Positions 1 to 64,000 of a stretch of DNA of 64,000 nucleotides are shown here, one piece after another; position 1 is the first letter of the stretch; every line of letters begins with the position of its first letter. This stretch comes from Synechococcus sp. AG-679-B05 (GTDB lineage: Bacteria > Cyanobacteriota > Cyanobacteriia > PCC-6307 > Cyanobiaceae), in assembly GCA_003210795.1 (NCBI GenBank), contig QCUJ01000001.1, positions 1 through 64,000 of the forward strand, read 5' to 3'. The notes under the pieces were generated by a model. That model did no database searches, was not told the DNA's origin, and saw only the letters and a list, made by a program, of their open reading frames with translations. The position numbers and the translations under genes are program-made.

Positions 1-2
1 GG

Positions 3-1238
3 TGGCATGAGCTGGTGGAGAGCCAGAGCACCGAGATCGCCGCGGAACCGATGGCGAGTGAAGATCGCCTGTTCGTGCTCTACACCTCCGGTTCCACCGG
101 CAAACCCAAGGGGGTGGTTCACACCACGGCTGGATACAACCTCTGGGCTCACCTCACCTTTCAGTGGATCTTCGACATCCGTGATGACGATGTGTTCTGG
201 TGCACGGCTGATGTGGGCTGGATCACAGGCCACAGCTACATCGTTTACGGCCCGCTCTCGAATGGTGCGACCACGGTGATGTACGAGGGGGCTCCGCGTC
301 CTTCCAATCCCGGTGCCTTCTGGGAGTTGATCCAGAAGCACGCCATCTCGATCTTCTACACAGCACCAACGGCGATCCGGGCCTTCATGAAGAGCGGCCG
401 TGCTGCGCCGGATCAATTCGACATGAGCAGTCTTCGTCTGCTGGGCACCGTTGGTGAGCCGATCAATCCGGAGGCCTGGATGTGGTATCGCGAGGTGATC
501 GGCGGCAATCGCTGCCCGATCGTCGACACCTGGTGGCAGACCGAAACCGGCGGCGTGATGATCAGTCCGTTGCCGGGCGCGACTCCCACCAAGCCTGGAT
601 CAGCAACCCTGCCGCTGCCAGGGATTCAGGCGGACATCATCGATGCGGAAGGCAACAGCTGCGATGCCGATCAAGGTGGCTACCTGGCTGTTCGCGCCCC
701 CTGGCCGGGGATGATGCGCACGGTGCACGGAAACCCGCAGCGGTTCCGTGAGAGCTACTGGGAGCACATTCGCCCGTCTGATGGGTCGTACCTCTACTTC
801 GCGGGGGATGGTGCCCGTCGTGATGCCGACGGGTACTTCTGGGTGATGGGTCGGGTTGATGACGTGATCAACGTCTCCGGTCACCGTCTCGGCACCATGG
901 AGATTGAATCCGCCCTGGTGAGCCATCCAGCTGTCGCCGAAGCAGCAGTGGTTGGTCGCCCGGACGATCTCAAAGGCGAGGCAATCGTTGCTTTTGTGAC
1001 TCTGGAAGCTGGTCGAGAGGCCTCCGAGGAGCTTGTGCAGCAACTCAGATCCCATGTGGGTGTGGAAATCGGTCCGATTGCCCGTCCGGATGAAATCAAA
1101 TGCAGTGATGCGCTGCCTAAAACCCGCAGCGGCAAGATCATGCGCAGGATTTTGCGTGCGCTGGCGGCGGGTCTGGAGGTCAGTGGAGATACCAGCACCC
1201 TCGAGGACCGTTCGGTCCTCGATCGCCTTCGTTCCTGA
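3..1238 (+). CDS. acsA: Acetyl-CoA synthetase, C-terminal part (gene cut by window start)
   Basis: This enzyme makes acetyl-CoA from acetate, ATP and CoA in the cytoplasm. The reading frame is open to the window edge (WHELVESQ...), so about the last 410 of some 650 residues are present. Visible adenylate-forming (ANL) motifs in order are [11 protein letters not shown] (ATP phosphate loop), [23 protein letters not shown] with [13 protein letters not shown] (hinge and C-domain), and [11 protein letters not shown] with the conserved acetylatable lysine. The stop directly abuts the stop of the convergent TPM gene with no spacer. ORF-track starts at 7 and 15 are artefacts of the cut; the true start lies upstream of the window. 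Confidence 0.95.
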
Positions 1239-2045
1239 TCAGCTCTCTGAATTGTTCTCCAGGCGCCGACCGACCGTCGCCTGGGCAATCAGGTAGGCCG
1301 CAATCGCGCCTCCCATAAAGCCAACACCGTTTCGCAGCAGCGGCATCACATCGGAGGTGCGGGTGACCACCGGCGCAATTCCAAAGACTCCGAACAACAT
1401 CACCCAGAGGGGTGAAAGCAGCAGCACCCAGGCCCAGGCGATCGTTTCACCCTCCTTGCGGGGGTAGGAGGCGAAACCGGCGATCAATCCACCCAGAATT
1501 GAGGTAGTCAAGGTCCAGAGCCATTGCTCCAGAGGTAAGCCAGGAACCACCTGGCATCCTCCGCGCTCCAGGCAGATCTCAACGGCATTGAGGGAGTCGA
1601 GGATGGCGCCGTCCTCCCCGTGATCTTTGACGTAAAACTGATTGCCGAAACGGGTCTGCAGCTCAACCCAGTAGGTGCGCGGCATCAGCGCGAAAAGGGC
1701 ATCACCCACGTTGAAGTTGAGCAGATTCCCGCCGCGGGGATCAGCCACCAGCAGAAGGCTGCTCTCATCCAGCCCCCAGAATTCGCGCACGGCCAGTCCT
1801 GGGGTTCGCTCGTACTGGGTCAGCACTCGCAGTTTCCAACCGGTCTCCGCCTCAAAGGTGTTGAGGCTGTCCTCAAGGCTTGCGCGCTGTGCGTTGCTGA
1901 AGGCCTTGGCCAGATCGATCACGGGAGTTGGGTGATCAGGGAGTAACTCAGGGTTGTCGTAGGCGCTGACGGGAGTTCCAATCCCCAGACTCAGGGCGAC
2001 GGCCAGGACGAAAGCCCAAAAGCAGCCGTTGCGATGTGTTCCCAT
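1239..2045 (-). CDS. TPM-domain (TLP18.3/Psb32-like) membrane protein
   Basis: A 268-residue protein. I chose the ATG at 2045 because it begins a clear signal peptide (MGTHRNGCFWAFVLAVAL...PVSA); the longer ORF-track start runs into the divergent methyltransferase gene. Residues about 35-170 (DHPTPVIDLAKAFSNAQRASLEDSL...) match the TPM domain found in Psb32/TLP18.3 photosystem II repair proteins. Three hydrophobic segments follow (WLWTLTTSILGGLIAGF, AWVLLLSPLWVMLFGVFG and a last one near residue 250). It is probably thylakoid- or plasma-membrane-anchored with the TPM domain outside the cytoplasm. A role in photosystem repair is inferred from the family only. Confidence 0.75.
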   Translation of the reverse strand: MGTHRNGCFWAFVLAVALSLGIGTPVSAYDNPELLPDHPTPVIDLAKAFSNAQRASLEDSLNTFEAETGWKLRVLTQYERTPGLAVREFWGLDESSLLLVADPRGGNLLNFNVGDALFALMPRTYWVELQTRFGNQFYVKDHGEDGAILDSLNAVEICLERGGCQVVPGLPLEQWLWTLTTSILGGLIAGFASYPRKEGETIAWAWVLLLSPLWVMLFGVFGIAPVVTRTSDVMPLLRNGVGFMGGAIAAYLIAQATVGRRLENNSES

Positions 2046-2076
2046 GGATCTGCTTCTGCGACCGGCATTCTCTCCA

Positions 2077-3255
2077 ATGAATCCGACGCCTGCGGTTTGC
2101 CCGGCTTGGTTGGCCAAGCTTTTTCATGAGGCCGGAGGTGTGGTCCCGTTTCGTCAATACATGGAGTGGGCCCTTTTTCACTCTGAACACGGCTATTACG
2201 GTGCTGGTCAGGTTCGGATTGGTCCCGGCGGTGACTTCGCCACGTCTCCTTCTCTTGGGCCGGACTTCGCCGAATTGCTGGCGCAACAGCTGATCGAGCT
2301 GTTGCAATCCCTCCCCGGAGATGGACGCCGTCTTTCTCTGGTGGAGGTCGGCCCTGGTGAGGGTGACCTGGCTGCAGATCTGCTCCAGGCCATTCACGAG
2401 CTTGCACCGGAACTGATGCAACGTCTAGAGCTGGTGCTGGTGGAGCGAAGTTCAGCACTCCGCTCGCGGCAGCAGCAACGCCTCGCCAAGACGCAGATCA
2501 ACGAAGCGTCCATGCCGACGCTGCGCTGGTGCTCCCTGGAGGAGTTGGCAGCTGCCCCGGTTCAGGGGGTGGTGTTGGCCCATGAACTCCTGGATGCACT
2601 GCCAGTGGACCGCGTGGTTCTCGAGGCAGGTTGTTTGCAGTTGCAGGGAGTGGAGTTACTGAGCAGCGGTTGTCTCTGTTGGTGCCTTCTGCCACTGCCT
2701 GAGCCGCTGGCTGAAGCCATCGCCGCTTCGGACTGTTGTTTGCCTCCAGCGGATGCTCCGGAGGGTTGGTGCAGTGAATGGCATGGCTGTTACGGAGCCT
2801 GGTTGCAGAGCCTGTCGGCAGCGATCGATCAAGGGGTGTTGCTTGTGATCGACTACGCCCTGGAAGCAGAGCGCTACTACTCCTCTCGCCGGTCGGAGGG
2901 AACGCTCATGGCCTACGGGGGCGGTGCCGCCGGACTGGACCCTCTCGCTGCGCCGGGGGGACAGGACCTCACAAGCCATGTGTGCATTGAGAGCCTGAAC
3001 GCTGCTGCCGCTTCCCAGGGATGGCAGTTGCTCGATCAGCGCCGCCAGGGGGAGATGATGCTGGCGTTGGGTTTGGCCGAGCGGTTGCATTCCCTTCAAC
3101 AGCTGCCTCCACAGCAGCTGCCGGAGGCTCTGCAGCGGCGTGAAGCGTTGCTTCGACTGGTGGATCCAGCCGGCCTGGGAGAGTTCCGCTGGCTGCTCTA
3201 TGGCCGGGGTGTAGGGACAACCAGCCTCAGCCTGCGAGCTGCTCCAGACATCTGA
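2077..3255 (+). CDS. MidA/NDUFAF7-family SAM-dependent methyltransferase (DUF185)
   Basis: About 392 residues. The N-terminus has the family signature HSEHGYYG followed by [17 protein letters not shown]. The SAM-binding glycine loop is [15 protein letters not shown], and [12 protein letters not shown] is the family's conserved acidic stretch. In eukaryotes the family methylates an arginine of a complex I subunit; the bacterial substrate is unknown. The ATG at 2077 leaves a short gap to the divergent TPM gene; an ATG at 2044 would overlap that gene's start codon. Its 3' end overlaps the convergent aroB by 29 bases. Confidence 0.85.
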
Positions 3256-4342
3256 GGATCTCCTCCCGGGTGATGTCGTCGCGGATCTCCACACTGCCGA
3301 TGGCGGTAGGCAGGATGAAGCGCAATTTTCCATCCAACACCTTCTTGTCGCCCTGCAGTGTTTTGAGCACGGCCTCGGGATCCAGCTTTGGCCAGGCCGT
3401 CGGCAGGCCGCACTGAGCGATCAGCTGTTGTTGCCGCTCCATGTCGTCAGCACTCCAGCTGCCACGGATCAGCGCCAGCTGCCCAACGGCCACCATGCCG
3501 ATGGCCACGGCTTCACCATGTAGCCATGTGCCGTAGCCGCAGAGTGTTTCCACAACATGGCCGAACGTGTGGCCGTAATTGAGGATCGCTCTAAGGCCTC
3601 CCTCTCGCTCATCCTCCGCGACCACCCGGGCCTTGGCGGCTGCCGAACGCTCCAGGATCGTCTCGAGAACACTGTTCCCGAGCCCTTGCGCCGAATCGGG
3701 TGCCCTACTGGCCTCGAGGGTCTGGAACAGCTCCGCATCGCCGAGGATGCCGTACTTGATCACCTCTGCCATTCCGGCACGGAATTCGCGCCGCGGCAGG
3801 GTCGATAATGTGTCCGGATCAATCAGCACCAACCTGGGCTGGTGGAAGGCACCGATCAGATTTTTACCGCCTGGATGGTTCACCCCGGTCTTGCCGCCGA
3901 TGGCTGCATCGACCATGGCCAGCAGTGTTGTGGGAACTTGCACGACCCCGACCCCGCGCAGCCATGTGGCCGCTGCAAAGCCCGTCATGTCACCCACAAC
4001 CCCACCGCCGAGGGCCAGCATCAACGAGCTGCGTTCAAGTCGCTGATCGAAAGCGGCGTTATGGATCGACGCCACCGTGGCTGGCGTCTTGTGTTGTTCG
4101 CCGGCCTCAATCACCAGCAGTTCGGCTTCGAAACCGTTCCTGCGCAGGCTATCCAGGCAGGTCGCTCCATACGGACCAGCCACATCGGCATTGCTCACCA
4201 CCAGAATTCGCCGACCTTCGCGGATGCCGGCCTGCTTGAGCTCTGCTCCGATTCCAGCCAGACCGCCAGCGCCGATCACCACCTCATAGGGATTTCGTTC
4301 CAGGGCAACCGGAATTCGACGCAGGGTGGAGGAGGCAACCAT
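3227..4342 (-). CDS. aroB: 3-dehydroquinate synthase
   Basis: Second step of the shikimate pathway: it converts DAHP to 3-dehydroquinate using NAD and a divalent metal. The 371-residue protein from the ATG at 4342 has the NAD-binding [20 protein letters not shown], the substrate stretch [19 protein letters not shown], and metal ligands in [27 protein letters not shown]. The length is normal. It overlaps the convergent MidA-like gene by 29 bases at the 3' end. A start 8 codons upstream is possible but less typical. Confidence 0.96.
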
Positions 4343-4422
4343 GGCAAGAGCATCCACTGCCGACACTTTGCCCGGCAGAGACCGTTTCCTGCCCGTAATC
4401 TCCCATCAGTTCCGTCCCTGTC

Positions 4423-5295
4423 GTGCGGCACAGCCTCATCGCCTGGCCCTTTGTTCTGCCCGCTCTGCTGTTGATCAGCGTTTCGGTGCTCGTCCCCGCC
4501 TTGATGGCACTGGTGATGAGCTTCAGCTCCACGGGGTTGGATGTGAGTGAGCCGCTTCGGTTCGTCGGACTGGCCAACCTGCAGCGCCTGATCACCGATC
4601 CGATGGTGCGACGGGTGCTGATCACAACGTTTTTATACCTGGTTGGTGTCGTGCCACCGATCGTGCTCGGTTCCCTTGGCCTGGCCGTGCTGGTGGATCA
4701 ACGGCTTCCAGGACGTGACCTGCTGCGCGGGGCCTTCTATACCCCTGTTCTGGTGTCGATCGTGGTGGCCGCCATCGCTTTTCGTTGGCTGTATGCCGAG
4801 ACCGGGCTGATCAATGGCTGGCTGTCGGCGTTGCTCGGACCGGCTTTCACGCCAATCGGTTTTCTCACCTCACCTCTTCTGGCTTTACCGGCCGTGATGG
4901 TGGTGACCCTGTGGAAGGGTCTTGGTTATTACATGGTGATCTTCCTTGCAGGACTTCAGGGCATTCCCAGGGAGCTCTACGAGGCAGCCGAACTGGATGG
5001 CAGCCATGGCTGGCGTCAACATCTCGACATCACGCTTCCGTTGCTTCGCCCTTACGTGACGCTCGTGGCAGTGGTGTCGTCCATCGCTGCGACGAAGGTG
5101 TTCGAGGAGGTGTTCCTGATGACCCAGGGCGGTCCGGCCGATTCAACGCGAACGATTGTTTATTACGTGTACGACCAGGCATTCGCTGAGCTGGAGATCA
5201 GTTATGCCTGCACACTTGGCCTTGCTCTTTTCCTTCTGGTTCTGCTGCTCACCCTGGTACGCCTTGTCTTCAGCGGGGATCGGGCACTGATCTAA
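4423..5295 (+). CDS. Sugar-type ABC transporter permease (MalF/UgpA-like), no partner genes beside it
   Basis: A 290-residue inner-membrane protein with about six hydrophobic segments and the binding-protein-dependent permease loop YEAAELDGSHGWRQHLDITLP (EAA motif) that docks the ATPase. It starts with GTG at 4423, after the divergent aroB. Unlike the permease pair at 30.7-32.4 kb, it has no second permease, ATPase or binding protein next to it; aroB and purK flank it. Its substrate cannot be read from sequence. It may share the Ggt ATPase at 29.7 kb or partners elsewhere; that is inference. Confidence 0.85.
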   Translation: MRHSLIAWPFVLPALLLISVSVLVPALMALVMSFSSTGLDVSEPLRFVGLANLQRLITDPMVRRVLITTFLYLVGVVPPIVLGSLGLAVLVDQRLPGRDLLRGAFYTPVLVSIVVAAIAFRWLYAETGLINGWLSALLGPAFTPIGFLTSPLLALPAVMVVTLWKGLGYYMVIFLAGLQGIPRELYEAAELDGSHGWRQHLDITLPLLRPYVTLVAVVSSIAATKVFEEVFLMTQGGPADSTRTIVYYVYDQAFAELEISYACTLGLALFLLVLLLTLVRLVFSGDRALI

Positions 5296-5351
5296 CGGCA
5301 GATGGTTCGGGCGGATGGCAAGCTGCTCCATTCCGCCAGGCACCATTCGCG

Positions 5352-6512
5352 ATGACCAGCACGGCCGAGATGATCGGTGTTGTGGGCGGCGGCCAGTTGG
5401 CTCGGATGCTGGTGCAGGCAGCAGCTGAACGACATGTTCCGATCGCCGTCCAGACGCCGTCTGGGCAGGATCCCGCCAGTGAAGGGGCCACACGCCAGGT
5501 TTCGGCGGACCCGCGGGATGTGGCGGGTACCAGGGATCTGGTGCAGGGCTGTTGCGGCGTCACGTTCGAGAACGAGTGGGTCGATATTGCAGCCCTGCGG
5601 CCGCTTGAACGGCAGGGGGTTTGTTTCAGTCCAGGACTGAAGGCGTTATCACCGTTGGTGGACAAGTTGTCCCAACGACAGCTGCTGGATGAGTTGGCGA
5701 TACCGGCACCACCCTGGTGCGCTTTGACGGAGATCTCACCATCACAGCCTGCTCTTCCAAAGGGTTGGCGTTTTCCTGTGATGGCGAAGGCTTCTCGTGG
5801 TGGTTACGACGGCAAGGGCACGCTGGCGCTGCACACCATTGAGGAACTGGCGCAGTTGCTGCGTCGCGTTGAAGCCGACGACTGGTTGTTGGAGTCCTGG
5901 GTCGATTTCGAGCGTGAACTGGCACTGGTGGTGTCTCGGGATCGCCAGGGTCGGGTCCGCAGTTTTCCCCTTGTGGAGACGCACCAGCATCGTCAGGTCT
6001 GCGACTGGGTTCTGGCGCCTGCACCGGCTGACCAGTCCATTGAAGCGTTGGCTTACAACGTGGCCGTGTCGTTGCTGACCAAGCTGGATTACGTGGGCGT
6101 TCTGGCCCTGGAGTTCTTTTTTGGTCTAGATGGTCTGCAGGTCAATGAGATCGCACCGCGCACCCATAACTCCGGCCACTTTTCGATCGACGCCTGCAAC
6201 AGCAGCCAGTTCGATCAACAGCTCTGCATCGTTGCCGGTCTCCCTGTGCCGATGCCGGAGCTGACCAGCAACGGCGCGCTGATGGTCAATCTGTTGGGCC
6301 TCGAGGGTGCAGCACCGCTGGACGAGCGACTGACGGCCCTGCGCCAACTGCCCGACGCGCATCTGCACTGGTATGGGAAAACTCCGGAAACACCCGGTCG
6401 CAAGCTCGGTCATGTGACCGTTCTGTTGCCAGGCCCCGATGCCGATGCCCGAGCGGAGCAATCCAGTCAGGCTCTGAGGCAGGTTCGTGCCATCTGGCCG
6501 AATCCATCCTGA
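5352..6512 (+). CDS. purK: N5-carboxyaminoimidazole ribonucleotide synthetase
   Basis: ATP-grasp enzyme of purine synthesis that carboxylates AIR with bicarbonate and ATP. The 386-residue protein opens with GVVGGGQLARMLVQAA, has the ATP-grasp lysine/glycine loop MAKASRGGYDGKG, and ends with the active-site stretch NEIAPRTHNSGHFSIDAC. The length is normal for the family and the ATG at 5352 fits. A probable 6S RNA follows immediately, an arrangement described for cyanobacteria. Confidence 0.96.
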   Translation: MTSTAEMIGVVGGGQLARMLVQAAAERHVPIAVQTPSGQDPASEGATRQVSADPRDVAGTRDLVQGCCGVTFENEWVDIAALRPLERQGVCFSPGLKALSPLVDKLSQRQLLDELAIPAPPWCALTEISPSQPALPKGWRFPVMAKASRGGYDGKGTLALHTIEELAQLLRRVEADDWLLESWVDFERELALVVSRDRQGRVRSFPLVETHQHRQVCDWVLAPAPADQSIEALAYNVAVSLLTKLDYVGVLALEFFFGLDGLQVNEIAPRTHNSGHFSIDACNSSQFDQQLCIVAGLPVPMPELTSNGALMVNLLGLEGAAPLDERLTALRQLPDAHLHWYGKTPETPGRKLGHVTVLLPGPDADARAEQSSQALRQVRAIWPNPS

Positions 6513-6539
6513 ATTTTCATTTAAGATGAAATAGAACTG

Positions 6540-6722
6540 CTGTGTTGGTGACGGCCTTCTTCTAGTGCTCTGATCTGACTCTCTTTCGACTTGGGAAGAC
6601 TGTCGTGACGGTGCCGTAAACCGGTCTTGTAGCCGGAAACGAAACCCCACTTTGACTTCCCTTCTGGTTCTTCCAGGTCGACCACTGGGGCTCGCACGGC
6701 ATGGTGGTTCACCCCCTTAAAA
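6540..6722 (+). ncRNA. ssrS: Probable 6S RNA (RNA polymerase regulator)
   Basis: No credible protein is encoded in this GC-rich stretch directly 3' of purK, on the same strand, which is the place where cyanobacterial 6S RNA genes (ssaA/Yfr7) have been described. Complementary pairs are nested as in a long hairpin with a central bubble: GGTGA near 6547 with TCACC near 6708, GTGC near 6565 with GCAC near 6692, and GGGAAG near 6593 with CTTCCC near 6656. The roughly 180-base length matches 6S RNA. The ends are estimates. The call rests on position and folding potential, not on an alignment. Confidence 0.7.
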
Positions 6723-6726
6723 CCAT

Positions 6727-6750
6727 TAACTAGAAAAGGATTTCTAGTTA
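6727..6750. terminator. Perfect 10-bp inverted repeat just after the 6S-like RNA
   Basis: TAACTAGAAA, a 4-base loop AGGA, then TTTCTAGTTA form a perfect hairpin just downstream of the predicted RNA. There is no T-run after it, so it is either an atypical terminator or a protein-binding palindrome at the edge of the accessory region. Confidence 0.4.
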
Positions 6751-6800
6751 GTGTTCGGACTGGCTGGCAAATTGTTGGCCTTACGGATTGCTTAACAGGG

Positions 6801-6959
6801 TCAGAGATCATCAAACCGTTTGAACTCTTCTCTAAGTTCCGTTAACACCTGCTTGAGAGAGGCGTAATTATCAGGGTCCGCTTCCCATGAATCGATCACT
6901 AGACGGGCTGAATGAATGATGTTGTTTGCTTCGATCAAGGGTCCTTGAATTTCTATCAT
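6801..6959 (-). CDS. Small hypothetical protein, acidic and helical
   Basis: From the ATG at 6959 it encodes 52 residues (MIEIQGPLIEANNII...EEFKRFDDL), rich in Glu, Asp and Leu and probably all helix. A longer reading from a TTG at 7043 gives 80 residues. The ATG has a weak AGGTG about 8 bases upstream and is preferred. I recognise no family. It is the first coding region of the AT-rich accessory stretch. Confidence 0.45.
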   Translation of the reverse strand: MIEIQGPLIEANNIIHSARLVIDSWEADPDNYASLKQVLTELREEFKRFDDL

Positions 6960-7104
6960 TGAATTTGCACCTGTGTTTCGATTGAGAACTTTAGCTTTAT
7001 GATTCTCTATCCTGTAAGCCGTTGTAATAAGCCGAACACTCAATTACAACAAGATCATGCTTAAGCCGCTTCTAAAATTGAAATAGATAGAATCCTACAT
7101 CAGA

Positions 7105-7590
7105 ATGGATAAAGTTAGGAGTGACAGGACGAGAGGAGCAACTGGCAGCAAGAAAAGAAAAATTTATGCGATATCGGCTAATAATTCTGACTTATTTGAT
7201 TTCAATAAATCTATTGTTCCGCGTGGAGGAACGTTATCCAAGATCAAATTTAGGCAGCGTCGTAATGGATCGTATTTTATAAAGATCTTTCAGGAAATCA
7301 ACGATGACGGTCGAGTCTCCAAACGGGAGCTAATTTATAAAGGCAAGAGTAGAGATTGGCTTGAAAACGATATTCTGACTAATTTTTCTGGGCAGATTCG
7401 ATTGAAAAAGAATATGCATATGTGCGAGTGGATGGCCGCAAAATTTCCAGTTGATTTAATATATTGCGCAATGGAATATATCCCTACGACTTATTCTTGT
7501 CTATTAATCGATAGCGATGGAGCAAGTTTTAAGTTTAACGGTATAAGTAGTTTTGCATCAGACAACGTTTATCCTATTGCTGGCTACTAG
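7105..7590 (+). CDS. Hypothetical protein with EF-hand-like loop; intact paralogue of the frameshifted gene at 10.3-10.8 kb
   Basis: A 161-residue protein of unknown function, AT-rich codons, basic N-terminus and no signal peptide. Residues about 65-76 read EINDDGRVSKRE, which has the spacing of an EF-hand calcium loop (acidic or Asn at 1, 3, 5, Gly at 6, hydrophobic at 8, Glu at 12), although position 1 is Glu instead of Asp. It aligns through most of its length with the two ORFs at 10305-10771 on the other strand: both share FNKSI, the acidic loop, a Lys-rich stretch, LKK.MH.C.W and Y.PT. Calcium binding is an inference from one motif. I know no named family. Confidence 0.7.
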   Translation: MDKVRSDRTRGATGSKKRKIYAISANNSDLFDFNKSIVPRGGTLSKIKFRQRRNGSYFIKIFQEINDDGRVSKRELIYKGKSRDWLENDILTNFSGQIRLKKNMHMCEWMAAKFPVDLIYCAMEYIPTTYSCLLIDSDGASFKFNGISSFASDNVYPIAGY

Positions 7591-8173
7591 TCACAGTTTG
7601 ACTTGTTTGAGAGGGGCCTTGGAAGCACGATGCAGGAATCAAGTGTTCTCATCTATTTAAATAGATAATCAATCGGAAAAACCAGGATTTGGCTTCAAAG
7701 TAACGATATAATATCGATTATGGTGTTGTTACTCATCATAATTCATCTACTAATAAAGGAGATCGTAATAGCTTCGGTCTCCCAGCCGTAGGAGATAGTT
7801 CTTCACGATAGCCTTCAAGCATTGGATTCATTGAATGTATCGCAGTGGTTTTGTAGTTTGTGCGTGAGCAGAATTGATATCTAGATTTTGTAGAGATTTT
7901 TTGGCTGATTTTTCTGAAATAGTTCAAACCTCTTTGTTTATAAGTTATATCGTCTTGAAGGATTTATTCAATTCTCGATGAACGAGCTATATGGAAAATT
8001 CAAAACCCATTTTGATTTGGCATTAGTACGATTTTGATCATGCTGTTTATTTTTTTACAAGTCGAATAGGCGTTTTGCACAGAGTTCGCGCCATTTCGGT
8101 TTTGTTGACAGTGGTATAGCCGATTGTGAATGAGTAGTTGTTGCTAACAGTTTTTACCGTGTCTATCTTTTAG
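7591..8173. other. AT-rich intergenic stretch with two small palindromes, no convincing gene
   Basis: No reading frame here looks like a protein; the 63-codon minus-strand ORF at 7736-7927 has no SD and an atypical composition. It holds a perfect 16-base palindrome ATCTATTTAAATAGAT (7651-7666) and a 13-base palindrome CGATATAATATCG (7704-7716). A hairpin GGAGATCG...CGGTCTCC lies near 7759-7783. Nothing else is recognisable. Confidence 0.5.
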
Positions 8174-8284
8174 ATGTATTGTCTAGCTGCTGTGCGTATT
8201 TTTGCCGCTTTATTATTGTTAGTCCTTGCTACAAATCCTTTTGCCCTTAGTAGTCTACTTGCAAATAAAAATGACAAACCATAA
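8174..8284 (+). CDS. Possible 36-residue single-span membrane peptide
   Basis: The ATG at 8174 opens MYCLAAVRIFAALLLLVLATNPF... followed by a short polar tail (LANKNDKP) and TAA. The first 25 residues form one hydrophobic segment, so it would be a tiny membrane protein or a cleaved signal peptide. It is too short for the ORF track and ends 27 bases before the next ORF on the same strand, so the two could be co-transcribed. No good SD is visible. Unknown function. Confidence 0.4.
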   Translation: MYCLAAVRIFAALLLLVLATNPFALSSLLANKNDKP

Positions 8285-8311
8285 TCGTTAACTTCTATAC
8301 AGCAACGTAGG

Positions 8312-8611
8312 GTGTCTAATTTTGGCTTCGTGGCTGGAATAAGATATCATGTAGGTAAATCTATTTTATCAAAGGCCCAAGCTGAAAAAGCTATTGCTGA
8401 CGAAGTGAGTCCTGATGATATTGATTTTTTGAACGACAGAAGAGTTGTCAGTCTTTTAAGTTCATATAGCGAATATTCGTACAATGCTTTGGAGGATTGC
8501 AAGTTTGCTTCCCTCGAAGTTGTTGTAAATGACAATAATGAATTATTTCGAGAAATGACTGAACTTGTGCTGCAAGATGAATACCCTTCGAAGGAAAAAT
8601 ACACGACATAA
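8312..8611 (+). CDS. Small hypothetical protein
   Basis: A 99-residue ORF with a GTG start at 8312 preceded by GTAGG, encoding an acidic, mostly helical protein (ADEVSPDDIDFLNDRRVVSL...). No signal peptide, membrane span or known motif is visible. It lies in the accessory stretch on the same strand as its small neighbours. The start codon is uncertain. Family unknown. Confidence 0.5.
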   Translation: MSNFGFVAGIRYHVGKSILSKAQAEKAIADEVSPDDIDFLNDRRVVSLLSSYSEYSYNALEDCKFASLEVVVNDNNELFREMTELVLQDEYPSKEKYTT

Positions 8612-8723
8612 GACTCTAATCGTTGATTAGTAACATTATAATTAAGGCCCAAATATCAATTGTTTTGATGGTTTGCCTTTGCTCCTCCTTTGGTGCTTGA
8701 ATGGTTAGACCCCTCCATCCGTC

Positions 8724-8945
8724 ATGCCTTGTACCGCTAAGAGTGAGCTTCAAGAATTGAAGAAGCAGATCTATCGGTTACATAAGGAATACTTGGACAA
8801 TGGCGATGACCACAACGGTTTTGTTCACGATTTGTCTGTGCTTGTTTCAGACGGTCTTGAGGATGGATATTCAGCAAGGCAAATGGCTAAGAAAATCGGT
8901 GATTACGTGAAAGAATTAAAGCAGGTCAATAGTGAAAGTATTTAA
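8724..8945 (+). CDS. Small helical hypothetical protein
   Basis: The ATG at 8724 gives 73 residues with regularly spaced Leu, Lys and Glu (KSELQELKKQIYRLHKEYL..., ending MAKKIGDYVKELKQV), which suggests two helices and perhaps a coiled coil. Composition is protein-like and polar. No family recognised. Surroundings are other small ORFans. Confidence 0.5.
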   Translation: MPCTAKSELQELKKQIYRLHKEYLDNGDDHNGFVHDLSVLVSDGLEDGYSARQMAKKIGDYVKELKQVNSESI

Positions 8946-9517
8946 ATAATTCAATCGGATAAAGAGGGAGACTTTACTGATCAAAATTGCTCTGGAAATG
9001 AGTGAGTATATTGATCTAACTCTTCTGTTTCATTACGATCAATCGATTTTCTATGGTTAGAAGCTGACGGATTGATGCCTAATAAGATCCTATACCTCAT
9101 TCTTGTTCTGCGTCCTGTGCAGTTTGAACAGGTTTTGCTCAGCTCTCTTGACGCAATCGAAATGGCATGTCTCCTTCACAACAACCATCAAAAGTCACCT
9201 CAACCCTCAGTATTGGCGATCTGATCAGGCTTTCTGTCTCCCAGCTCTTTTCTGGTCAGTAGAACCCGTCTCAATTGTTCCGGGTTCCTGAATCGAGTCA
9301 TCCAGCCTGAACACTTGGCATTCGAGCTCATGTTGTTGTAGACCCCTGAGCACGGTTCAGGGTGTTCCATATCCCCCGATATGAATTCTCTAGACCGGTG
9401 TCTGAGAGGGTTTAAGAGGATTCAGCAGGATTGATGAATTTACTAGAAAAATTTACCTTCATGACAAGTAATTAAATCTTAGGTAGCTCAGTGAACATAT
9501 ATGATCTGAAGAGATTA
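8946..9517. other. Intergenic stretch of about 570 bases without a supported gene
   Basis: The 62-codon plus ORF at 9103 and a 48-codon frame from 9075 (MPNKILYLILVLRPV...) overlap in different frames. Neither has a recognisable domain or SD. It may be the remains of a decayed gene. No tRNA, repeat array or strong terminator seen. Confidence 0.4.
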
Positions 9518-9841
9518 TTAGACTTCCTTTGTCCACTCATATTCAGATTGATTGGCTGACGCTATTTCTTCTGTTGGTACACCATCAATGACCAGATCAG
9601 CTAGATCAATTAGCCAACTGCGTCTCATCCTTTTGACAAACTGAACATCGCTTATTTGACAAGGATATTCAACGAGATAACCGCGCCAACCTCCTTCAAA
9701 AACCGGAGTCTCTTGTCTGACGATTTTATAGCCAGCTTCAGTGAGGATATTCTTGGCCAATTCATGAGCACTGATATTTCTTTGAAGCGCTATTTTTTGC
9801 ACTTTGCTGATTTTTCTTGGTCTAGGCCTTTTGTCTAGCAT
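9518..9841 (-). CDS. Hypothetical protein, 107 residues
   Basis: The ATG at 9841 starts a basic N-terminus (MLDKRPRPRKISKVQKIAL) followed by a mixed helix/strand region (AHELAKNILTEAGYKIVRQ; GGWRGYLVEYP) and an acidic C-terminus. Composition and length suggest a real cytoplasmic protein. The basic start could contact nucleic acid, but no helix-turn-helix is evident. No family recognised. Confidence 0.55.
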   Translation of the reverse strand: MLDKRPRPRKISKVQKIALQRNISAHELAKNILTEAGYKIVRQETPVFEGGWRGYLVEYPCQISDVQFVKRMRRSWLIDLADLVIDGVPTEEIASANQSEYEWTKEV

Positions 9842-9883
9842 GGGCTTTTAGTGGATTCTTGTTAAAGTCTACAAGTTAACTAG

Positions 9884-10003
9884 ATGATAAGAGAAAAGAG
9901 CTTTATTGTTATTCCAGAAATTACCGTGGTTTGTGAAAAAGCTTTAGCGCTGGTTGATGAGGTGTTCATGATCAATAAAGAGATTGAGTCGTCCAGTGAC
10001 TAA
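9884..10003 (+). CDS. Possible 39-residue protein
   Basis: ATG at 9884, TAA at 10001, encoding MIREKSFIVIPEITVV...EIESSSD, a compact mix of hydrophobic and acidic residues. It is divergent from the 107-residue ORF and absent from the ORF track because of its size. No known family. Low confidence. Confidence 0.3.
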   Translation: MIREKSFIVIPEITVVCEKALALVDEVFMINKEIESSSD

Positions 10004-10044
10004 CAGGATAAATTGATCAGAGCGAATTGTTTCAGTAAACAGCT

Positions 10045-10137
10045 CTAATGAGGCAATCCGCGCATTAACCAGGTTTCAAAAGCAAAGAAGACAACAAAGA
10101 AAGCAGAGACAAATCCAACCAGGATTTTTCCAGACAT
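10045..10137 (-). CDS. Possible 30-residue single-span membrane protein
   Basis: The ATG at 10137 encodes MSGKILVGFVSAFFVVFFAF then ETWLMRGLPH and TAG. One uninterrupted hydrophobic helix with a short polar end is the architecture of the tiny cyanobacterial thylakoid subunits (PetN, PsbX-like). It matches none that I can name. No clear SD. The clean membrane segment in otherwise AT-rich, gene-poor DNA makes it worth keeping. Confidence 0.45.
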   Translation of the reverse strand: MSGKILVGFVSAFFVVFFAFETWLMRGLPH

Positions 10138-10304
10138 TTGATTACTAAGGATGTCTTCTGATTATGGCGACACAGCCGCTGCGTGCAACTGATTGAAATC
10201 CTTGTTTCAAGATCAAGGTAAAATATTACTTAGATGAAAATATTCTTGAATCAATTATGCGAGAAATATTATGACTCGAATTTATTTCTACTAGCAAGGG
10301 TCGC

Positions 10305-10771
10305 TCAGGCAAAGTCGCTTATTGGGTTAAAGAGGTCCTCGTGTCCAATTAACTCATCGTCTCCATAAGGCATGAAATCGTATTTTGTGCCAATTAAATT
10401 CGACTTTAATCTTAGATCGGTGAACGTAGGAACATAATCTTTAGTGCAAATAATGCTCTCGCTGGGTTTCTTTTGTGTCTCCCAATCGCATCTATGCATT
10501 TGTTTTTTTAACGTGATCATACCAAAAAATTTATAAGATCATCATGGATGAATATATCTTTGATTTTGGCTTTAAACATCAAGTCCTTCTTCGTTATCTC
10601 CAGGTCACCATTCAGATCTTGATACACCTTGGCTTTGATGATTCCTGGCTTCTTTTTGATCAGTTTGATGAACTCAAGTAGCTCGCCCTTGTGCTCAATT
10701 GATTTGTTGAACTCAAAAGTTTCGAATGCAAAAATCGATGTTGCTTTGATCGTTCGAATCTTGGCAGGCAT
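10305..10771 (-). pseudogene. Frameshifted second copy of the EF-hand-loop-like family
   Basis: Two minus-strand ORFs, 10517-10771 (84 codons) and 10305-10520 (71 codons), overlap at ATGA and together align with the intact 161-residue protein at 7105. The junction lies just after a run of six T on the coding strand (AAT TTT TTG GTA TGA). Adding one T gives NFFGMITLKK, which lines up with NFSGQIRLKK of the intact copy. The loop here is DLNGDLEITKKD, keeping Asp at EF-hand position 1 but lacking Gly at 6. It may be a true frameshift, a homopolymer sequencing error, or a slippage site; the sequence alone cannot tell. Confidence 0.7.
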
Positions 10772-10932
10772 TGAAAATTATTGCATCATTGATCATTCTG
10801 GCGACTGTATTTCAAAGAGCAAGCCAGGGTAATTGTTTATGGGATGGCTTGATCAAGCTCAATCTTTGAAGGCTGAAGACGACCAAGCTGGCGAAAGCAT
10901 TGGATTGGGGCTTTGCTTTGTTTGCTTTCTCA

Positions 10933-10991
10933 CTCAGTTGAGGGATGTGTCAGCTATGAATGAATGAGATCATGAAAGTACATCCCTCAAC
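10933..10991. repeat. Inverted repeat GTTGAGGGATGT / ACATCCCTCAAC, copy 1 of a dispersed element
   Basis: The 12-base arms at 10937-10948 and 10980-10991 are perfect, separated by 31 bases. The left side, CTCAGTTGAGGGATG (10933-10947), recurs in reverse orientation as CATCCCTCAACTGAG at 12163-12177 upstream of the cupin and metallothionein genes. Confidence 0.6.
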
Positions 10992-10996
10992 CGAAA

Positions 10997-11149
10997 ATGA
11001 ATTACGCACGGATTCTGCTGGTCCAGCGCCAGGAGTAACTTGAAGAAACACTTTTATCAAAGCTAACAACTTACGAGCATTCAATTGTGGTCGATAAGCT
11101 CGCACATATTGAATCAACTCTCTCTGATCTTAGGCAGGTGAGAAAATAA
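10997..11149 (+). pseudogene. Possible small ORF interrupted by one in-frame stop
   Basis: From the ATG at 10997, MNYARILLVQRQE is followed by TAA (11036) and then continues in the same frame as LEETLLSKLTTYEHSIVVDK... to TAA at 11147. The second part is a coherent amphipathic helix, so a single CAA-to-TAA change in a 50-residue helical protein is plausible. The frame is short enough that chance cannot be excluded. Confidence 0.3.
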
Positions 11150-11383
11150 GTCCAAAAAGCTTATTATTTTATAATCGAAAGATATTGATCGACGAATTCA
11201 AAATGTTTTGTTCTCAAAGCTCACAGGATTCAGTTGCTTTCCCCCGAGTCCTATTGCGGTATGATGGTATTAGGGAGCTGATGGAATGTACTTGAAGGCT
11301 TGATTGACGTCCGCCGATGCTTTCCAGAGGCAAGGCAATTAGCTCCTCGCTGGATGGCTCGCGATGCTCAGGAACGATTGCGA

Positions 11384-11572
11384 TCAGCAGTCATAAAATA
11401 ATTCTGCTTTCTTATCGCGCTTGAACGGTTCAGATTCCATCATCTCAGATTCATCATAGGCAGATGACCCATAGATCTTTGATACGGGAAACACCTTCTG
11501 CACCCGAAGCGATGAGATCCGTTTTGCCAGCAGTTCAAGGGACCACTTGGCTGCTGAAAGGACTTTGCTCAT
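11384..11572 (-). CDS. Small hypothetical protein, 62 residues
   Basis: The ATG at 11572 opens MSKVLSAAKWSLELLAKRIS, an amphipathic helix, followed by a polar acidic/basic tail ending AELFYDC. No motif is recognised. Composition is protein-like, but the small size and isolated position keep confidence modest. Confidence 0.4.
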   Translation of the reverse strand: MSKVLSAAKWSLELLAKRISSLRVQKVFPVSKIYGSSAYDESEMMESEPFKRDKKAELFYDC

Positions 11573-11954
11573 TTGAGTTTCTTTGCTTCTGATCGATTAA
11601 TAGCAAGGGTATTTCATCGGGGCTATAGGTATTTGAATTCATATTTCACAGTGCACATGAACTGTTGACCAATGTGCCAGGTCGAGTTAAGTGCGCGTTC
11701 AGGTTTTGTTCCACTGGTTGCTACTGAGCGATTGACGTTGCTTCACCCTGACGTGCTTTGGCACCATCGCAATAACCTTGCCCCGTTCATGTTGAAGCGG
11801 GCGGTGCTAATTCGGTGGATCAGTCCTGTTAACAAGTCTGTTGTTTCAATCTGGCAGTTTTGTTGTTGTGTGATCGCCCCCCTTAATGTGTTTTGTTTGG
11901 TCGGTTTTTTCCTCGACAGGGTTTAGGTCTAAGCAAGTTGAGCTTGATTTGTGC
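11573..11954. other. Intergenic stretch of about 380 bases, nothing convincing
   Basis: The ORF-track frame at 11672-11926 (84 codons) has no SD or known motif and ends close to the metallothionein remnant in opposite orientation. I see no RNA gene. Sequence beyond 11955 is the 3' flank of the frameshifted metallothionein. Confidence 0.4.
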
Positions 11955-12112
11955 TTAGCAGCACGCACAGCTGCCGCAGCACTGCTCATGTCACCCAAGC
12001 CATCAGCGCAGGATTTTGAGCAGTACCTCTTTCTGTCCTGCTCGATCCCAGAGTGTTGAGCAACGCTGCAGCCGCATGGCTCACAGACGCAGACAGTTGT
12101 CGTCTTCGTCAT
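11955..12112 (-). pseudogene. smtA: Cyanobacterial metallothionein (SmtA-like) with a one-base frameshift
   Basis: Metallothioneins bind Zn, Cu and Cd through cysteine clusters. The ATG at 12112, with TAAGGA about 7 bases upstream, opens MTKTTTVCVCEPCGCSV, then RYCSKSCADG, the N-terminal half of the SmtA family. The expected Cys-rich C-terminus is absent in this frame, but the -1 frame reads EQCCGSCACC followed by TAA at 11955-11957. One inserted base near GGTGACATGAG would restore a roughly 52-residue protein (SmtA has 56). The ORF track's 88-residue version runs on in the wrong frame. A real mutation or a sequencing error are both possible. Confidence 0.8.
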
Positions 12113-12162
12113 CTGAATTCCTTACGTCTCCACCTTCTCTAGGGCAGGGTTATGAGCTCTTG

Positions 12163-12180
12163 CATCCCTCAACTGAGGGA
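12163..12180. repeat. Palindrome TCCCTCAACTGAGGGA, copy 2 of a dispersed element
   Basis: Arms TCCCTCA and TGAGGGA are perfect around a 2-base centre. CATCCCTCAACTGAG is identical to the reverse complement of 10933-10947. It lies between the metallothionein remnant and the cupin gene and could be an operator or a small mobile repeat. Confidence 0.55.
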
Positions 12181-12282
12181 TTGATTCAGAACCTCGCAAC
12201 CACGTTTCCCTACCCGACTGTTTCACAAAAATAACCACGCCAGCACTCAGCCTTCCAGCGTTTGAATCCCAGACAGCTTCTC

Positions 12283-12759
12283 TCAGGGTTGCGTATTTGG
12301 GACGAGATCGATCACCACCGCTGTGGCGGGTTGGTCCGAGTTATTTCGCCAGCCATGGAGCACACCGGTTGACTCAAAGACGGCATCTCCCGCCGTCCGT
12401 TGGATTGATCGCGGGGCTGATCCATCGTCGCGGACTTCGATCAAAGTCCCTTTGATTACGTAGGCGACGCCTGGTCGCCTCTGATGCTGATGCCATGCCA
12501 CGGATCCACCAGGGTCGATCGTGATGCGTCGGGTGCGCAGCATCCTCCCGTTCATGGCGCTGAATTCCCCCGAGAGATCCAGATTGCCCAGCGGTTCAAT
12601 GCCCACCTTCGTGGTGATTGAGGGTGCGCCGTGGGGCGGCATCCGCTGTTCCTTTGCGGGGGTCACGGTCTGCACTGCGTGGTTCTCATGTGCCATCGCA
12701 GCTGTTCCCGCCATGACTAGACCCATGAGGGTGATGACCGATAGGACAGGCGCTCGCAT
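12283..12759 (-). CDS. Exported cupin-fold protein
   Basis: A 158-residue protein with a clear signal peptide (MRAPVLSVITLMGLVMAGTAAMA) and one C-terminal cupin barrel: WHQHQRRPGVAYVIKGTLIEV carries two metal-type histidines, and GDAVFESTGVLHGW the last one. It is therefore a small periplasmic metal-binding cupin. The family covers many activities, so substrate and reaction cannot be named. Its base composition resembles the core genome more than its AT-rich neighbours. Confidence 0.8.
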   Translation of the reverse strand: MRAPVLSVITLMGLVMAGTAAMAHENHAVQTVTPAKEQRMPPHGAPSITTKVGIEPLGNLDLSGEFSAMNGRMLRTRRITIDPGGSVAWHQHQRRPGVAYVIKGTLIEVRDDGSAPRSIQRTAGDAVFESTGVLHGWRNNSDQPATAVVIDLVPNTQP

Positions 12760-13019
12760 ATCGCACTGGGATGAGTTCTTATCGATTTAACTGTTGCAGA
12801 GGCATGCATGCCTGATGTGTTCCCTTTTTTCGTTTCCTTACGTTGGCAAAAAAGTCAACCCGTTGGATCAGTCAGCCAACAGTTGTTTTAGATCTTGAAT
12901 CCGCCTTTTTCGATAAGTGGGTGTATGCAGATCATTAGTTCGGTTACGGTCGACATTGAATACTGTTCAATTGGCGTAAGAATGATTTGGGTGTAGAATG
13001 GATTGTTTGTCATATTCCA

Positions 13020-13232
13020 ATGGATAAAGAGCCCAATGGTGTTATTTCCAATATTCTCTTCTTTTCTGCGAATTTGTTTCTCTATCTGGTTCCCATCTTC
13101 ATAGGTTTTGCGATTTACAGTGAATATGGTGCTGAGCCAGTGGCAGCGTTGGCATTCCTCGCTTATCTGCCTGTGTTGGGGTTTCGTATGACGAAGATCA
13201 TCAAGGCCATCATCAAAAATGAAGTCAAATAG
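13020..13232 (+). CDS. Small two-span membrane protein
   Basis: The ATG at 13020 (MDKEPNGVISNILFF...) gives 70 residues with two hydrophobic segments (ANLFLYLVPIFIGFAIYS and VAALAFLAYLPVLGF) and a basic tail. The ORF-track start 11 codons upstream is less likely. It probably sits in a membrane as a hairpin. Family not identified. The overlapping minus ORF at 12888 is a shadow. Confidence 0.6.
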   Translation: MDKEPNGVISNILFFSANLFLYLVPIFIGFAIYSEYGAEPVAALAFLAYLPVLGFRMTKIIKAIIKNEVK

Positions 13233-13494
13233 GCGTTGAGAAGTTAAGCCACTTTCATGGCCTGATCTGCATGGATCACCAGTCCTGATGGCGTTCACCT
13301 TGAACTGGTTACGAATGCTCTGGGAGTTCTTCAGCGCTTCCTCACGGGGCCTCTTGCTTTCCTTTTGACAGACATTCAGTCAGGCTTTGAACGCATGCCA
13401 TGGGTCTGTCTATGAAGACGTCTCAGCATGCTGAGCCTGAATCCTCCGTGGTTGTCGACTGAGGCTTGCTAGCAATGGCGGTTCACCATCACCA

Positions 13495-13731
13495 ATGATT
13501 TCTGTGTTGATTCCTGGGGCAATCACGTTCCTACCCGCGTTGTTGTTGCAAGCAGCGGGCATTCCTGAATCTGCTGAGCCGATTCGTTTTCTTCCGGATG
13601 ACGCCCAGGTGGCCTGCCGAGCAATTCTTCCCCAGTGCTTCCGCCTCGAGGACTGGGCCAGGCTTTGTCGGGATCAGCTGGACATTCGCGAATCCCATCC
13701 GGTGGCCTGTGAACTCGCCGAAGAGTCCTGA
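13495..13731 (+). CDS. Hypothetical protein, 78 residues
   Basis: The ATG at 13495 opens a hydrophobic N-terminus (MISVLIPGAITFLPALLLQAAG), which could be a signal or anchor, followed by a polar region with three cysteines (ACRAILPQCFRLEDWARLC). Composition is GC-rich like the core genome. It ends directly before the stop of the convergent DUF2103-like gene. Function unknown. Confidence 0.55.
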   Translation: MISVLIPGAITFLPALLLQAAGIPESAEPIRFLPDDAQVACRAILPQCFRLEDWARLCRDQLDIRESHPVACELAEES

Positions 13732-14007
13732 TCAGGGTTGGTGCTGCTGCACCACAGTCCGCAGTTGTTCGGCGTCCAGTTCGGTGACCACAAACACCTC
13801 CTGGGCCATGGAACCTTTGCGAGCCATCATTTTGTATCCACCACGAATGGGTGCTGAAACCCTGAGCTGCAGCGTCTGGCAACGTCCTCTCACGCGGCTG
13901 ATCACCGCCGGAGTGATGGTCTGGATCCCTCGCTCTTTGGCAAGACGCTTCAACAGGGGAATCAACCCGTCAACGTAGGTGCTGTGCGTAACGACGACCC
14001 GGCCCAA
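13732..14007 (-). CDS. Conserved hypothetical protein, DUF2103-like
   Basis: The conserved part begins GRVVVTHSTYVDGLIPLL and continues with GIQTITPAVISRVRG and APIRGGYKMMARKG, which I associate with the DUF2103 predicted metal-binding family of cyanobacteria. The family name is from memory. A TTG at 14007 matches the expected N-terminus (91 residues) and frees the divergent promoter; the ORF-track start at 14100 overlaps the neighbouring gene. Function unknown. Confidence 0.65.
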   Translation of the reverse strand: MGRVVVTHSTYVDGLIPLLKRLAKERGIQTITPAVISRVRGRCQTLQLRVSAPIRGGYKMMARKGSMAQEVFVVTELDAEQLRTVVQQHQP

Positions 14008-14080
14008 TTCAGTAATAAACCCTGAGATCGGCGCGACCCTAGCCAGCCTGGCTATGCCGTAGACAGCTCCGCGTGTCGTG

Positions 14081-14308
14081 ATGCTGAAATCCGTCGACAC
14101 CCTGCGTGATGCAGTGTCTGGTCCCTTGACGGATCGCTGTGGTATTCAGGCCCGGATGCTCACGGCAGAACTGCATGGTGATGAAGTGCGTGGCCTCGCT
14201 CTTTGTCCCGGGCGTGTTGTGCGTTTTGTACTGGATGCCCAGACCAGTCGACTGAGCACGGTTGATTTGTTGCGTCTCACGCAGACCAGCCGTAAACCAG
14301 CGGCTTGA
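14081..14308 (+). CDS. Hypothetical protein, 75 residues
   Basis: The ATG at 14081 (a GTG lies one codon upstream) encodes MLKSVDTLRDAVSGPLTDRCGIQAR..., a small soluble protein with alternating strand-like segments (GLALCPGRVVRFVLDAQ). Stop to stop it abuts the convergent clpS. No family recognised. GC-rich codon use is consistent with a core gene. Confidence 0.55.
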   Translation: MLKSVDTLRDAVSGPLTDRCGIQARMLTAELHGDEVRGLALCPGRVVRFVLDAQTSRLSTVDLLRLTQTSRKPAA

Positions 14309-14605
14309 TCAGCATCGTTCCAAGGGAGCCATGGTGAGCCCTTCAGCAGTGAGTTGCTGGTGGTAGAGCTCAGCCTGCTCAAGGGGGCCGCACCACACTT
14401 CTGCTGATCCTTGACCGTCGATGCGGTTGGCAAGGGCCCAGGCCTTCTCTTCGCTGACACCGGGGATGATGCGACGCAGACAGTCCACAACATGTTGGAA
14501 GGTGTTGACGTCGTCATCCAGAACAATCACGCGCGCCTGGGGATACCGTTTGGTGGTGGCCTGCCGATCCAGCAGTGCAGCTGAGCCCGGACTGGAGTTA
14601 GTCAT
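14309..14605 (-). CDS. clpS: ATP-dependent Clp protease adaptor ClpS
   Basis: ClpS delivers N-degron substrates to the Clp chaperone-protease. The 98-residue protein from the ATG at 14605 has YPQARVIVLDDDVNTFQHVVDCLRR, in which DDDVNTF forms the family's conserved binding region, and ends GPLEQAELYHQQLTAEGLTMAPLE, typical of cyanobacterial ClpS1. The longer ORF-track start (14638) is unlikely. clpP lies about 1 kb away. Confidence 0.92.
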   Translation of the reverse strand: MTNSSPGSAALLDRQATTKRYPQARVIVLDDDVNTFQHVVDCLRRIIPGVSEEKAWALANRIDGQGSAEVWCGPLEQAELYHQQLTAEGLTMAPLERC

Positions 14606-14676
14606 GACAGTTGCCACCAATTGAGGTAACAGACGCATGACCTAGGTAAGATTTGAAGGCCACTTTGGTCAAGAGC

Positions 14677-14778
14677 ATGCTGTTCACACTGGGTTGGGCC
14701 TCATTAGCCGCCATGTTCAGCTTCTCGATTGCCATGGTCGTCTGGGGACGCAACGGCGACGGCACGATCAACTTCTGA
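14677..14778 (+). CDS. petN: Cytochrome b6f complex subunit PetN
   Basis: A 33-residue single-span thylakoid protein, absent from the ORF track because of its size. [20 protein letters not shown] followed by [13 protein letters not shown] matches PetN (the VVWGRNG end is diagnostic), with four more residues than the 29-residue chloroplast form. PetN is needed for b6f complex assembly. A second small membrane ORF begins 4 bases after its stop. Confidence 0.93.
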
Positions 14779-14782
14779 GCCA

Positions 14783-14917
14783 TTGAGTGGTCTGGAAAAC
14801 CCTGTGTTCGGCCAAGGATTGGCTCTGGTGGCCACGACCCTTCTTGTTTTTGTCACCGTCGCGATCATTTACTTGTCAGTGATCGAATGGCGTGATCGTC
14901 GCCGACGCAAGCGTTGA
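14783..14917 (+). CDS. Small membrane protein co-transcribed with petN
   Basis: A 44-residue protein read from TTG at 14783 (LSGLENPVFGQGLALVATTL...), with one membrane span and a strongly basic end IEWRDRRRRKR that should stay in the cytoplasm. The ORF-track start lies inside petN. It sits 4 bases after petN and before a strong terminator, so the two form one transcript. Function unknown; a thylakoid location is inferred from the company. Confidence 0.6.
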   Translation: MSGLENPVFGQGLALVATTLLVFVTVAIIYLSVIEWRDRRRRKR

Positions 14918-14920
14918 AGC

Positions 14921-14957
14921 AACAAAAATGGGGGGGCGATACCCCCCTTTTTTGTTG
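14921..14957. terminator. Strong bidirectional terminator between petN operon and thf1
   Basis: AACAAAAATGGGGGGG, a short loop, then CCCCCCTTTTTTGTT: a GC stem flanked by A and T runs, able to end both convergent transcripts. Confidence 0.85.
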
Positions 14958-14976
14958 GTTGTTTGATTTCAGACGC

Positions 14977-15633
14977 TCAGGATGACTGGGACTGCTTTTT
15001 CTCGGCAGCCTCCGCCATCCGTTTCTCTTTCTTGCGTCGTTCCGACGCGAGTGTTTCTTCCATCAGTTCAACGGCTTGTTGCATCCGCTCGCTGCTGGAA
15101 GCAAAGATCCCGAGATCCTTCTCGACACGTTCTTCCGGCATGCCTATCTCCTTGGAAATCTCGACAGCTCTTTTGCGCAATTCCGCTGCTTCCTCTCCTT
15201 TGAGCTCGCCATGGGCTGCTTCCAACAGCGCCAGCAATCCAACAGCCATCAGTCGGGAGTAGTGGCTTTGCTCCGGCAGGCGGAACTCCTTGATCCAGGT
15301 ATTGAAGTCATCCCCGGAGTGTTCTGACGCTGCCGCGAGGCTTGTTTCTGCAGCGCTCCTGAGCTCAGCGGCATCGAATCCATTGCTGCTGCAGATCGCA
15401 GCCATCAGATCGTCTCGATGTTCGGGAGGCCGATACCCCTGGGTGAAACGAGTGAACACCGTTACGAGGCCTACAGAGAACAGGTGGCCGGCGTTGAAGG
15501 AGTCCTGATGACTCAGAAGGTGCAGTTCAACCAGGAGTTCATCCGCGATCCTGCGATGCAGGGGCGCAATGACGTGGGGGAAGGCCTGATGAAAGGCGCG
15601 CTTGCTGTCTGCAATCGTTTGTGTGCCAGCCAA
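14977..15633 (-). CDS. thf1: Thylakoid formation protein Thf1 / Psb29
   Basis: A 218-residue protein starting at TTG (IADSKRAFHQAFPHVIAPLHRR). The DELLVELHLLSHQ and FNAGHLFSVGLVTVF stretches and the long C-terminal charged coiled coil (EETLASERRKKEKRM) are characteristic. In cyanobacteria Thf1 supports photosystem II repair and interacts with FtsH proteases; an ftsH gene lies 0.9 kb away. No better start was found upstream in frame. Confidence 0.93.
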   Translation of the reverse strand: MAGTQTIADSKRAFHQAFPHVIAPLHRRIADELLVELHLLSHQDSFNAGHLFSVGLVTVFTRFTQGYRPPEHRDDLMAAICSSNGFDAAELRSAAETSLAAASEHSGDDFNTWIKEFRLPEQSHYSRLMAVGLLALLEAAHGELKGEEAAELRKRAVEISKEIGMPEERVEKDLGIFASSSERMQQAVELMEETLASERRKKEKRMAEAAEKKQSQSS

Positions 15634-15712
15634 CGTGCGTGCTCGATTGGATTGGCTGAGACCCTAGCGCCGCAGACATCGCCGTTAGGATTGTGCCACT
15701 CGCTTTATCTCA

Positions 15713-16306
15713 ATGATCCCCATCGTGATTGAGGAATCAGGCCGGGGGGAGAGGGCTTTTGACATCTACTCACGATTGCTTCGGGAGCGGATCATTTTTC
15801 TCGGTGAAGCAGTAACGAGCGATTCCGCAAACAGGATCGTTGCCCAAATGCTTTTCCTGGAGGCCGAGGATCCGGAAAAGGATATCTATCTGTACATCAA
15901 TTCCCCCGGTGGTTCGGTCTACGACGGCCTGGGAATCTTTGACACCATGCAGCACATCAAGCCTGATGTTCACACCGTGTGTGTTGGCTTGGCAGCAAGT
16001 ATGGGTGCCTTTCTTCTCTGTGCCGGAGCCAAGGGGAAACGTAGCAGCCTTCAGCACTCCCGCATCATGATTCACCAGCCCCTTGGTGGCGCACGCGGTC
16101 AGGCCAGTGATATCAGAATTCAGGCTGATGAAATTCTGTACCTGAAAGATCGTTTGAATCAGGAACTCTCGGAGCGTTCCGGTCAGCCTCTGGATCGCAT
16201 TCAGCAGGATACAGATCGCGATTTCTTCATGTCTCCAGCGGAGGCAGTCGCTTACGGTCTGATCGATTCTGTTATTGATAAGCGTCCAGTTCAGGCGGTT
16301 GGATGA
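15713..16306 (+). CDS. clpP: ATP-dependent Clp protease proteolytic subunit
   Basis: A 197-residue serine peptidase. The catalytic triad is visible: Ser in [11 protein letters not shown], His in [12 protein letters not shown] and Asp in DTDRDFFMS. It works with ClpC or ClpX ATPases in the cytoplasm. The start is [20 protein letters not shown], a normal ClpP N-terminus. Its stop overlaps the ATG of the DUF2256 gene (ATGA), suggesting translational coupling. Confidence 0.95.
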
Positions 16307-16455
16307 AATCCGGTCTGCCTAGTAAGGTCTGCCCAGTTTGTGAGAGACCATTCCAATGGCGTAAAGCCTGGAGGAATAATTGGGATTCAGTGATTTACTG
16401 CTCTGAACGATGTAGGAAGCGCAAAAATTTGATTAACAAACAAAACACTGATTGA
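16303..16455 (+). CDS. DUF2256 small zinc-finger-like protein
   Basis: A 50-residue protein absent from the ORF track. [20 protein letters not shown] followed by [12 protein letters not shown] gives two Cys pairs (CPVC and CSERC), the DUF2256 signature, probably binding zinc. The ATG overlaps the clpP stop by 4 bases, so both are made from one message. Function unknown; a link with proteolysis is only inference from coupling. Confidence 0.85.
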
Positions 16456-16489
16456 ACGCAATCAATGTTTTTTACATGTCTTTCCATAA

Positions 16490-16520
16490 AAAATGCTCTG
16501 GTTTTTGGCCAGAGCATTTT
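16490..16520. terminator. Terminator between clpP operon and ftsH
   Basis: AAAATGCTCTGG, loop TTTTTGG, CCAGAGCATTTT: a perfect 12-base stem with A and T flanks, suitable for both convergent transcripts. Confidence 0.85.
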
Positions 16521-16542
16521 GTTGGTTCGTCGGTTTAATTAT

Positions 16543-18459
16543 TCAATCAAGAGTCACTACCGTTCTTTCTTTGTCGGGAACGCTGGTGAACTCAGCAACT
16601 ATTGATGCAAATTCGTCGCCATCCATCGTTTCCTTCTCAATGAGAAGTTCAACCAGGCGATCCATGGCCTCGCGATTGGCAGCAACAACAGCCACTGTGT
16701 CCTCGTAGCAGCGCTTCACCATATTGCGAACCTGAATGTCAATTTGCTGAGAAATTGATTCGGAGACATCGCTCCGCGACATCAAATCACGCCCAAGGAA
16801 TACCTCCTGGCCACCACCTTCAAGGGCGATTGGACCAAGGTCGCTCATGCCGTAGCGCGTCACCATCTGTCTTGCCAAAGACGCAACCATCTGGATGTCT
16901 CCGCCAGCACCGGTGGTCACTTCCTCGTGGCCAAAGACAACGTCCTCAGCTGCACGTCCGCCCAAAGCACCCATGATGCGAGCCTTGAGCTGTGCTCGTG
17001 TGACAAGGGTTTGTTCTTCGTCTGGTGAGAACCACGTCAATCCTTGTGCCTGTCCTCGAGGTATGAGGGTGACCTTTTGAACGGGGTCATGATCCTTAAC
17101 CAGCGTTCCTATCAAGGCGTGACCGACTTCGTGATAAGCGATCAAACGCTTGCTTCGTCCGTCCGTGAGAGGGCGACCTTCCATGCCAGCGATGATGCGA
17201 TCCACAGCATCGTCGATTTCACCTAACCCGATTGCATCCTTACGGCGACGTGCGGTGAGGATTGCAGCTTCGTTCATCAGGTTGGCCAGATCGGCACCTG
17301 TGAAGCCTGGAGTTCTGCGAGCAATACTTTCAAGTGAGAGTTCACCATCCAGCTTTTTGTTGCGGCAGTGGACATCGAGGATCGCAAGGCGACCTTTGAT
17401 GTCAGGAGCGTCAACGGTGACCTGACGATCGAATCGCCCGGGACGCATCAACGCTGAATCAAGGACATCAGGACGGTTTGTTGCGGCAATGATGATGATT
17501 CCGCTGTTGCCCTCAAAACCATCCATCTCCGTCAACAGCTGGTTGAGGGTCTGCTCACGCTCATCGTTACCACCGCCGATGCCGGCGCCACGCTGGCGAC
17601 CAACGGCATCAATTTCATCGATGAAGATCAGGCAGGGGCTGTTTTCTTTTGCCTTTTTGAACAGATCACGAACTCGGCTGGCTCCGACTCCGACGAACAT
17701 TTCGACGAACTCAGATCCTGAAAGAGAGAAGAAAGGGACGCCTGCTTCGCCGGCGATTGCTTTAGCCAGCAGTGTTTTGCCAGTTCCCGGTGGACCCACC
17801 AGAAGGAGACCACGGGGAATTTGAGCACCCACGGAGGTGAAACGCTCGGGTTGCTTGAGGAAGGTGACAACCTCTTGGAGTTCCTGCTTTGCCTCAGTGA
17901 CACCGGCGACGTCGTCAAACATCACGCCGGTTTCTGCATCCATCATGAACTTCGCCTTGCTTTTGCCGAACTGCATGGCCTGGCCAGGACCCCCTGGCAT
18001 ACCGCTGTTCCGGCGGGCCAGGAAGATCAGGGAACCGATCAGCAAGAGAGGGAAGAGCAGGTTGCCGAGTAGTCCCAGTGCAGGTGGGGCTGTCCGCGGG
18101 GGATGGATGTCGAAGCTGATGCCCTCCTCTTTGAGGGTGTTCACCAGTTCCGGGGCGAGACCGGGAAGATCAACGCGCAGTCTTTGAACCCGATTGTCGA
18201 GGTCGGGATCGACGGCTTCGATCACGGCGTTACGACCACCGTCGTAGATGTCTACGGCAGTGACTCGGCCAGCTTCCACGTAATCAAGGAAGCGTCCGTA
18301 ACTCATCCGGGCGACGGCTGCGTTGCGGGGTGCTTCCGTGGTTCCGCCACCAGAATTCATGCTGTTCAGCCCGCCGTTGCTGATCACTTGCCAGCCGATC
18401 AGCAGCACCACGCCAACCGGAAGCAACCAAAGAGCAACAGTCCGCCAGCGTTGGTTCAT
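16543..18459 (-). CDS. ftsH: FtsH membrane AAA+ zinc protease
   Basis: A 638-residue protein with two membrane spans ([15 protein letters not shown] and [18 protein letters not shown]), Walker A GPPGTGKT, Walker [13 protein letters not shown], the second region of homology [19 protein letters not shown], and the zinc motif HEVGH. FtsH removes damaged membrane proteins, in cyanobacteria notably photosystem II D1. Normal length; start at [11 protein letters not shown]. Nearby thf1 fits that role. Confidence 0.95.
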
Positions 18460-18516
18460 GATGCTGAGAAATGATTAAACATTGTAAAGCAGAAATCCCG
18501 ACCTTCGTGGAACGGA

Positions 18517-19746
18517 CTAAAGGCTCCTCAAAGCCACGATGGGATCCAGTCGGGCAGCCCTGCGTGCAGGCACGACACCGAAGAACAATCCAATCGAACC
18601 TGAGAGCCCGACCGTGATCAATACGGTCGTCATGCCGATGCTGGCGGGTAGTGGCGTCACCGCTGCAACAGTGGCGACGGCCCCAAGCCCTGCTGCCGTT
18701 CCGATCGCTCCCCCCAGGCTCGAAAGCACGAGCGATTCCACAAGGAACTGCTGCAAAACATCCGTGCTGCGGGCACCCAATGCCTTGCGCAGGCCGATCT
18801 CTTCGGTGCGCTCGCTTACGGACACCAACATGATGTTCATGATTCCGATGCCGCCCACCAGCAGGGAAATACCGCCGATGGCAGCCAGCATCAACGTCAG
18901 CCCTCCCGTGATGGTTCCGACGATCGAAAGGGCATCTTTCTGAGAACGAACAGCGAAGTCGTCATCACGAAGGATGCTGTGTCGCTGGCGCAACAGATTG
19001 GTGATCTGAAATTTGGCAGCACCGGTACTGCCTTCATCGCGTGCTTCGACACTGATGAAGCTGAGGCTGATGCCATAGGTCGGGTCTCGACCCGTCAGGC
19101 GGTTGACCATCGTGTTGAGGGGGATATAGGCGTTTTCGTCCTGATTACTGCCAAACACGGCACCCTTCGGTTCCATCACACCAATCACCTCGAACGCCTG
19201 GCTTCCGATGCGCACCTGTTGCCCGATGGGATCACCGGAGGGGAATAGCTTCGTGCGCAGGTCCGGGCCGATGGCCACCACCGCTCGAGCAGCCTGATTG
19301 TCTTGCGGGCTGATGAAGCGTCCTTCGGCCACTTCAAAACTGCGGACCGGCAGAAACTCAGCGGTGATACCGGAAATGGAGCTCGTTGAGCTGCGTGCGC
19401 CGGCCTGAACAACCTGGCTGCTGCTGATCTGAGGGGCAACCCGCCGCACACTCGGCACCTGATTGGCGATTGCATCGGCATCCTCAAGAACAAGAGTTCG
19501 TGGGAATGCCACGCCCCTTCGTCTGGTGTCGTTGTTTCCCGGCACCACGAACAGCACATTGGCTCCGAGATTGCTGAGCTGCTCCTCAGCAAGACCCTGG
19601 GCCCCGCGCCCGACTCCCACCAATGTGATCACCGAGGCATTGCCGATCACGATGCCCACCATGGTGAGCAGGCTGCGCAGCCGGTTGCTCCGCAGAGTGG
19701 TGAGGGCCATCCCCACCGTCTCCATTGGAGGCATCCGTCGGTTCAT
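18517..19746 (-). CDS. MacB/FtsX-type ABC transporter permease
   Basis: A 409-residue protein with an N-terminal span (LLTMVGIVIGNASVITLVGV), a large extracytoplasmic MacB_PCD-like domain (residues about 45-250), and three C-terminal spans (LMLAAIGGISLLVGGIGIMNIM...). SERTEEIGLRKALGAR is the family's coupling loop. Such permeases drive mechanotransmission export with a MacB-type ATPase and a periplasmic adaptor, neither of which is beside it. Only 19 bases separate it from upstream pyk. The substrate is unknown. Confidence 0.88.
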   Translation of the reverse strand: MNRRMPPMETVGMALTTLRSNRLRSLLTMVGIVIGNASVITLVGVGRGAQGLAEEQLSNLGANVLFVVPGNNDTRRRGVAFPRTLVLEDADAIANQVPSVRRVAPQISSSQVVQAGARSSTSSISGITAEFLPVRSFEVAEGRFISPQDNQAARAVVAIGPDLRTKLFPSGDPIGQQVRIGSQAFEVIGVMEPKGAVFGSNQDENAYIPLNTMVNRLTGRDPTYGISLSFISVEARDEGSTGAAKFQITNLLRQRHSILRDDDFAVRSQKDALSIVGTITGGLTLMLAAIGGISLLVGGIGIMNIMLVSVSERTEEIGLRKALGARSTDVLQQFLVESLVLSSLGGAIGTAAGLGAVATVAAVTPLPASIGMTTVLITVGLSGSIGLFFGVVPARRAARLDPIVALRSL

Positions 19747-19765
19747 CGATCTTCTGTCACCAGAA

Positions 19766-21220
19766 TCAGATCATGCTGGCGGAGTCTTCTTCGGAACTGA
19801 CGATTCCCACCTTGACCAGATCCGTGGATCCGGAAACTCCCGTGTTTGTTCCGGCGGTCTGAACGACGAGATCGCCCTGTTCCAGCAGGCCCAGTTCCTT
19901 GGCTTTGGTCATCGCTGCAAGGAACGTGTGGGTGGTGCGCTCGTGCTGGGGGATGACCAGCGGGTTAACGCCCCAGACCAGTTGAAGCCTGCAAGCCACC
20001 GTTTGATCGGGTGTGATCGCCAGGATCGGGGCTGATGGCCTGAATTTGCTGACGTTTTTTGCTGTGGCACCGCTCTTGGTCAGCGGCAGGATCGCGGACG
20101 CGTTGAGCTGACTGGCGATTGAACTGACAGCGGCACTGAGGGCATTGGGCACTGTGCTGGCCAGATGGCTGTCGACGGAACGCTGCGGATAATCCTTTTC
20201 AATGCGACAGGCGATGGTCGCCATCGTCTGCACCGCTTCAACAGGGAAATCACCCACAGCGGTTTCATTGGACAGCATCACAGCGTCGGTGCCATCCAGG
20301 ATCGCGTTGGCTACATCACTCACTTCGGCCCGGGTTGGACGTGGACTGGATGCCATCGAATCCAGCATCTGTGTGGCCGTGATGATCGGAATTCCCAGAC
20401 TGTTGGCTTTGCTGATCAGCTCCTTCTGGAGCAGAGGAACCTCTTCGGCCGGCATTTCCACGCCGAGGTCGCCCCGCGCCACCATCACGCCGTCACACAG
20501 TGGAAGAATCGCGTCGATCTGATCGATCGCCTCGAATTTTTCGATCTTGGCCACCACAGGGGTTTCGTGGCCTTGTTCGCGGATCAGACCACGGATCTCC
20601 TCCATGTCGGAAGGATTGCGCACAAAACTCAGGGCAACCCAATCCACCCCCTGGCTGAGACCGAACTCCAGATCGATCTTGTCCTTCTCCGTCAGGGCCC
20701 GCACCGACAGCTGTACGTCAGGGAAGTTGACCCCTTTGTTATTGGACAAAACCCCTCCAACCGTGACGCTGCAGTGAAGGGTCTGCTCTGGTTGATCCAC
20801 GCGTTCCACCTTCATTTCGACCCTGCCGTCGTCGAGAAGGATGCGACTGCCGGCGGTGACTTCGTTCGCCAGCTTGTCGTACGTCACCGTTGCGATCGAC
20901 TGGTTGCAACTCACTGAACGGGAGGTGAGAGCAAAGCTGTCGCCGTTGGCCAGGGTGATGGGTCCATCAGCGAAGCGTCCGAGACGGATTTTCGGGCCCT
21001 GGAGATCCTGCAGGATTCCGATATTGATGCCCAGCTCCTTGGAGGCCTGGCGGATGGTTGCGATCCGCGCTGCATGTTCGCTGTGGTCGCCGTGGGAGAA
21101 GTTCAAGCGAAAGGTGGTGGCGCCTGCCAGAACCAGTTCCTTGATCCGCTCGGGACTTTCAGTCGCAGGACCGATTGTGGCCACGATCTTGGTCCGACGG
21201 CTCTGATCGAACTGGCCCAT
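19766..21220 (-). CDS. pyk: Pyruvate kinase
   Basis: Glycolytic enzyme converting phosphoenolpyruvate and ADP to pyruvate and ATP. From the ATG at 21220 (MGQFDQSRRTKIVATIGPATES) it is 484 residues, a normal length. Substrate and metal motifs are TFRLNFSHG, VAKIEKFEAIDQID (active-site Lys), MVARGDLGVEMP and ITATQMLDSM. The ORF-track start 40 codons upstream has no support and would reach toward the divergent MazG gene. Confidence 0.95.
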   Translation of the reverse strand: MGQFDQSRRTKIVATIGPATESPERIKELVLAGATTFRLNFSHGDHSEHAARIATIRQASKELGINIGILQDLQGPKIRLGRFADGPITLANGDSFALTSRSVSCNQSIATVTYDKLANEVTAGSRILLDDGRVEMKVERVDQPEQTLHCSVTVGGVLSNNKGVNFPDVQLSVRALTEKDKIDLEFGLSQGVDWVALSFVRNPSDMEEIRGLIREQGHETPVVAKIEKFEAIDQIDAILPLCDGVMVARGDLGVEMPAEEVPLLQKELISKANSLGIPIITATQMLDSMASSPRPTRAEVSDVANAILDGTDAVMLSNETAVGDFPVEAVQTMATIACRIEKDYPQRSVDSHLASTVPNALSAAVSSIASQLNASAILPLTKSGATAKNVSKFRPSAPILAITPDQTVACRLQLVWGVNPLVIPQHERTTHTFLAAMTKAKELGLLEQGDLVVQTAGTNTGVSGSTDLVKVGIVSSEEDSASMI

Positions 21221-21277
21221 ATCGAGGCGCAAAATCCTTGCGGAAACTACCATCCGGGCGTTTCCTCTCCCCTCACC

Positions 21278-21607
21278 ATGGAGCTCAATGCTTATCAGGA
21301 TGCGGCTCGGAGCACGGCCCGGTACCCGGATGTCGGCCACAATCCCATCTACCCAACGCTCGGTCTGTGCGGAGAGGCTGGTGAAGTGGCCGACAAGGTC
21401 AAGAAGGTGATGCGTGATCGGAACGGAGTCTTCGACGCCGAGACGCGTGATGCGATCAAGATGGAGCTAGGTGATGTGCTCTGGTACGTGGCGCAGCTGT
21501 CCAAGGAGTTGGGTTATGACCTCGACGATGTGGCGGCAGCCAATCTCGACAAACTCTCCAGCCGTGCAGCTCGAGGACGCCTCGGGGGAAGCGGTGATGA
21601 CCGCTGA
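21278..21607 (+). CDS. MazG-like nucleotide pyrophosphohydrolase
   Basis: From the ATG at 21278 it encodes 109 residues. GLCGEAGEVADKVKKVM and IKMELGDVLWYVAQLSKEL give the four-helix MazG/all-alpha NTP pyrophosphatase fold with its EExxE-type and ExxD metal ligands. It is a short form without the second MazG domain. It probably hydrolyses non-canonical or excess dNTPs; the exact substrate is unknown. It overlaps the next gene by 11 bases. Confidence 0.85.
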   Translation: MELNAYQDAARSTARYPDVGHNPIYPTLGLCGEAGEVADKVKKVMRDRNGVFDAETRDAIKMELGDVLWYVAQLSKELGYDLDDVAAANLDKLSSRAARGRLGGSGDDR

Positions 21608-22094
21608 ACCAACCATGCTTCGACGACTGATCCTTGCCGTTCTGACCTCCGCACTCCTATTCATCGCTGCTCCGGTGAATGCAGCTGAGCTCAAGCTCAG
21701 TGGAGTCGTTCTGGAGCCCTGTTCCGTTGATGACCCCGGCAATCAACCGGATTTCAAGCGGCCGATGGGGGCGAGTTGCTACGTGCTCAGCGGCAGTGTC
21801 GATAACCCTGGTTCCCGAGCCGTTGTTGATACCGACGTGTATGCCCGGATTCTTGATGCCAGCGGAGAGCCCGTGCTGCAGAACCGTACCCGGGTTGGAT
21901 CCATCGGCGATATCGAACCAGGCGTGAAATCATTCGCTTTGCGCCTGTCCGTGCCGGCAGGAACCCCAGGACCGTTTGAGGTGCGCAATCCACGGGCACG
22001 GGGTTTTAACGCACCGGTACGCACCAGAGCAAGTTCCGATGACGAAGAGGTGGATCTGGATGACCTTCTACCGCTTGAACGGGCCATTCAATAA
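21597..22094 (+). CDS. Exported hypothetical protein
   Basis: The ATG at 21597 (MTAEPTMLRRLILAVLTSAL...) starts a signal peptide ending APVNAAE; an alternative ATG lies at 21615. The mature 130-odd residues look like an immunoglobulin-like beta sandwich (CYVLSGSVDNPGSRAVVDTDVYARILD..., LRLSVPAGTPGPFEV), with an acidic tail DDEEVDLDDLLPLE. It is probably periplasmic. Function unknown. Translation is probably coupled to the MazG-like gene by an 11-base overlap. Confidence 0.7.
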   Translation: MTAEPTMLRRLILAVLTSALLFIAAPVNAAELKLSGVVLEPCSVDDPGNQPDFKRPMGASCYVLSGSVDNPGSRAVVDTDVYARILDASGEPVLQNRTRVGSIGDIEPGVKSFALRLSVPAGTPGPFEVRNPRARGFNAPVRTRASSDDEEVDLDDLLPLERAIQ

Positions 22095-22110
22095 TTCACA
22101 TCACTCTTAT

Positions 22111-22443
22111 TCAGAACCCCGCGCTCATGGCCGCGAATTGAATGCTCGACGCCGTCAGAAGACTTTCAAGCAGGTTGAGAGTGATGAACGCCAGGATCGC
22201 TGAAAGATCGATACCGCCGATCGGGGGAATGACGCCGCGGAACATATTCAGATAGGGATCGGTGATGGAGGCCACTCCACCGATCACGGGGTTGCCGGCC
22301 ATGTTGGGGAACCAGCTCACCAGCACCCGGATGAATAAAACGAATAGATAGACGCTCACAGCCTTGGCAAGAATCTCCAGCAGTTGGGCGAGGCCACCGG
22401 TGAGAGCTGTTGTATCCAAAAGAAAGTCATTAATTTGCGGCAA
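22111..22443 (-). CDS. yggT: YggT-family membrane protein (Ycf19-like)
   Basis: A 110-residue protein starting at TTG 22443, two bases after scpB. Two membrane regions flank the YggT signature: VYLFVLFIRVLVSWFPN with PVIGGVASITDPYLNMFRGVIPPIGGIDLS, then ILAFITLNLLESLL. Family members affect osmotic shock tolerance and, in cyanobacteria and plastids, nucleoid or thylakoid organisation. The exact role is unknown. Confidence 0.88.
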   Translation of the reverse strand: MPQINDFLLDTTALTGGLAQLLEILAKAVSVYLFVLFIRVLVSWFPNMAGNPVIGGVASITDPYLNMFRGVIPPIGGIDLSAILAFITLNLLESLLTASSIQFAAMSAGF

Positions 22444-22445
22444 GT

Positions 22446-22943
22446 CTATGCAGCCTGGGCTGGTTGATCAGCGCCCAGATCGGGGAGCACCGAAAAGGTG
22501 CGGTGGAATTTTTCCGATAGCGTTAGCCAGTAGGAACGTCCTTCGCTTTGTCGGCGGCGTTCGATGAAGTCCTGGGCCAGGAGTTCCTTGATGTGGTCGT
22601 AGGCCCCGGACCCGCGCAGATCCACCAGTTCAGATTGAAGGATGCGTTTCTTCAGCGCGATGGTCGCCAGCGTCCTGAGCGTTGCTGTGGACAGGTTCAC
22701 TGGCAGCATGTTCTTGACGAGATCGGCAAGGGCAGGTCGTAACTGCAGGCAGTAACGACCGGATTGCTCGACAACCTCAAGGGCTGAGTCCCGCTGGGCG
22801 TAGCTGGCGGTGAGTGTGGCGAGGGCTGCCAGCACCTGCTCAGGCTCATCGCGCGCCAGCTCAGCCAACTCCTTCAGACCGATGGGTCGACCTTTCAGAT
22901 AGAGAACCGCCTCGATCTTGGACGCCAGGGACGGTGTTGACAT
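22446..22943 (-). CDS. scpB: Chromosome condensation protein ScpB
   Basis: A 165-residue winged-helix protein of the SMC-ScpAB condensin. KIEAVLYLKGRPIGLKELAEL, QLRPALADLVKNMLPVNLSTATLRTLATIAL and LVDLRGSGAYDHIKELLAQDFI match the family. It starts at the ATG at 22943 (MSTPSLASK) and is co-directional with yggT, 2 bases apart. Confidence 0.9.
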   Translation of the reverse strand: MSTPSLASKIEAVLYLKGRPIGLKELAELARDEPEQVLAALATLTASYAQRDSALEVVEQSGRYCLQLRPALADLVKNMLPVNLSTATLRTLATIALKKRILQSELVDLRGSGAYDHIKELLAQDFIERRRQSEGRSYWLTLSEKFHRTFSVLPDLGADQPAQAA

Positions 22944-22982
22944 GGCGACCCTGCATTGAGGCTCAAGGTATCGCCCCGATCC

Positions 22983-24512
22983 CTAAAGGAACAGGGCATA
23001 GGCGGGATTACCGGTTTCTTCCCAGCAGGGATATCCCAGATCGTCGAGAAACGCCTGCCAGCCCGTTAGCTCCTTGTCCGGAACCAACACGCCAACAACG
23101 ATCCGACCGACGTCGGCGCCGTGGTTCCTGTAATGAAAAATGCTGATGCTCCAGCTCGGGTGCAGCGCACTGACGAAACGCATCAGTGCTCCAGGCCGTT
23201 CCGGAAATTCGAACCGGTAGAGCAACTCACGACATCCACCGGCACAGGATTCGGCCGAGGAACTGGGCAGTCGTCCGCCCACCATGTGGCGCAGGTGCAC
23301 CTTGGCGAATTCGTTATCGCTGAGATCCGTGCAGCGGATGCCGTCGCCATTCAGGCTTTCAACGACCCGGTGGCGATCCTGCTGATCGCTGACCTGAATC
23401 CCGATGAAAATCTGGGCACGCCGGCCCTCGGTCATCCGGTAGCTGAATTCGGTGAGGCTGCGATCGCGCAGTCGGTCGCAGAGATCCCTGAGGCTTCCAG
23501 GTTGTTCGGCGATCTCCACAGCCAGCATCGCTTCGCGCTCCTCACCCAGTTCGGAGCGTTCCGCGATGAAGCGGAGTCGGTTGAAATTCATGTTGGCGCC
23601 GCAGGCCACCGCCACCAGCTGGCAATCGCTGAGGCCGCGATCGCTTACGTCTTGCTTCAGGCCCGCAACAGCCAGAGCGCCTGCGGGTTCGAGAATCGAG
23701 CGGGTGTCTTCGAAAACGTCCTTGATGGCGGCACAGATCGCGTCGGTATCTACACGAACCATCCGGTCCACGAATCGTTGCGCAAGCGCGAAGGTGTGTT
23801 CACCCACCTGACGCACCGCAACACCGTCAGCAAACAGCCCTACCTGCTGCAGTTCCACCCGCTCTCCCTGCTCGAGGGATCGGCTCATGGCATCGGCGTC
23901 CACAGGCTCAACGCCGATGATCTCGGTCTCTGGCCACAGCTGTTTCACGTAGGCCCCGATCCCCGCAATCAGTCCGCCTCCCCCGACGGCGACGTAAATG
24001 GCATGGGGTGGTTCCGCGATCTGGCGCATGATCTCCAGCCCAATCGTTCCCTGACCCGCGATCACCTCAGGGTCATCAAAGGGGTGGATGAATGTCAGCC
24101 CTTCTGCTTCGCAACGACGGCGTGCCTCGGCTGAGCATTCGTCGTAGGTCTCTCCGTGGAGAACCACTTCACCGCCGAGCGCCCGAACCGCGCGGACCTT
24201 CACCTCAGGGGTGGTGCTCGGCATCACGATCACGGCCCTGCAGCCGAGCTGGCCGGCACTCAGGGCCACGCCCTGGGCATGGTTGCCGGCGCTGGAGGCG
24301 ATCACGCCACGGCTGAGCTGCTCTTGGCTGAGCTGTGCCATTCGGTTGTACGCCCCCCGCAGCTTGAAGGAGAACACCGGCTGCAGATCCTCACGCTTGA
24401 GCAGCACCGTGTTGCCGAGCCTGTTGCTGAGGTTCGGCGCCGGGTCGAGTGGCGTTTCCCGGGCAACGTCATAGACGCGGGCTCGCAGGATTCTCTGCAG
24501 GTAGTCGGTCAT
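22983..24512 (-). CDS. ilvA: Threonine dehydratase (biosynthetic)
   Basis: Makes 2-oxobutanoate from threonine, the first committed step to isoleucine; PLP enzyme. 509 residues with PLP lysine in [26 protein letters not shown], the phosphate-binding glycine loop [14 protein letters not shown], and two C-terminal ACT-like regulatory domains ([29 protein letters not shown]), consistent with feedback control by isoleucine. The start at [15 protein letters not shown] is normal. Confidence 0.95.
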
Positions 24513-24592
24513 GGAGGCATTCTCCCTCTGTCCGCCAGGCCTCGGCGACGGGAACAGACGCCGTAGATTGCTGTTATTGGAGTGGCAAGTGC

Positions 24593-26527
24593 ATGCACCT
24601 CGGAGACTTAACTCATCCGAATCAGCTGCACGGCCTGAGCTTGTCTCAGCTTGAGGATGTCGCTCGGCAGATCCGCGAACGGCATCTCGAAGTTGTTTCC
24701 ACCAGCGGTGGCCACCTTGGACCAGGTCTTGGTGTGGTTGAACTCACCCTGGCCTTGTATCAGACGCTCGATCTGGATCGAGACAAAGTTGTGTGGGATG
24801 TGGGGCATCAGGCCTATCCCCACAAATTGATTACCGGTCGTTTCAAAGATTTCGACAGTCTCCGTCAACAGAACGGAGTTGCCGGATACCTCAAACGTAC
24901 AGAAAGCAAGTTCGACCATTTCGGCGCCGGCCACGCCAGCACATCCATTTCCGCCGCTCTGGGGATGGCGATGGCCCGTGATAACCGAGGAGAGGATTTC
25001 CGCTGCGTTGCTGTCATCGGCGATGGCGCGCTGACGGGGGGAATGGCCTTGGAGGCGATCAACCATGCGGGTCATCTGCCTGAGACTCCACTTCTGGTGG
25101 TGCTGAATGACAACGACATGTCGATTTCGCCTCCGGTGGGAGCCTTGTCGCATGCGCTGAATCGGGCCCGCCTCAGCCCGCCGATGCAGTTCCTCTCCGG
25201 CAGCGTTGAAGAGAGCATGCGCAATCTTCCCTTCATGGGTGGAGAGCTGCCGGATGAGCTGAACCGCCTCAAGGGCAGCATGCGTCGCCTGGCCGTTCCC
25301 AAGATCGGTGCGGTGTTCGAGGAGCTTGGCTTCACCTATATGGGGCCGATCGACGGTCATGACATCGGCGCGATGATGCGGACCTTCCAGGCCGCTCACC
25401 GAGAGGGTGGACCGGTTCTTGTTCATGTCGTCACCAAGAAGGGAAAGGGATATCCCTATGCCGAGGCGGATCAGGTTGGGTATCACGCACAGTCGGCCTT
25501 CAACCTGAACACCGGCAAGGCGATTCCCTCAAAATCCCCCAAGCCATCCAGCTACAGCAAGGTTTTCGGTCAAACCCTCGTCAAGCTCTGTGAGCAGAAC
25601 AGCCGGGTGATCGGCATCACAGCGGCGATGGCGACGGGAACAGGTCTCGACCTTCTTCAGAAGGCCATTCCGTCCCAGTATGTGGATGTGGGGATCGCGG
25701 AGCAGCACGCTGTCACCCTCGCAGCGGGCATGGCTTGCGAAGGTCTGAGGCCCGTGGTGGCGATCTACAGCACCTTCCTTCAGCGTGCTTTCGATCAGCT
25801 CATTCACGACGTTGGTATCCAGAAACTGCCCGTCACCTTTGTTCTCGATCGTGCCGGCATCGTTGGTGCTGATGGCCCCACCCATCAGGGCCAATACGAC
25901 ATCAGCTACATGCGTGCAATCCCCAATTTCACGGTGATGGCGCCCAAGGATGAGGCTGAACTGCAGCGCATGATCGTGACCTGCCTTGAGCACGATGGCC
26001 CCACGGCCCTGCGTATTCCACGTGGGTCGGGTGTCGGCATGCCTCTGATGGAAGAGGGCTGGGAATCCTTGCCCATTGGGCGTGGTGAATTGCTCCGGGA
26101 GGGAGATGACCTGCTGATCGTGGCTTATGGCGCCATGGTGCATCCCGCCTTGGCAACCGCGACGCTGCTGGAGGAGATCGGCTTGTCCACCACGGTGGTG
26201 AATGGTCGTTTCATGCGTCCCCTCGATGAGCAGTTGCTGCATCCGCTTGCCACCAGGATCAAACGGGTTGTCACGATGGAAGAGGGGGCTGTGGCTGGAG
26301 GATTCGGCGCTGCGGTGCTCGAATCGTTCTCCGATCACGACATCCCCGTATCGATGCTGCGCATCGGCATCCCCGATCAACTGGTGGATCACGCCAGCCC
26401 TCAACAAAGCAAGGAGGCGCTCGGTCTGACCCCGGTGCAGATGGCTGAGCGAATTCAGAGCCGCTTCAAGCTCAGTGGTCCTGCCTTCACGGCAAGCAGC
26501 AAGGCTGTTCAATCCGTCAAGGCCTGA
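24593..26527 (+). CDS. dxs: 1-deoxy-D-xylulose-5-phosphate synthase
   Basis: First step of the MEP isoprenoid pathway: pyruvate plus glyceraldehyde 3-phosphate, TPP-dependent. From the ATG at 24593 ([20 protein letters not shown]) it is 644 residues. The TPP motif is [18 protein letters not shown]...NDNDMSI, with catalytic [11 protein letters not shown] and transketolase-type [15 protein letters not shown]. The ORF-track extension of 48 codons overlaps ilvA and is not real. It may be co-transcribed with the flavoprotein gene 15 bases downstream. Confidence 0.96.
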
Positions 26528-26542
26528 TCGGAGACCCTTTCC

Positions 26543-27709
26543 TTGCAGGCCTTGATTGCCGGTGCTGGACCGGCTGGCTGTCATCTAGCCATTCGACTGG
26601 CGCGTTCCGGCTGGCGCGTCACCCTGGCTGATCCGTTACCGGATCCAAGGCGCAACGCTTATTCCAGCGGCGCATTGCCGCTGAGGGATGTCAACCGTCT
26701 TTGCATTCCACAGGCGTGTCGTTCAGCGCACTGGTGGGGGTGGCAGTTACTCAACCCTGCGGGAGTGGAACACCAGTGGTGGTCTGATGATGCCCTTGGC
26801 GTTGTGCTCGACTTCGCTGCCTTCAGGTCATGGTTGTGGGGCGAGGCAGTGCAGGCCGGTGTGGAGCTACTGCCTGGGCGACGCGTGCGACTGCAACGGC
26901 TTGACGCAGACAGTGCCGTGGTGAGGATTCAGGCCAACGGCGAAGCCAGTGAAGAGAGGGTGTGCGCTCACCTGGTGGATGCGACCGGCGCGCGTCGTGT
27001 TCTGCTGCGCCAGGCCGGAGTTGAGGTTGATTCTCCAGAGGATCCGCTTCTCTCCGGTGAGGGAAGCGAGTGGTTGCTTCAAGGAAATGACCGAACCACG
27101 GCGAGATGGAGGGACCGGCTCAGCTTCATGCTCGGCAGCCAGTGGATACCGCACGGCTATGGATGGGTTTTTCCCATGGGTGATCACCAGCTGAAGGTGG
27201 GGATCTGCCGCTTGGCTCCACCCACTGGGTCGCGGGCCTCGATCAACACAGCATTGAAGCGATTGCTCAACCGCTTTGGATTGGATCAACTGCCTGTTCT
27301 GGACCGCCATGGAGGCCTTGTTTCCAGCACGGTCAACCGTCGAGAGACGTCTGGTTCAGGGGTGCTTCGCGCAGTGGGTGATTCGGCGAGCACCGCCAAT
27401 CTGCTTGGAGGGGAAGGCATTCGCCATGCCATGGACAGCGCCGATGTTCTGGCGGAGTGTCTTGTCTCTGGAGCGACGCTGCAGGACTACCAGTTGAGTT
27501 TGAAACGCCTGTTCAACTGGAGGTGGGGCGTCTCCAATCGACTAGCACGCAGAACCTGGTGGGGGCTCAATAACAATTCCGCTGATGAGCGCATAGACCG
27601 ACTCATCAGCGGACTGTCCGAACAGGCCTCGGCTGAAGACCTGTCCGAACTGCTGTTTAATTACCGCTTCGAGCGCTATGGCTGGAGATTACTTCCCTAT
27701 CTGCGCTGA
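26543..27709 (+). CDS. FAD-dependent oxidoreductase, geranylgeranyl-reductase-like
   Basis: 388 residues from TTG 26543. The N-terminal FAD-binding loop is IAGAGPAGCHLAIRLARSGW. PHGYGWVFPMGDHQLKVGI is typical of geranylgeranyl reductase and related flavoproteins, and VGDSASTANLLGGEGIRHAMDSAD is the second flavin motif. Substrate not certain: a prenyl, carotenoid or related lipid is likely. Being 15 bases after dxs supports isoprenoid metabolism by inference. Confidence 0.75.
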   Translation: MQALIAGAGPAGCHLAIRLARSGWRVTLADPLPDPRRNAYSSGALPLRDVNRLCIPQACRSAHWWGWQLLNPAGVEHQWWSDDALGVVLDFAAFRSWLWGEAVQAGVELLPGRRVRLQRLDADSAVVRIQANGEASEERVCAHLVDATGARRVLLRQAGVEVDSPEDPLLSGEGSEWLLQGNDRTTARWRDRLSFMLGSQWIPHGYGWVFPMGDHQLKVGICRLAPPTGSRASINTALKRLLNRFGLDQLPVLDRHGGLVSSTVNRRETSGSGVLRAVGDSASTANLLGGEGIRHAMDSADVLAECLVSGATLQDYQLSLKRLFNWRWGVSNRLARRTWWGLNNNSADERIDRLISGLSEQASAEDLSELLFNYRFERYGWRLLPYLR

Positions 27710-27721
27710 AGGGGACTCTCT

Positions 27722-27979
27722 TCAGAGCATGCCGCGGGCAGCCATGCCCTGAATAGCGCCGATGCCGATGATGTGGCCCAGGCTGGTGGTTCCCAGCAGA
27801 GCGGCATGGCCCATTCCGCCGAAAAAGGCTGGATTCGGCAACTTGGCACCTTCGTTGGGGTGCTTGATGGTGGCTTTGCCCACAACGATGGCGATCACGT
27901 TGCAGACGATCATCACCACGGCGACCTTGGGAGACCAGCTCACTGTTGCGGGTGCGATGGCGAGCAGAGGAGACAGCAT
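27722..27979 (-). CDS. psaK: Photosystem I subunit PsaK
   Basis: 85 residues from the ATG at 27979 (MLSPLLAIAPATVSWSPKVA). Two membrane spans (VVMIVCNVIAIVVGKATI and GHAALLGTTSLGHIIGIGAI) with NPAFFGGMG between them are the PsaK pattern. PsaK sits at the outer edge of photosystem I near the site of state-transition antenna contact. The longer ORF-track version adds three residues. It is convergent with the flavoprotein gene. Confidence 0.93.
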   Translation of the reverse strand: MLSPLLAIAPATVSWSPKVAVVMIVCNVIAIVVGKATIKHPNEGAKLPNPAFFGGMGHAALLGTTSLGHIIGIGAIQGMAARGML

Positions 27980-28037
27980 TCGAACCACAGAGCGACACCA
28001 TATTTTCTCGCAAATGAAGCATTTGCAGCGGGCTCTC

Positions 28038-28328
28038 TTAAGAGTTGTTCACCCTCTGTTGATCTTGCTGCCATAACCCGATCACAAGAACCGCATTGCC
28101 GAGGGTGAGAAAGGCCTCGGCTCCGCCGTGAAGTGCGTCCACATCCACCAGCTCCGCCTGACAGCAGCGTTGGGCCAGTACGGCAGCAACGATGGTGACC
28201 AGGACGAACAGAAGTGTGAGGCGAAACCCCCAGACCGCAAGGGAGGGCAGGGTTCCACTGCGTTGAATCCAGCGCAGAAACAGCAGATAAGGCAGCAGAG
28301 AAAGGGCGAAGAGTGGTGCTGGATCCAT
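28038..28328 (-). CDS. DUF3593 membrane protein
   Basis: 96 residues with three hydrophobic segments (LFALSLLPYLLFLRWI, FRLTLLFVLVTIVAAVL, and FLTLGNAVLVIGLWQQ) and the signature ALHGGAEAFLTLGN. DUF3593 is restricted to cyanobacteria and plastid-bearing organisms. It lies 7 bases after the DUF2499 gene; the two families are often neighbours, and I recall fused plant homologues, so they probably act together. Function unknown. Confidence 0.8.
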   Translation of the reverse strand: MDPAPLFALSLLPYLLFLRWIQRSGTLPSLAVWGFRLTLLFVLVTIVAAVLAQRCCQAELVDVDALHGGAEAFLTLGNAVLVIGLWQQDQQRVNNS

Positions 28329-28335
28329 GGGTGGC

Positions 28336-28614
28336 TCACTCAGGCGCGGGTCGGTTCAGCAGCTGCCAAGCAGCCCAGGCAAGCGCGATGTTCCCCGTGA
28401 GGGTGAGGGCGGCCTGCAGGGTCACAAGCGGCCGGAGGGTTTCGCTGTTGTCGTAGAGATGCCAGGTGCATGCCGCCATGGCGCTGATTAGAGCCGGAAG
28501 CATCGCCAGGGCAAGGCCTGTCAGCCCTCGCTTCTGGATCAGAACGATGGCAACGCTCCACTCGATCACCGAGGCGACGTGGATCCACCAGGTCCCGAGA
28601 GATAAAGCATGCAT
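28336..28614 (-). CDS. DUF2499 membrane protein (Ycf49-like)
   Basis: 92 residues, MHALSLGTWWIHVASVIEWS at the start, three hydrophobic segments, and ACTWHLYDNSETLRPLV as a conserved loop with His and Tyr. Matches DUF2499, found in cyanobacteria and plants. First gene of a two-gene unit with DUF3593 on the minus strand, just upstream of psaK on the same strand; photosynthetic role is inference. Confidence 0.8.
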   Translation of the reverse strand: MHALSLGTWWIHVASVIEWSVAIVLIQKRGLTGLALAMLPALISAMAACTWHLYDNSETLRPLVTLQAALTLTGNIALAWAAWQLLNRPAPE

Positions 28615-28671
28615 GGATCGACCCTAAACAAGCTGCGCAGCGGATAATGACGATGATTTCCAGGTGCGTCG

Positions 28672-29736
28672 GTGGTTGATCGTTCCGCTGCGACGCTCCT
28701 GCTCTGCGGTTATTACGGCGAAAAAAATCTCGGTGACGATGCGCTGCTCACCGTTTTGCTCGAGGATCTTCCAGCCGGCTGTCGGTTGTTGATCACCGCC
28801 AGTGATGGCAACGTTCTCCATCAGCTCTGTCCCTCCGCCAGGAGGGTGAATCGGCGCTCGCTTCCAGCGGTTGTCGCGGCCGTCGGAACGGTTGATGCGG
28901 TTGTGCTGGGCGGCGGCAGTTTGCTGCAGGACAGCACAAGCTTTCGAAGCCTGATCTATTACCTCGTTCTGATTGCAACGGCCCGATTGCGGCTACGACC
29001 TGTTCTGCTTTGGGGGCAGGGTCTTGGACCTCTGCATCGGCCCATCAGCCGCTGGTTGGTTCGCATGATGCTTCCGTTGTGCAGTAGTGCCAGCTGGCGC
29101 GATCAGACATCGTTCTCTGTTGCGAAACGCTGGGCCCCGAACCTCACGATGGATGTCGCCCCAGATCCGGTGTGGCAGCTGCCTCAGAGGGAGTGGGCAG
29201 GGGGGGGCTCCATCGTTCTGAGCTGGCGACCAACGCCGATGCTGGATTCGCAGGGATGGCGCTGTTTGCTGGAAGCTCTGGCCGCTGTGGCGGACCGACT
29301 CGATGCTCCGGTGTGTTGGCTGGCGTTTCATCAGGAACAGGACGCCCCGCTGCTTCCCTCACTGCGGGAGCAGAAGCTCATTCCAGAGAACCTTCTGCAT
29401 CGCTGCCACACCGTTGTCCCCACAGAACTGAGCACGGTCTTTGAGCAGGTGCGCACGGCGCGCCTTGTGATTCCGATGCGATTGCACGCTCTGGTTCTGG
29501 CCCGTCTGGCTGGATGTCCCATCGCTGCCCTCAGCTACGACCCCAAGGTGGAAGCCGCCGCGGACATGGCTGGTATTCCCTGGCTGCCTTTGGCTCAGCT
29601 TCCCGATTCAGCAACCCTTGCTGAGCAGTGGAACGAAACGGCGGATCAGCCTCCGTTCAAGGACGGCATCGAGACGATCCGCAGGGATGTTTCGCGTCAT
29701 GGGCAACGGCTCCGTCAGGCGTTGCAACTGCTTTAG
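28672..29736 (+). CDS. csaB: Polysaccharide pyruvyl transferase CsaB
   Basis: 354 residues from GTG 28672. GYYGEKNLGDDALLTVLLEDL, VVLGGGSLLQDSTS and SYDPKVEAAADMAGIPWL match CsaB, which adds pyruvate ketal to a cell-wall polysaccharide that anchors surface-layer proteins. No transmembrane segment, so cytoplasmic or peripheral. Its last 4 bases overlap the convergent ATPase gene of the Ggt operon. Confidence 0.88.
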   Translation: MVDRSAATLLLCGYYGEKNLGDDALLTVLLEDLPAGCRLLITASDGNVLHQLCPSARRVNRRSLPAVVAAVGTVDAVVLGGGSLLQDSTSFRSLIYYLVLIATARLRLRPVLLWGQGLGPLHRPISRWLVRMMLPLCSSASWRDQTSFSVAKRWAPNLTMDVAPDPVWQLPQREWAGGGSIVLSWRPTPMLDSQGWRCLLEALAAVADRLDAPVCWLAFHQEQDAPLLPSLREQKLIPENLLHRCHTVVPTELSTVFEQVRTARLVIPMRLHALVLARLAGCPIAALSYDPKVEAAADMAGIPWLPLAQLPDSATLAEQWNETADQPPFKDGIETIRRDVSRHGQRLRQALQLL

Positions 29737-30707
29737 GAGCGGCTGAGGCGTTTTTCGCTGATCGGATCGAAATGGTGCTCGTCCTGAGGCGACCAGCTCA
29801 CACCAAGATTTTCGCCGGGTTGCAAGTCAGCTGAACAAAGCATCTGTAGCTGGCCAGCGGCGCCCTCCAGCAGCAGGAGTTGATTGGCCCCAAGCCACTC
29901 ACGTCCGATCAGCCTGCAGCGATCTCCGTTTTCATCCGGGCGAAGGTGCTCCGGTCGGATTCCGATGCATGCTCCGTTCGTCTTCTTCAACCAGTTGATC
30001 TGGGGACGACCGATGAACCCTGCGACGAACCGGGTCGCTGGTTTGAGATATAGCTCCTGCGGTGTACCGATCTGTTCGATGCGTCCGTTTCGCAGCACGG
30101 CGATGCGATCGGCAAGAGCCATCGCTTCCTGCTGGTCATGCGTGACGTACAGCACCGGTTGTGGTCCCTGCAGAATCAGGCGTCGGAGCTGAGGGCGCAG
30201 TTCATCGCGCAACTGGGCATCCAGGTTGCTCATCGGTTCATCCAGCAGATAAACGCTCGGATTGCGCAGAAGGGCTCTGCCGAGGGCCACCCGTTGCCGC
30301 TGACCGCCTGACAATTGCTCGGGGCGCCGGTCCGCTTCGTTGACCAGTTGAACCGTGCTCAGGACAGCATCGATCTGCTCCCGACGCTTCGCAGGAGCCA
30401 TCCCCCTGATCTTCAAGCCCAGATCCAGGTTGTCCCGGACGCTCAGGTGCGGGAAAAGGGCGTAGCTCTGAAACACCATGCCAATGCGTCGTCGCTCCGC
30501 CGGTATTCCGTCCAGGGAGCGGCCGTCCAGTTCGATCCCGCCTTCATCCGGATGTTCCAGTCCAGCGATCAAGCGAAGGGCGGTGCTCTTTCCGCAACCG
30601 CTCGGCCCCAGCAGTGCCACACATTCACCGGTCAGAACCTCAAGGTTCAGATCCCGCAGGATCCAGCGGGAGCCGTAACGCTTTCCGAGTGTGTGCAGCT
30701 TCAGCAT
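29733..30707 (-). CDS. ggtA: ABC transporter ATPase of the glucosylglycerol system (MalK/UgpC type)
   Basis: 324 residues: Walker [14 protein letters not shown], signature LSGGQRQRVALGRALL, Walker B VYLLDEPMSNLDAQLR, H-loop YVTHDQQEAMALAD, and a short TOBE-like C-terminal part. It is last in the operon ggpS-ggtB-ggtC-ggtD-ggtA, and the ATG overlaps the preceding stop by one base. It powers uptake of glucosylglycerol, sucrose or related osmolytes; the specificity is inferred from ggpS. Confidence 0.82.
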   Translation of the reverse strand: MLKLHTLGKRYGSRWILRDLNLEVLTGECVALLGPSGCGKSTALRLIAGLEHPDEGGIELDGRSLDGIPAERRRIGMVFQSYALFPHLSVRDNLDLGLKIRGMAPAKRREQIDAVLSTVQLVNEADRRPEQLSGGQRQRVALGRALLRNPSVYLLDEPMSNLDAQLRDELRPQLRRLILQGPQPVLYVTHDQQEAMALADRIAVLRNGRIEQIGTPQELYLKPATRFVAGFIGRPQINWLKKTNGACIGIRPEHLRPDENGDRCRLIGREWLGANQLLLLEGAAGQLQMLCSADLQPGENLGVSWSPQDEHHFDPISEKRLSRS

Positions 30708-31525
30708 CAGCCCTTCACAGCTCCATTGGTGAGACCTGCCACGATCTGCCGCTGACAGAGGAGCACCAGCGCCAGCAGGGGCAGGGAACCCAGCACCGTT
30801 GCAGCGGCATAGGCTCCGTAGGGGACCGCGTAGATCGACGATCCCGCGATGCGCGCCATGGCGACCGGAAGGGTGAGCAGATCATCACGACTCAACCAGG
30901 TGAGTGCGATCGGGTATTCATTCCAGGCGAACAGGAACACCAGAATTCCGGTGCTGGCGGTGGCTGGTGCGATCAACGGCATCAGCACCCAGCGCAATCG
31001 ATCAACGACACCGAGTCCTTCCAGGCGGGCTGCATCGTCGAGCTCATTCGGGAGACCCTCGAAGGCCGAGATCAGCAACAGCAGCGCCAGCGGAAGCGCC
31101 AGACCGGCATAGGGCAAAGCGATGGCTAGAAGGTTGTTTCCCATCTGAAATTCTCGTGCCAATTCCAGCAGTGCCAGGAACAACAGCACATAGGGAAACA
31201 GCGCTGCGGCCCCAACAACTGTTCTGATCGTTCTGCGGGAGGCCGGAGCCATCCGTGCGATGCCGTAGGCAGCCGGCACCGCCAGCAGCAGGGTGAGCAG
31301 AGTTGACAGGCCGCCCACAAGAGAGCTGTTGAACAGGTAACGCCAGAAGGGCGGATCACCACTCAGCAGTTCGCGGTAATGAGCCAGCGTCCACCGTTGC
31401 TGAAAAGGGATATCGGCGTTCACCAGAGCGTCGCTGCTCGTAAACGATGTGATCAGCTGCCAGAGCATCGGCAGTAAAGACCAGATCAGCAACAGCGCGA
31501 TCCAGAGGGGTCGGGATCTGTTCAT
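30707..31525 (-). CDS. ggtD: Sugar-type ABC transporter permease (MalG-like), glucosylglycerol system
   Basis: 272 residues with six membrane segments and the EAA loop DDAARLEGLGVVDRLRWVLMPL. The MalG half of the permease pair. Starts ATGA-overlapped with the preceding permease gene and ends one base into the ATPase gene, so it is translationally coupled. Substrate inferred from ggpS in the same operon. Confidence 0.82.
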   Translation of the reverse strand: MNRSRPLWIALLLIWSLLPMLWQLITSFTSSDALVNADIPFQQRWTLAHYRELLSGDPPFWRYLFNSSLVGGLSTLLTLLLAVPAAYGIARMAPASRRTIRTVVGAAALFPYVLLFLALLELAREFQMGNNLLAIALPYAGLALPLALLLLISAFEGLPNELDDAARLEGLGVVDRLRWVLMPLIAPATASTGILVFLFAWNEYPIALTWLSRDDLLTLPVAMARIAGSSIYAVPYGAYAAATVLGSLPLLALVLLCQRQIVAGLTNGAVKG

Positions 31526-32388
31526 GACTTCAGTGGGCGCAAAAGCCCGCTGATCTGCAGCAGAACAGCGACTGTGAAAATTACCAGGCTGAGCAGCACA
31601 AAGCCGGCCAGCATCACCGTGGCGCTGTAGCCAAAGTCGAGAAAGCGCATCGCATTGAGATAGGCGTATTGAGCGATGCTTTCAGTGCTGCCAGCAGGGC
31701 CTCCGCCTGTGAGCACCTGAATCAGATCGAACACGCCTGCGGCCTGGGCGGTGCGAAACAGAATGCCGATCAGGATGTAGGGAGTCAGCAAGGGCAATGT
31801 GATCGCAGTGAGGGCCTGGCGTGTCTTACCTCCCTCCAGCCGAAAGGCGCTGTAGAGATCATCGGGAATGGTCTGGAGGCCTGCCAACAACAACAGCGTG
31901 ATGAAGGGGGTTGTCTTCCAGACGTCAGCCATCACCGTGGCTAACCACGTCCAGTCGGGATTGGAGAGAAGATTTAGGGGCGACAGTCCTGCGGACTGGG
32001 CCATCTGCTCCAGAGGCCCATATGGAGTGTTGAAGATCCAACGCCAACCCAGCGCCATCATTGTGGTGGGCAGTGCCCATGGCAGCAAACTCAAGGCCCG
32101 AACCACCCCGCGCCCGCGCCAGCGTTGGTCCAGAAGCAGTGCCATGGCCAGAGCCAGCACAATCTCCAGCCCCACGGACAAAGCAGCGAAGCGCGATGTC
32201 TGCACTGCGTCCTGCCAGAAGCGGGCATCCTCCAGCAGCCGAATCCAGTTGGCACCTTGATTGGAAACCGGTTCCAGGCCGGTGAGCACGGAGCTGGCAT
32301 GCATGCTCAGCCAGCTGTAACGGAGCATCGGCCAGCCGAACACCATCGCCATCAGCAGCAGAGCTGGGAGGGCCAGCAACCCGTTCAA
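31522..32388 (-). CDS. ggtC: Sugar-type ABC transporter permease (MalF-like), glucosylglycerol system
   Basis: 288 residues, six membrane segments, EAA loop YSAFRLEGGKTRQALTAITLP. The MalF half of the pair. Four-base ATGA overlaps at both ends show a tight operon. Compared with the lone permease at 4.4 kb, it is a separate paralogue with its partners present. Confidence 0.82.
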   Translation of the reverse strand: MNGLLALPALLLMAMVFGWPMLRYSWLSMHASSVLTGLEPVSNQGANWIRLLEDARFWQDAVQTSRFAALSVGLEIVLALAMALLLDQRWRGRGVVRALSLLPWALPTTMMALGWRWIFNTPYGPLEQMAQSAGLSPLNLLSNPDWTWLATVMADVWKTTPFITLLLLAGLQTIPDDLYSAFRLEGGKTRQALTAITLPLLTPYILIGILFRTAQAAGVFDLIQVLTGGGPAGSTESIAQYAYLNAMRFLDFGYSATVMLAGFVLLSLVIFTVAVLLQISGLLRPLKS

Positions 32389-33647
32389 GACACTCCTCCA
32401 GCCGAGCGCAGCAATGTGAGCGTTGCGCCTTGCAGTTGATCCATGGCCTGATCGGGATCGCGCTTTTCAGTGAGCAAGCCACTGAGCTGGCGTTGGAGCA
32501 AATCACTCATCTGGGCATAGAGCGGTGTGATCGGTCTAGGCTCAGCGATAGACAGTGCCTCCTCCAACTGAGGCAGCACAGGTGATGCCTCCAGAAGTTC
32601 CGGATCGTGGAACAGGGCGGCATGTGTGGGGGTGTAGCCCTGTCTTAAGAAACGGTCCCGTTGCGCATCCGGGCTGGTGAGGGCGCGAATCGCTTCAGCG
32701 GTGGCCTGCTGGTGGAGGCTGCCGCGCAACAGGCTGAATCCCCAGCTCCCCAGTGTTGCTGCAGGAGATGCTCCGGGTTGGGCCACCATGGTTGACACAC
32801 CAACACTCCCCTTGACGGCGCTGCTTTCGGACTGCAGCTCAGCCCAGGCGTAGGGCCAGTTCCGCATCAGCGCTGCATCGCCCGATTTGAAAGCCTGAAG
32901 GGTTTCAGGTTCGGAGTAATTGCTCACCGCCAGGGGGCTTGTTCCCTGGGTGATCAGTTGTTGCATCCAATGCGCGGTCAGACGGGCTGCTTCCGAATCG
33001 AACGTTGGCTGCCCTGTCTCAGGATCGAGCCATGTACCCCCGAAGGCGCTGAGGAATTCCACAAAGTTGCAACTGAGGCCTTCGTACTGGCGACCCTGCC
33101 AGACAAAACCCTCTTTGACCTTCCCTTCGGCTCGCAGATTCTGGGCGATCTGTATGAGCTCCTCGGCGGTTTGAGGCGGCTCTGGCATCAGGTCCTTTCG
33201 CCAGTAGAGCAGACCCACATCGGCACCGAACGGCCAGCGATACAGGGCACCATCGACGCTGTTGCCCAGCTGGGCACCGGCCACCAGCGATTCGATGTCG
33301 TCGCTGTCAAACCAGGGATCCAAGGGTTGGAGCCAGTCAGCGGCCACATATTTCGGCAGCCAGGTGACGTCGACCAGCAGAGCATCAAAGGGAGGCGTCC
33401 CCAGAAGAAGACTGCTGATGGCCAGATCCGAGATGGATTCGGTGTCCCTTGGCCCTCTGATGACTTTCAAGGCGATCCGGCCGTTGTTTTCGGCGTTGAA
33501 CCGCTTCACCTGATCGGCTGTTGCGTCGACAAAGGGCGCCGGCATCAGGATCGTGACCTGCTCTGGGCGATGCACGCTGCTCCAGCCGATGGAGCCTGCC
33601 AGCAGCAGACCCATCAGCATCAACAGCAGGCGACGCATCAACGGCAT
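32385..33647 (-). CDS. ggtB: Periplasmic osmolyte-binding protein of the Ggt transporter
   Basis: 420-residue MalE-type solute-binding protein. The N-terminus MRRLLLMLMGLLLAGSIGW is a signal peptide; no lipoprotein cysteine is obvious. The mature part follows the extracellular-solute-binding family 1 fold (VIRGPRDTESISDLAISSLL..., FVWQGRQYEGLSCNFVEFL). The start overlaps the ggpS stop by one base. It should capture leaked or external glucosylglycerol and similar sugars; the ligand is inferred from context. Confidence 0.8.
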   Translation of the reverse strand: MPLMRRLLLMLMGLLLAGSIGWSSVHRPEQVTILMPAPFVDATADQVKRFNAENNGRIALKVIRGPRDTESISDLAISSLLLGTPPFDALLVDVTWLPKYVAADWLQPLDPWFDSDDIESLVAGAQLGNSVDGALYRWPFGADVGLLYWRKDLMPEPPQTAEELIQIAQNLRAEGKVKEGFVWQGRQYEGLSCNFVEFLSAFGGTWLDPETGQPTFDSEAARLTAHWMQQLITQGTSPLAVSNYSEPETLQAFKSGDAALMRNWPYAWAELQSESSAVKGSVGVSTMVAQPGASPAATLGSWGFSLLRGSLHQQATAEAIRALTSPDAQRDRFLRQGYTPTHAALFHDPELLEASPVLPQLEEALSIAEPRPITPLYAQMSDLLQRQLSGLLTEKRDPDQAMDQLQGATLTLLRSAGGVS

Positions 33648-35143
33648 CAGCCGACGTTGATGGGGGCCCGTAAACCAGCCAACTGTTCATCGGCCCAGTC
33701 GCGCACGGTGTAGGCCTCGACGGCTCCAGACATGTGCTCCATCCGCTGGCGCTGCTCGTCTTCAGGCATCTCAAGGGCTGACTCGATGGCTTCATCCATG
33801 CGGCGCTTCGAATAGGGGTTGGTCAGCACTGCACCCTCGAGCACAACGGAGGCCCCTGTGAATTCAGACAGCACAAGCACACCCCCGCGGTTGCGTCGGG
33901 CGGCTGCGTATTCCTTGGCAACCAGATTGAGACCGTCGCGCAGTGGTGTGATCCAGCAAATGTCGGCGTGGCAGAACCAGGCCACCATTTCCTCGTAGGG
34001 AATGCGCCTGGTGGAGAAGCGAACCGGAACCCAATCAATCTGACTGAAGCGACCATTGATTCGTCCGGCCATTTCTTCGATCGACCTTTGCGTTTCCTCG
34101 TAGATCTTCATCCCGCTGGTCGCGGCAACGCAGGCCAGCATCAGCACAACTTCACCATGAAGATCGCTGCGGCGCTCCAGCAGTCGCTCGAAGGCCAAGA
34201 GAAGCTCCTCGTTGCCTTTGGTGTAATCGACCCTGCTGGCTGAAAGGATTAGTTTTCGACCTTTTTTCGTGTCCTGAACGATCATTTCGCCATGGCTTTC
34301 AACAGGTGCGCTCCAGCACAACTGCTGGATCACATCGGGAGAGGTTCCTACCGGTGAACTCAGGAGCTGAATCTGTCGACCACCGTGGTTGAGATGGTCC
34401 GTCACGCTGCCTTCAGCAAGGGCGGTTCCAACGGTGATGAATTTTTGATCCACCGGTTGTTTGGGTCCCCGTCTTGCCCCGACCAATGTGGTGGCTGCAC
34501 GGGCAAAGTTTTCGGTGTATCTGGGGATATGAAATCCCACCACATCGCAGCAGAGGAGGCTTTCAAGGATTTGTTCCCGCCAGGGAAGAATTGCAAAAAC
34601 GTCGTTGCTGGGAAACGGTGTGTGGTGAAAAAAGGCGATTTTCAGGTCGGGACGCTTCTCCCGAATGAAGCCTGGAGCCAGCCATAGGTTGTAATCGTGA
34701 ACCCAGACAGTGGCCCCCTCAGCGGCTTCAGCACAGGCGGCATCGGCGAAACATCGATTGACAACTTCAAAAATTTCCCAATTAGCGTTATTGACGTTGA
34801 AATGGGTTGGGAAGGTGTGCAGTATTGGCCAGAAACATTCTTTGGAAGTGATGTGATAAAAGCTTGAAATTTGTTCATCACTTAATGGAATTCTGCGCAG
34901 CGTAAATGTCGCAGGATTGGACATTTCGATACGCTCGGTTTCGAGATCTGAAGGTGACTCCGAACGCCTCCATGCGATCCAGGTGCCATCACTGCTGGTT
35001 CGAAACAGATTCCTCAGGGTTGGAATGATTCCGTTAGGACTTTTCTGATCAACCCAGATTCTCTTGCCTTCCTGATTTCTTGATTCGTCGAAGGGAGTCC
35101 TGTGGTAGAGAATGATGAAAGGACTTTTTCCCTCGATAGTCAT
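33647..35143 (-). CDS. ggpS: Glucosylglycerol-phosphate synthase
   Basis: GT20-family enzyme joining ADP-glucose and glycerol 3-phosphate, the key step to the osmoprotectant glucosylglycerol. 498 residues. WVHDYNLWLAPGFIREKRPDL, FHHTPFPSNDVFA, ASRVDYTKGNEELLLAFERLL and PLRDGLNLVAKEY are the family's donor- and acceptor-site motifs, and the N-terminus (FIILYHRTPFDES) is the GgpS form rather than OtsA. First gene of the five-gene operon; a separate phosphatase gene (ggpP) is not in this window. Only 46 bases lie upstream, so its promoter is in or near the peroxiredoxin gene end. Confidence 0.93.
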   Translation of the reverse strand: MTIEGKSPFIILYHRTPFDESRNQEGKRIWVDQKSPNGIIPTLRNLFRTSSDGTWIAWRRSESPSDLETERIEMSNPATFTLRRIPLSDEQISSFYHITSKECFWPILHTFPTHFNVNNANWEIFEVVNRCFADAACAEAAEGATVWVHDYNLWLAPGFIREKRPDLKIAFFHHTPFPSNDVFAILPWREQILESLLCCDVVGFHIPRYTENFARAATTLVGARRGPKQPVDQKFITVGTALAEGSVTDHLNHGGRQIQLLSSPVGTSPDVIQQLCWSAPVESHGEMIVQDTKKGRKLILSASRVDYTKGNEELLLAFERLLERRSDLHGEVVLMLACVAATSGMKIYEETQRSIEEMAGRINGRFSQIDWVPVRFSTRRIPYEEMVAWFCHADICWITPLRDGLNLVAKEYAAARRNRGGVLVLSEFTGASVVLEGAVLTNPYSKRRMDEAIESALEMPEDEQRQRMEHMSGAVEAYTVRDWADEQLAGLRAPINVG

Positions 35144-35189
35144 ATAACCAAACTTTTTATGCGCACCTTTTCATGAGAGCGCCCATCTG

Positions 35190-35747
35190 TCAAATCGCTG
35201 TGCTTTGAAGAGCCTGGATGGTCTCAAGCACTTCTTTGGCATGGCCGCTGGGTCGCACGGCCACCCAGCGTTCGCGGAGGATTCCTTCCGGATCAATCAA
35301 AAAGCTGTGCCGCAGCGAGTAAGGCGCCATCCATGAGCCGTATGCCTTGCTCACTACTCCATCCGGGTCGGATAAAAGCGGAAAGCTGAGCCCTTCGCTG
35401 TCGCAGAACGATTCATGGTCATCAACACTGTCGGCGCTGATGCCAATCACTTCTGTGTTGGCTGCAGAAAATTCCTGATGAAGAGCTTCGAACCCTCTTG
35501 CTTCAATCGTGCATCCGCCGGTGAAGTCCCGGGGATAGAAGTACACCGCAAGCCAGCGGCCCCGTAAGTCTTTGCTGCTCCATCGCTCTCGATCGGGCTC
35601 CGAGCGGCTTGAGCCGGGAAGATCGAAATCTGGAACCGGTTCTCCGCTTTTCAGCACAACACCCCCGAGAGCCTGAGCTTTCGAGGGTGAAAGAGAGAGT
35701 GCTGAAACAAGTAGACCGGCGTTGATGAGAAGGTCTCGTCTACGCAC
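35190..35747 (-). CDS. Peroxiredoxin Q/BCP, exported (Tat-like signal)
   Basis: 185 residues from GTG 35747 (MRRRDLLINAGLLVSALSLS), a twin-arginine-like signal, ending near SKAQALGG. The mature PrxQ domain has the peroxidatic Cys in FTGGCTIEARGFE and PDFDLPGSS; a second Cys follows about 50 residues later (FCDSEGLSFPL). Reduces peroxides; the signal suggests the thylakoid lumen or periplasm. The ORF-track start at 35837 runs into rpmB and is rejected. Confidence 0.85.
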   Translation of the reverse strand: MRRRDLLINAGLLVSALSLSPSKAQALGGVVLKSGEPVPDFDLPGSSRSEPDRERWSSKDLRGRWLAVYFYPRDFTGGCTIEARGFEALHQEFSAANTEVIGISADSVDDHESFCDSEGLSFPLLSDPDGVVSKAYGSWMAPYSLRHSFLIDPEGILRERWVAVRPSGHAKEVLETIQALQSTAI

Positions 35748-35760
35748 GCTGATCCTAGAT

Positions 35761-35997
35761 TCAGAGCTTGGCCAGATTAATGCCAAGGGACTTGGCATAG
35801 GCGCCAAGACCTTTCTTCTGGATGGTTTTAAGGGCACGGGTGGTCACCCGCAGGTTCACCCAGCGCTTGCCTTCAGCCCACCAGAGGCGCCTGTTCTGCA
35901 GATTGGCCTGCTGCAGCTTTTTGGTGCGGATGTGGGAATGGCTTACTGCCATGCCGTTGTTGGCGCGAGTTCCTGTGAGCTGGCACACCCGAGACAT
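35761..35997 (-). CDS. rpmB: 50S ribosomal protein L28
   Basis: 78 residues, [20 protein letters not shown], then [21 protein letters not shown], the bacterial L28 signature. Basic, no membrane span. It is upstream of the peroxiredoxin gene on the same strand, 13 bases apart, so they may be co-transcribed. Confidence 0.97.
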
Positions 35998-36070
35998 GAC
36001 GTCGTCCTTCTGCTGGAGATTGTCTGGACCTGATCAACAGATCCAAACAATGATCTTATCAAAAGGAGTT

Positions 36071-37978
36071 TTACATTCCCCGCTGCATCAGGGTTCCCAT
36101 CAACTCCGAACTGCGAGTTTGGAATCCTGCCAGCTCATTGGGTTCGAGTCCGCCAACGCTGAGCCGAGCCATGTCATAGAGATGTCTCGAAAGGTCCTTG
36201 GCCAGAACCTCTGTGGGGGATGTGCCACTGTCTCCCACCAGAACGCTGCCTGATTTGAGTTTCAGCAAGCCTTCCACCAATGGGTGACGGCGGTTCACCA
36301 ATAGAACGTGATGATCGGGCAGGCCTGGGAGTCGCTGCTCCATCAAGGCACCCATGTCGTTCAGCCGTCGCATCTGCTCGGGAAGAAGAATCATGGCCGG
36401 AGGTGCTGCATCCCCTTTCAGAGCCTGTACCTGGATCGACACTTTGTCGTTGCTCAGGGCATCCTTGATCAGATCCCTCAGACGATCAGATTCCGTTGTG
36501 CCGTCTTGATCGGCGAGCTCTGTGTCATTTTCGCGCAGACTTTCGTCCAGTTCCGCATCGACGCGCTGGAAGGTGAGTTCTCCATGACGCTGTTCCAGCC
36601 ATGGGATGAACTGGGTGTCGATCACGGTTTCCAGCTTCAGCACCTCCACCCCCTGGGAGGTCCACAGGTTCAGAGCTCCAGCCTGGGCGATGTCATCTGT
36701 GCTGTACAGCACACGCTTGTTGTTGTCGTCGTCGAGGCGGCTGCGATATCCCTCCAGAGTGGTGTAAGACCTGTTTTCAACAGCGATTGGATCAGCATCT
36801 TCGCCCTCTGAATCCATCTTGGCTGTGGTGCCGAACAGAATCAGTTCCGCCACCTGATCGGCAAACTTCTCATCCTCCATTGCGCCGATTTTGACGAATG
36901 GAGCCAGTGAATCCCAGGCTTCGGCATAGGCCTTGGGATCGTCTTTTTTAAGTGAACGCAGTCGATCCGCTACTTTTTTTGCAACAAAATTTCCGATGGA
37001 TCGCACCCGTCGGTCGGTCTGAAGAGCACTGCGGCTCACATTTAAAGGGATATCCGGTGAATCAATCACACCGCGGAGAGGCAGCAGATAACGCGGCACC
37101 ACTTCCTTGATGGAATCGCTGACAAAAACCTGGTTGCAGTAAAGCTTGATCTCGCCTTTCTCCCAGTCCGCCCGACCTGTCTGCTTCGGGAAGAACAGAA
37201 TTCCCTGCAGGTTGTAGGGATAATCCGTATTGAGATGCACCCAGAGCAGCGGATCACCCTGGAATGGGTACAGATAGTTGTACAGGTCGATGTAGTCCTG
37301 ATCGGTGAGCTCGCGAGCGCTCTTGCGCCACGGTGCCACCATCTTGTTGATTGTGTCCCCTTCCAGTTGCACCGGCACTGCCATGAAGTCGCAGTAGGTG
37401 TTGATCAGGGTTCGGATTCGTGCTGGTTCGAGATATTCCAGCTCTTCATCCATCAAATGAAGAATCACGTCTGTGCCCGGTTGGTCCCGTTCAGCAGCGC
37501 TGATGCTGAAATTGGGGGAGCCATCACAGCTCCAGAGCACGGCATCTCCATCCGGGCGAGCTGAGCGTGTAAGCAGGTCGACCCGTTTGGCAACCATGAA
37601 GCTCGAATAGAAGCCCAGGCCGAAGTGGCCAATGATTGCGTCGTCCTCCTGTTTGTATTTCTCGAGAAAATCCTCAGCGCTGGAAAACGCCACCTGATTG
37701 ATGTAGCGCTTCACCTCATCGGCTGTCATGCCGATGCCGTTGTCGCTGATGGTCAGGGTCTTGGCCTCACGATCAACCCTGATGCCAATGCAGCCTTCCT
37801 CCCCCTCACTGCAATCGCCAGCCATGGCCGCCATGCGGCGTTTGCTGATGGCATCCACACCGTTGCTCACCAGTTCCCGAAGGAAAACCTCATGGCCGGA
37901 ATAAACGGCCTTTTTGATGATCGGAAAGATGTTCTCGGTGTGGATCTGGATCTGACCCTGTTCGTCCATCACCGCCAT
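36071..37978 (-). CDS. htpG: Chaperone HtpG (Hsp90)
   Basis: 635-residue GHKL ATPase chaperone. Visible are FLRELVSNGVDAISKRR (cyanobacterial variant of the usual ELISNASDA), DNGIGMTADEVKRYINQVAFSSAEDF and GHFGLGFYSSFMVA for ATP binding, then middle and C-terminal domains. In cyanobacteria HtpG helps heat, oxidative and phycobilisome protein stability. Start at MAVMDEQGQIQIHTENIF. Normal length. Confidence 0.95.
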   Translation of the reverse strand: MAVMDEQGQIQIHTENIFPIIKKAVYSGHEVFLRELVSNGVDAISKRRMAAMAGDCSEGEEGCIGIRVDREAKTLTISDNGIGMTADEVKRYINQVAFSSAEDFLEKYKQEDDAIIGHFGLGFYSSFMVAKRVDLLTRSARPDGDAVLWSCDGSPNFSISAAERDQPGTDVILHLMDEELEYLEPARIRTLINTYCDFMAVPVQLEGDTINKMVAPWRKSARELTDQDYIDLYNYLYPFQGDPLLWVHLNTDYPYNLQGILFFPKQTGRADWEKGEIKLYCNQVFVSDSIKEVVPRYLLPLRGVIDSPDIPLNVSRSALQTDRRVRSIGNFVAKKVADRLRSLKKDDPKAYAEAWDSLAPFVKIGAMEDEKFADQVAELILFGTTAKMDSEGEDADPIAVENRSYTTLEGYRSRLDDDNNKRVLYSTDDIAQAGALNLWTSQGVEVLKLETVIDTQFIPWLEQRHGELTFQRVDAELDESLRENDTELADQDGTTESDRLRDLIKDALSNDKVSIQVQALKGDAAPPAMILLPEQMRRLNDMGALMEQRLPGLPDHHVLLVNRRHPLVEGLLKLKSGSVLVGDSGTSPTEVLAKDLSRHLYDMARLSVGGLEPNELAGFQTRSSELMGTLMQRGM

Positions 37979-38076
37979 GGCTTGCGCATTAAAAACAGAC
38001 CATAAGAACGTGCTGCTGACCTGCTCAACCCACTGGGGAGTGCAGGTCTCCGTACTTCAGCTGTTGCAGGGTTTGC

Positions 38077-38301
38077 TCAACTCACCTTCTGCAGATCCGG
38101 GCGTTCCTCGGGAAGGATGGCTCCTTCCACCGGACAAACCTGAAAGCAGATGCCGCAGTCGATGCAGGTGTCGAAATTGATCCAGTAGTAATCCGTTCCC
38201 TTCCTGTTCTTGCCCTGGCCCTGATCGATGCAGGCAACCGGGCAGGCATCCATGCAATCCGCGATCCCTTCGCACACATCGGTCACGATGCTGTGAGCCA
38301 T
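38077..38301 (-). CDS. Small bacterial-type ferredoxin (two Fe-S clusters)
   Basis: 74 residues from the ATG at 38301 (MAHSIVTDVCEGIADCMDAC). Cysteines are C-x5-C-x3-C-P-x2-C in CEGIADCMDACPVAC and CIDCGICFQVCP in the second half, giving one [3Fe-4S]- or [4Fe-4S]-type and one [4Fe-4S] cluster. The longer ORF-track start at 38343 is not supported. It resembles cyanobacterial FdxB-type ferredoxins. It is 26 bases after hisZ in transcription order. Confidence 0.9.
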   Translation of the reverse strand: MAHSIVTDVCEGIADCMDACPVACIDQGQGKNRKGTDYYWINFDTCIDCGICFQVCPVEGAILPEERPDLQKVS

Positions 38302-38327
38302 CAATTGTCCGGGAAGAACTGCAGAGT

Positions 38328-39500
38328 TTAAGAATCGAGCCAATCCAGTTGGAGATTTTGATTCCGGGCTGTGGTTTCGGCTTCAGTACGCGTGCTGCAT
38401 GGATGCAGTTCCAGCACGGCACTTCGTCCCTGCTGATGCCAGTGGCGTTGCCGCGCCAGGCCATCTTCCAGCTTTGAGCTGGGGGAGAACGCCACAAGAA
38501 CTGTAGGTAGGGGCGAGACGGTGCCCTCTCCGCTCAGCAATTCCCGGATCGGATCGATAGCAAAGCTGAACCCTGCCCCAAAAGCGAGTTGGGCAGGAGC
38601 ACCGCAGCGGCTTACCAAATCGTCGTATCGGCCTCCGCGGGCGATCACAACAGGCGCTGCACTGCCCTCACAAACCAGCTGAAACACCAGGCCGGTGTAG
38701 AGCTCGAAGTGGGGTTGGAAGGTTGGGTCCAGCTGGATCGCGATGCCCTGTTCAACCGCGAATGAATCCAGCTGTTTGCAGAGGCGCTCGAGATCGTCGA
38801 ACAAGTCCGTTGCTCCAAAAATCTGTCGCAGCTCTGAGAGGACCTGTTGCGGAGTTCCGCGGCAGCTCAACAGGGTCAGCAGTGTCGTTCGCAGATCGTC
38901 TGAAAGCCCCAACTCGATCAGGGCCAGGCGGTCGAACTGGATCAGGGCCGTTCGCACGGCCTCGCTCAAGTGGTCCGGAACCAGGCTGAGAAGGAGATCC
39001 ATCAGACCGGTATGCCCAACCAGCAGCCGGGGGCGGTGCGCTTGAACCAGGCCAAGGGTCTGCACCGATGCCATCAACAGGCTCAGCAGTTCCATCTCCG
39101 CTTCGATCGGCTCCACGCCGAACAGCTCAACGCCTGTCTGCAGGTTTTCCTCGATGCAATGACCGCCTTCATCGGCAGCGCGCGACTGGAAAACAGTTCC
39201 GGATGCCCAGAGCCGAAGCGGCCGAGGACGGGTCGCCAGTCGGGTGCAGGCTGCCCGTGCAATCGAAGCGGTCATCTCCGGTCTCAGACCCAGTGGTTCA
39301 TCCGCCACTAGTCGCACGATGTCAGAACTGGCAATGGCACCACCCGCCATCAGCGTGTCGAGACGCTCGACCCTTGGAGGGGAGACCTCGTCGTATCCCC
39401 ACATCCGAAACACGCCGGCAAGTTTTTCGCTGAGTTGCCGATTGGCATCCACTTGACGTGGATTCAGGTCTCTTGCGCCGGCAGCGGGTTGCAGCGCCAT
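38328..39500 (-). CDS. hisZ: ATP phosphoribosyltransferase regulatory subunit HisZ
   Basis: 390 residues, start at the ATG at 39500 ([17 protein letters not shown]). Histidyl-tRNA-synthetase-like fold with [27 protein letters not shown] and [15 protein letters not shown], but without the C-terminal tRNA-binding domain, as in HisZ. It activates the short-form HisG; hisG is not in this window. The extra 18 codons in the ORF track are unlikely. Could be confused with HisS, but HisS is longer. Confidence 0.88.
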
Positions 39501-39522
39501 GGTCGGATGATTCGGCGACTTT

Positions 39523-40410
39523 TCAGGATCCCATGGCCGTGACTTCCGGTGCACCGAAATCCATTCCGGAAAGAGGTTTCACCTGGCCCAGAACCTCAAC
39601 GATGGCGTTGTGAAGCTTCGGACCTGAAGCCACCACACGTCCTTCCTGCAGGGAAAACGTATGGCCGTTGTAATCGCTGATCGTTCCTCCAGCGAGTTCC
39701 ACAAGCGCCACTCCGGCTGCCAGGTCCCAAGGGGCAAGACCGCGCTCCCAGTAACCGTCCTGACGGCCAGCGGCGACGAAAGCCAGATCAACGGCAGCGG
39801 CCCCTCCGCGGCGGACGCCCCTGGTGCGATGGGTGAACCAGCAGAACTCGGCATAGTTGTTGTCGAGTCGATAATGCCGGTCGTAGGCGAAGCCCGTTAC
39901 CAGCAGGGCATCGTCCAACCGCGAGCAATTCGTCACCCGAATGGGTTGATCGTTGCAGTGAGCTCCTAAACCGGGTGCTCCCCAGTAGGTCTCCCGGAGG
40001 AAGGGCACAGCGATGGCCCCCAATATGGGCTGCTGTTGATAGGTCAGACCGATTGACGTGGCAAAGAACGGGTAGCCATGGGCGAAGTTCGTGGTGCCAT
40101 CGAGCGGGTCGACGCACCAACGCAGGCCATCCTGAGAGCCTTCGGCACCGCTCTCTTCCGCCAGTACCGCGATGGTTGGTGTCTGCTCAGCCAGGACTTC
40201 CAGAACGATGCGTTCGGCGGCGAGGTCTGCATTGGTGACCAGATCACCTTGACGTCCCTTGCTTTCAATTGATGAGAGTTGGCCGTAGTGGCGCATCAGT
40301 TCAGCTCCGCCACGCTCGGCTGCTGTGCGAGCGACTTGAACCAGATGGTTGAGCTGCTCGGCTGTCAGCTGGGCAGCCTGCGCTGCATCTGCACAGTTCA
40401 TCGACGGCAT
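39523..40410 (-). CDS. Inositol monophosphatase family protein
   Basis: 295 residues from the ATG at 40410 ([11 protein letters not shown]). Metal motifs are [25 protein letters not shown] and [22 protein letters not shown], the IMPase set. Possible substrates are inositol phosphate or another sugar phosphate such as L-galactose or histidinol phosphate; the sequence does not decide. The ORF-track version extends over the neighbouring ferredoxin and is wrong at the N-terminus. It lies 4 bases after the 2Fe-2S ferredoxin gene on the same strand. Confidence 0.88.
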
Positions 40411-40414
40411 GGCT

Positions 40415-40798
40415 TCAGTCTCTCCAGGTCTCCAGTTCTTCGAGGGGAATGTCCCGGGTGACTGAACCGCGGCCGAAATGGCGACCGAACTGCAGGTCGT
40501 ACACCTCGTCTTCGTCCTGTGTTTCCGCTTCCAGCGGAGCGATCGCCCTTGCCACACAGAGAAGGCCGTAGCCACGGGCCCGAAGTTCCCTCGAAAGGCC
40601 CATGGCTTCATGTTGATCGAGTTCACCGCTTTGCACCCGCACGGCACAGCTGGTGCAACAGCCGTTTCGACATGAAAACGGCAAGGGATCACCCTGACGC
40701 TCAAAGCTCTGGAGGATGTATTCACCCTCCTCGACAAGGTGGCTGATGGTGCGGTTCTCCTGGCGCCAATGAATGGTGATTCTGTGGCTGGGGCGCAT
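40415..40798 (-). CDS. 2Fe-2S ferredoxin-like protein
   Basis: 127 residues from the ATG at 40798 (MRPSHRITIHWRQENRTISH). The cluster ligands are in SCRNGCCTSCAVRVQ plus GYGLLCVA, the plant-type [2Fe-2S] spacing C-x4-C-x2-C. The C-terminus carries a 40-residue extension ending DIPLEELETWRD that the classic PetF ferredoxin lacks. It may serve an enzyme such as an oxygenase or the IMPase neighbour's pathway; that is unknown. The ORF-track start at 40885 overlaps the tRNA and is rejected. Confidence 0.85.
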   Translation of the reverse strand: MRPSHRITIHWRQENRTISHLVEEGEYILQSFERQGDPLPFSCRNGCCTSCAVRVQSGELDQHEAMGLSRELRARGYGLLCVARAIAPLEAETQDEDEVYDLQFGRHFGRGSVTRDIPLEELETWRD

Positions 40799-40852
40799 GC
40801 AGTGCCGCTGGGAACACCCTGCTACATTGACACCTGCCCCATTCATGCCGGT

Positions 40853-40939
40853 GGAGAGCTGGCCGAGTGGTCGAAGGCGCAGCACTGGAAATGCTGTATA
40901 GGGGCAACTCTATCGAGGGTTCGAATCCCTCGCTCTCCG
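40853..40939 (+). tRNA. tRNA-Ser, anticodon GGA
   Basis: Acceptor stem GGAGAGC (40853-40859) pairs with GCTCTCC (40932-40938), discriminator G. The anticodon loop CTGGAAA gives GGA (reads UCC/UCU). The T arm is GGGTTCGAATCCC. A long variable arm marks it as a serine tRNA; 87 bases in all, CCA not encoded. Confidence 0.96.
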
Positions 40940-40943
40940 CTTC

Positions 40944-40971
40944 TCCGATCCTTAGGGATCGGATTTTTTTT
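40944..40971 (+). terminator. Terminator after tRNA-Ser
   Basis: TCCGATCC, loop TTAG, GGATCGGA then eight T: a perfect 8-base stem and T-run ending the tRNA transcript. Confidence 0.9.
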
Positions 40972-41057
40972 GTCGATTTTCAATTTGTGGTGGCTTGAAA
41001 TAATGTGCGATTAGATGTTTTCGCGTTGACAGTTGATCTGATTCATTCAGACCCGGT

Positions 41058-41879
41058 TCAACCGAATCGACCAGAAACATAATCTTGCGTCACTTGTTGC
41101 TGCGGGGAATTGAAGATCTTTTCAGTCTCATTAAATTCGACTAGGTAACCCACTTTTCCGGTTCCCCCTTCCACTGACTCAGCATTGAAAAAGGCGGTCA
41201 TATCACTTACTCTGACTGCCTGCTGCATGTTGTGAGTAACGATCACAATCGTGAAGCTTTTTTTGAGTTCGTGCATCGTTTCCTCGATCTTCAGAGTCGA
41301 GATCGGATCGAGAGCAGAACATGGTTCATCCATTAGAATGACTTCCGGCTGGATGGCAATCGTTCTTGCAATGCAGAGGCGCTGCTGTTGACCACCGGAT
41401 AGGGAATATCCACTTTCGTTCAGTTTGTCTTTGCACTCGTCCCATACAGCTGCCTGGCGAAGAGATCGCTCCACCAATTCATTCATCTCTCCGGTGTAGC
41501 CATTGATCCTGGCGCCGAACGCGATGTTTTCATAAATACTTTTAGGGAATGGATTGGGTTGTTGAAACACCATTCCGATGCGACGACGGACTTCTACGGG
41601 ATCAACATTGGGTCCGTAGAGATCAACCCCATCAAACAAGACGCGACCTTTGAGCGAGCAGCCTTCAATTAAGTCGTTCATCCGGTTCAGCGCACGCAAA
41701 ACCGTTGACTTGCCACAGCCTGATGGTCCGATGAAAGCCGTTACTTTCCCTTTTGGAATATCGCAGAACACGTTCTTGACGGCTTCGTTGGATCCATAGC
41801 TGATGGTCGCGTTCTGCAGCGAAAGGACGGGCTCGCTGGACAGCTCGATCTCCTCGGTTTGGCTGGTGGAAAGATTCAT
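41058..41879 (-). CDS. pstB: Phosphate ABC transporter ATPase
   Basis: 273 residues. Walker [21 protein letters not shown], signature [17 protein letters not shown], Walker [14 protein letters not shown] and [13 protein letters not shown] are the PstB pattern, including the [13 protein letters not shown] stretch. Energises high-affinity phosphate import. Third gene of pstC-pstA-pstB on the minus strand. Confidence 0.96.
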
Positions 41880-41937
41880 GGCTGAGAACAGTTACTGGTG
41901 AGGAGATTGCAAGCTGAATGGTGTTGATGACCGTTGA

Positions 41938-42855
41938 TCATCTTGATGCGAATCGGCCCAGCCAGCGGGACAATAAATTGAGGAATAGAATCATTGCCAC
42001 GAGTACAAAGGATGCTGACCATGCGAGCTGGTTGTGAAATTCATAGGGCATGATCGCGAAGTTGTAAATAAGAACCGACAGGGATGCAATTGGTGCAAGT
42101 AATCCATCCCCACTGACCAAGTCCGACCAATAGGGAGAAAATAAAGCTGTAAAAATAAGCGGTGCAGTCTCTCCAGCAGCCCTTGCGATGGAGAGCACCA
42201 CGCCGGTTGCAATGGGTGTAAAAGCTGTCGGCAATGTAATCCGCGCGATCATCACAAAACGGGATGCACCAATTCCCAGTGCAGCGCGGCGTAGATCATC
42301 GGTTACAAGCTTGAGCCCTTCGTCGGTGGTTTTGATCACGGTTGGCAACATCAAGATCGCCAGAGCCATTCCTCCTGCCAGGGCGCTGTATGCATTTCCG
42401 AAGAGCACCCTGCTCGTCACGATTGTGCCGTAAATGAATACACCCGCGATGATTGATGGCACTCCCGATAACACGTTGGTGCCAAAGCGTATGAACTGTG
42501 CGAACCACCCACTGCGTGAATATTCAGCTAGAAAAATTCCACCACCCACGCCAACCGGGATTGCAATCAATGCGGCGACGAGGGTCACAACCAGTGTGCC
42601 GACAATCGCATTGGCAATCCCACCACCCTCCAAACCAGGCGGTGGGGGAAGTTCGGTCAATAAGTTGAGGCCGAGGGTGCTGCCCCCCTTGATCAATACA
42701 TAACCAAGAACAAGGACCAGCGGCAGAACAGCAATGCCTGAAAAGAGGGCGGCAACAACCGTGAGGAAACGACTGCCGATATTGCGTGCCGCCCTTGGTT
42801 GGTAGGAGAGATCTGGCAGCCCGTCCGTTGTGCGTCGAGAGGATGTGAAGGACAT
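41938..42855 (-). CDS. pstA: Phosphate ABC transporter permease PstA
   Basis: 305 residues, six membrane spans; PstA signature LTDDLRR.ALGIGASRF region appears as LVTDDLRRAALGIGASRFVMI with FIYGTIVTSRVLF. The start at MSFTSSRRTTDG follows pstC by one base. Forms the phosphate channel with PstC. Confidence 0.94.
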   Translation of the reverse strand: MSFTSSRRTTDGLPDLSYQPRAARNIGSRFLTVVAALFSGIAVLPLVLVLGYVLIKGGSTLGLNLLTELPPPPGLEGGGIANAIVGTLVVTLVAALIAIPVGVGGGIFLAEYSRSGWFAQFIRFGTNVLSGVPSIIAGVFIYGTIVTSRVLFGNAYSALAGGMALAILMLPTVIKTTDEGLKLVTDDLRRAALGIGASRFVMIARITLPTAFTPIATGVVLSIARAAGETAPLIFTALFSPYWSDLVSGDGLLAPIASLSVLIYNFAIMPYEFHNQLAWSASFVLVAMILFLNLLSRWLGRFASR

Positions 42856-42856
42856 A

Positions 42857-43807
42857 TCAGTACTTAAGGCTGAGACGTTTCACCAACCACCGAGCCATCA
42901 CATTGACCCCAAGGGTCAGAACAATCAACACGAATGCTGCATACATGAGCGATGACACCTGTGACCCATCCGCCTCGCCGAACTGATTGGCAAGCATTGC
43001 GGCAATGGTGTTGCCGGGAGCCAGCAGTGAAAAGCTGAAATTGTTGGAATTGCCGATGATCATCGTGACGGCCATGGTTTCGCCCATGGCTCGACCGAGG
43101 GCAAGCATCACACCGCCCACGATGCCTGAGACCGCTGCCGGAAGAATCACGTTGATGATGGCCCCCCAACGGGTGGTTCCCACGCCATACGCGGCCTGGC
43201 GCAGTTTCCCTGGAACCTGATTGAGGGAGTCTCTGGAAATGGCAGTGATGATCGGAAGGATCATCACGACCAGAATCAAAACCGCAGGGATCGTTCCGGG
43301 TCCCATCGGTGGGGTGCTGAACATCGGCAACCAATGGAAAGCCGTGTGCAGGAACTCGAGAGCTGGCCTAATGAAAGGCTCCATCACAAAGATGGCCCAC
43401 AGTCCCAGCACCACTGAGGGGATCGCTGCAAGCAGCTCAACCATCAGACCGAGCAGATTGCGGATGCTTTTGGGAATGATGTTTTCGGTGATGAAAATGG
43501 CCGTTCCCACCCCCAGCGGCACCGCGATGATGAGAGACAGCAGTGAGGTGAGCAACGTGCCGTAAATGGCAGCGCCGGCACCGTATTCATCATCAACAGG
43601 ATTCCAGTTGGAAGTCACCAGAAACTCCAACCCGTAACGACCCATTGCTTCCAGACTGCCCTGGAAGACAACGATCAAAATTGCAAAAAGAACAACTGCG
43701 ACGACAGAAGCCAGGGCAATAGTGATGTTTTTGAAACCAAGGTCGACCAACTTTTCTGCAAAAGGTCGGTTTCGAAGTCGATACAGGTGGTCCTGATCCG
43801 GAGCCAT
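42857..43807 (-). CDS. pstC: Phosphate ABC transporter permease PstC
   Basis: 316 residues, six spans, permease loop RDSLNQVPGKLRQAAYGVGTTRWGAII and LLGLMVELLAAIPSVVLGLWAIFV. First gene of the minus-strand pst operon, with a possible Pho box upstream. No pstS binding-protein gene is adjacent; in marine Synechococcus pstS copies are often elsewhere. Confidence 0.94.
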   Translation of the reverse strand: MAPDQDHLYRLRNRPFAEKLVDLGFKNITIALASVVAVVLFAILIVVFQGSLEAMGRYGLEFLVTSNWNPVDDEYGAGAAIYGTLLTSLLSLIIAVPLGVGTAIFITENIIPKSIRNLLGLMVELLAAIPSVVLGLWAIFVMEPFIRPALEFLHTAFHWLPMFSTPPMGPGTIPAVLILVVMILPIITAISRDSLNQVPGKLRQAAYGVGTTRWGAIINVILPAAVSGIVGGVMLALGRAMGETMAVTMIIGNSNNFSFSLLAPGNTIAAMLANQFGEADGSQVSSLMYAAFVLIVLTLGVNVMARWLVKRLSLKY

Positions 43808-43856
43808 TCCCGCGATGTCATGACCCCTTCAAGTTATCGACTTATGTGCCCCATCT

Positions 43857-43874
43857 CACTAAGGCTGGTTTAAG
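43857..43874 (-). promoter_or_regulatory. Possible Pho box upstream of pstC
   Basis: On the minus strand, CTTAAACCAGCCTTAGTG lies about 50 bases before the pstC ATG: two 8-base half-sites beginning CTTA, 11 bases apart, as in cyanobacterial PhoB/SphR boxes. Match is partial. Confidence 0.35.
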
Positions 43875-43951
43875 GCCGTAATCCACTTTGAGTGCACTGG
43901 TCTGGTCGCTCTGGAACCGGCCGTTAACTTGGATGTTCAAAGGCTGTCGGT

Positions 43952-45940
43952 ATGGGCCGGATCGTTGGAATCGACCTGGGAACGACCAACTCGGTTGTGG
44001 CAGTCCTCGAGGCTGGCCGTCCCCATGTGATTGCCAATGCTGAAGGCGGCCGCACAACACCTTCAGTGGTGGGGTACAGCAAGGATCAGGAGCTCGTTGT
44101 TGGTCAGCTCGCCCGACGCCAGCTCGTGCTCAGCCCACGCAACACGTTCTCTAATCTCAAACGCTTTGTTGGACGGGACTGGGATGAACTCGAAGACAGC
44201 AGCCTGTCGGTTCCATACACCGTTCGTGCCAACGATCGCGGCCAGGTCCGGGTGCCCTGCCCGGTCACGGAACGGGAGTATGCACCCGAGGAACTTGTGG
44301 CCAGCATCATCCGCAAACTGGTCGATGACGCGAGCACTTATTTGGGTGAACCTGTCGAAGCGGCGGTGGTCACCGTTCCTGCGTACTTCAATGACGCTCA
44401 ACGACAGGCCACCAGGGATGCAGGCCGTCTCGCCGGTATTTCAGTTGAGCGGATCCTCAATGAACCCACAGCAGCGGCCCTTGCCTACGGCTTCGATAGA
44501 AGTGCGGTACGTAGAGCGTTGGTGTTTGACCTCGGTGGTGGCACCTTCGATGTCTCTCTGCTGCGAATTGCCAACGGCGTTTTCGATGTAAAAGCCACCA
44601 ACGGTGACACCCAGCTGGGGGGAAATGATTTTGATCAACGCATCGTTGATTGGCTTGCTGATGCTTTTGAAAAAGAGCATGGCGTGGACCTTCGGCGTGA
44701 TCGTCAGGCCCTTCAGCGCCTAACCGAAGCGGCTGAGAAGGCGAAGCAGGAGTTGTCGGGCGTGATGAGCACACCCATCTCACTGCCGTTCATCGCTACC
44801 GGAGACAACGGGCCGCTTCATGTTGAAACCAGCCTGGATCGCAGCACGTTTGAAGGCCTCTGCCCGGATTTGCTCGATCGTCTGCTCACTCCAGTTCAGG
44901 CGGCACTGCGGGACTCAGGCTGGGCCGCTGATGACATCGATGATGTCGTTCTTGTGGGCGGAGCAACACGCATGCCGATGGTGCAGCAGCTGGTGCGAAC
45001 GCTGGTTCCGCTGGATCCCTGTCAATCGGTCAATCCTGATGAGGTGGTGGCGATTGGTGCCGCGGTCCAGGCAGGGATTCTCACGGGCGAACTTCGGGAT
45101 CTGCTTCTGAATGACGTCACACCTCTTTCCCTGGGTCTGGAGACTGTCGGTGGGTTGATGAAGGTTTTGATTCCCAGGAACACTCCCATCCCTGTGCGTC
45201 AGTCGGATGTTTTCAGCACCTCAGAGACCAATCAGTCCTCCGTTGAAATTCACGTGTGGCAAGGGGAACGTCAGATGGCGGCTGACAACAAATCCCTGGG
45301 ACGGTTCCGCCTTTCCGGGATTCCTCCCGCCCCGCGCGGCGTTCCTCAAGTGCAGGTGGCCTTTGATATCGATGCCAACGGCCTACTGCAGGTCAGTGCG
45401 ACGGACCGCACCACGGGCCGTAAGCAATCGGTATCCATTCAGGGCGGATCCAATCTCAATGAAGATGAGGTGACAGCTCTGCTGGCTGAGGCGAAAGCGC
45501 GGGCCGATGAAGACCGCCGCAAACGCAACCAGATCGAACGCAGCAACCGCGCTCAGACGCTGGTCGCTCAGGCGGAACGGCGTTTACGCGATGCAGCCCT
45601 CGAGTTGGGTCCCTATGGAGCGGAGAGGCAACAGCGTGCGGTGGAAATGGCGATGCGCGATGTGCAGGACTGTCTCGCCCAGGACGACCTGCAGGAACTC
45701 GATCTCTGTGTAAGCGGACTGGAAGAAGCTCTCTTTGGTCTGAACCGTCGTTTGTCGGCGGAGCGACAGGTGGATGGCAATCCCCTACAGGGAATTCGCA
45801 GCACCCTCGGATCCCTCAAGGACGAGCTGTTTGCTGACGACTGGGAGGATGACCCGTGGGCTGCCCCCAGTCGCGGCCCCCGCGATCGGGGCATGGGTCG
45901 ACGGGATTCCGATCCCTGGGACGATGACTTCTACCGCTGA
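43952..45940 (+). CDS. dnaK: Hsp70 chaperone DnaK (DnaK3-like)
   Basis: 662 residues. Hsp70 signatures: VGIDLGTTNSVVAV, FDLGGGTFDVSLLRI and VVLVGGATRMPMVQQLV, followed by a substrate domain, and a C-terminal tail ending WEDDPWAAP...DPWDDDFYR that lacks EEVD and resembles the divergent DnaK3-type tails. Divergent from pstC. Its last 17 bases overlap the J-domain gene, so the pair is co-translated. Confidence 0.93.
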   Translation: MGRIVGIDLGTTNSVVAVLEAGRPHVIANAEGGRTTPSVVGYSKDQELVVGQLARRQLVLSPRNTFSNLKRFVGRDWDELEDSSLSVPYTVRANDRGQVRVPCPVTEREYAPEELVASIIRKLVDDASTYLGEPVEAAVVTVPAYFNDAQRQATRDAGRLAGISVERILNEPTAAALAYGFDRSAVRRALVFDLGGGTFDVSLLRIANGVFDVKATNGDTQLGGNDFDQRIVDWLADAFEKEHGVDLRRDRQALQRLTEAAEKAKQELSGVMSTPISLPFIATGDNGPLHVETSLDRSTFEGLCPDLLDRLLTPVQAALRDSGWAADDIDDVVLVGGATRMPMVQQLVRTLVPLDPCQSVNPDEVVAIGAAVQAGILTGELRDLLLNDVTPLSLGLETVGGLMKVLIPRNTPIPVRQSDVFSTSETNQSSVEIHVWQGERQMAADNKSLGRFRLSGIPPAPRGVPQVQVAFDIDANGLLQVSATDRTTGRKQSVSIQGGSNLNEDEVTALLAEAKARADEDRRKRNQIERSNRAQTLVAQAERRLRDAALELGPYGAERQQRAVEMAMRDVQDCLAQDDLQELDLCVSGLEEALFGLNRRLSAERQVDGNPLQGIRSTLGSLKDELFADDWEDDPWAAPSRGPRDRGMGRRDSDPWDDDFYR

Positions 45941-46823
45941 TCCTGATTACTGGTCGCTTCTGGGGCTTCGGGCTGACGCCGGCGCCGACCAGTTGAAGCG
46001 GGCGTTCAGGCGTGAGGCACGGCGCTGGCATCCCGATCTCAACGGCAATGACCCTGTCGCCGAGGAACGCTTCAAGCTCGTTAATGAGGCCTATGCCGTT
46101 CTGAGTGATCCGAGACGTCGCCGCGCCTGGGAGCAGGGTGTTGATGGTGCTGGCTCCGTGGTTGCAGACCCTTTTTCCACGGGATTTCCGACATTTGACG
46201 AGTATCTCGATGCTGTTCTTGGTCTGCCGGTGGATCCCAAGCCGTGGCCCCAGGACCCGCCCGACCGGACGGTGGAACCTCCCGTAGCCTCTCCGCCGCC
46301 TCCTCCTCCGGTGCGCGCTGATGAGGATGTCGAATCAGTGGTTGATCTAACTCCCGAGCAGGCTCTTCATGGCACCACGGTGGAACTGAGCCTTGCCGAT
46401 GGAACGGTGATCGAGCTTCAGACCCCTCCTCAGGCTGGTGATGGATGGCGTTTACGACTGGAAGGTGTTGCGGCAGGGGGGCGCGACCATTTTCTCCATC
46501 TGCGGGTGGTGACGCCGGAGGGTCTCCGTATTGATGGTCTGAGAGTTCACTACCGCCTCGAGCTGTTTCCACCGGATGCGGCACTTGGGTGTGCGGTCGA
46601 TGTTCCAACGTTGGATGGAACGGTCACGCTTCAGGTTCCACCGGGCTCGTCCAGTGGACGCCTGCTGCGTCTCCGCGGTCGTGGACTTCAGGATGAGACC
46701 GATGAACGCTGCGGCGATCAACTGGTTGAGATCGTTGTGGTGATCCCAGCCGATCTCGGTGATGCTGAATTTGCGTTGTACAGGCGACTGCAGGAGCTTG
46801 CCGCCGAAGCCGATCAGCTTTGA
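45924..46823 (+). CDS. J-domain co-chaperone (DnaJ-like)
   Basis: 299 residues from the ATG at 45924. The J-domain is DYWSLLGLRADAGADQLKRAFRREARRWHPDLNG, with the HPD motif that stimulates DnaK. A short Pro-rich linker (PPPPPPVRADE) follows, then a DnaJ C-terminal substrate domain (HLRVVTPEGLRIDGLRVHYR...; PGSSSGRLLRLRGRGL). The zinc-finger domain of class I DnaJ is missing, so it is class II (CbpA-like). The ORF-track start at 45774 is a shadow. Confidence 0.9.
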   Translation: MTSTADPDYWSLLGLRADAGADQLKRAFRREARRWHPDLNGNDPVAEERFKLVNEAYAVLSDPRRRRAWEQGVDGAGSVVADPFSTGFPTFDEYLDAVLGLPVDPKPWPQDPPDRTVEPPVASPPPPPPVRADEDVESVVDLTPEQALHGTTVELSLADGTVIELQTPPQAGDGWRLRLEGVAAGGRDHFLHLRVVTPEGLRIDGLRVHYRLELFPPDAALGCAVDVPTLDGTVTLQVPPGSSSGRLLRLRGRGLQDETDERCGDQLVEIVVVIPADLGDAEFALYRRLQELAAEADQL

Positions 46824-46866
46824 ATTGAATCGATGAGAGACTCCGGATTGTTCCGGACCACTGCCG

Positions 46867-47292
46867 ATGCGCGTCAACGTGTTGCTGTTCGATGCCGGTA
46901 CCGACAGCGAAGGCATCCATTCCCTGGAGATCTCCGGACGAACTGTGGTGCTGTTGTTCGAGAACAGTGAAGACGCTGAGCGTTATGCAGGGCTTCTCGA
47001 AGCTCAGGATTTTCCCGTGCCCACGGTGGAATCACTTGAAAAAGAAGATGTGGAGTTTTTCTGTCGTGAAGCCGGTTATGAGGCTCGTTTCATCGAATCC
47101 GGTTTCGTTCCCGAATCCGATGAAGAGCGCATGTTCATGGCTCCTCCAGAGGCCAATCGTGATGTGAGCAACTGGAAGGACTCTGAGGATGAGACCACAG
47201 AGTCGACGGAGGTCTCCGATTCTTCTCCGCCTGAACCAGGGGATAACCCGGAACTCGATGCACTCCGGCAACGACTGGAGGGGCTGCTCTGA
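46867..47292 (+). CDS. DUF3110 protein
   Basis: 141 residues: MRVNVLLFDAGTDSEGIHSLEI, VVLLFENSEDAERYAGLLEA and FFCREAGYEARFIESGFVPE match DUF3110, a small family I know from cyanobacteria and plants. The C-terminal third is acidic and low-complexity. Function unknown. Follows the J-domain gene by about 43 bases and precedes murQ by 4 bases, so it may be in the same operon. Confidence 0.82.
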   Translation: MRVNVLLFDAGTDSEGIHSLEISGRTVVLLFENSEDAERYAGLLEAQDFPVPTVESLEKEDVEFFCREAGYEARFIESGFVPESDEERMFMAPPEANRDVSNWKDSEDETTESTEVSDSSPPEPGDNPELDALRQRLEGLL

Positions 47293-47296
47293 ATCC

Positions 47297-48247
47297 ATGG
47301 CTGGTTTCGATCCATCCCTTCAACCCTCGGACTCCCGCGGTCATTTGCTGACCGAGCAGAGCAACGAACGCAGTTCAAAGCTGGATCAGCTCGATACGAC
47401 CGCGCTGGTCAACCTTTTTGTGGAGGAGGACCGACGGCCTCAGGAGGCCGTTTCCGCTGCATCCCACGTTCTTGCCAACGCAGTGGACGGCATTGTCGAC
47501 CGTCTTCGCAGAGGCGGGAGGCTGTTTTATCTCGGGGCCGGCACCTCGGGTCGACTGGGTGTTCTCGATGCTGCGGAATGCCCCCCGACCTTCTGCAGCG
47601 ATCCGCAGCTGGTGCAGGGCGTGCTGGCGGGTGGCGCCCCCGCTCTGTTGCGCAGCTCGGAAGGCCTTGAGGATCTGGAGGACGCCGGTCGGGCGGATCT
47701 GGAGGAACGTGGTTTCTGCTCCGATGATTGCTTGGTTGGGATCGCCGCCGGTGGTACGACGCCCTACGTCCGCGGCGGACTTCGTTATGCCCAGACTCTC
47801 GGAGCTTTGGCGATTGCCATGGCCTGTGTTCCCGCCGAGCAAGCTCCCCTGCCCTGTGACCTTGACATCCGCCTGTTGACGGGGCCGGAACTTCTGACTG
47901 GGTCGACCCGATTGAAGGCCGGGACCGCCACCAAAATGGCCCTCAACATCCTCTCCACAGGAGTGATGGTGCGTCTCGGGAAGGTGTATGGCAATCGGAT
48001 GGTGGATGTGTCCGCCAGCAACAGCAAATTGGTCGACCGCTCCCTGCGCATCCTTCAGGATCTTGCCGCCGTTGATCGCGGCCATGGATTGCAGCTGTTG
48101 AACGATGCCGAGGGTTCGGTCAAGACCGCTCTGGTGATGGCTGCTGCCGGTCTGTCGGTGGATCAGGCCAAGACCGTTCTTCAGCAGCATGATCAGCAGC
48201 TGCGTCCTGCACTTCAATCCTGTGGTGCCAGTCTTTCTCAGCCCTGA
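47297..48247 (+). CDS. murQ: N-acetylmuramic acid 6-phosphate etherase
   Basis: 316 residues from the ATG at 47297 (MAGFDPSLQPSDSRGHLLTEQSNERS). Sugar-isomerase fold with GAGTSGRLGVLDAAECPPTF and the catalytic Glu region RSSEGLEDLEDAGR; SGVMVRLGKVYGNRMVDVSASN is conserved. Splits MurNAc-6-P into GlcNAc-6-P and lactate during cell-wall recycling. Starts 4 bases after the DUF3110 stop and overlaps the convergent mtnP by 10 bases. Confidence 0.95.
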   Translation: MAGFDPSLQPSDSRGHLLTEQSNERSSKLDQLDTTALVNLFVEEDRRPQEAVSAASHVLANAVDGIVDRLRRGGRLFYLGAGTSGRLGVLDAAECPPTFCSDPQLVQGVLAGGAPALLRSSEGLEDLEDAGRADLEERGFCSDDCLVGIAAGGTTPYVRGGLRYAQTLGALAIAMACVPAEQAPLPCDLDIRLLTGPELLTGSTRLKAGTATKMALNILSTGVMVRLGKVYGNRMVDVSASNSKLVDRSLRILQDLAAVDRGHGLQLLNDAEGSVKTALVMAAAGLSVDQAKTVLQQHDQQLRPALQSCGASLSQP

Positions 48248-49143
48248 TTCGCTGGAGCTGGTCCCCAATAGGGCTGGACAAACAGATCCAGATGTTGGCG
48301 GGTTTCCAGCGGCACCTGGTCCGGGGGTGTGATCAGCGCCTGTGCCAGAGCCCGATGGGCTTCGGAGGCCGGCCGATCCAAACCGATCTGACGCATCAGT
48401 TCATTCAGGATCGGTTCGGTGGCTTTGGCATTGGCCTGCAGATTGCCGATCACCATCTCAACGCTCACCGCCTCATGCTCGCTGTGCCAGCAGTCGAAGT
48501 CGGTGACCATGCTTAGCGAGGCATAGGCCAGTTCCGCCTCACGCGCCAGCCGAGATTCGGTGTGGTTGGTCATCCCGATCACCGAGCATCCCCAACTTCT
48601 GTAAAGCTCGCTCTCCGCTCGGGTGGAGAAGGCAGGTCCCTCCATGCAGAGGTAGGTCCCACCACGGTGGAGCTGATGGCCGCTTGGAATCTCTGCCTCC
48701 GCCGCATTCGCCAGCAGGGAACTCAGTTTTGGGCAGAAGGGATCCGCCAGGCTGACGTGGGCAACACACCCTTCGCCGAAAAATGACTGCGGCCGCTGAT
48801 GGGTGCGATCGATGAACTGCGAAGGAACCACCATGTCCCTCGGTCGCAGATGCTCCTGGAGAGATCCCACGGCCGAGACCGAGATCAGCCAGCGAACTCC
48901 CAGCTTTCGCATGGCCCAGATATTGGCTCGGTAGGGGACCTCACTGGGAAGCAGATGATGATGGCATCCGTGCCGGGCCAGAAAAACGGTTTCAACGCCT
49001 TCCAGCGTTCCGACCCGTAAAGCATCCGATGGGCTGCCGAAGGGTGTTTCGAGCCTGATTTCCTTGGCCTGCTTGAGGCCTGGCATTCCATACAGTCCGC
49101 TGCCGCCAATCACACCGACGCGGGCTTGGGAGAGGTCGGGCAT
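48238..49143 (-). CDS. mtnP: S-methyl-5'-thioadenosine phosphorylase
   Basis: 301 residues from the ATG at 49143 ([20 protein letters not shown]). Family features are [41 protein letters not shown] and [21 protein letters not shown], a phosphorylase of methylthioadenosine in methionine salvage. The 41-codon ORF-track extension is rejected. Overlaps murQ by 10 bases at its 3' end. Confidence 0.93.
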
Positions 49144-49183
49144 ACGCGGCGTCTCTTTACACTCCAATTTTGCTCGCGCCACC

Positions 49184-49627
49184 ATGACCAAGGCCCTGAT
49201 GGATACCGAAGCAGGCCTGATCGAGCTCGAGCTGTTCGAGACCGATGCACCCAAGACGGTCGCCAATTTTGTGAAGCTTGCGAAGGATGGCTTCTATGAC
49301 GGTCTTGCCTTTCATCGTGTGATTCCTGGATTCATGGCTCAGGGCGGTTGCCCCAACAGTCGTGAGGGTGCCCGCGGAATGGCTGGCACCGGAGGCCCGG
49401 GCTATGAGATCGATTGTGAGATCAATACCCAGAAGCACCAGGCTGGAACGCTTGCGATGGCTCATGCCGGCCGTAACACCGGCGGATCGCAGTTCTACAT
49501 CTGCTACGAGGCTCAGCCCCACCTCGATGGCGTGCACACCGTTTTCGGGCTCACCGGAAATATGGACGTCGTGCTGAAGCTGACCAATGGTTCCCGCATC
49601 AACAAGGTGACGGTTCAGGAGGGCTGA
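49184..49627 (+). CDS. Peptidyl-prolyl cis-trans isomerase (cyclophilin)
   Basis: 147 residues from the ATG at 49184 ([20 protein letters not shown]). [39 protein letters not shown] and [13 protein letters not shown] are the cyclophilin core including the catalytic Arg (FHRVIP). No signal peptide, so cytoplasmic. Bacterial PpiB type. Divergent from mtnP. Confidence 0.93.
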
Positions 49628-51259
49628 TCAGCTCCGTTTCCAGTGCAGCAGTGAGGGGCCGTTTTCCAATAACCCGTCACTGCTGCTGTTCAGCAGATCT
49701 TTGAGCTGACGTTCGACCCTCTCCAGCGTCTGGGGCGGATGCAGTGCCATGCGTTCGGTCGGCACTCGCATCAATCCGACCCGTTCTGTTGCTGCCATGG
49801 CAGCGATCTTGCGAATCATGCCTGAAGCGTCCCTGGCGTCAGGGGAGAGCTTCCAGACGAACTGAGGCCGATCCCACAGCGCCAGCAGCCGTGGTTCATG
49901 CAGTGCTTCAAGACTGAAACCACTGGCCTGGGCGATGGCTTCAACCTCGATCCGCACGGTGGACCAGTTCTCAGGGCCCACGTTCACTGCGAGTGCCAGA
50001 ACCATGCACGGATTTTCGGACTCAAACAAGTGACCGAGTTTTTCCCGCTTTGTTTCCAGATAACTCGCGTTGTGGGCGCCAGGTTCCATCACCAGAGGGA
50101 CCCGTTCCTCCACGTTCAGTCCATAACCGCCAAGCCCTGCGATTTTGCGCGGGTTATTGGTCAAGAGCCTGAGGCGGTGAATGCCGAGATCCGACAGGAT
50201 TTGTGCGCCAACGCCGTAATTGCGTAGATCGGCAGGAAAGCCAAGCCGTTCATTGGCTTCAACCGTGTCCAGCCCCGCCTCCTGGAGGCTGTAGGCCTTC
50301 ATTTTGTTGATGAGTCCGATCCCGCGGCCCTCCTGGCGCAGGTAAACCACAACGCCTTCCCCCTCTGTTTCGATCTGACGCAGTGCGGCTTCCAGCTGAG
50401 GGCGACAGTCGCAACGCAGGGATCCGAAAGCATCACCGGTGAGGCATTCGGAATGCATCCGCACCAGTACCGGCTCGGTCAACGCATTGGGATCACCTTT
50501 GATGATCGCGAGATGCTCGCTGCCATCAAGCTCGTTCTGGTAGCCCACCATTTTGAACGTGCCGAACTGGCTGGGTAGATCCGCCTGAGCCTTTCGTTTT
50601 ACGAACCGCTCATTGTCCAGCCTGTAGCTGATCAAATCCGCAATGCTGATCAGCTTGAGACTCCAGCGATCGGCGTAGGCCCGCAGTTCCGGCAGGCGGG
50701 CCATGGACCCATCCTGGTTCTGGATTTCGCAAATCACGCCGGAGGGGGTGAGACCCGCCAACTGGGACAGGTCCACGGCTGCCTCGGTGTGACCAGCGCG
50801 TTTCAGAACGCCGCCTGGCTTTGCGCGCAGCGGAAAGATATGCCCAGGTCGACGCAGCTCCGCGGGGCGAGTGGCTGGATTGAGGGCGACCTGAATGGTG
50901 GCGGCACGGTCTTCAGCGGAAATGCCGGTGGTTACTCCGTGTTCAATGCCAGCGTCGATGCTCACCGTGAAGGCGGTTTCGTTGGCATCGGTGTTGCGAT
51001 CGACCATCAACGGAAGATCGAGTTCATCAAGCCGCTGGCCCTCCATCGCCAGACAAATCAATCCACGCGCCTCGGTGGCCATGAAGTTGATGGCTTCAGG
51101 CGTAGCGAACTGGGCAGCGCAGATCAGATCTCCTTCATTTTCCCGTTGCTCGTCATCCACCACAACGATGCAGGCACCATTGCGAATGTCCGCCAAAGCA
51201 TCAGCGATGGAATCGAAGCGGATCGGCTGTTCCGATCGGGGCGCAGCGATGGAGTCCAG
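49628..51259 (-). CDS. ribBA: Riboflavin biosynthesis bifunctional RibBA
   Basis: Makes both riboflavin precursors: N-terminal DHBP synthase ([34 protein letters not shown]) and C-terminal GTP cyclohydrolase II ([19 protein letters not shown] with zinc cysteines; [13 protein letters not shown]). A tail of about 130 residues after the usual domain end is present. The ORF track starts at an internal TTG (51196), losing the conserved [10 protein letters not shown]. Reading upstream in frame gives [22 protein letters not shown] before a TAA, with no ATG, GTG or TTG. A CTG at 51259 or ATT at 51262 would be needed. Confidence 0.9.
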
Positions 51260-51272
51260 AATCTCGATTCTT

Positions 51273-51294
51273 AATGATTATCTTCATTATTCAT
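51273..51294. promoter_or_regulatory. AT-rich degenerate palindrome in the ribBA-argC gap
   Basis: TGAATAATGAAGATAATCA (read on the minus strand) loosely resembles a Fur-type 7-1-7 inverted repeat. It sits just upstream of ribBA, where an operator would be expected. The symmetry is imperfect, so this is a weak candidate. Confidence 0.25.
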
Positions 51295-51367
51295 GATCGC
51301 CATCTGTACGATCGAACGTTGGTAGTTGGTATCGATGGCGGGTAGCAAATGGTCTGCGGTGGAGGGG

Positions 51368-52441
51368 ATGGCAGCTGCTACTGCTTCCCGGGTTGCCGTC
51401 ATCGGTGCCTCCGGCTATGGGGGGCTCCAGACCATTCGTCTGCTCCAAGGGCATCCCTCTCTCTCCGTCTCATTTCTGGGTGGTGAGCGCAGCGCCGGGC
51501 AACGCTGGAGTTCGGTGTGCTCCTTTCTGCCGCTTCCGGATGATCCGCGCATTGAATCCGCCGATCCTGACCGCATCGCAGAGGCGGCCGATTTCGCTGT
51601 TCTCAGCCTCCCCAATGGTCTGGCCTGTAAAATGGTTCCCCAGCTCATTGAGCGGGGGGTCCGGGTTGTCGATCTGTCAGCTGACTTCCGTTATCGCTCT
51701 TTAGACCAGTGGAAACAGGTCTATGCCCAGGAGGCCAAGGGCCTTCAGCGCAACGATGCAGATCTCTGTCGCAGTGCCGTCTACGGCCTTCCTGAATGGC
51801 ATGGTCCCGCCATCGCTGAGGCATCCCTGGTGGCTGCTCCGGGCTGTTTTCCCACTGCGAGCCTGCTGCCGCTGCTTCCGTTCCTGAAACAGGGGCTGAT
51901 CGATACCGATGGAATTGTCATCGACGCCAAGACCGGCACCTCCGGCGGCGGGAGGGTTCCGAAGGAGGCGATGTTGCTGGCAGAGGCCTCGGAGTCAATC
52001 GCTCCCTACGGCGTGATTGGCCATCGCCACACGTCCGAGATTGAACAGATGGCCCAGGACGTGGCCGGTCAGGAGATTCAGCTTCAATTCACACCGCATC
52101 TGGTGCCGATGGTGCGGGGTCTGTTGTCGACCGTTTATGCCCGGCTACGCGACCCAGGTCTGACGGCGGAGGACTGCACCACGGTTCTTGAGGCCGTGTA
52201 TCGGCATCATCCCTGTGTTTCGGTGCTTCCGGTGGGGACGTATCCCGCCACCAAATGGGCTCGAAATAGCAACCGGGCTTTGCTTTCTGTTCAGGTGGAC
52301 ACCCGCACCGGCCGGCTCATCTTGATGAGTGCCATCGACAATCTGATCAAGGGTCAGGCCGGGCAAGGGCTTCAGTGCCTCAACCTGATGGCAGGACTGC
52401 CATCGGAAACCGGGCTACCCCAACAGGGGTTCTATCCCTGA
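51368..52441 (+). CDS. argC: N-acetyl-gamma-glutamyl-phosphate reductase
   Basis: 357 residues from the ATG at 51368, just after GGAGGGG. NAD-binding RVAVIGASGYGGLQTIRLL, catalytic Cys in VAAPGCFPTASLLPLLP, His in IGHRHTSEIEQ. Third step of arginine synthesis. Ends overlapping the convergent purN by 10 bases. ATGs at 51326 or 51335 are alternative starts; the family length of about 350 favours 51368. Confidence 0.95.
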   Translation: MAAATASRVAVIGASGYGGLQTIRLLQGHPSLSVSFLGGERSAGQRWSSVCSFLPLPDDPRIESADPDRIAEAADFAVLSLPNGLACKMVPQLIERGVRVVDLSADFRYRSLDQWKQVYAQEAKGLQRNDADLCRSAVYGLPEWHGPAIAEASLVAAPGCFPTASLLPLLPFLKQGLIDTDGIVIDAKTGTSGGGRVPKEAMLLAEASESIAPYGVIGHRHTSEIEQMAQDVAGQEIQLQFTPHLVPMVRGLLSTVYARLRDPGLTAEDCTTVLEAVYRHHPCVSVLPVGTYPATKWARNSNRALLSVQVDTRTGRLILMSAIDNLIKGQAGQGLQCLNLMAGLPSETGLPQQGFYP

Positions 52442-53067
52442 CGCCAGACAGGAATCATCGCGTTGATCGCTTCCGGCAGAAGGCGATGTTCCGCTTGATG
52501 AACCCTCTCCGACAGGGTTGCGTGAGTGTCCTTCTCCTCCACAGGGACAGCGGCCTGGGCAAGGATCGGACCCCCATCCAGCTCAGCGGTCACCAAATGC
52601 ACGCTGCACCCGGTGATCTTCACTCCGGCAGCCAGTGCCTGACCGATTCCATCGAGACCCTTGAAGCTCGGCAACAAGGATGGGTGAATGTTCACCAGTC
52701 GATCGGCAAAACCGTTGATCAGCACGGGGGTGACGATCCGCATCCAGCCCGCCATCACAATCACCTCAACGGCAGCGGATCGAAAGCAGTCCACCAAGGC
52801 CTGATCGAGACGCTCGCGCTCCCTCAGAACCCGGTGATCCAGCACCGTGCATGGAATACCAAGTCGTTGGGCCCGCTGCTGAGCTCCGCAGCCTGGGTTG
52901 TTCACCACCAGCAGCCTGATCTCCGCAGCCAGAGTTCCGGCATCAATCGCCTGAGCCAGCGCCTCGAAATTGCTTCCGTTTCCAGACGCCATCACGCCGA
53001 TGCGCAGAGGGGTCTGGTCGGATTGATTCTGCTGGCTAGGGTCTGAAAAAGCGGGCATCCGGCTCAT
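52432..53067 (-). CDS. purN: Phosphoribosylglycinamide formyltransferase
   Basis: 211 residues from the ATG at 53067 (MSRMPAFSDPSQQNQS); an ATG three codons later is equally possible. GVMASGNGSNFEALAQAID, NIHPSLLPSFKGLDGIGQALAAG and VTAELDGGPILAQAAVPV hold the catalytic Asn, His and Asp region. Transfers formyl from 10-formyl-THF in purine synthesis. Its start codon overlaps, as CATG, that of the divergent gene at 53066. Confidence 0.95.
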   Translation of the reverse strand: MSRMPAFSDPSQQNQSDQTPLRIGVMASGNGSNFEALAQAIDAGTLAAEIRLLVVNNPGCGAQQRAQRLGIPCTVLDHRVLRERERLDQALVDCFRSAAVEVIVMAGWMRIVTPVLINGFADRLVNIHPSLLPSFKGLDGIGQALAAGVKITGCSVHLVTAELDGGPILAQAAVPVEEKDTHATLSERVHQAEHRLLPEAINAMIPVWRQG

Positions 53068-53413
53068 GTCCCATCTGTCCATCCTGCCCACCGTTTACAC
53101 CCGTGCGGATCTGCTCGAGGCTTCGCTGCGTGATGAAGGCTTCAACGTTGTCGTTGGCGGATTAATGGCTCGTTTCGGCAGCGATCCCTTGTTGGTGGAT
53201 CTGTTGGCCGGGCTCGAAGATTCCCCTTCCCTGGGATGGATCGTCGGCAGCGACGGAGTTTTAACCATGGTGGGAGATCTCCAGCGGATCGCACGGCACC
53301 ATGGTCTGGAGGGAAGGCTGCAACGGGTTGCCCGGCGTTATGCCCTGCGTTCGGCAGTGGATGCTGCTGAACAGTTCACACCCGGAACTCAGGTGATGCT
53401 GGAGCCGTCCTGA
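53066..53413 (+). CDS. Conserved hypothetical protein (possibly Ycf35/DUF1257-like)
   Basis: 115 residues, MSHLSILPTVYTRADLLEASLRDEGFN..., with GWIVGSDGVLTMVGDLQRIAR in the middle. The MSHxS... start and DLLEASLRDEGF recall DUF1257/Ycf35 proteins, but I am not sure. No membrane segment or signal. The SD and start region overlap purN, so the two divergent genes share one promoter zone. It ends 13 bases before the M61 protease gene. Confidence 0.65.
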   Translation: MSHLSILPTVYTRADLLEASLRDEGFNVVVGGLMARFGSDPLLVDLLAGLEDSPSLGWIVGSDGVLTMVGDLQRIARHHGLEGRLQRVARRYALRSAVDAAEQFTPGTQVMLEPS

Positions 53414-53426
53414 TGCGTCGGTTCCT

Positions 53427-55112
53427 GTGAACATCAATCTGGACCTGCGCCGGGCGCAGGTCCAGTCGATTCTGGTCAGCCTCGAGTGGACACCTCTCGT
53501 AACGCGTCAGGTTCTGCAGTTCCCGCTGTGGACCCCAGGTTCCTACACGGTGCGTGATCCAGCGCAGCACCTCAACAGTCTTGAGCTTCGATCCTCCGCC
53601 GGTGTGCAGCCGCTACAGCGGCTCACGCCCAACCGCTGGCTGGCTGATCTCCCTGATCTTTCACCGCTGCGCCTCACGTACCAGCTGGAGGCCAGGGATC
53701 TCACCGTGCGGACCGCTTATCTGGATTCCGATTTCGCGTCCCTCAGCCCAGCTGCAGTGGTGATGGAAGTTGAGGGGTTTCGCTGGGAGCAACACTTCCT
53801 GTCCCTGACCATTCCGGATCACTGGACTGGTCACTGCCCTCTGCCATCAAACGACAGCGGCTGGGTCGCGTCCGATTTCGATGCGTTGATCGACAGCCCC
53901 ATCCACGCAGGGCCTTTCACGGCCCGTTGCTTTGAAGTGCAAGGGCATCGCCATGAACTTCTTCTCATCGGTGAACCACCCCACGGTTGGCCAGCAACCT
54001 TCCAAGCGGATGTTGAACGGGTGTGCGAAGCCACCTGCATGTTGATGGACACTCCACCGCCAGCGGGAGATCGCTATCAGCTTGTGATTCAGATGCTCGA
54101 CAGCGGCTACGGCGGTTTGGAGCACGATCACAGTTCGGTTCTGCAGTTCAACTGGGCCGGTCTTGCCAAGAAGGATGGCTACCGACAACTGCTTCAGCTG
54201 GTGGGCCATGAATATCTCCACCAGTGGAATGTTCGGCGACTTCGACCCATCGAATATCGCCCTTATGACTACGGGCGTTCCATCGTCAGTGAAGGGCTCT
54301 GGTTCGCTGAGGGAATCACAAGCTATTTCGATCTGGCCTTGCCGCTGATCGCCGGTTGCAGCGACCGCTCGATGCTGATCAAAGATCTCGGGGAGGAGTT
54401 GTCACGGGTGTTGATGACCCCCGGTCGACGGCTTCAGTCCCTTTCGGACAGCGCTCAGGAAGCCTGGATCAAGCTCTACAAGTCCTCGGTGGTTTCGCCT
54501 GATAGTCAGGTCAGCTATTACCGCCTGGGAGCAGCCACGGCGTTTTGTCTCGATGTTCGCCTTCGTGCTGTTGGCAGCTCGCTTGCTGATTTGCTTCGCA
54601 GCCTCTGGCAGACCCACGGCAAAAACCATCGCGGCTTCCACCGCCGTGATCTGGCTGCATGGCTCAATCCATTGGAACCCCAGCTGGCCATCGATCTCGA
54701 TCTCTGGCTGGATCAAACCGATTCGTTGCCTCTGCACAACTGCCTCGCCATGATCGGTGCCCGTCTTGATCCCGTACCACTGCGACATCCCCTCCATGGA
54801 CTCACCCTCGCCGACAGCAACGGTCGTGTGGTGGTTCGTCGGGCCGCCGCAGACAGTCCCGCTCGTGCATCAGGGCTGGTTCCCGGCGATGAATTGATCG
54901 CTGTCGACAGCCGCCGACTGCACAGCTCCGAAGATCTTTCTCTCCTGTTGAGTGTCGACTGTCCCGCAACAATCACCTATGCCCGTCGTCGTTGCGTCGC
55001 CGAGACCCAGTTGACCGCAACTCAGGGGGTTGATCGTTGGACCCTGGGCTTGGAGTCAGGGGCCAGCCCTGAGCAACAGGACCTGAGAGAGCGATGGTTT
55101 CGCTTCCTCTGA
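53427..55112 (+). CDS. M61 glycyl-aminopeptidase-family protease with PDZ domain
   Basis: 561 residues from GTG 53427. The N-terminal region (LEWTPLVTRQVLQFPLWTPGSYTVRD) is the M61 substrate domain; the zinc site is LVGHEYLHQWNVRRLRP (HExxH) with a Glu in LWFAEGITSYFDLALP. A C-terminal PDZ domain (VRRAAADSPARASGLVPGDELIAVD) follows. Cytoplasmic, as no signal is visible. Substrate unknown. Overlaps the amidase gene by 19 bases. Confidence 0.88.
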   Translation: MNINLDLRRAQVQSILVSLEWTPLVTRQVLQFPLWTPGSYTVRDPAQHLNSLELRSSAGVQPLQRLTPNRWLADLPDLSPLRLTYQLEARDLTVRTAYLDSDFASLSPAAVVMEVEGFRWEQHFLSLTIPDHWTGHCPLPSNDSGWVASDFDALIDSPIHAGPFTARCFEVQGHRHELLLIGEPPHGWPATFQADVERVCEATCMLMDTPPPAGDRYQLVIQMLDSGYGGLEHDHSSVLQFNWAGLAKKDGYRQLLQLVGHEYLHQWNVRRLRPIEYRPYDYGRSIVSEGLWFAEGITSYFDLALPLIAGCSDRSMLIKDLGEELSRVLMTPGRRLQSLSDSAQEAWIKLYKSSVVSPDSQVSYYRLGAATAFCLDVRLRAVGSSLADLLRSLWQTHGKNHRGFHRRDLAAWLNPLEPQLAIDLDLWLDQTDSLPLHNCLAMIGARLDPVPLRHPLHGLTLADSNGRVVVRRAAADSPARASGLVPGDELIAVDSRRLHSSEDLSLLLSVDCPATITYARRRCVAETQLTATQGVDRWTLGLESGASPEQQDLRERWFRFL

Positions 55113-56020
55113 TCCAGCGTTTCGCTGACGCGACCCGTTGCTGGAGACAGCGACGCTCAGTTGTCATTGTTGCTGTACTCAGCAGCTCATGTCTTCTGGT
55201 GCTTGCCGGTTGGACCTTTGCGGATCGTCGTCTGGATTCCGGCGCTGGAGATCAACCGTCCCTGCTTGATCTCCTGGACAGTGTTGGTAAAAGGTCTCGC
55301 GATGGGCTGAAGGGTTCACCCTCAGCACCGGCAACCCGTGCCCCGCGTTCTCGTTCCTGGACCTCTCCCCTGGCGCATCAGTGTGAAGGGATCAATCAAA
55401 AAGTTCTCCAGCGTCTTGAGGGATTGCAGAGCCGTTCCTCAACCTGGCGCCGTTCGGTTGAGATTCATCCCACCAATTTCGGTGAACGCGTCCTGCGCGA
55501 TGCCAATGGTCGATCACTGGATGCATCGCCTCGGTTGGTTGTTCTGCACGAAACCGTTTATGGCATGACCTCGGCGATCAACACCTTCCAGACGCCCCAT
55601 CCCAGAGATGAGGATCAAGTCAGCTATCACACGCTGATCGGCCTTGACGGCCAGGTGGTCGATCTGGTTAATCCGCTGAAACGGGCTTATGGAGCAGGCT
55701 TTTCTGCCTTTCTTGGGGAATGGGCCGTCACCAACGGTGCGTTGAAAGGAAGCGTGAACAACTTTGCGCTGCATCTCAGTCTCGAGACACCTTTTGATGG
55801 CGAGAACATGCAGTCGCGCCATTCCGGCTACACCGTTCGTCAGTACGACAGCCTGGCGTTGGTTCTGTCCGGCTGGCTGAACAGCTTCGACCTCCCAGCA
55901 GCGTCGATAACCACCCACCGCCACGTGGATCTAGGTGGTGAACGTTCTGATCCCAGGAGTTTCGACTGGTCAGAGCTGCAACTTCGTCTTGCAGCCCTGG
56001 GGGATCTCTGCCTGAGCTGA
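55094..56020 (+). CDS. Cell-wall amidase (N-acetylmuramoyl-L-alanine amidase, type 2)
   Basis: 308 residues. The N-terminus (RSVVIVAVLSSSCLLVLAGWTF) is a membrane anchor or signal. The amidase_2 domain spans about residues 150-300: VVLHETVYGMTSAINTFQ holds the first zinc His, YHTLIGLDGQVVDLVNPL and ITTHRHVDLGGERSDPRSFDW the others. It cuts the bond between MurNAc and the peptide. Overlaps the protease gene by 19 bases, suggesting coupled expression. Confidence 0.86.
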   Translation: MVSLPLIQRFADATRCWRQRRSVVIVAVLSSSCLLVLAGWTFADRRLDSGAGDQPSLLDLLDSVGKRSRDGLKGSPSAPATRAPRSRSWTSPLAHQCEGINQKVLQRLEGLQSRSSTWRRSVEIHPTNFGERVLRDANGRSLDASPRLVVLHETVYGMTSAINTFQTPHPRDEDQVSYHTLIGLDGQVVDLVNPLKRAYGAGFSAFLGEWAVTNGALKGSVNNFALHLSLETPFDGENMQSRHSGYTVRQYDSLALVLSGWLNSFDLPAASITTHRHVDLGGERSDPRSFDWSELQLRLAALGDLCLS

Positions 56021-56026
56021 GTCCGT

Positions 56027-56824
56027 TCAGATCAGCGTTGTCAGCCGACTGCGTCGACTGCTGTAGATCAAGCCATGCAGAGCAGGATCCTGCATGTAGC
56101 TCAGGACGCGCGTGGGGTAGTCGAGTTTGCCGTTGTGGAGATAGGTCAGCGTTGCGATGGCCTTGGCATCGTCAATCGACCGACTGGCATTGAGCGGCTG
56201 ATCCGTGCGAAGTCCGAGTTGTCCCTTGAGACGGTGAATTTTGCCAACCAGTACCTCCACGTTGAAGGCCGGATTCAGCAGCTGGTTACGGGCCCATCTC
56301 ACTTGAAGGTCGCTGGGTCGTTCCGGCAGGCGCTGCTGGTGAATCAATTCCGTAATCCCAAGCTGAGCGGGGCCCAGGGTTCGGACTAGACCGGAATGGG
56401 CAATGAACGGCAGACCTTCGCCGGGTTTGGAGTGCTGGATCTCATCAAAAAGAATCGCTGTCACCAGCATCGGATTCACCTGTTGAAGCCTGGACTGGCG
56501 AAGGATCACAGGCTTGAGCTGGCGCAACTGGGCCAGGGTGTTGCTCCGGACCGGCTCAATCCGATCCACTCCTCTGGTCACCAGTTGGGCGAAACGGTGC
56601 TGGGGCCCGTGGACGCCAAAACGACGCTTGAGCAGCTCCAGTTCATCTGGAGAGAACTGCAGCGGATCCGTGGCGGAGTCAGCTGCACTGGCGAGATCAA
56701 TCCCACCAGCGGTGGGATTGTCAGGCAACGCTGACAACTTTTGATGCTCCGGAGACCGGATCGGGGAGCACAACGCGGCGATGGCGATGCCCAGTACTGC
56801 GCTGCGGCGCAGGAGGTCTGACAT
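56027..56824 (-). CDS. Exported lysozyme-fold-like protein (unknown function)
   Basis: 265 residues with an N-terminal hydrophobic segment (RRSAVLGIAIAALCSPI). The middle, VNPMLVTAILFDEIQHSKPG followed by RTLGPAQLGITELIHQ, resembles lytic-transglycosylase or lysozyme-fold proteins, with Glu in FDEIQH as possible acid. No match to a precise family is claimed. Convergent with the amidase gene and probably also acts at the wall. The ATG at 56824 is the start. Confidence 0.6.
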   Translation of the reverse strand: MSDLLRRSAVLGIAIAALCSPIRSPEHQKLSALPDNPTAGGIDLASAADSATDPLQFSPDELELLKRRFGVHGPQHRFAQLVTRGVDRIEPVRSNTLAQLRQLKPVILRQSRLQQVNPMLVTAILFDEIQHSKPGEGLPFIAHSGLVRTLGPAQLGITELIHQQRLPERPSDLQVRWARNQLLNPAFNVEVLVGKIHRLKGQLGLRTDQPLNASRSIDDAKAIATLTYLHNGKLDYPTRVLSYMQDPALHGLIYSSRRSRLTTLI

Positions 56825-56939
56825 GGAGCTGTGTTGCTGTCCGATGGGAAATCCGACTGAAACTAGCTGTGCTGTCCCATCTGACGGGAAAACGTGTCGA
56901 TCGTCGATACCTTCGAACTAACTGCTGCCGCAGCACCTG

Positions 56940-58538
56940 ATGAGCTTCCCGGATTTCAGCGTCAACGACGCGAAGACACAGTGGAAGCGTCTCTGCGATC
57001 TGCTCTGGTTTCACGATGGGCTGGGCGTCTGGCTTGATGTGAGTCGGATGCGTGTCAATGCAGCGGATTTCGAGCGGCTTGAACCCGGCTTCAAAACGGC
57101 ATTCGAGGCCATGCAGCAGCTGGAAGCTGGTGCCATCGCCAATCCCGATGAGCAGCGCCAGGTGGGTCATTACTGGCTGCGAGCACCCGAACTCGCTCCC
57201 AGTGAAACCGTGGGCAGTCACGTCGCCACGGAAATCGATCAGATCGAACAATTCGGCAAAGATGTTCTGAGCGGTGCCATCAAGGCTCCCTGCGGCAAAC
57301 CTTTCACCGATGTGCTCTGGATCGGCATCGGTGGGAGCGGCCTCGGTCCGATGCTGATGGTGCGCGCCCTGCAACGTCCCAATACAGGAATGCCATTCCA
57401 CTTCTTCGACAATGTCGATCCTGATGGCATGAGCACGGTCCTGGCGGGCCTCGGCGACAGGCTCAAGACCACATTGGTGGTCACCGTGAGCAAGTCCGGC
57501 GGGACGCCTGAACCTCACATTGGAATGGAGCAGGCCCGTCTTCGCCTCGATGCAGTCGGCGGTTCCTGGCCGGAACAAGCTGTGGCGATCACGATGGCCG
57601 ACAGCAAGCTGGATCAGCAGGCCTCTCAGCAGGGCTGGCTGAAGCGGTTTGACATGTTCGACTGGGTCGGTGGTCGCACCAGCATCACCAGTGCTGTTGG
57701 TCTTCTGCCTGCGGTTCTGATTGGTTCAGACATCCGTTCCTTTCTCGCGGGTGCTGCCGAGATGGATGTGGCCACGCGTGTTCCGGACCTGCGCCGCAAC
57801 CCTGCGGCTCTGATGGCGGCTGCCTGGCATGTGGCTGGCGATGGTTGTGGCCGGCGCGACATGGTCGTGTTGCCCTATCGCGATCGCCTCGAGGTTTTCA
57901 GTCGTTACCTCCAGCAACTGGTGATGGAGTCACTCGGCAAGCGCCTGGACCGCGATGGAGCTGTCGTGAATCAGGGCATTGCGGTGTATGGCAACAAGGG
58001 CTCCACCGATCAACACGCCTATGTGCAGCAGCTCCGAGATGGTGTCGACAACTTTTTTGCGACATTCATCGAGGTGCTGGCCGATGTGGCTGATATTCCG
58101 CCGATCAAGGGGGAGTGCTCCGGCGACTTCCTTGGTGGTTTCCTTCAAGGCACCCGCTCAGCCCTCACCGAAGGCGGCCGCCAATCGATGACCATTAGCA
58201 TGCGTTGCTTTGATGAATGTCGACTCGGCGCCCTGATCGCCCTGTTTGAGCGCGCAGTTGGGCTCTACGGCGAAGTGGTCAATGTGAACGCCTACCACCA
58301 GCCCGGTGTTGAGGCTGGGAAGAAAGCAGCTGCAGCAGTTCTCGAGCTCCAGACAAGGGTCGAGGAACTGCTTGCCGATGGTGTCGCCAGAAGCATTGAT
58401 GATCTTGCTCAAACACTCGGTGAAAATTCCGAGGAGTCGATGTTCATGACCTTGCGCCACCTTGTCGGCAACAATCGCGGATATGCGGCAGATGGCGACT
58501 GGGCCGAGCCGATCACGCTGCGCTTCAGAAAAATCTGA
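56940..58538 (+). CDS. pgi: Glucose-6-phosphate isomerase
   Basis: 532 residues. Interconverts glucose 6-phosphate and fructose 6-phosphate. IGIGGSGLGPMLMVRAL, VSKSGGTPEPHIGMEQARL, NKGSTDQHAYVQQLRDG (catalytic His) and QPGVEAGKKAAAA (catalytic Lys) are visible. ATG start at MSFPDFSVNDAKTQWKRL. Normal length for the cyanobacterial form. Convergent with leuS, 11 bases apart. Confidence 0.96.
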   Translation: MSFPDFSVNDAKTQWKRLCDLLWFHDGLGVWLDVSRMRVNAADFERLEPGFKTAFEAMQQLEAGAIANPDEQRQVGHYWLRAPELAPSETVGSHVATEIDQIEQFGKDVLSGAIKAPCGKPFTDVLWIGIGGSGLGPMLMVRALQRPNTGMPFHFFDNVDPDGMSTVLAGLGDRLKTTLVVTVSKSGGTPEPHIGMEQARLRLDAVGGSWPEQAVAITMADSKLDQQASQQGWLKRFDMFDWVGGRTSITSAVGLLPAVLIGSDIRSFLAGAAEMDVATRVPDLRRNPAALMAAAWHVAGDGCGRRDMVVLPYRDRLEVFSRYLQQLVMESLGKRLDRDGAVVNQGIAVYGNKGSTDQHAYVQQLRDGVDNFFATFIEVLADVADIPPIKGECSGDFLGGFLQGTRSALTEGGRQSMTISMRCFDECRLGALIALFERAVGLYGEVVNVNAYHQPGVEAGKKAAAAVLELQTRVEELLADGVARSIDDLAQTLGENSEESMFMTLRHLVGNNRGYAADGDWAEPITLRFRKI

Positions 58539-58549
58539 AGCCCTTTGGT

Positions 58550-61123
58550 TCAGGGAACAAGGTTGACCAGTTTTCCCGGCACAACGATGACGCGGCGTGC
58601 AGGTTGTCCATCCAGCCATTTGGAGGCCACCTCGCTGGCAAGCGCCAATTGTTCCAGCGTTGCTTTATCAGCATCGCTGGGAACCTTGATGGTTCCCCTC
58701 ACCTTGCCTTTTACCTGGATCACAAGGTCAACAGTGTCCTGAACCAGTGCCTCAGGATCGAGCACCGGCCAGCTCTGGCGATGGACGCTCTCTGTTCCCC
58801 CCAGCTGGTGCCATAGCTCCTCAGCCAGATGTGGTGAAAAAGGTGCCAGCAAGCGGATCAAGGTAGACAGAGCCTCAACCTGCAACGGTGCACGCAGATT
58901 TCCCAGATCAGCGGCATTGATGGCATTGGTTAGCTTCATCAGTTCCGAGATTGCTGTGTTCAGCTGAATGTCGTCCTGAAGGTCTTCGCTGACAGCGGCA
59001 ATGGCGGTGTGTACCGCACGACGGATGTCTGCCTCAGTCTGGGTGAGAGGGTCGGGTTGTGGTCTTGGCTCAAGGGAGTCGATTTGTCCGGCAGCGGATT
59101 CGACCAGTCGCCAGATGCGTTGCAGAAATCGGAACTGCCCTTCCACATCGGCGTCATCCCATTCGAGATCTTTTTCGGGAGGGGCCTTGAACAGGATGAA
59201 CATCCGGGCCGTGTCGGCTCCGTAACGGTCGATCACCGCAGCTGGATCAACGCCGTTGTACTTCGACTTCGACATCTTCTCGAACAACACCTCCAGTGGG
59301 TCTCCCGTCTCTGGATCCTTCGGTTGATCAGGGTCTGCAACATCGGCCGGGGCCACATAGCGACCAGTGCTCGGATTGCGGTAGGTCGTCCCCTGGACCA
59401 TTCCCTGGGTGAGAAGACGATCGAATGGTTCATTCACATCCAGCAGGCCCCGATCCTTGAGGGCCTTGGTGAAAAAACGGGAATAGAGCAGGTGAAGAAT
59501 GGCGTGCTCGATGCCACCCACGTACTGCTGCACAGGCAACCAGCGGTTTGCTGCCTCTCGGCTGAACGGTGCATCCGTGTTGTGCGGATCGGCGAACCGC
59601 AGGAAATACCAGGAGGAACACATAAACGTGTCCATGGTGTCGGTTTCCCTGCGACCGGGTTTTCCGCAGTTGGGGCATGGCGCATTGACCCACGACTCCT
59701 GCTTTGAGAGCGGTGAGCCACCCTTACCGGAGAGATCGATTCCCCGCGGCAGCTCCACCGGCAGGTCTTCGCGGGGTACAGGCACTGCGCCGCAATCCGG
59801 GCAATGGATGATCGGGATCGGACAACCCCAGTAGCGCTGGCGTGAGATCAACCAGTCCCGAAGCCGATAGGTCACCTTCGCGGACGCCCAGCCTGCAGCG
59901 TCACCCCTCCGTGTGACTTCGGCTTTGGCCGCTGTGGACTCCATTCCATCCAGATCACCGGAATTGATCAACACACCGGCATCAGTCCAGGCTTCGCCAC
60001 TGGAGATCGCAGCCGCCGCTCCCTCCGCTTCGATCACCTGCTGAATCGGCAGGTTGTTGCTGCCTGCAAAGCGGATATCCCTTTGATCGTGGGCCGGAAC
60101 CCCCATCACGGCTCCCGTGCCGTAATCCGCCAGCACGTAATCGGCGATCCAGACGGGCAAGACTTGGTCCGTCAGTGGATTGATCACGCTGGCGCCTATG
60201 GCAACGCCTCGTTTCGGACCATCGTCACTGGTTCGTTCCAGTGCACTGAGCCGGGCGACTTCGGCCTGGAAGTTTCTAACGGCTTCAAGGCATTCCCCGC
60301 TGGTGAGCTGCTCAACAAGGGCATGTTCAGGTGCCAGCACCACGTAGGAGGCCCCGGCGAGTGTGTCGGGGCGTGTGGTGAAAACCGTGATGGGAGTCGC
60401 GTCTTTTCCGACCACCTGGAAGTTGATCTCAGCACCTTCGGAACGACCGATCCAGTTGGCCTGCATGGTGCGAACACGCTCCGGCCATCCCTCCAGTTCA
60501 TCCAGGTCCTGCAGAAGCCGCTCGGCGTAGTCCGTGATGCGAAGAAACCACTGGTTCAGCTGTCGTTGCTCCACCAGCGCGCCGGAGCGCCAGGAACGCC
60601 CTTCGGAGTCCACCTGTTCATTGGCCAGCACGGTCTGATCCACCGGATCCCAGTTCACCGTGGCGTTCTTGCGATAGGCCAAGCCGCCATCGAACAACTC
60701 GAGGAACAACCACTGGGTCCAGCGGTAGTAATCGCTATGGCAGGTCGCCTGTTCCCGATCCCAGTCGATGGACAGACCCAGCTTCTCCAGCTGACCCCGC
60801 ATCTGCTCGATATTGCGGTCGGTCCAGTCGCCTGGATCGATGTTGCGCTCGATCGCAGCGTTTTCCGCTGGAAGTCCGAAGGCATCCCATCCCATCGGAT
60901 GAAGCACAGGTCGGCCGCGCATCCGCTGAACCCGGGCGATCACATCCGTGATCACGTAATTGCGCACATGGCCCATGTGCAGTGTCCCCGAGGGATACGG
61001 AAACATCGACAGGGCGTAGAAGCCGTTGTCGTCGACCGTTTCCGGAGTCGAATCCAGGCCTTCAGCTTTCCAGCACGCCTGCCAGCGCTTTTCGATCTCG
61101 GCAGGGGCGTAACGGCTGTTCAC
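58550..61123 (-). CDS. leuS: Leucyl-tRNA synthetase
   Basis: 857-residue class I synthetase. HIGH-type motif in [17 protein letters not shown], editing domain in the middle, [13 protein letters not shown] as KMSKS, and a C-terminal anticodon domain ([20 protein letters not shown]). Start at [15 protein letters not shown]. Length normal. Only about 50 bases from the hfq-like gene upstream. Confidence 0.97.
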
Positions 61124-61172
61124 GGTTGGACCGAACGGCAGTAAGGCAGAGATCGTGTCACATCCGCAGGTT

Positions 61173-61394
61173 TCAGCCGAGTGAACGGATCACGCAAACC
61201 TGGCGACGGTTGACCAGGGTCGGTCTGCTGCCGGCACTTCGTTCAATCGCCAGAAATTCGGAGTCCTGCCAGATCAGCCGGCCTTCGACACGCTCCGGTC
61301 CTATCACTTCAACACTGATTGGGCTTTGCTCCCTGATCCATGTCTGAAGCAGCCGCACACCCGGCAGACTCGGATCGAGGGGAGAGGTCTCCAT
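61173..61394 (-). CDS. hfq: Cyanobacterial Hfq-like RNA-binding protein
   Basis: 73 residues from the ATG at 61394 ([20 protein letters not shown]). [22 protein letters not shown] and ETVNRR-like [14 protein letters not shown] follow the Sm fold of cyanobacterial Hfq, which differs strongly from the enterobacterial form and has been linked to pilus function rather than sRNA pairing. The ORF-track start at 61445 overlaps dapF's upstream region. Divergent from dapF, 27 bases apart. Confidence 0.85.
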
Positions 61395-61421
61395 AAGATT
61401 CGAATAAGCAAACGGGTCACC

Positions 61422-62510
61422 ATGCTGCAGTTCAGCAAATATCACGGCCTTGGCAATGACTTTCTGATTCTGGAAGGTCGTCAGGGGCAGCTGCCATCTG
61501 CCATCACCGACCCCGATCCAGCCTGGGTTCGTCAGGTCTGTGACCGTCGCTTCGGTATCGGAGGAGATGGGGTGATCCTGGCCTTGCCGCCCCAGGCTGA
61601 AGGTGATTTGCGCATGCGCATTTTCAATGCAGATGGCAGTGAGGCGGAGATGTGTGGCAATGGCATCCGCTGTCTGGCGCGTTTTTTGGCGGATAGTGAT
61701 GGAAATGAGCCCGGTTTTCGCTGGTCGATTGAGACTCCTGCCGGGCTAATCCGTCCTGAACTGAAGGACGATGGTCAGCTGCTTGTGGATATGGGACCAC
61801 CGTTTCTTGAGCCGGAGACGGTGCCCACGACCTTGCCGTCGGTGGATGGTTTGCCTCGCGGGGAGGCTGAACTCTCCGAAACCCGTCTTTCTGTTGCCGC
61901 TGTTGGCATGGGGAATCCCCACGTGGTGGTTCCCGTGGACGACCTTGATGCCATTCCTTTCGACGCCTGGGGCGCTGCTTTGGAAGTTCACCCTCTCTTC
62001 CCTGCCAAGACGAATGTGCATTTCCTGCGTGTTCACAGCCGAGACCGACTTGAGATTCGTGTCTGGGAGCGTGGTGCAGGTCCAACCCTCGCCTGTGGAA
62101 CCGGCGCCTGCGCCACGTTGGTTGCAGCGGTTCTTCTGGGCTTATCCGATGACCATGCTGAGGTGATGCTTCCCGGAGGACCTCTTCAGATCGCATGGCC
62201 TGACCAACGAGGCTCCGTCCTGATGACGGGTCCGGCGGTGGCTCTTTTCGATGGGGTGTTCTCGCCTGAATTGATGCCAGATGGTTTGTACATCAGTCAA
62301 GAAGGCACTCACGAACCAGTCGTTTCGGAAGCACCATCCGCCACGCCAAACGCTGGCAGTGATCAACCCTTGGATCCTGAGGTAGAGGCCGCTTCTCAGA
62401 AGCAGGTTCAGGCGTTCCTGGAAAGCACCTCCCTCGATTCGATGCTGCAGTTGGCCAGTGAATCTCTGGAACAACGAACCCGGGCCCGCTTCGAACGTGG
62501 AAATCCCTGA
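61422..62510 (+). CDS. dapF: Diaminopimelate epimerase with C-terminal extension
   Basis: From the ATG at 61422 (MLQFSKYHGLGNDFLILEGR) it encodes 362 residues. Both active-site cysteines are visible: NADGSEAEMCGNGIRCLAR and LACGTGACATLVAA. It interconverts LL- and meso-diaminopimelate for lysine and peptidoglycan. The family is usually about 280 residues; here roughly 75-80 extra residues follow, acidic and Gln-rich (PLDPEVEAASQKQVQAFLES...), with no known domain. Its last 14 bases overlap the desulfurase start. Confidence 0.94.
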   Translation: MLQFSKYHGLGNDFLILEGRQGQLPSAITDPDPAWVRQVCDRRFGIGGDGVILALPPQAEGDLRMRIFNADGSEAEMCGNGIRCLARFLADSDGNEPGFRWSIETPAGLIRPELKDDGQLLVDMGPPFLEPETVPTTLPSVDGLPRGEAELSETRLSVAAVGMGNPHVVVPVDDLDAIPFDAWGAALEVHPLFPAKTNVHFLRVHSRDRLEIRVWERGAGPTLACGTGACATLVAAVLLGLSDDHAEVMLPGGPLQIAWPDQRGSVLMTGPAVALFDGVFSPELMPDGLYISQEGTHEPVVSEAPSATPNAGSDQPLDPEVEAASQKQVQAFLESTSLDSMLQLASESLEQRTRARFERGNP

Positions 62511-63669
62511 GATTTATCTGGATGCAGCGGCGACCACGCCGCCACGGCCCAATGTGCTCCGCTGTATGGATCGGATTCAGAAGGATGCCTGGGCCAACCC
62601 CAGCAGCCTTCATGGTCCTGGACTGATCGCTGCTGAAGCTCTGGGGCGTTGTCGCGCGCAGATCGCAGCAGCGCTGAACGCCGAACAAGACCAGCTCATC
62701 TTCACTTCAGGTGCCACTGAATCAGTGCATCTGGCTCTTTTGGGCGCTATGGACCAACAGCCTGTTGGACGCCTTGTGATTTCCGCCGTTGAACATCCTG
62801 CCGTTGAGGCAGCGGCTCAGGTGCTGGTGCAACGGGGTTGGGTACTGGAACGCTGGCCGGTCGATGCGACGGGTGTCTTGAAGTTGGATCAGCTCGATCG
62901 TTTGCTGGCACCACCGACGCGAATGGTGTCTCTGATCTGGGCTCAGAGCGAGGTGGGAACGCTGCAGCCGTTACTGCGCATTGGTGCCGCCTGTCGAGAG
63001 CGCGGCGTTTTGATCCATACCGATGCCACCCAGCTGTTGCCTCAGGGTTTGATCGATTGGTCGTCCCTGCCTGTCGATCTGCTCAGCTTCTCCTCCCACA
63101 AACTTCAGGGGCCGCGGGGTGTGGGTCTGCTGCTTCATCGGCAGGGACTGATCCAGCAGCCCATGCAGGGTGGCGGAGGTCAGGAGGGGGGGCTGCGGGC
63201 TGGTACCGAGCCGGTCGCATTGATTGCTGGACTGGCGGAAGCCCTGCAGACCCTTCCCCACTTCGACCCCTTCCATCAGTCGACGCCCCCTGGAGCAACA
63301 CCTCAGTTGCTGGGTTGGAGAGACAGGCTTCAGGCGCAGATTGAGGCGATCGACGGTGTGACAGTGCTTCATGGAGAGACAACCCCACGCCTTCCCAATC
63401 ATCTGGCCTGCCTGATCACTACGGCAGGTGGCAGTCCTCTTTCCGGTCGCAGACTTGTCCGTGAGCTGGCGCGCCGCAATGTGGCCTGCAGCAGCGGCAG
63501 CGCCTGCCGTTCGGGAAAGGTTCAGGACAGTTCTGTTCTGAGTGCCATGGGAGTTGAAACGGCCCTGCGGCAGTCGTTGCTTCGTTTCAGCCTTGGCCCA
63601 TGGATTGATCTTGCGGTTCTCGATCAGGTGCCGGAGCGACTGCAGCTCGCGATCAGGGCCTGCGCCTGA
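62497..63669 (+). CDS. Cysteine desulfurase (NifS/IscS-type)
   Basis: 390 residues from GTG 62497 (MEIPEIYLDAAATTPPRPNV). PLP lysine in FSSHKLQGPRGVGLL, catalytic Cys in ACSSGSACRSGKVQDSS, and GGGQEGGLRAGTEP are the class I desulfurase pattern. Provides sulfur for Fe-S clusters and thio-modified tRNA. Upstream overlap with dapF suggests co-translation. It is one of several possible paralogues in cyanobacteria, so the exact role is open. Confidence 0.92.
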   Translation: MEIPEIYLDAAATTPPRPNVLRCMDRIQKDAWANPSSLHGPGLIAAEALGRCRAQIAAALNAEQDQLIFTSGATESVHLALLGAMDQQPVGRLVISAVEHPAVEAAAQVLVQRGWVLERWPVDATGVLKLDQLDRLLAPPTRMVSLIWAQSEVGTLQPLLRIGAACRERGVLIHTDATQLLPQGLIDWSSLPVDLLSFSSHKLQGPRGVGLLLHRQGLIQQPMQGGGGQEGGLRAGTEPVALIAGLAEALQTLPHFDPFHQSTPPGATPQLLGWRDRLQAQIEAIDGVTVLHGETTPRLPNHLACLITTAGGSPLSGRRLVRELARRNVACSSGSACRSGKVQDSSVLSAMGVETALRQSLLRFSLGPWIDLAVLDQVPERLQLAIRACA

Positions 63670-63700
63670 GAAGCTACTTAACAGTCCTGACCAAGACTCC

Positions 63701-64000
63701 GTGTCCGACGCCGCCGACACCGCAACTGATGTTCCGGCGTATGTGCTCCCCCCCGATCTGTTGAAGGCGGAGGCCGATCTGCTGAAGGCCGTCAAGGCCG
63801 CTGTGGAATCACCGGATGGAACTAGGTGGGGAGCAACCCTGCGCTTTGAGAATCTTCGGCTGTTGCCCGTGGCCCTGCGTCTGGCGGAAGCGCTCAGCGC
63901 CGTTGACTCCACGTTGAGGCTTCTTTGGCCCGATGCCGGTGCCGCTGCCCTGGCACGACGAGACGCGCCGGAGCTCGCCTCGTCCATCGCTGATTTCAAC
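63701..64000 (+). CDS. DUF1995 family protein, N-terminal part (cut by window end)
   Basis: GTG at 63701 opens MSDAADTATDVPAYVLPPDL, then EADLLKAVKAAVESPDGTRW and TLRFENLRLLPVALRLAEAL, open to the last base; 100 codons visible. I associate this with DUF1995, a family shared by cyanobacteria and plastids and linked to photosystem assembly (LPA3) in plants. Not in the ORF track because no stop is reached. The GTG is 31 bases after the desulfurase stop. Confidence 0.7.
   Translation, partial: MSDAADTATDVPAYVLPPDLLKAEADLLKAVKAAVESPDGTRWGATLRFENLRLLPVALRLAEALSAVDSTLRLLWPDAGAAALARRDAPELASSIADFN

Follow-up and report, generated by a model that had tools for sequence, protein, structure and literature searches.

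The window, a stretch of 64,000 bp that comprises positions 1 to 64,000 of contig QCUJ01000001.1 of Synechococcus sp. AG-679-B05, carries on its minus strand an SmtA/BmtA-like metallothionein gene, 12112 to 11955, whose N-terminal half is undamaged (Table 1). The open reading frame begins with an ATG at 12112, and its in-frame translation, which starts MTKTTTVCVCEPCGCSVAQHSGIEQDRKRYCSKSCADGLGD, passes from the N-terminal half into an unrelated, low-complexity tail and ends at a stop at 11846, for a product of 88 amino acids. The remainder of the gene is read in the -1 frame, which gives ...HEQCCGSCACC and then a TAA ending at 11955; the first-pass annotation of this DNA had placed the gene in these frames, and translation of 11955-12112 showed its coordinates to be exact to the base. 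The Pfam profile PF02069 (prokaryotic metallothionein) gives a partial match to residues 4-43 of the in-frame product, which scores 34.1 bits with the whole ORF and 37.1 bits with a shorter stretch, both above the curated cut-off of 33 bits. A gene for a DUF2103 "predicted metal-binding protein" lies nearby at 13732-14100 (minus strand), and a cupin gene at 12283-12759 lies between it and the metallothionein gene.

Table 1. Features of the metallothionein locus, in window coordinates
Feature	Position	Strand	Basis
Present-day ORF: metallothionein N-terminal half (residues 1-40) and out-of-frame tail, 88 aa	11846..12112	-	translation, Pfam
Metallothionein codons 1-41, in frame, six Cys	11990..12112	-	translation, alignment
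One base fewer in window than in both sister loci	11989..11990	-	alignment
C-terminal Cys cluster remnant, CCGSCACC + TAA, -1 frame only	11955..11989	-	translation
TTGAGGGATGC, upstream motif common to other Cys-Cys-type metallothionein genes	12162..12172	-	
Perfect palindrome ATCCCTCA-AC-TGAGGGAT, overlapping the motif	12164..12181	.	read from sequence

A scan of genome contigs identified close relatives at this locus in Synechococcus sp. AG-673-B04 and AG-679-D13 (genomes G011 and G015 of the same-genus set). At the corresponding locus both sisters have an undamaged copy of this gene that encodes 52 amino acids, and in both of them, but not in the window, the two Cys-rich halves typical of PF02069 proteins lie in one frame. 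The sister proteins are open through the C-terminal cluster, with the endings CCSSCASC and CCNSCACC; of the 11 Cys in the 52 amino acid protein of a sister, six belong to the N-terminal half and the other five to the C-terminal CCxxCxCC. Alignment of the two sister loci shows that each has exactly one base more at 11989/11990, and both sister genes terminate before the start of the sequence that forms the 3' tail in the window. The window contig is collinear with G011 contig 2 over 86 kb at 96.6% identity with 36 gaps, and this orthology excludes a chance resemblance. The frame is disrupted relative to undamaged orthologues at the same locus, and these two orthologues support the earlier claim that the C-terminal cluster was destroyed by the absence of one base; a comparison with related strains had been proposed as a check of it.

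The fold of a metallothionein depends on the metal that it binds, and in Synechococcus elongatus SmtA four of the N-terminal Cys form a zinc-finger-like site. The N-terminal CxCxPCxC...YCSxxCADG half of SmtA (PDB 1JJD; PF02069) is common to the window gene, and a whole sister protein aligns with it over residues 4-51 (E = 4e-8). SmtA holds its zinc in a Zn4Cys9His2 cluster (PMC10119931). Unlike SmtA, proteins of the window type end in CCxxCxCC without a C-terminal His, and it is this half that is out of frame in the window.

Codons 1-41 have acquired five amino acid changes (A9V, K25Q, G27R, Q33K and G41D) and two silent changes in the window lineage, and seven flanking ORFs 12 nonsynonymous and 97 synonymous changes (tallied by hand). 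The ratio of 5:2 differs from the 12:97 of the flanks, whose genes are longer and more constrained (Fisher p = 7e-4), but not significantly from the 2:4 of the gene's two remaining branches (p = 0.29), and the counts are small. All 18 undamaged relatives in the genus share A9, G27 and Q33, so that three of the five changes fall at invariant columns, for which the neutral expectation is about 35%; this favours a gene that was already free of constraint. Constraint on the locus may be weak across the whole clade, since G011 has Ser in place of a C-terminal Cys that is conserved in most relatives. The window gene still has every C-terminal Cys codon as well as its upstream motif, so any decay would be very recent; their persistence also fits an error of sequencing or amplification.

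An error of sequencing, amplification or assembly, in which case the cell would carry a whole gene and the gap would be an artefact of the fragmented assembly, appears unlikely to us. The genome is indeed a draft (1.88 Mb, 109 contigs, 77% complete), the C-terminal half keeps all its remaining Cys codons, and another frameshift candidate on the same contig sits in a poly-G run; however, the metallothionein gap lies outside any homopolymer, coding frameshifts are otherwise few in the 86 kb, and one indel error cannot explain substitutions at three invariant positions of the same short gene. The gaps relative to G011 are mostly intergenic, in poorly conserved short ORFs, or frame-keeping, and just one more long gene is clearly broken, at contig position 65649 (G000 contig 1) beyond the window, where there is a run of G6/G7; with a single further clear frameshift in the coding sequence of 86 kb, the assembly is not riddled with indels. 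At 65649 there is one G more than in G011, which shortens a 437 amino acid ORF to 283 amino acids and may be either real or a homopolymer error. Two apparent frameshifts near 37996-38065 were rejected as intergenic, because the 635 amino acid ORF at 36071-37978, upstream of which they lie, is open and whole. The first-pass annotation had left inactivation and sequencing error side by side; the non-homopolymer gap and the amino acid changes at otherwise invariant positions favour true inactivation over the error, and we infer that the lesion is present in the living cell.

The window protein, if made, would keep its N-terminal Cys and be unable to complete the multi-metal cluster, because translation would enter the unrelated tail; at most the N-terminal four-Cys zinc site would be left, and the binding of several Zn, Cd or Cu ions in a thiolate cluster, which characterizes the family, has presumably been lost. 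It is very improbable that the altered protein is instead functional, as an N-terminal domain that holds one zinc and has a new tail attached. All six Cys of the N-terminal half and the upstream motif are kept, and this half weakly resembles FCS-type zinc fingers (E = 0.09-0.2, under that family's cut-off), but the tail consists of out-of-frame and 3' sequence before which the gene ends in both sisters, and three invariant non-Cys positions of the N-terminal half are changed. Programmed ribosomal frameshifting that joins the two halves, which are both present, close together and in adjacent frames, is less credible still and was rejected: the protein is encoded in one frame in both sisters, the junction GGTGACATGAG has no slippery run, and a TGA lies in the -1 frame just upstream of it.

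The same draft genome retains three further metallothionein genes, an undamaged one of the Cys-Cys type on contig 21 and two classical bmtA-like ones on contigs 5 and 9 (C5 and C9). A search for another smtA copy, which the first-pass annotation had recommended, found these three, and because these remain, metallothionein function has probably not been lost from the cell. Its view of the loss as an ecological signal is unsupported as stated, given the three copies that remain in a genome 77% complete and the loss of this type in other genomes as well. We conclude that the window gene is probably a redundant cyanobacterial metallothionein gene that has recently become a pseudogene. With three other genes able to cover the function, selection on the window copy was probably already weak, and a one-base deletion in the window's lineage would then have diverted translation into the unrelated tail, with relaxed selection as the presumed cause.

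Damaged copies are not confined to this strain. A Cys-Cys-type profile searched against 34 genomes of the genus found 25 loci, six of which, including the window copy, are damaged. The other five have a TGA at codon 27 (L081, in G029, a single-contig genome), a missing second half (L084, G016 contig 43), an incomplete first half together with a stop (L080, G013 contig 66), most Cys lost (L083, G005 contig 8), and no in-frame start codon with an altered end (L082, G022 contig 2). The six lesions all visibly differ, which suggests that they are independent events. All six genomes keep another uninterrupted metallothionein, and the recurrence of damage in at least five genomes besides that of the window makes the loss of a copy look like the ordinary turnover of a spare gene, not a strain-specific signal. 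Among the titles listed in a search of the literature, none dealt with cyanobacteria that have lost metallothionein genes. Viral contigs, when scanned, gave one distant, short metallothionein-like match (L079, an IMG/VR contig; 40% over 30 residues).

The heptamer GGGATGC, often as part of TTGAGGGATGC or TGAGGGATGC, lies upstream of 10 of 21 distinct Cys-Cys-type sequences examined in the genus, broken copies among them; besides the window gene it is carried by L008, L009, L014, L018, L020, L022, L030, L055 and L060. In nine sequences it starts 75-77 bases ahead of the first Cys codon and in one 87 bases ahead, and about 20-25 bases after the motif is a CTA-rich stretch that could be a -10 box. 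None of the eleven classical copies examined in the genus has the motif upstream. Because it was first spotted by eye and the counts were made on those very sequences, they are a lead and not a test. The arms of the palindrome that overlaps the motif in the window are also present in G015 and are changed in G011.

Upstream regions were also scored against an assumed 15-base Zur-like consensus. A clear Zur-box-like site was found in none of the 21 Cys-Cys-type sequences (at most 10 of 15 consensus bases; 9/15 at best upstream of the window gene), and 12-13 of the 15 bases are matched upstream of 8 of the 11 classical copies; the C5 and C9 copies of the present genome match 13/15. The bmtA gene of marine Synechococcus WH8102 (SYNW0359) is activated by Zur (PMC9337993). 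The C5 and C9 copies, also marine Synechococcus metallothioneins, resemble it in their Zur-box-like upstream sites, whereas the window copy and its Cys-Cys-type relatives are without a clear site of this kind, and about half of them have GGGATGC. The almost constant position of this motif in about half of these genes, together with the lack of a clear Zur box in all of them, suggests that they form a second class of metallothionein under separate regulation. We put forward tentatively, as a serious possibility somewhat short of probable, that marine Synechococcus have such a class (CCxxCxCC, GGGATGC, no Zur box) which responds to something other than Zur and has been lost repeatedly and independently, the window gene being a recent case.

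The window case alone is one broken spare gene, ordinary in kind, but its context points to turnover of metal-storage genes in ocean picocyanobacteria, in which one class mostly keeps Zur-box-like sites and the second, 6 of whose 25 copies are damaged, frequently carries another motif upstream. Metallothionein gene counts for these genomes should therefore be checked for damaged copies before they are read as metal adaptation; the two-class picture is the part of the result worth following. We note that TTGAGGGATGT, one mismatch from the metallothionein upstream motif, occurs in the window at 10938-10948 (plus strand) and at 10980-10990 (minus strand), as a facing pair separated by 31 bases, and that the window has six such matches where shuffles give an expectation of 1.9.
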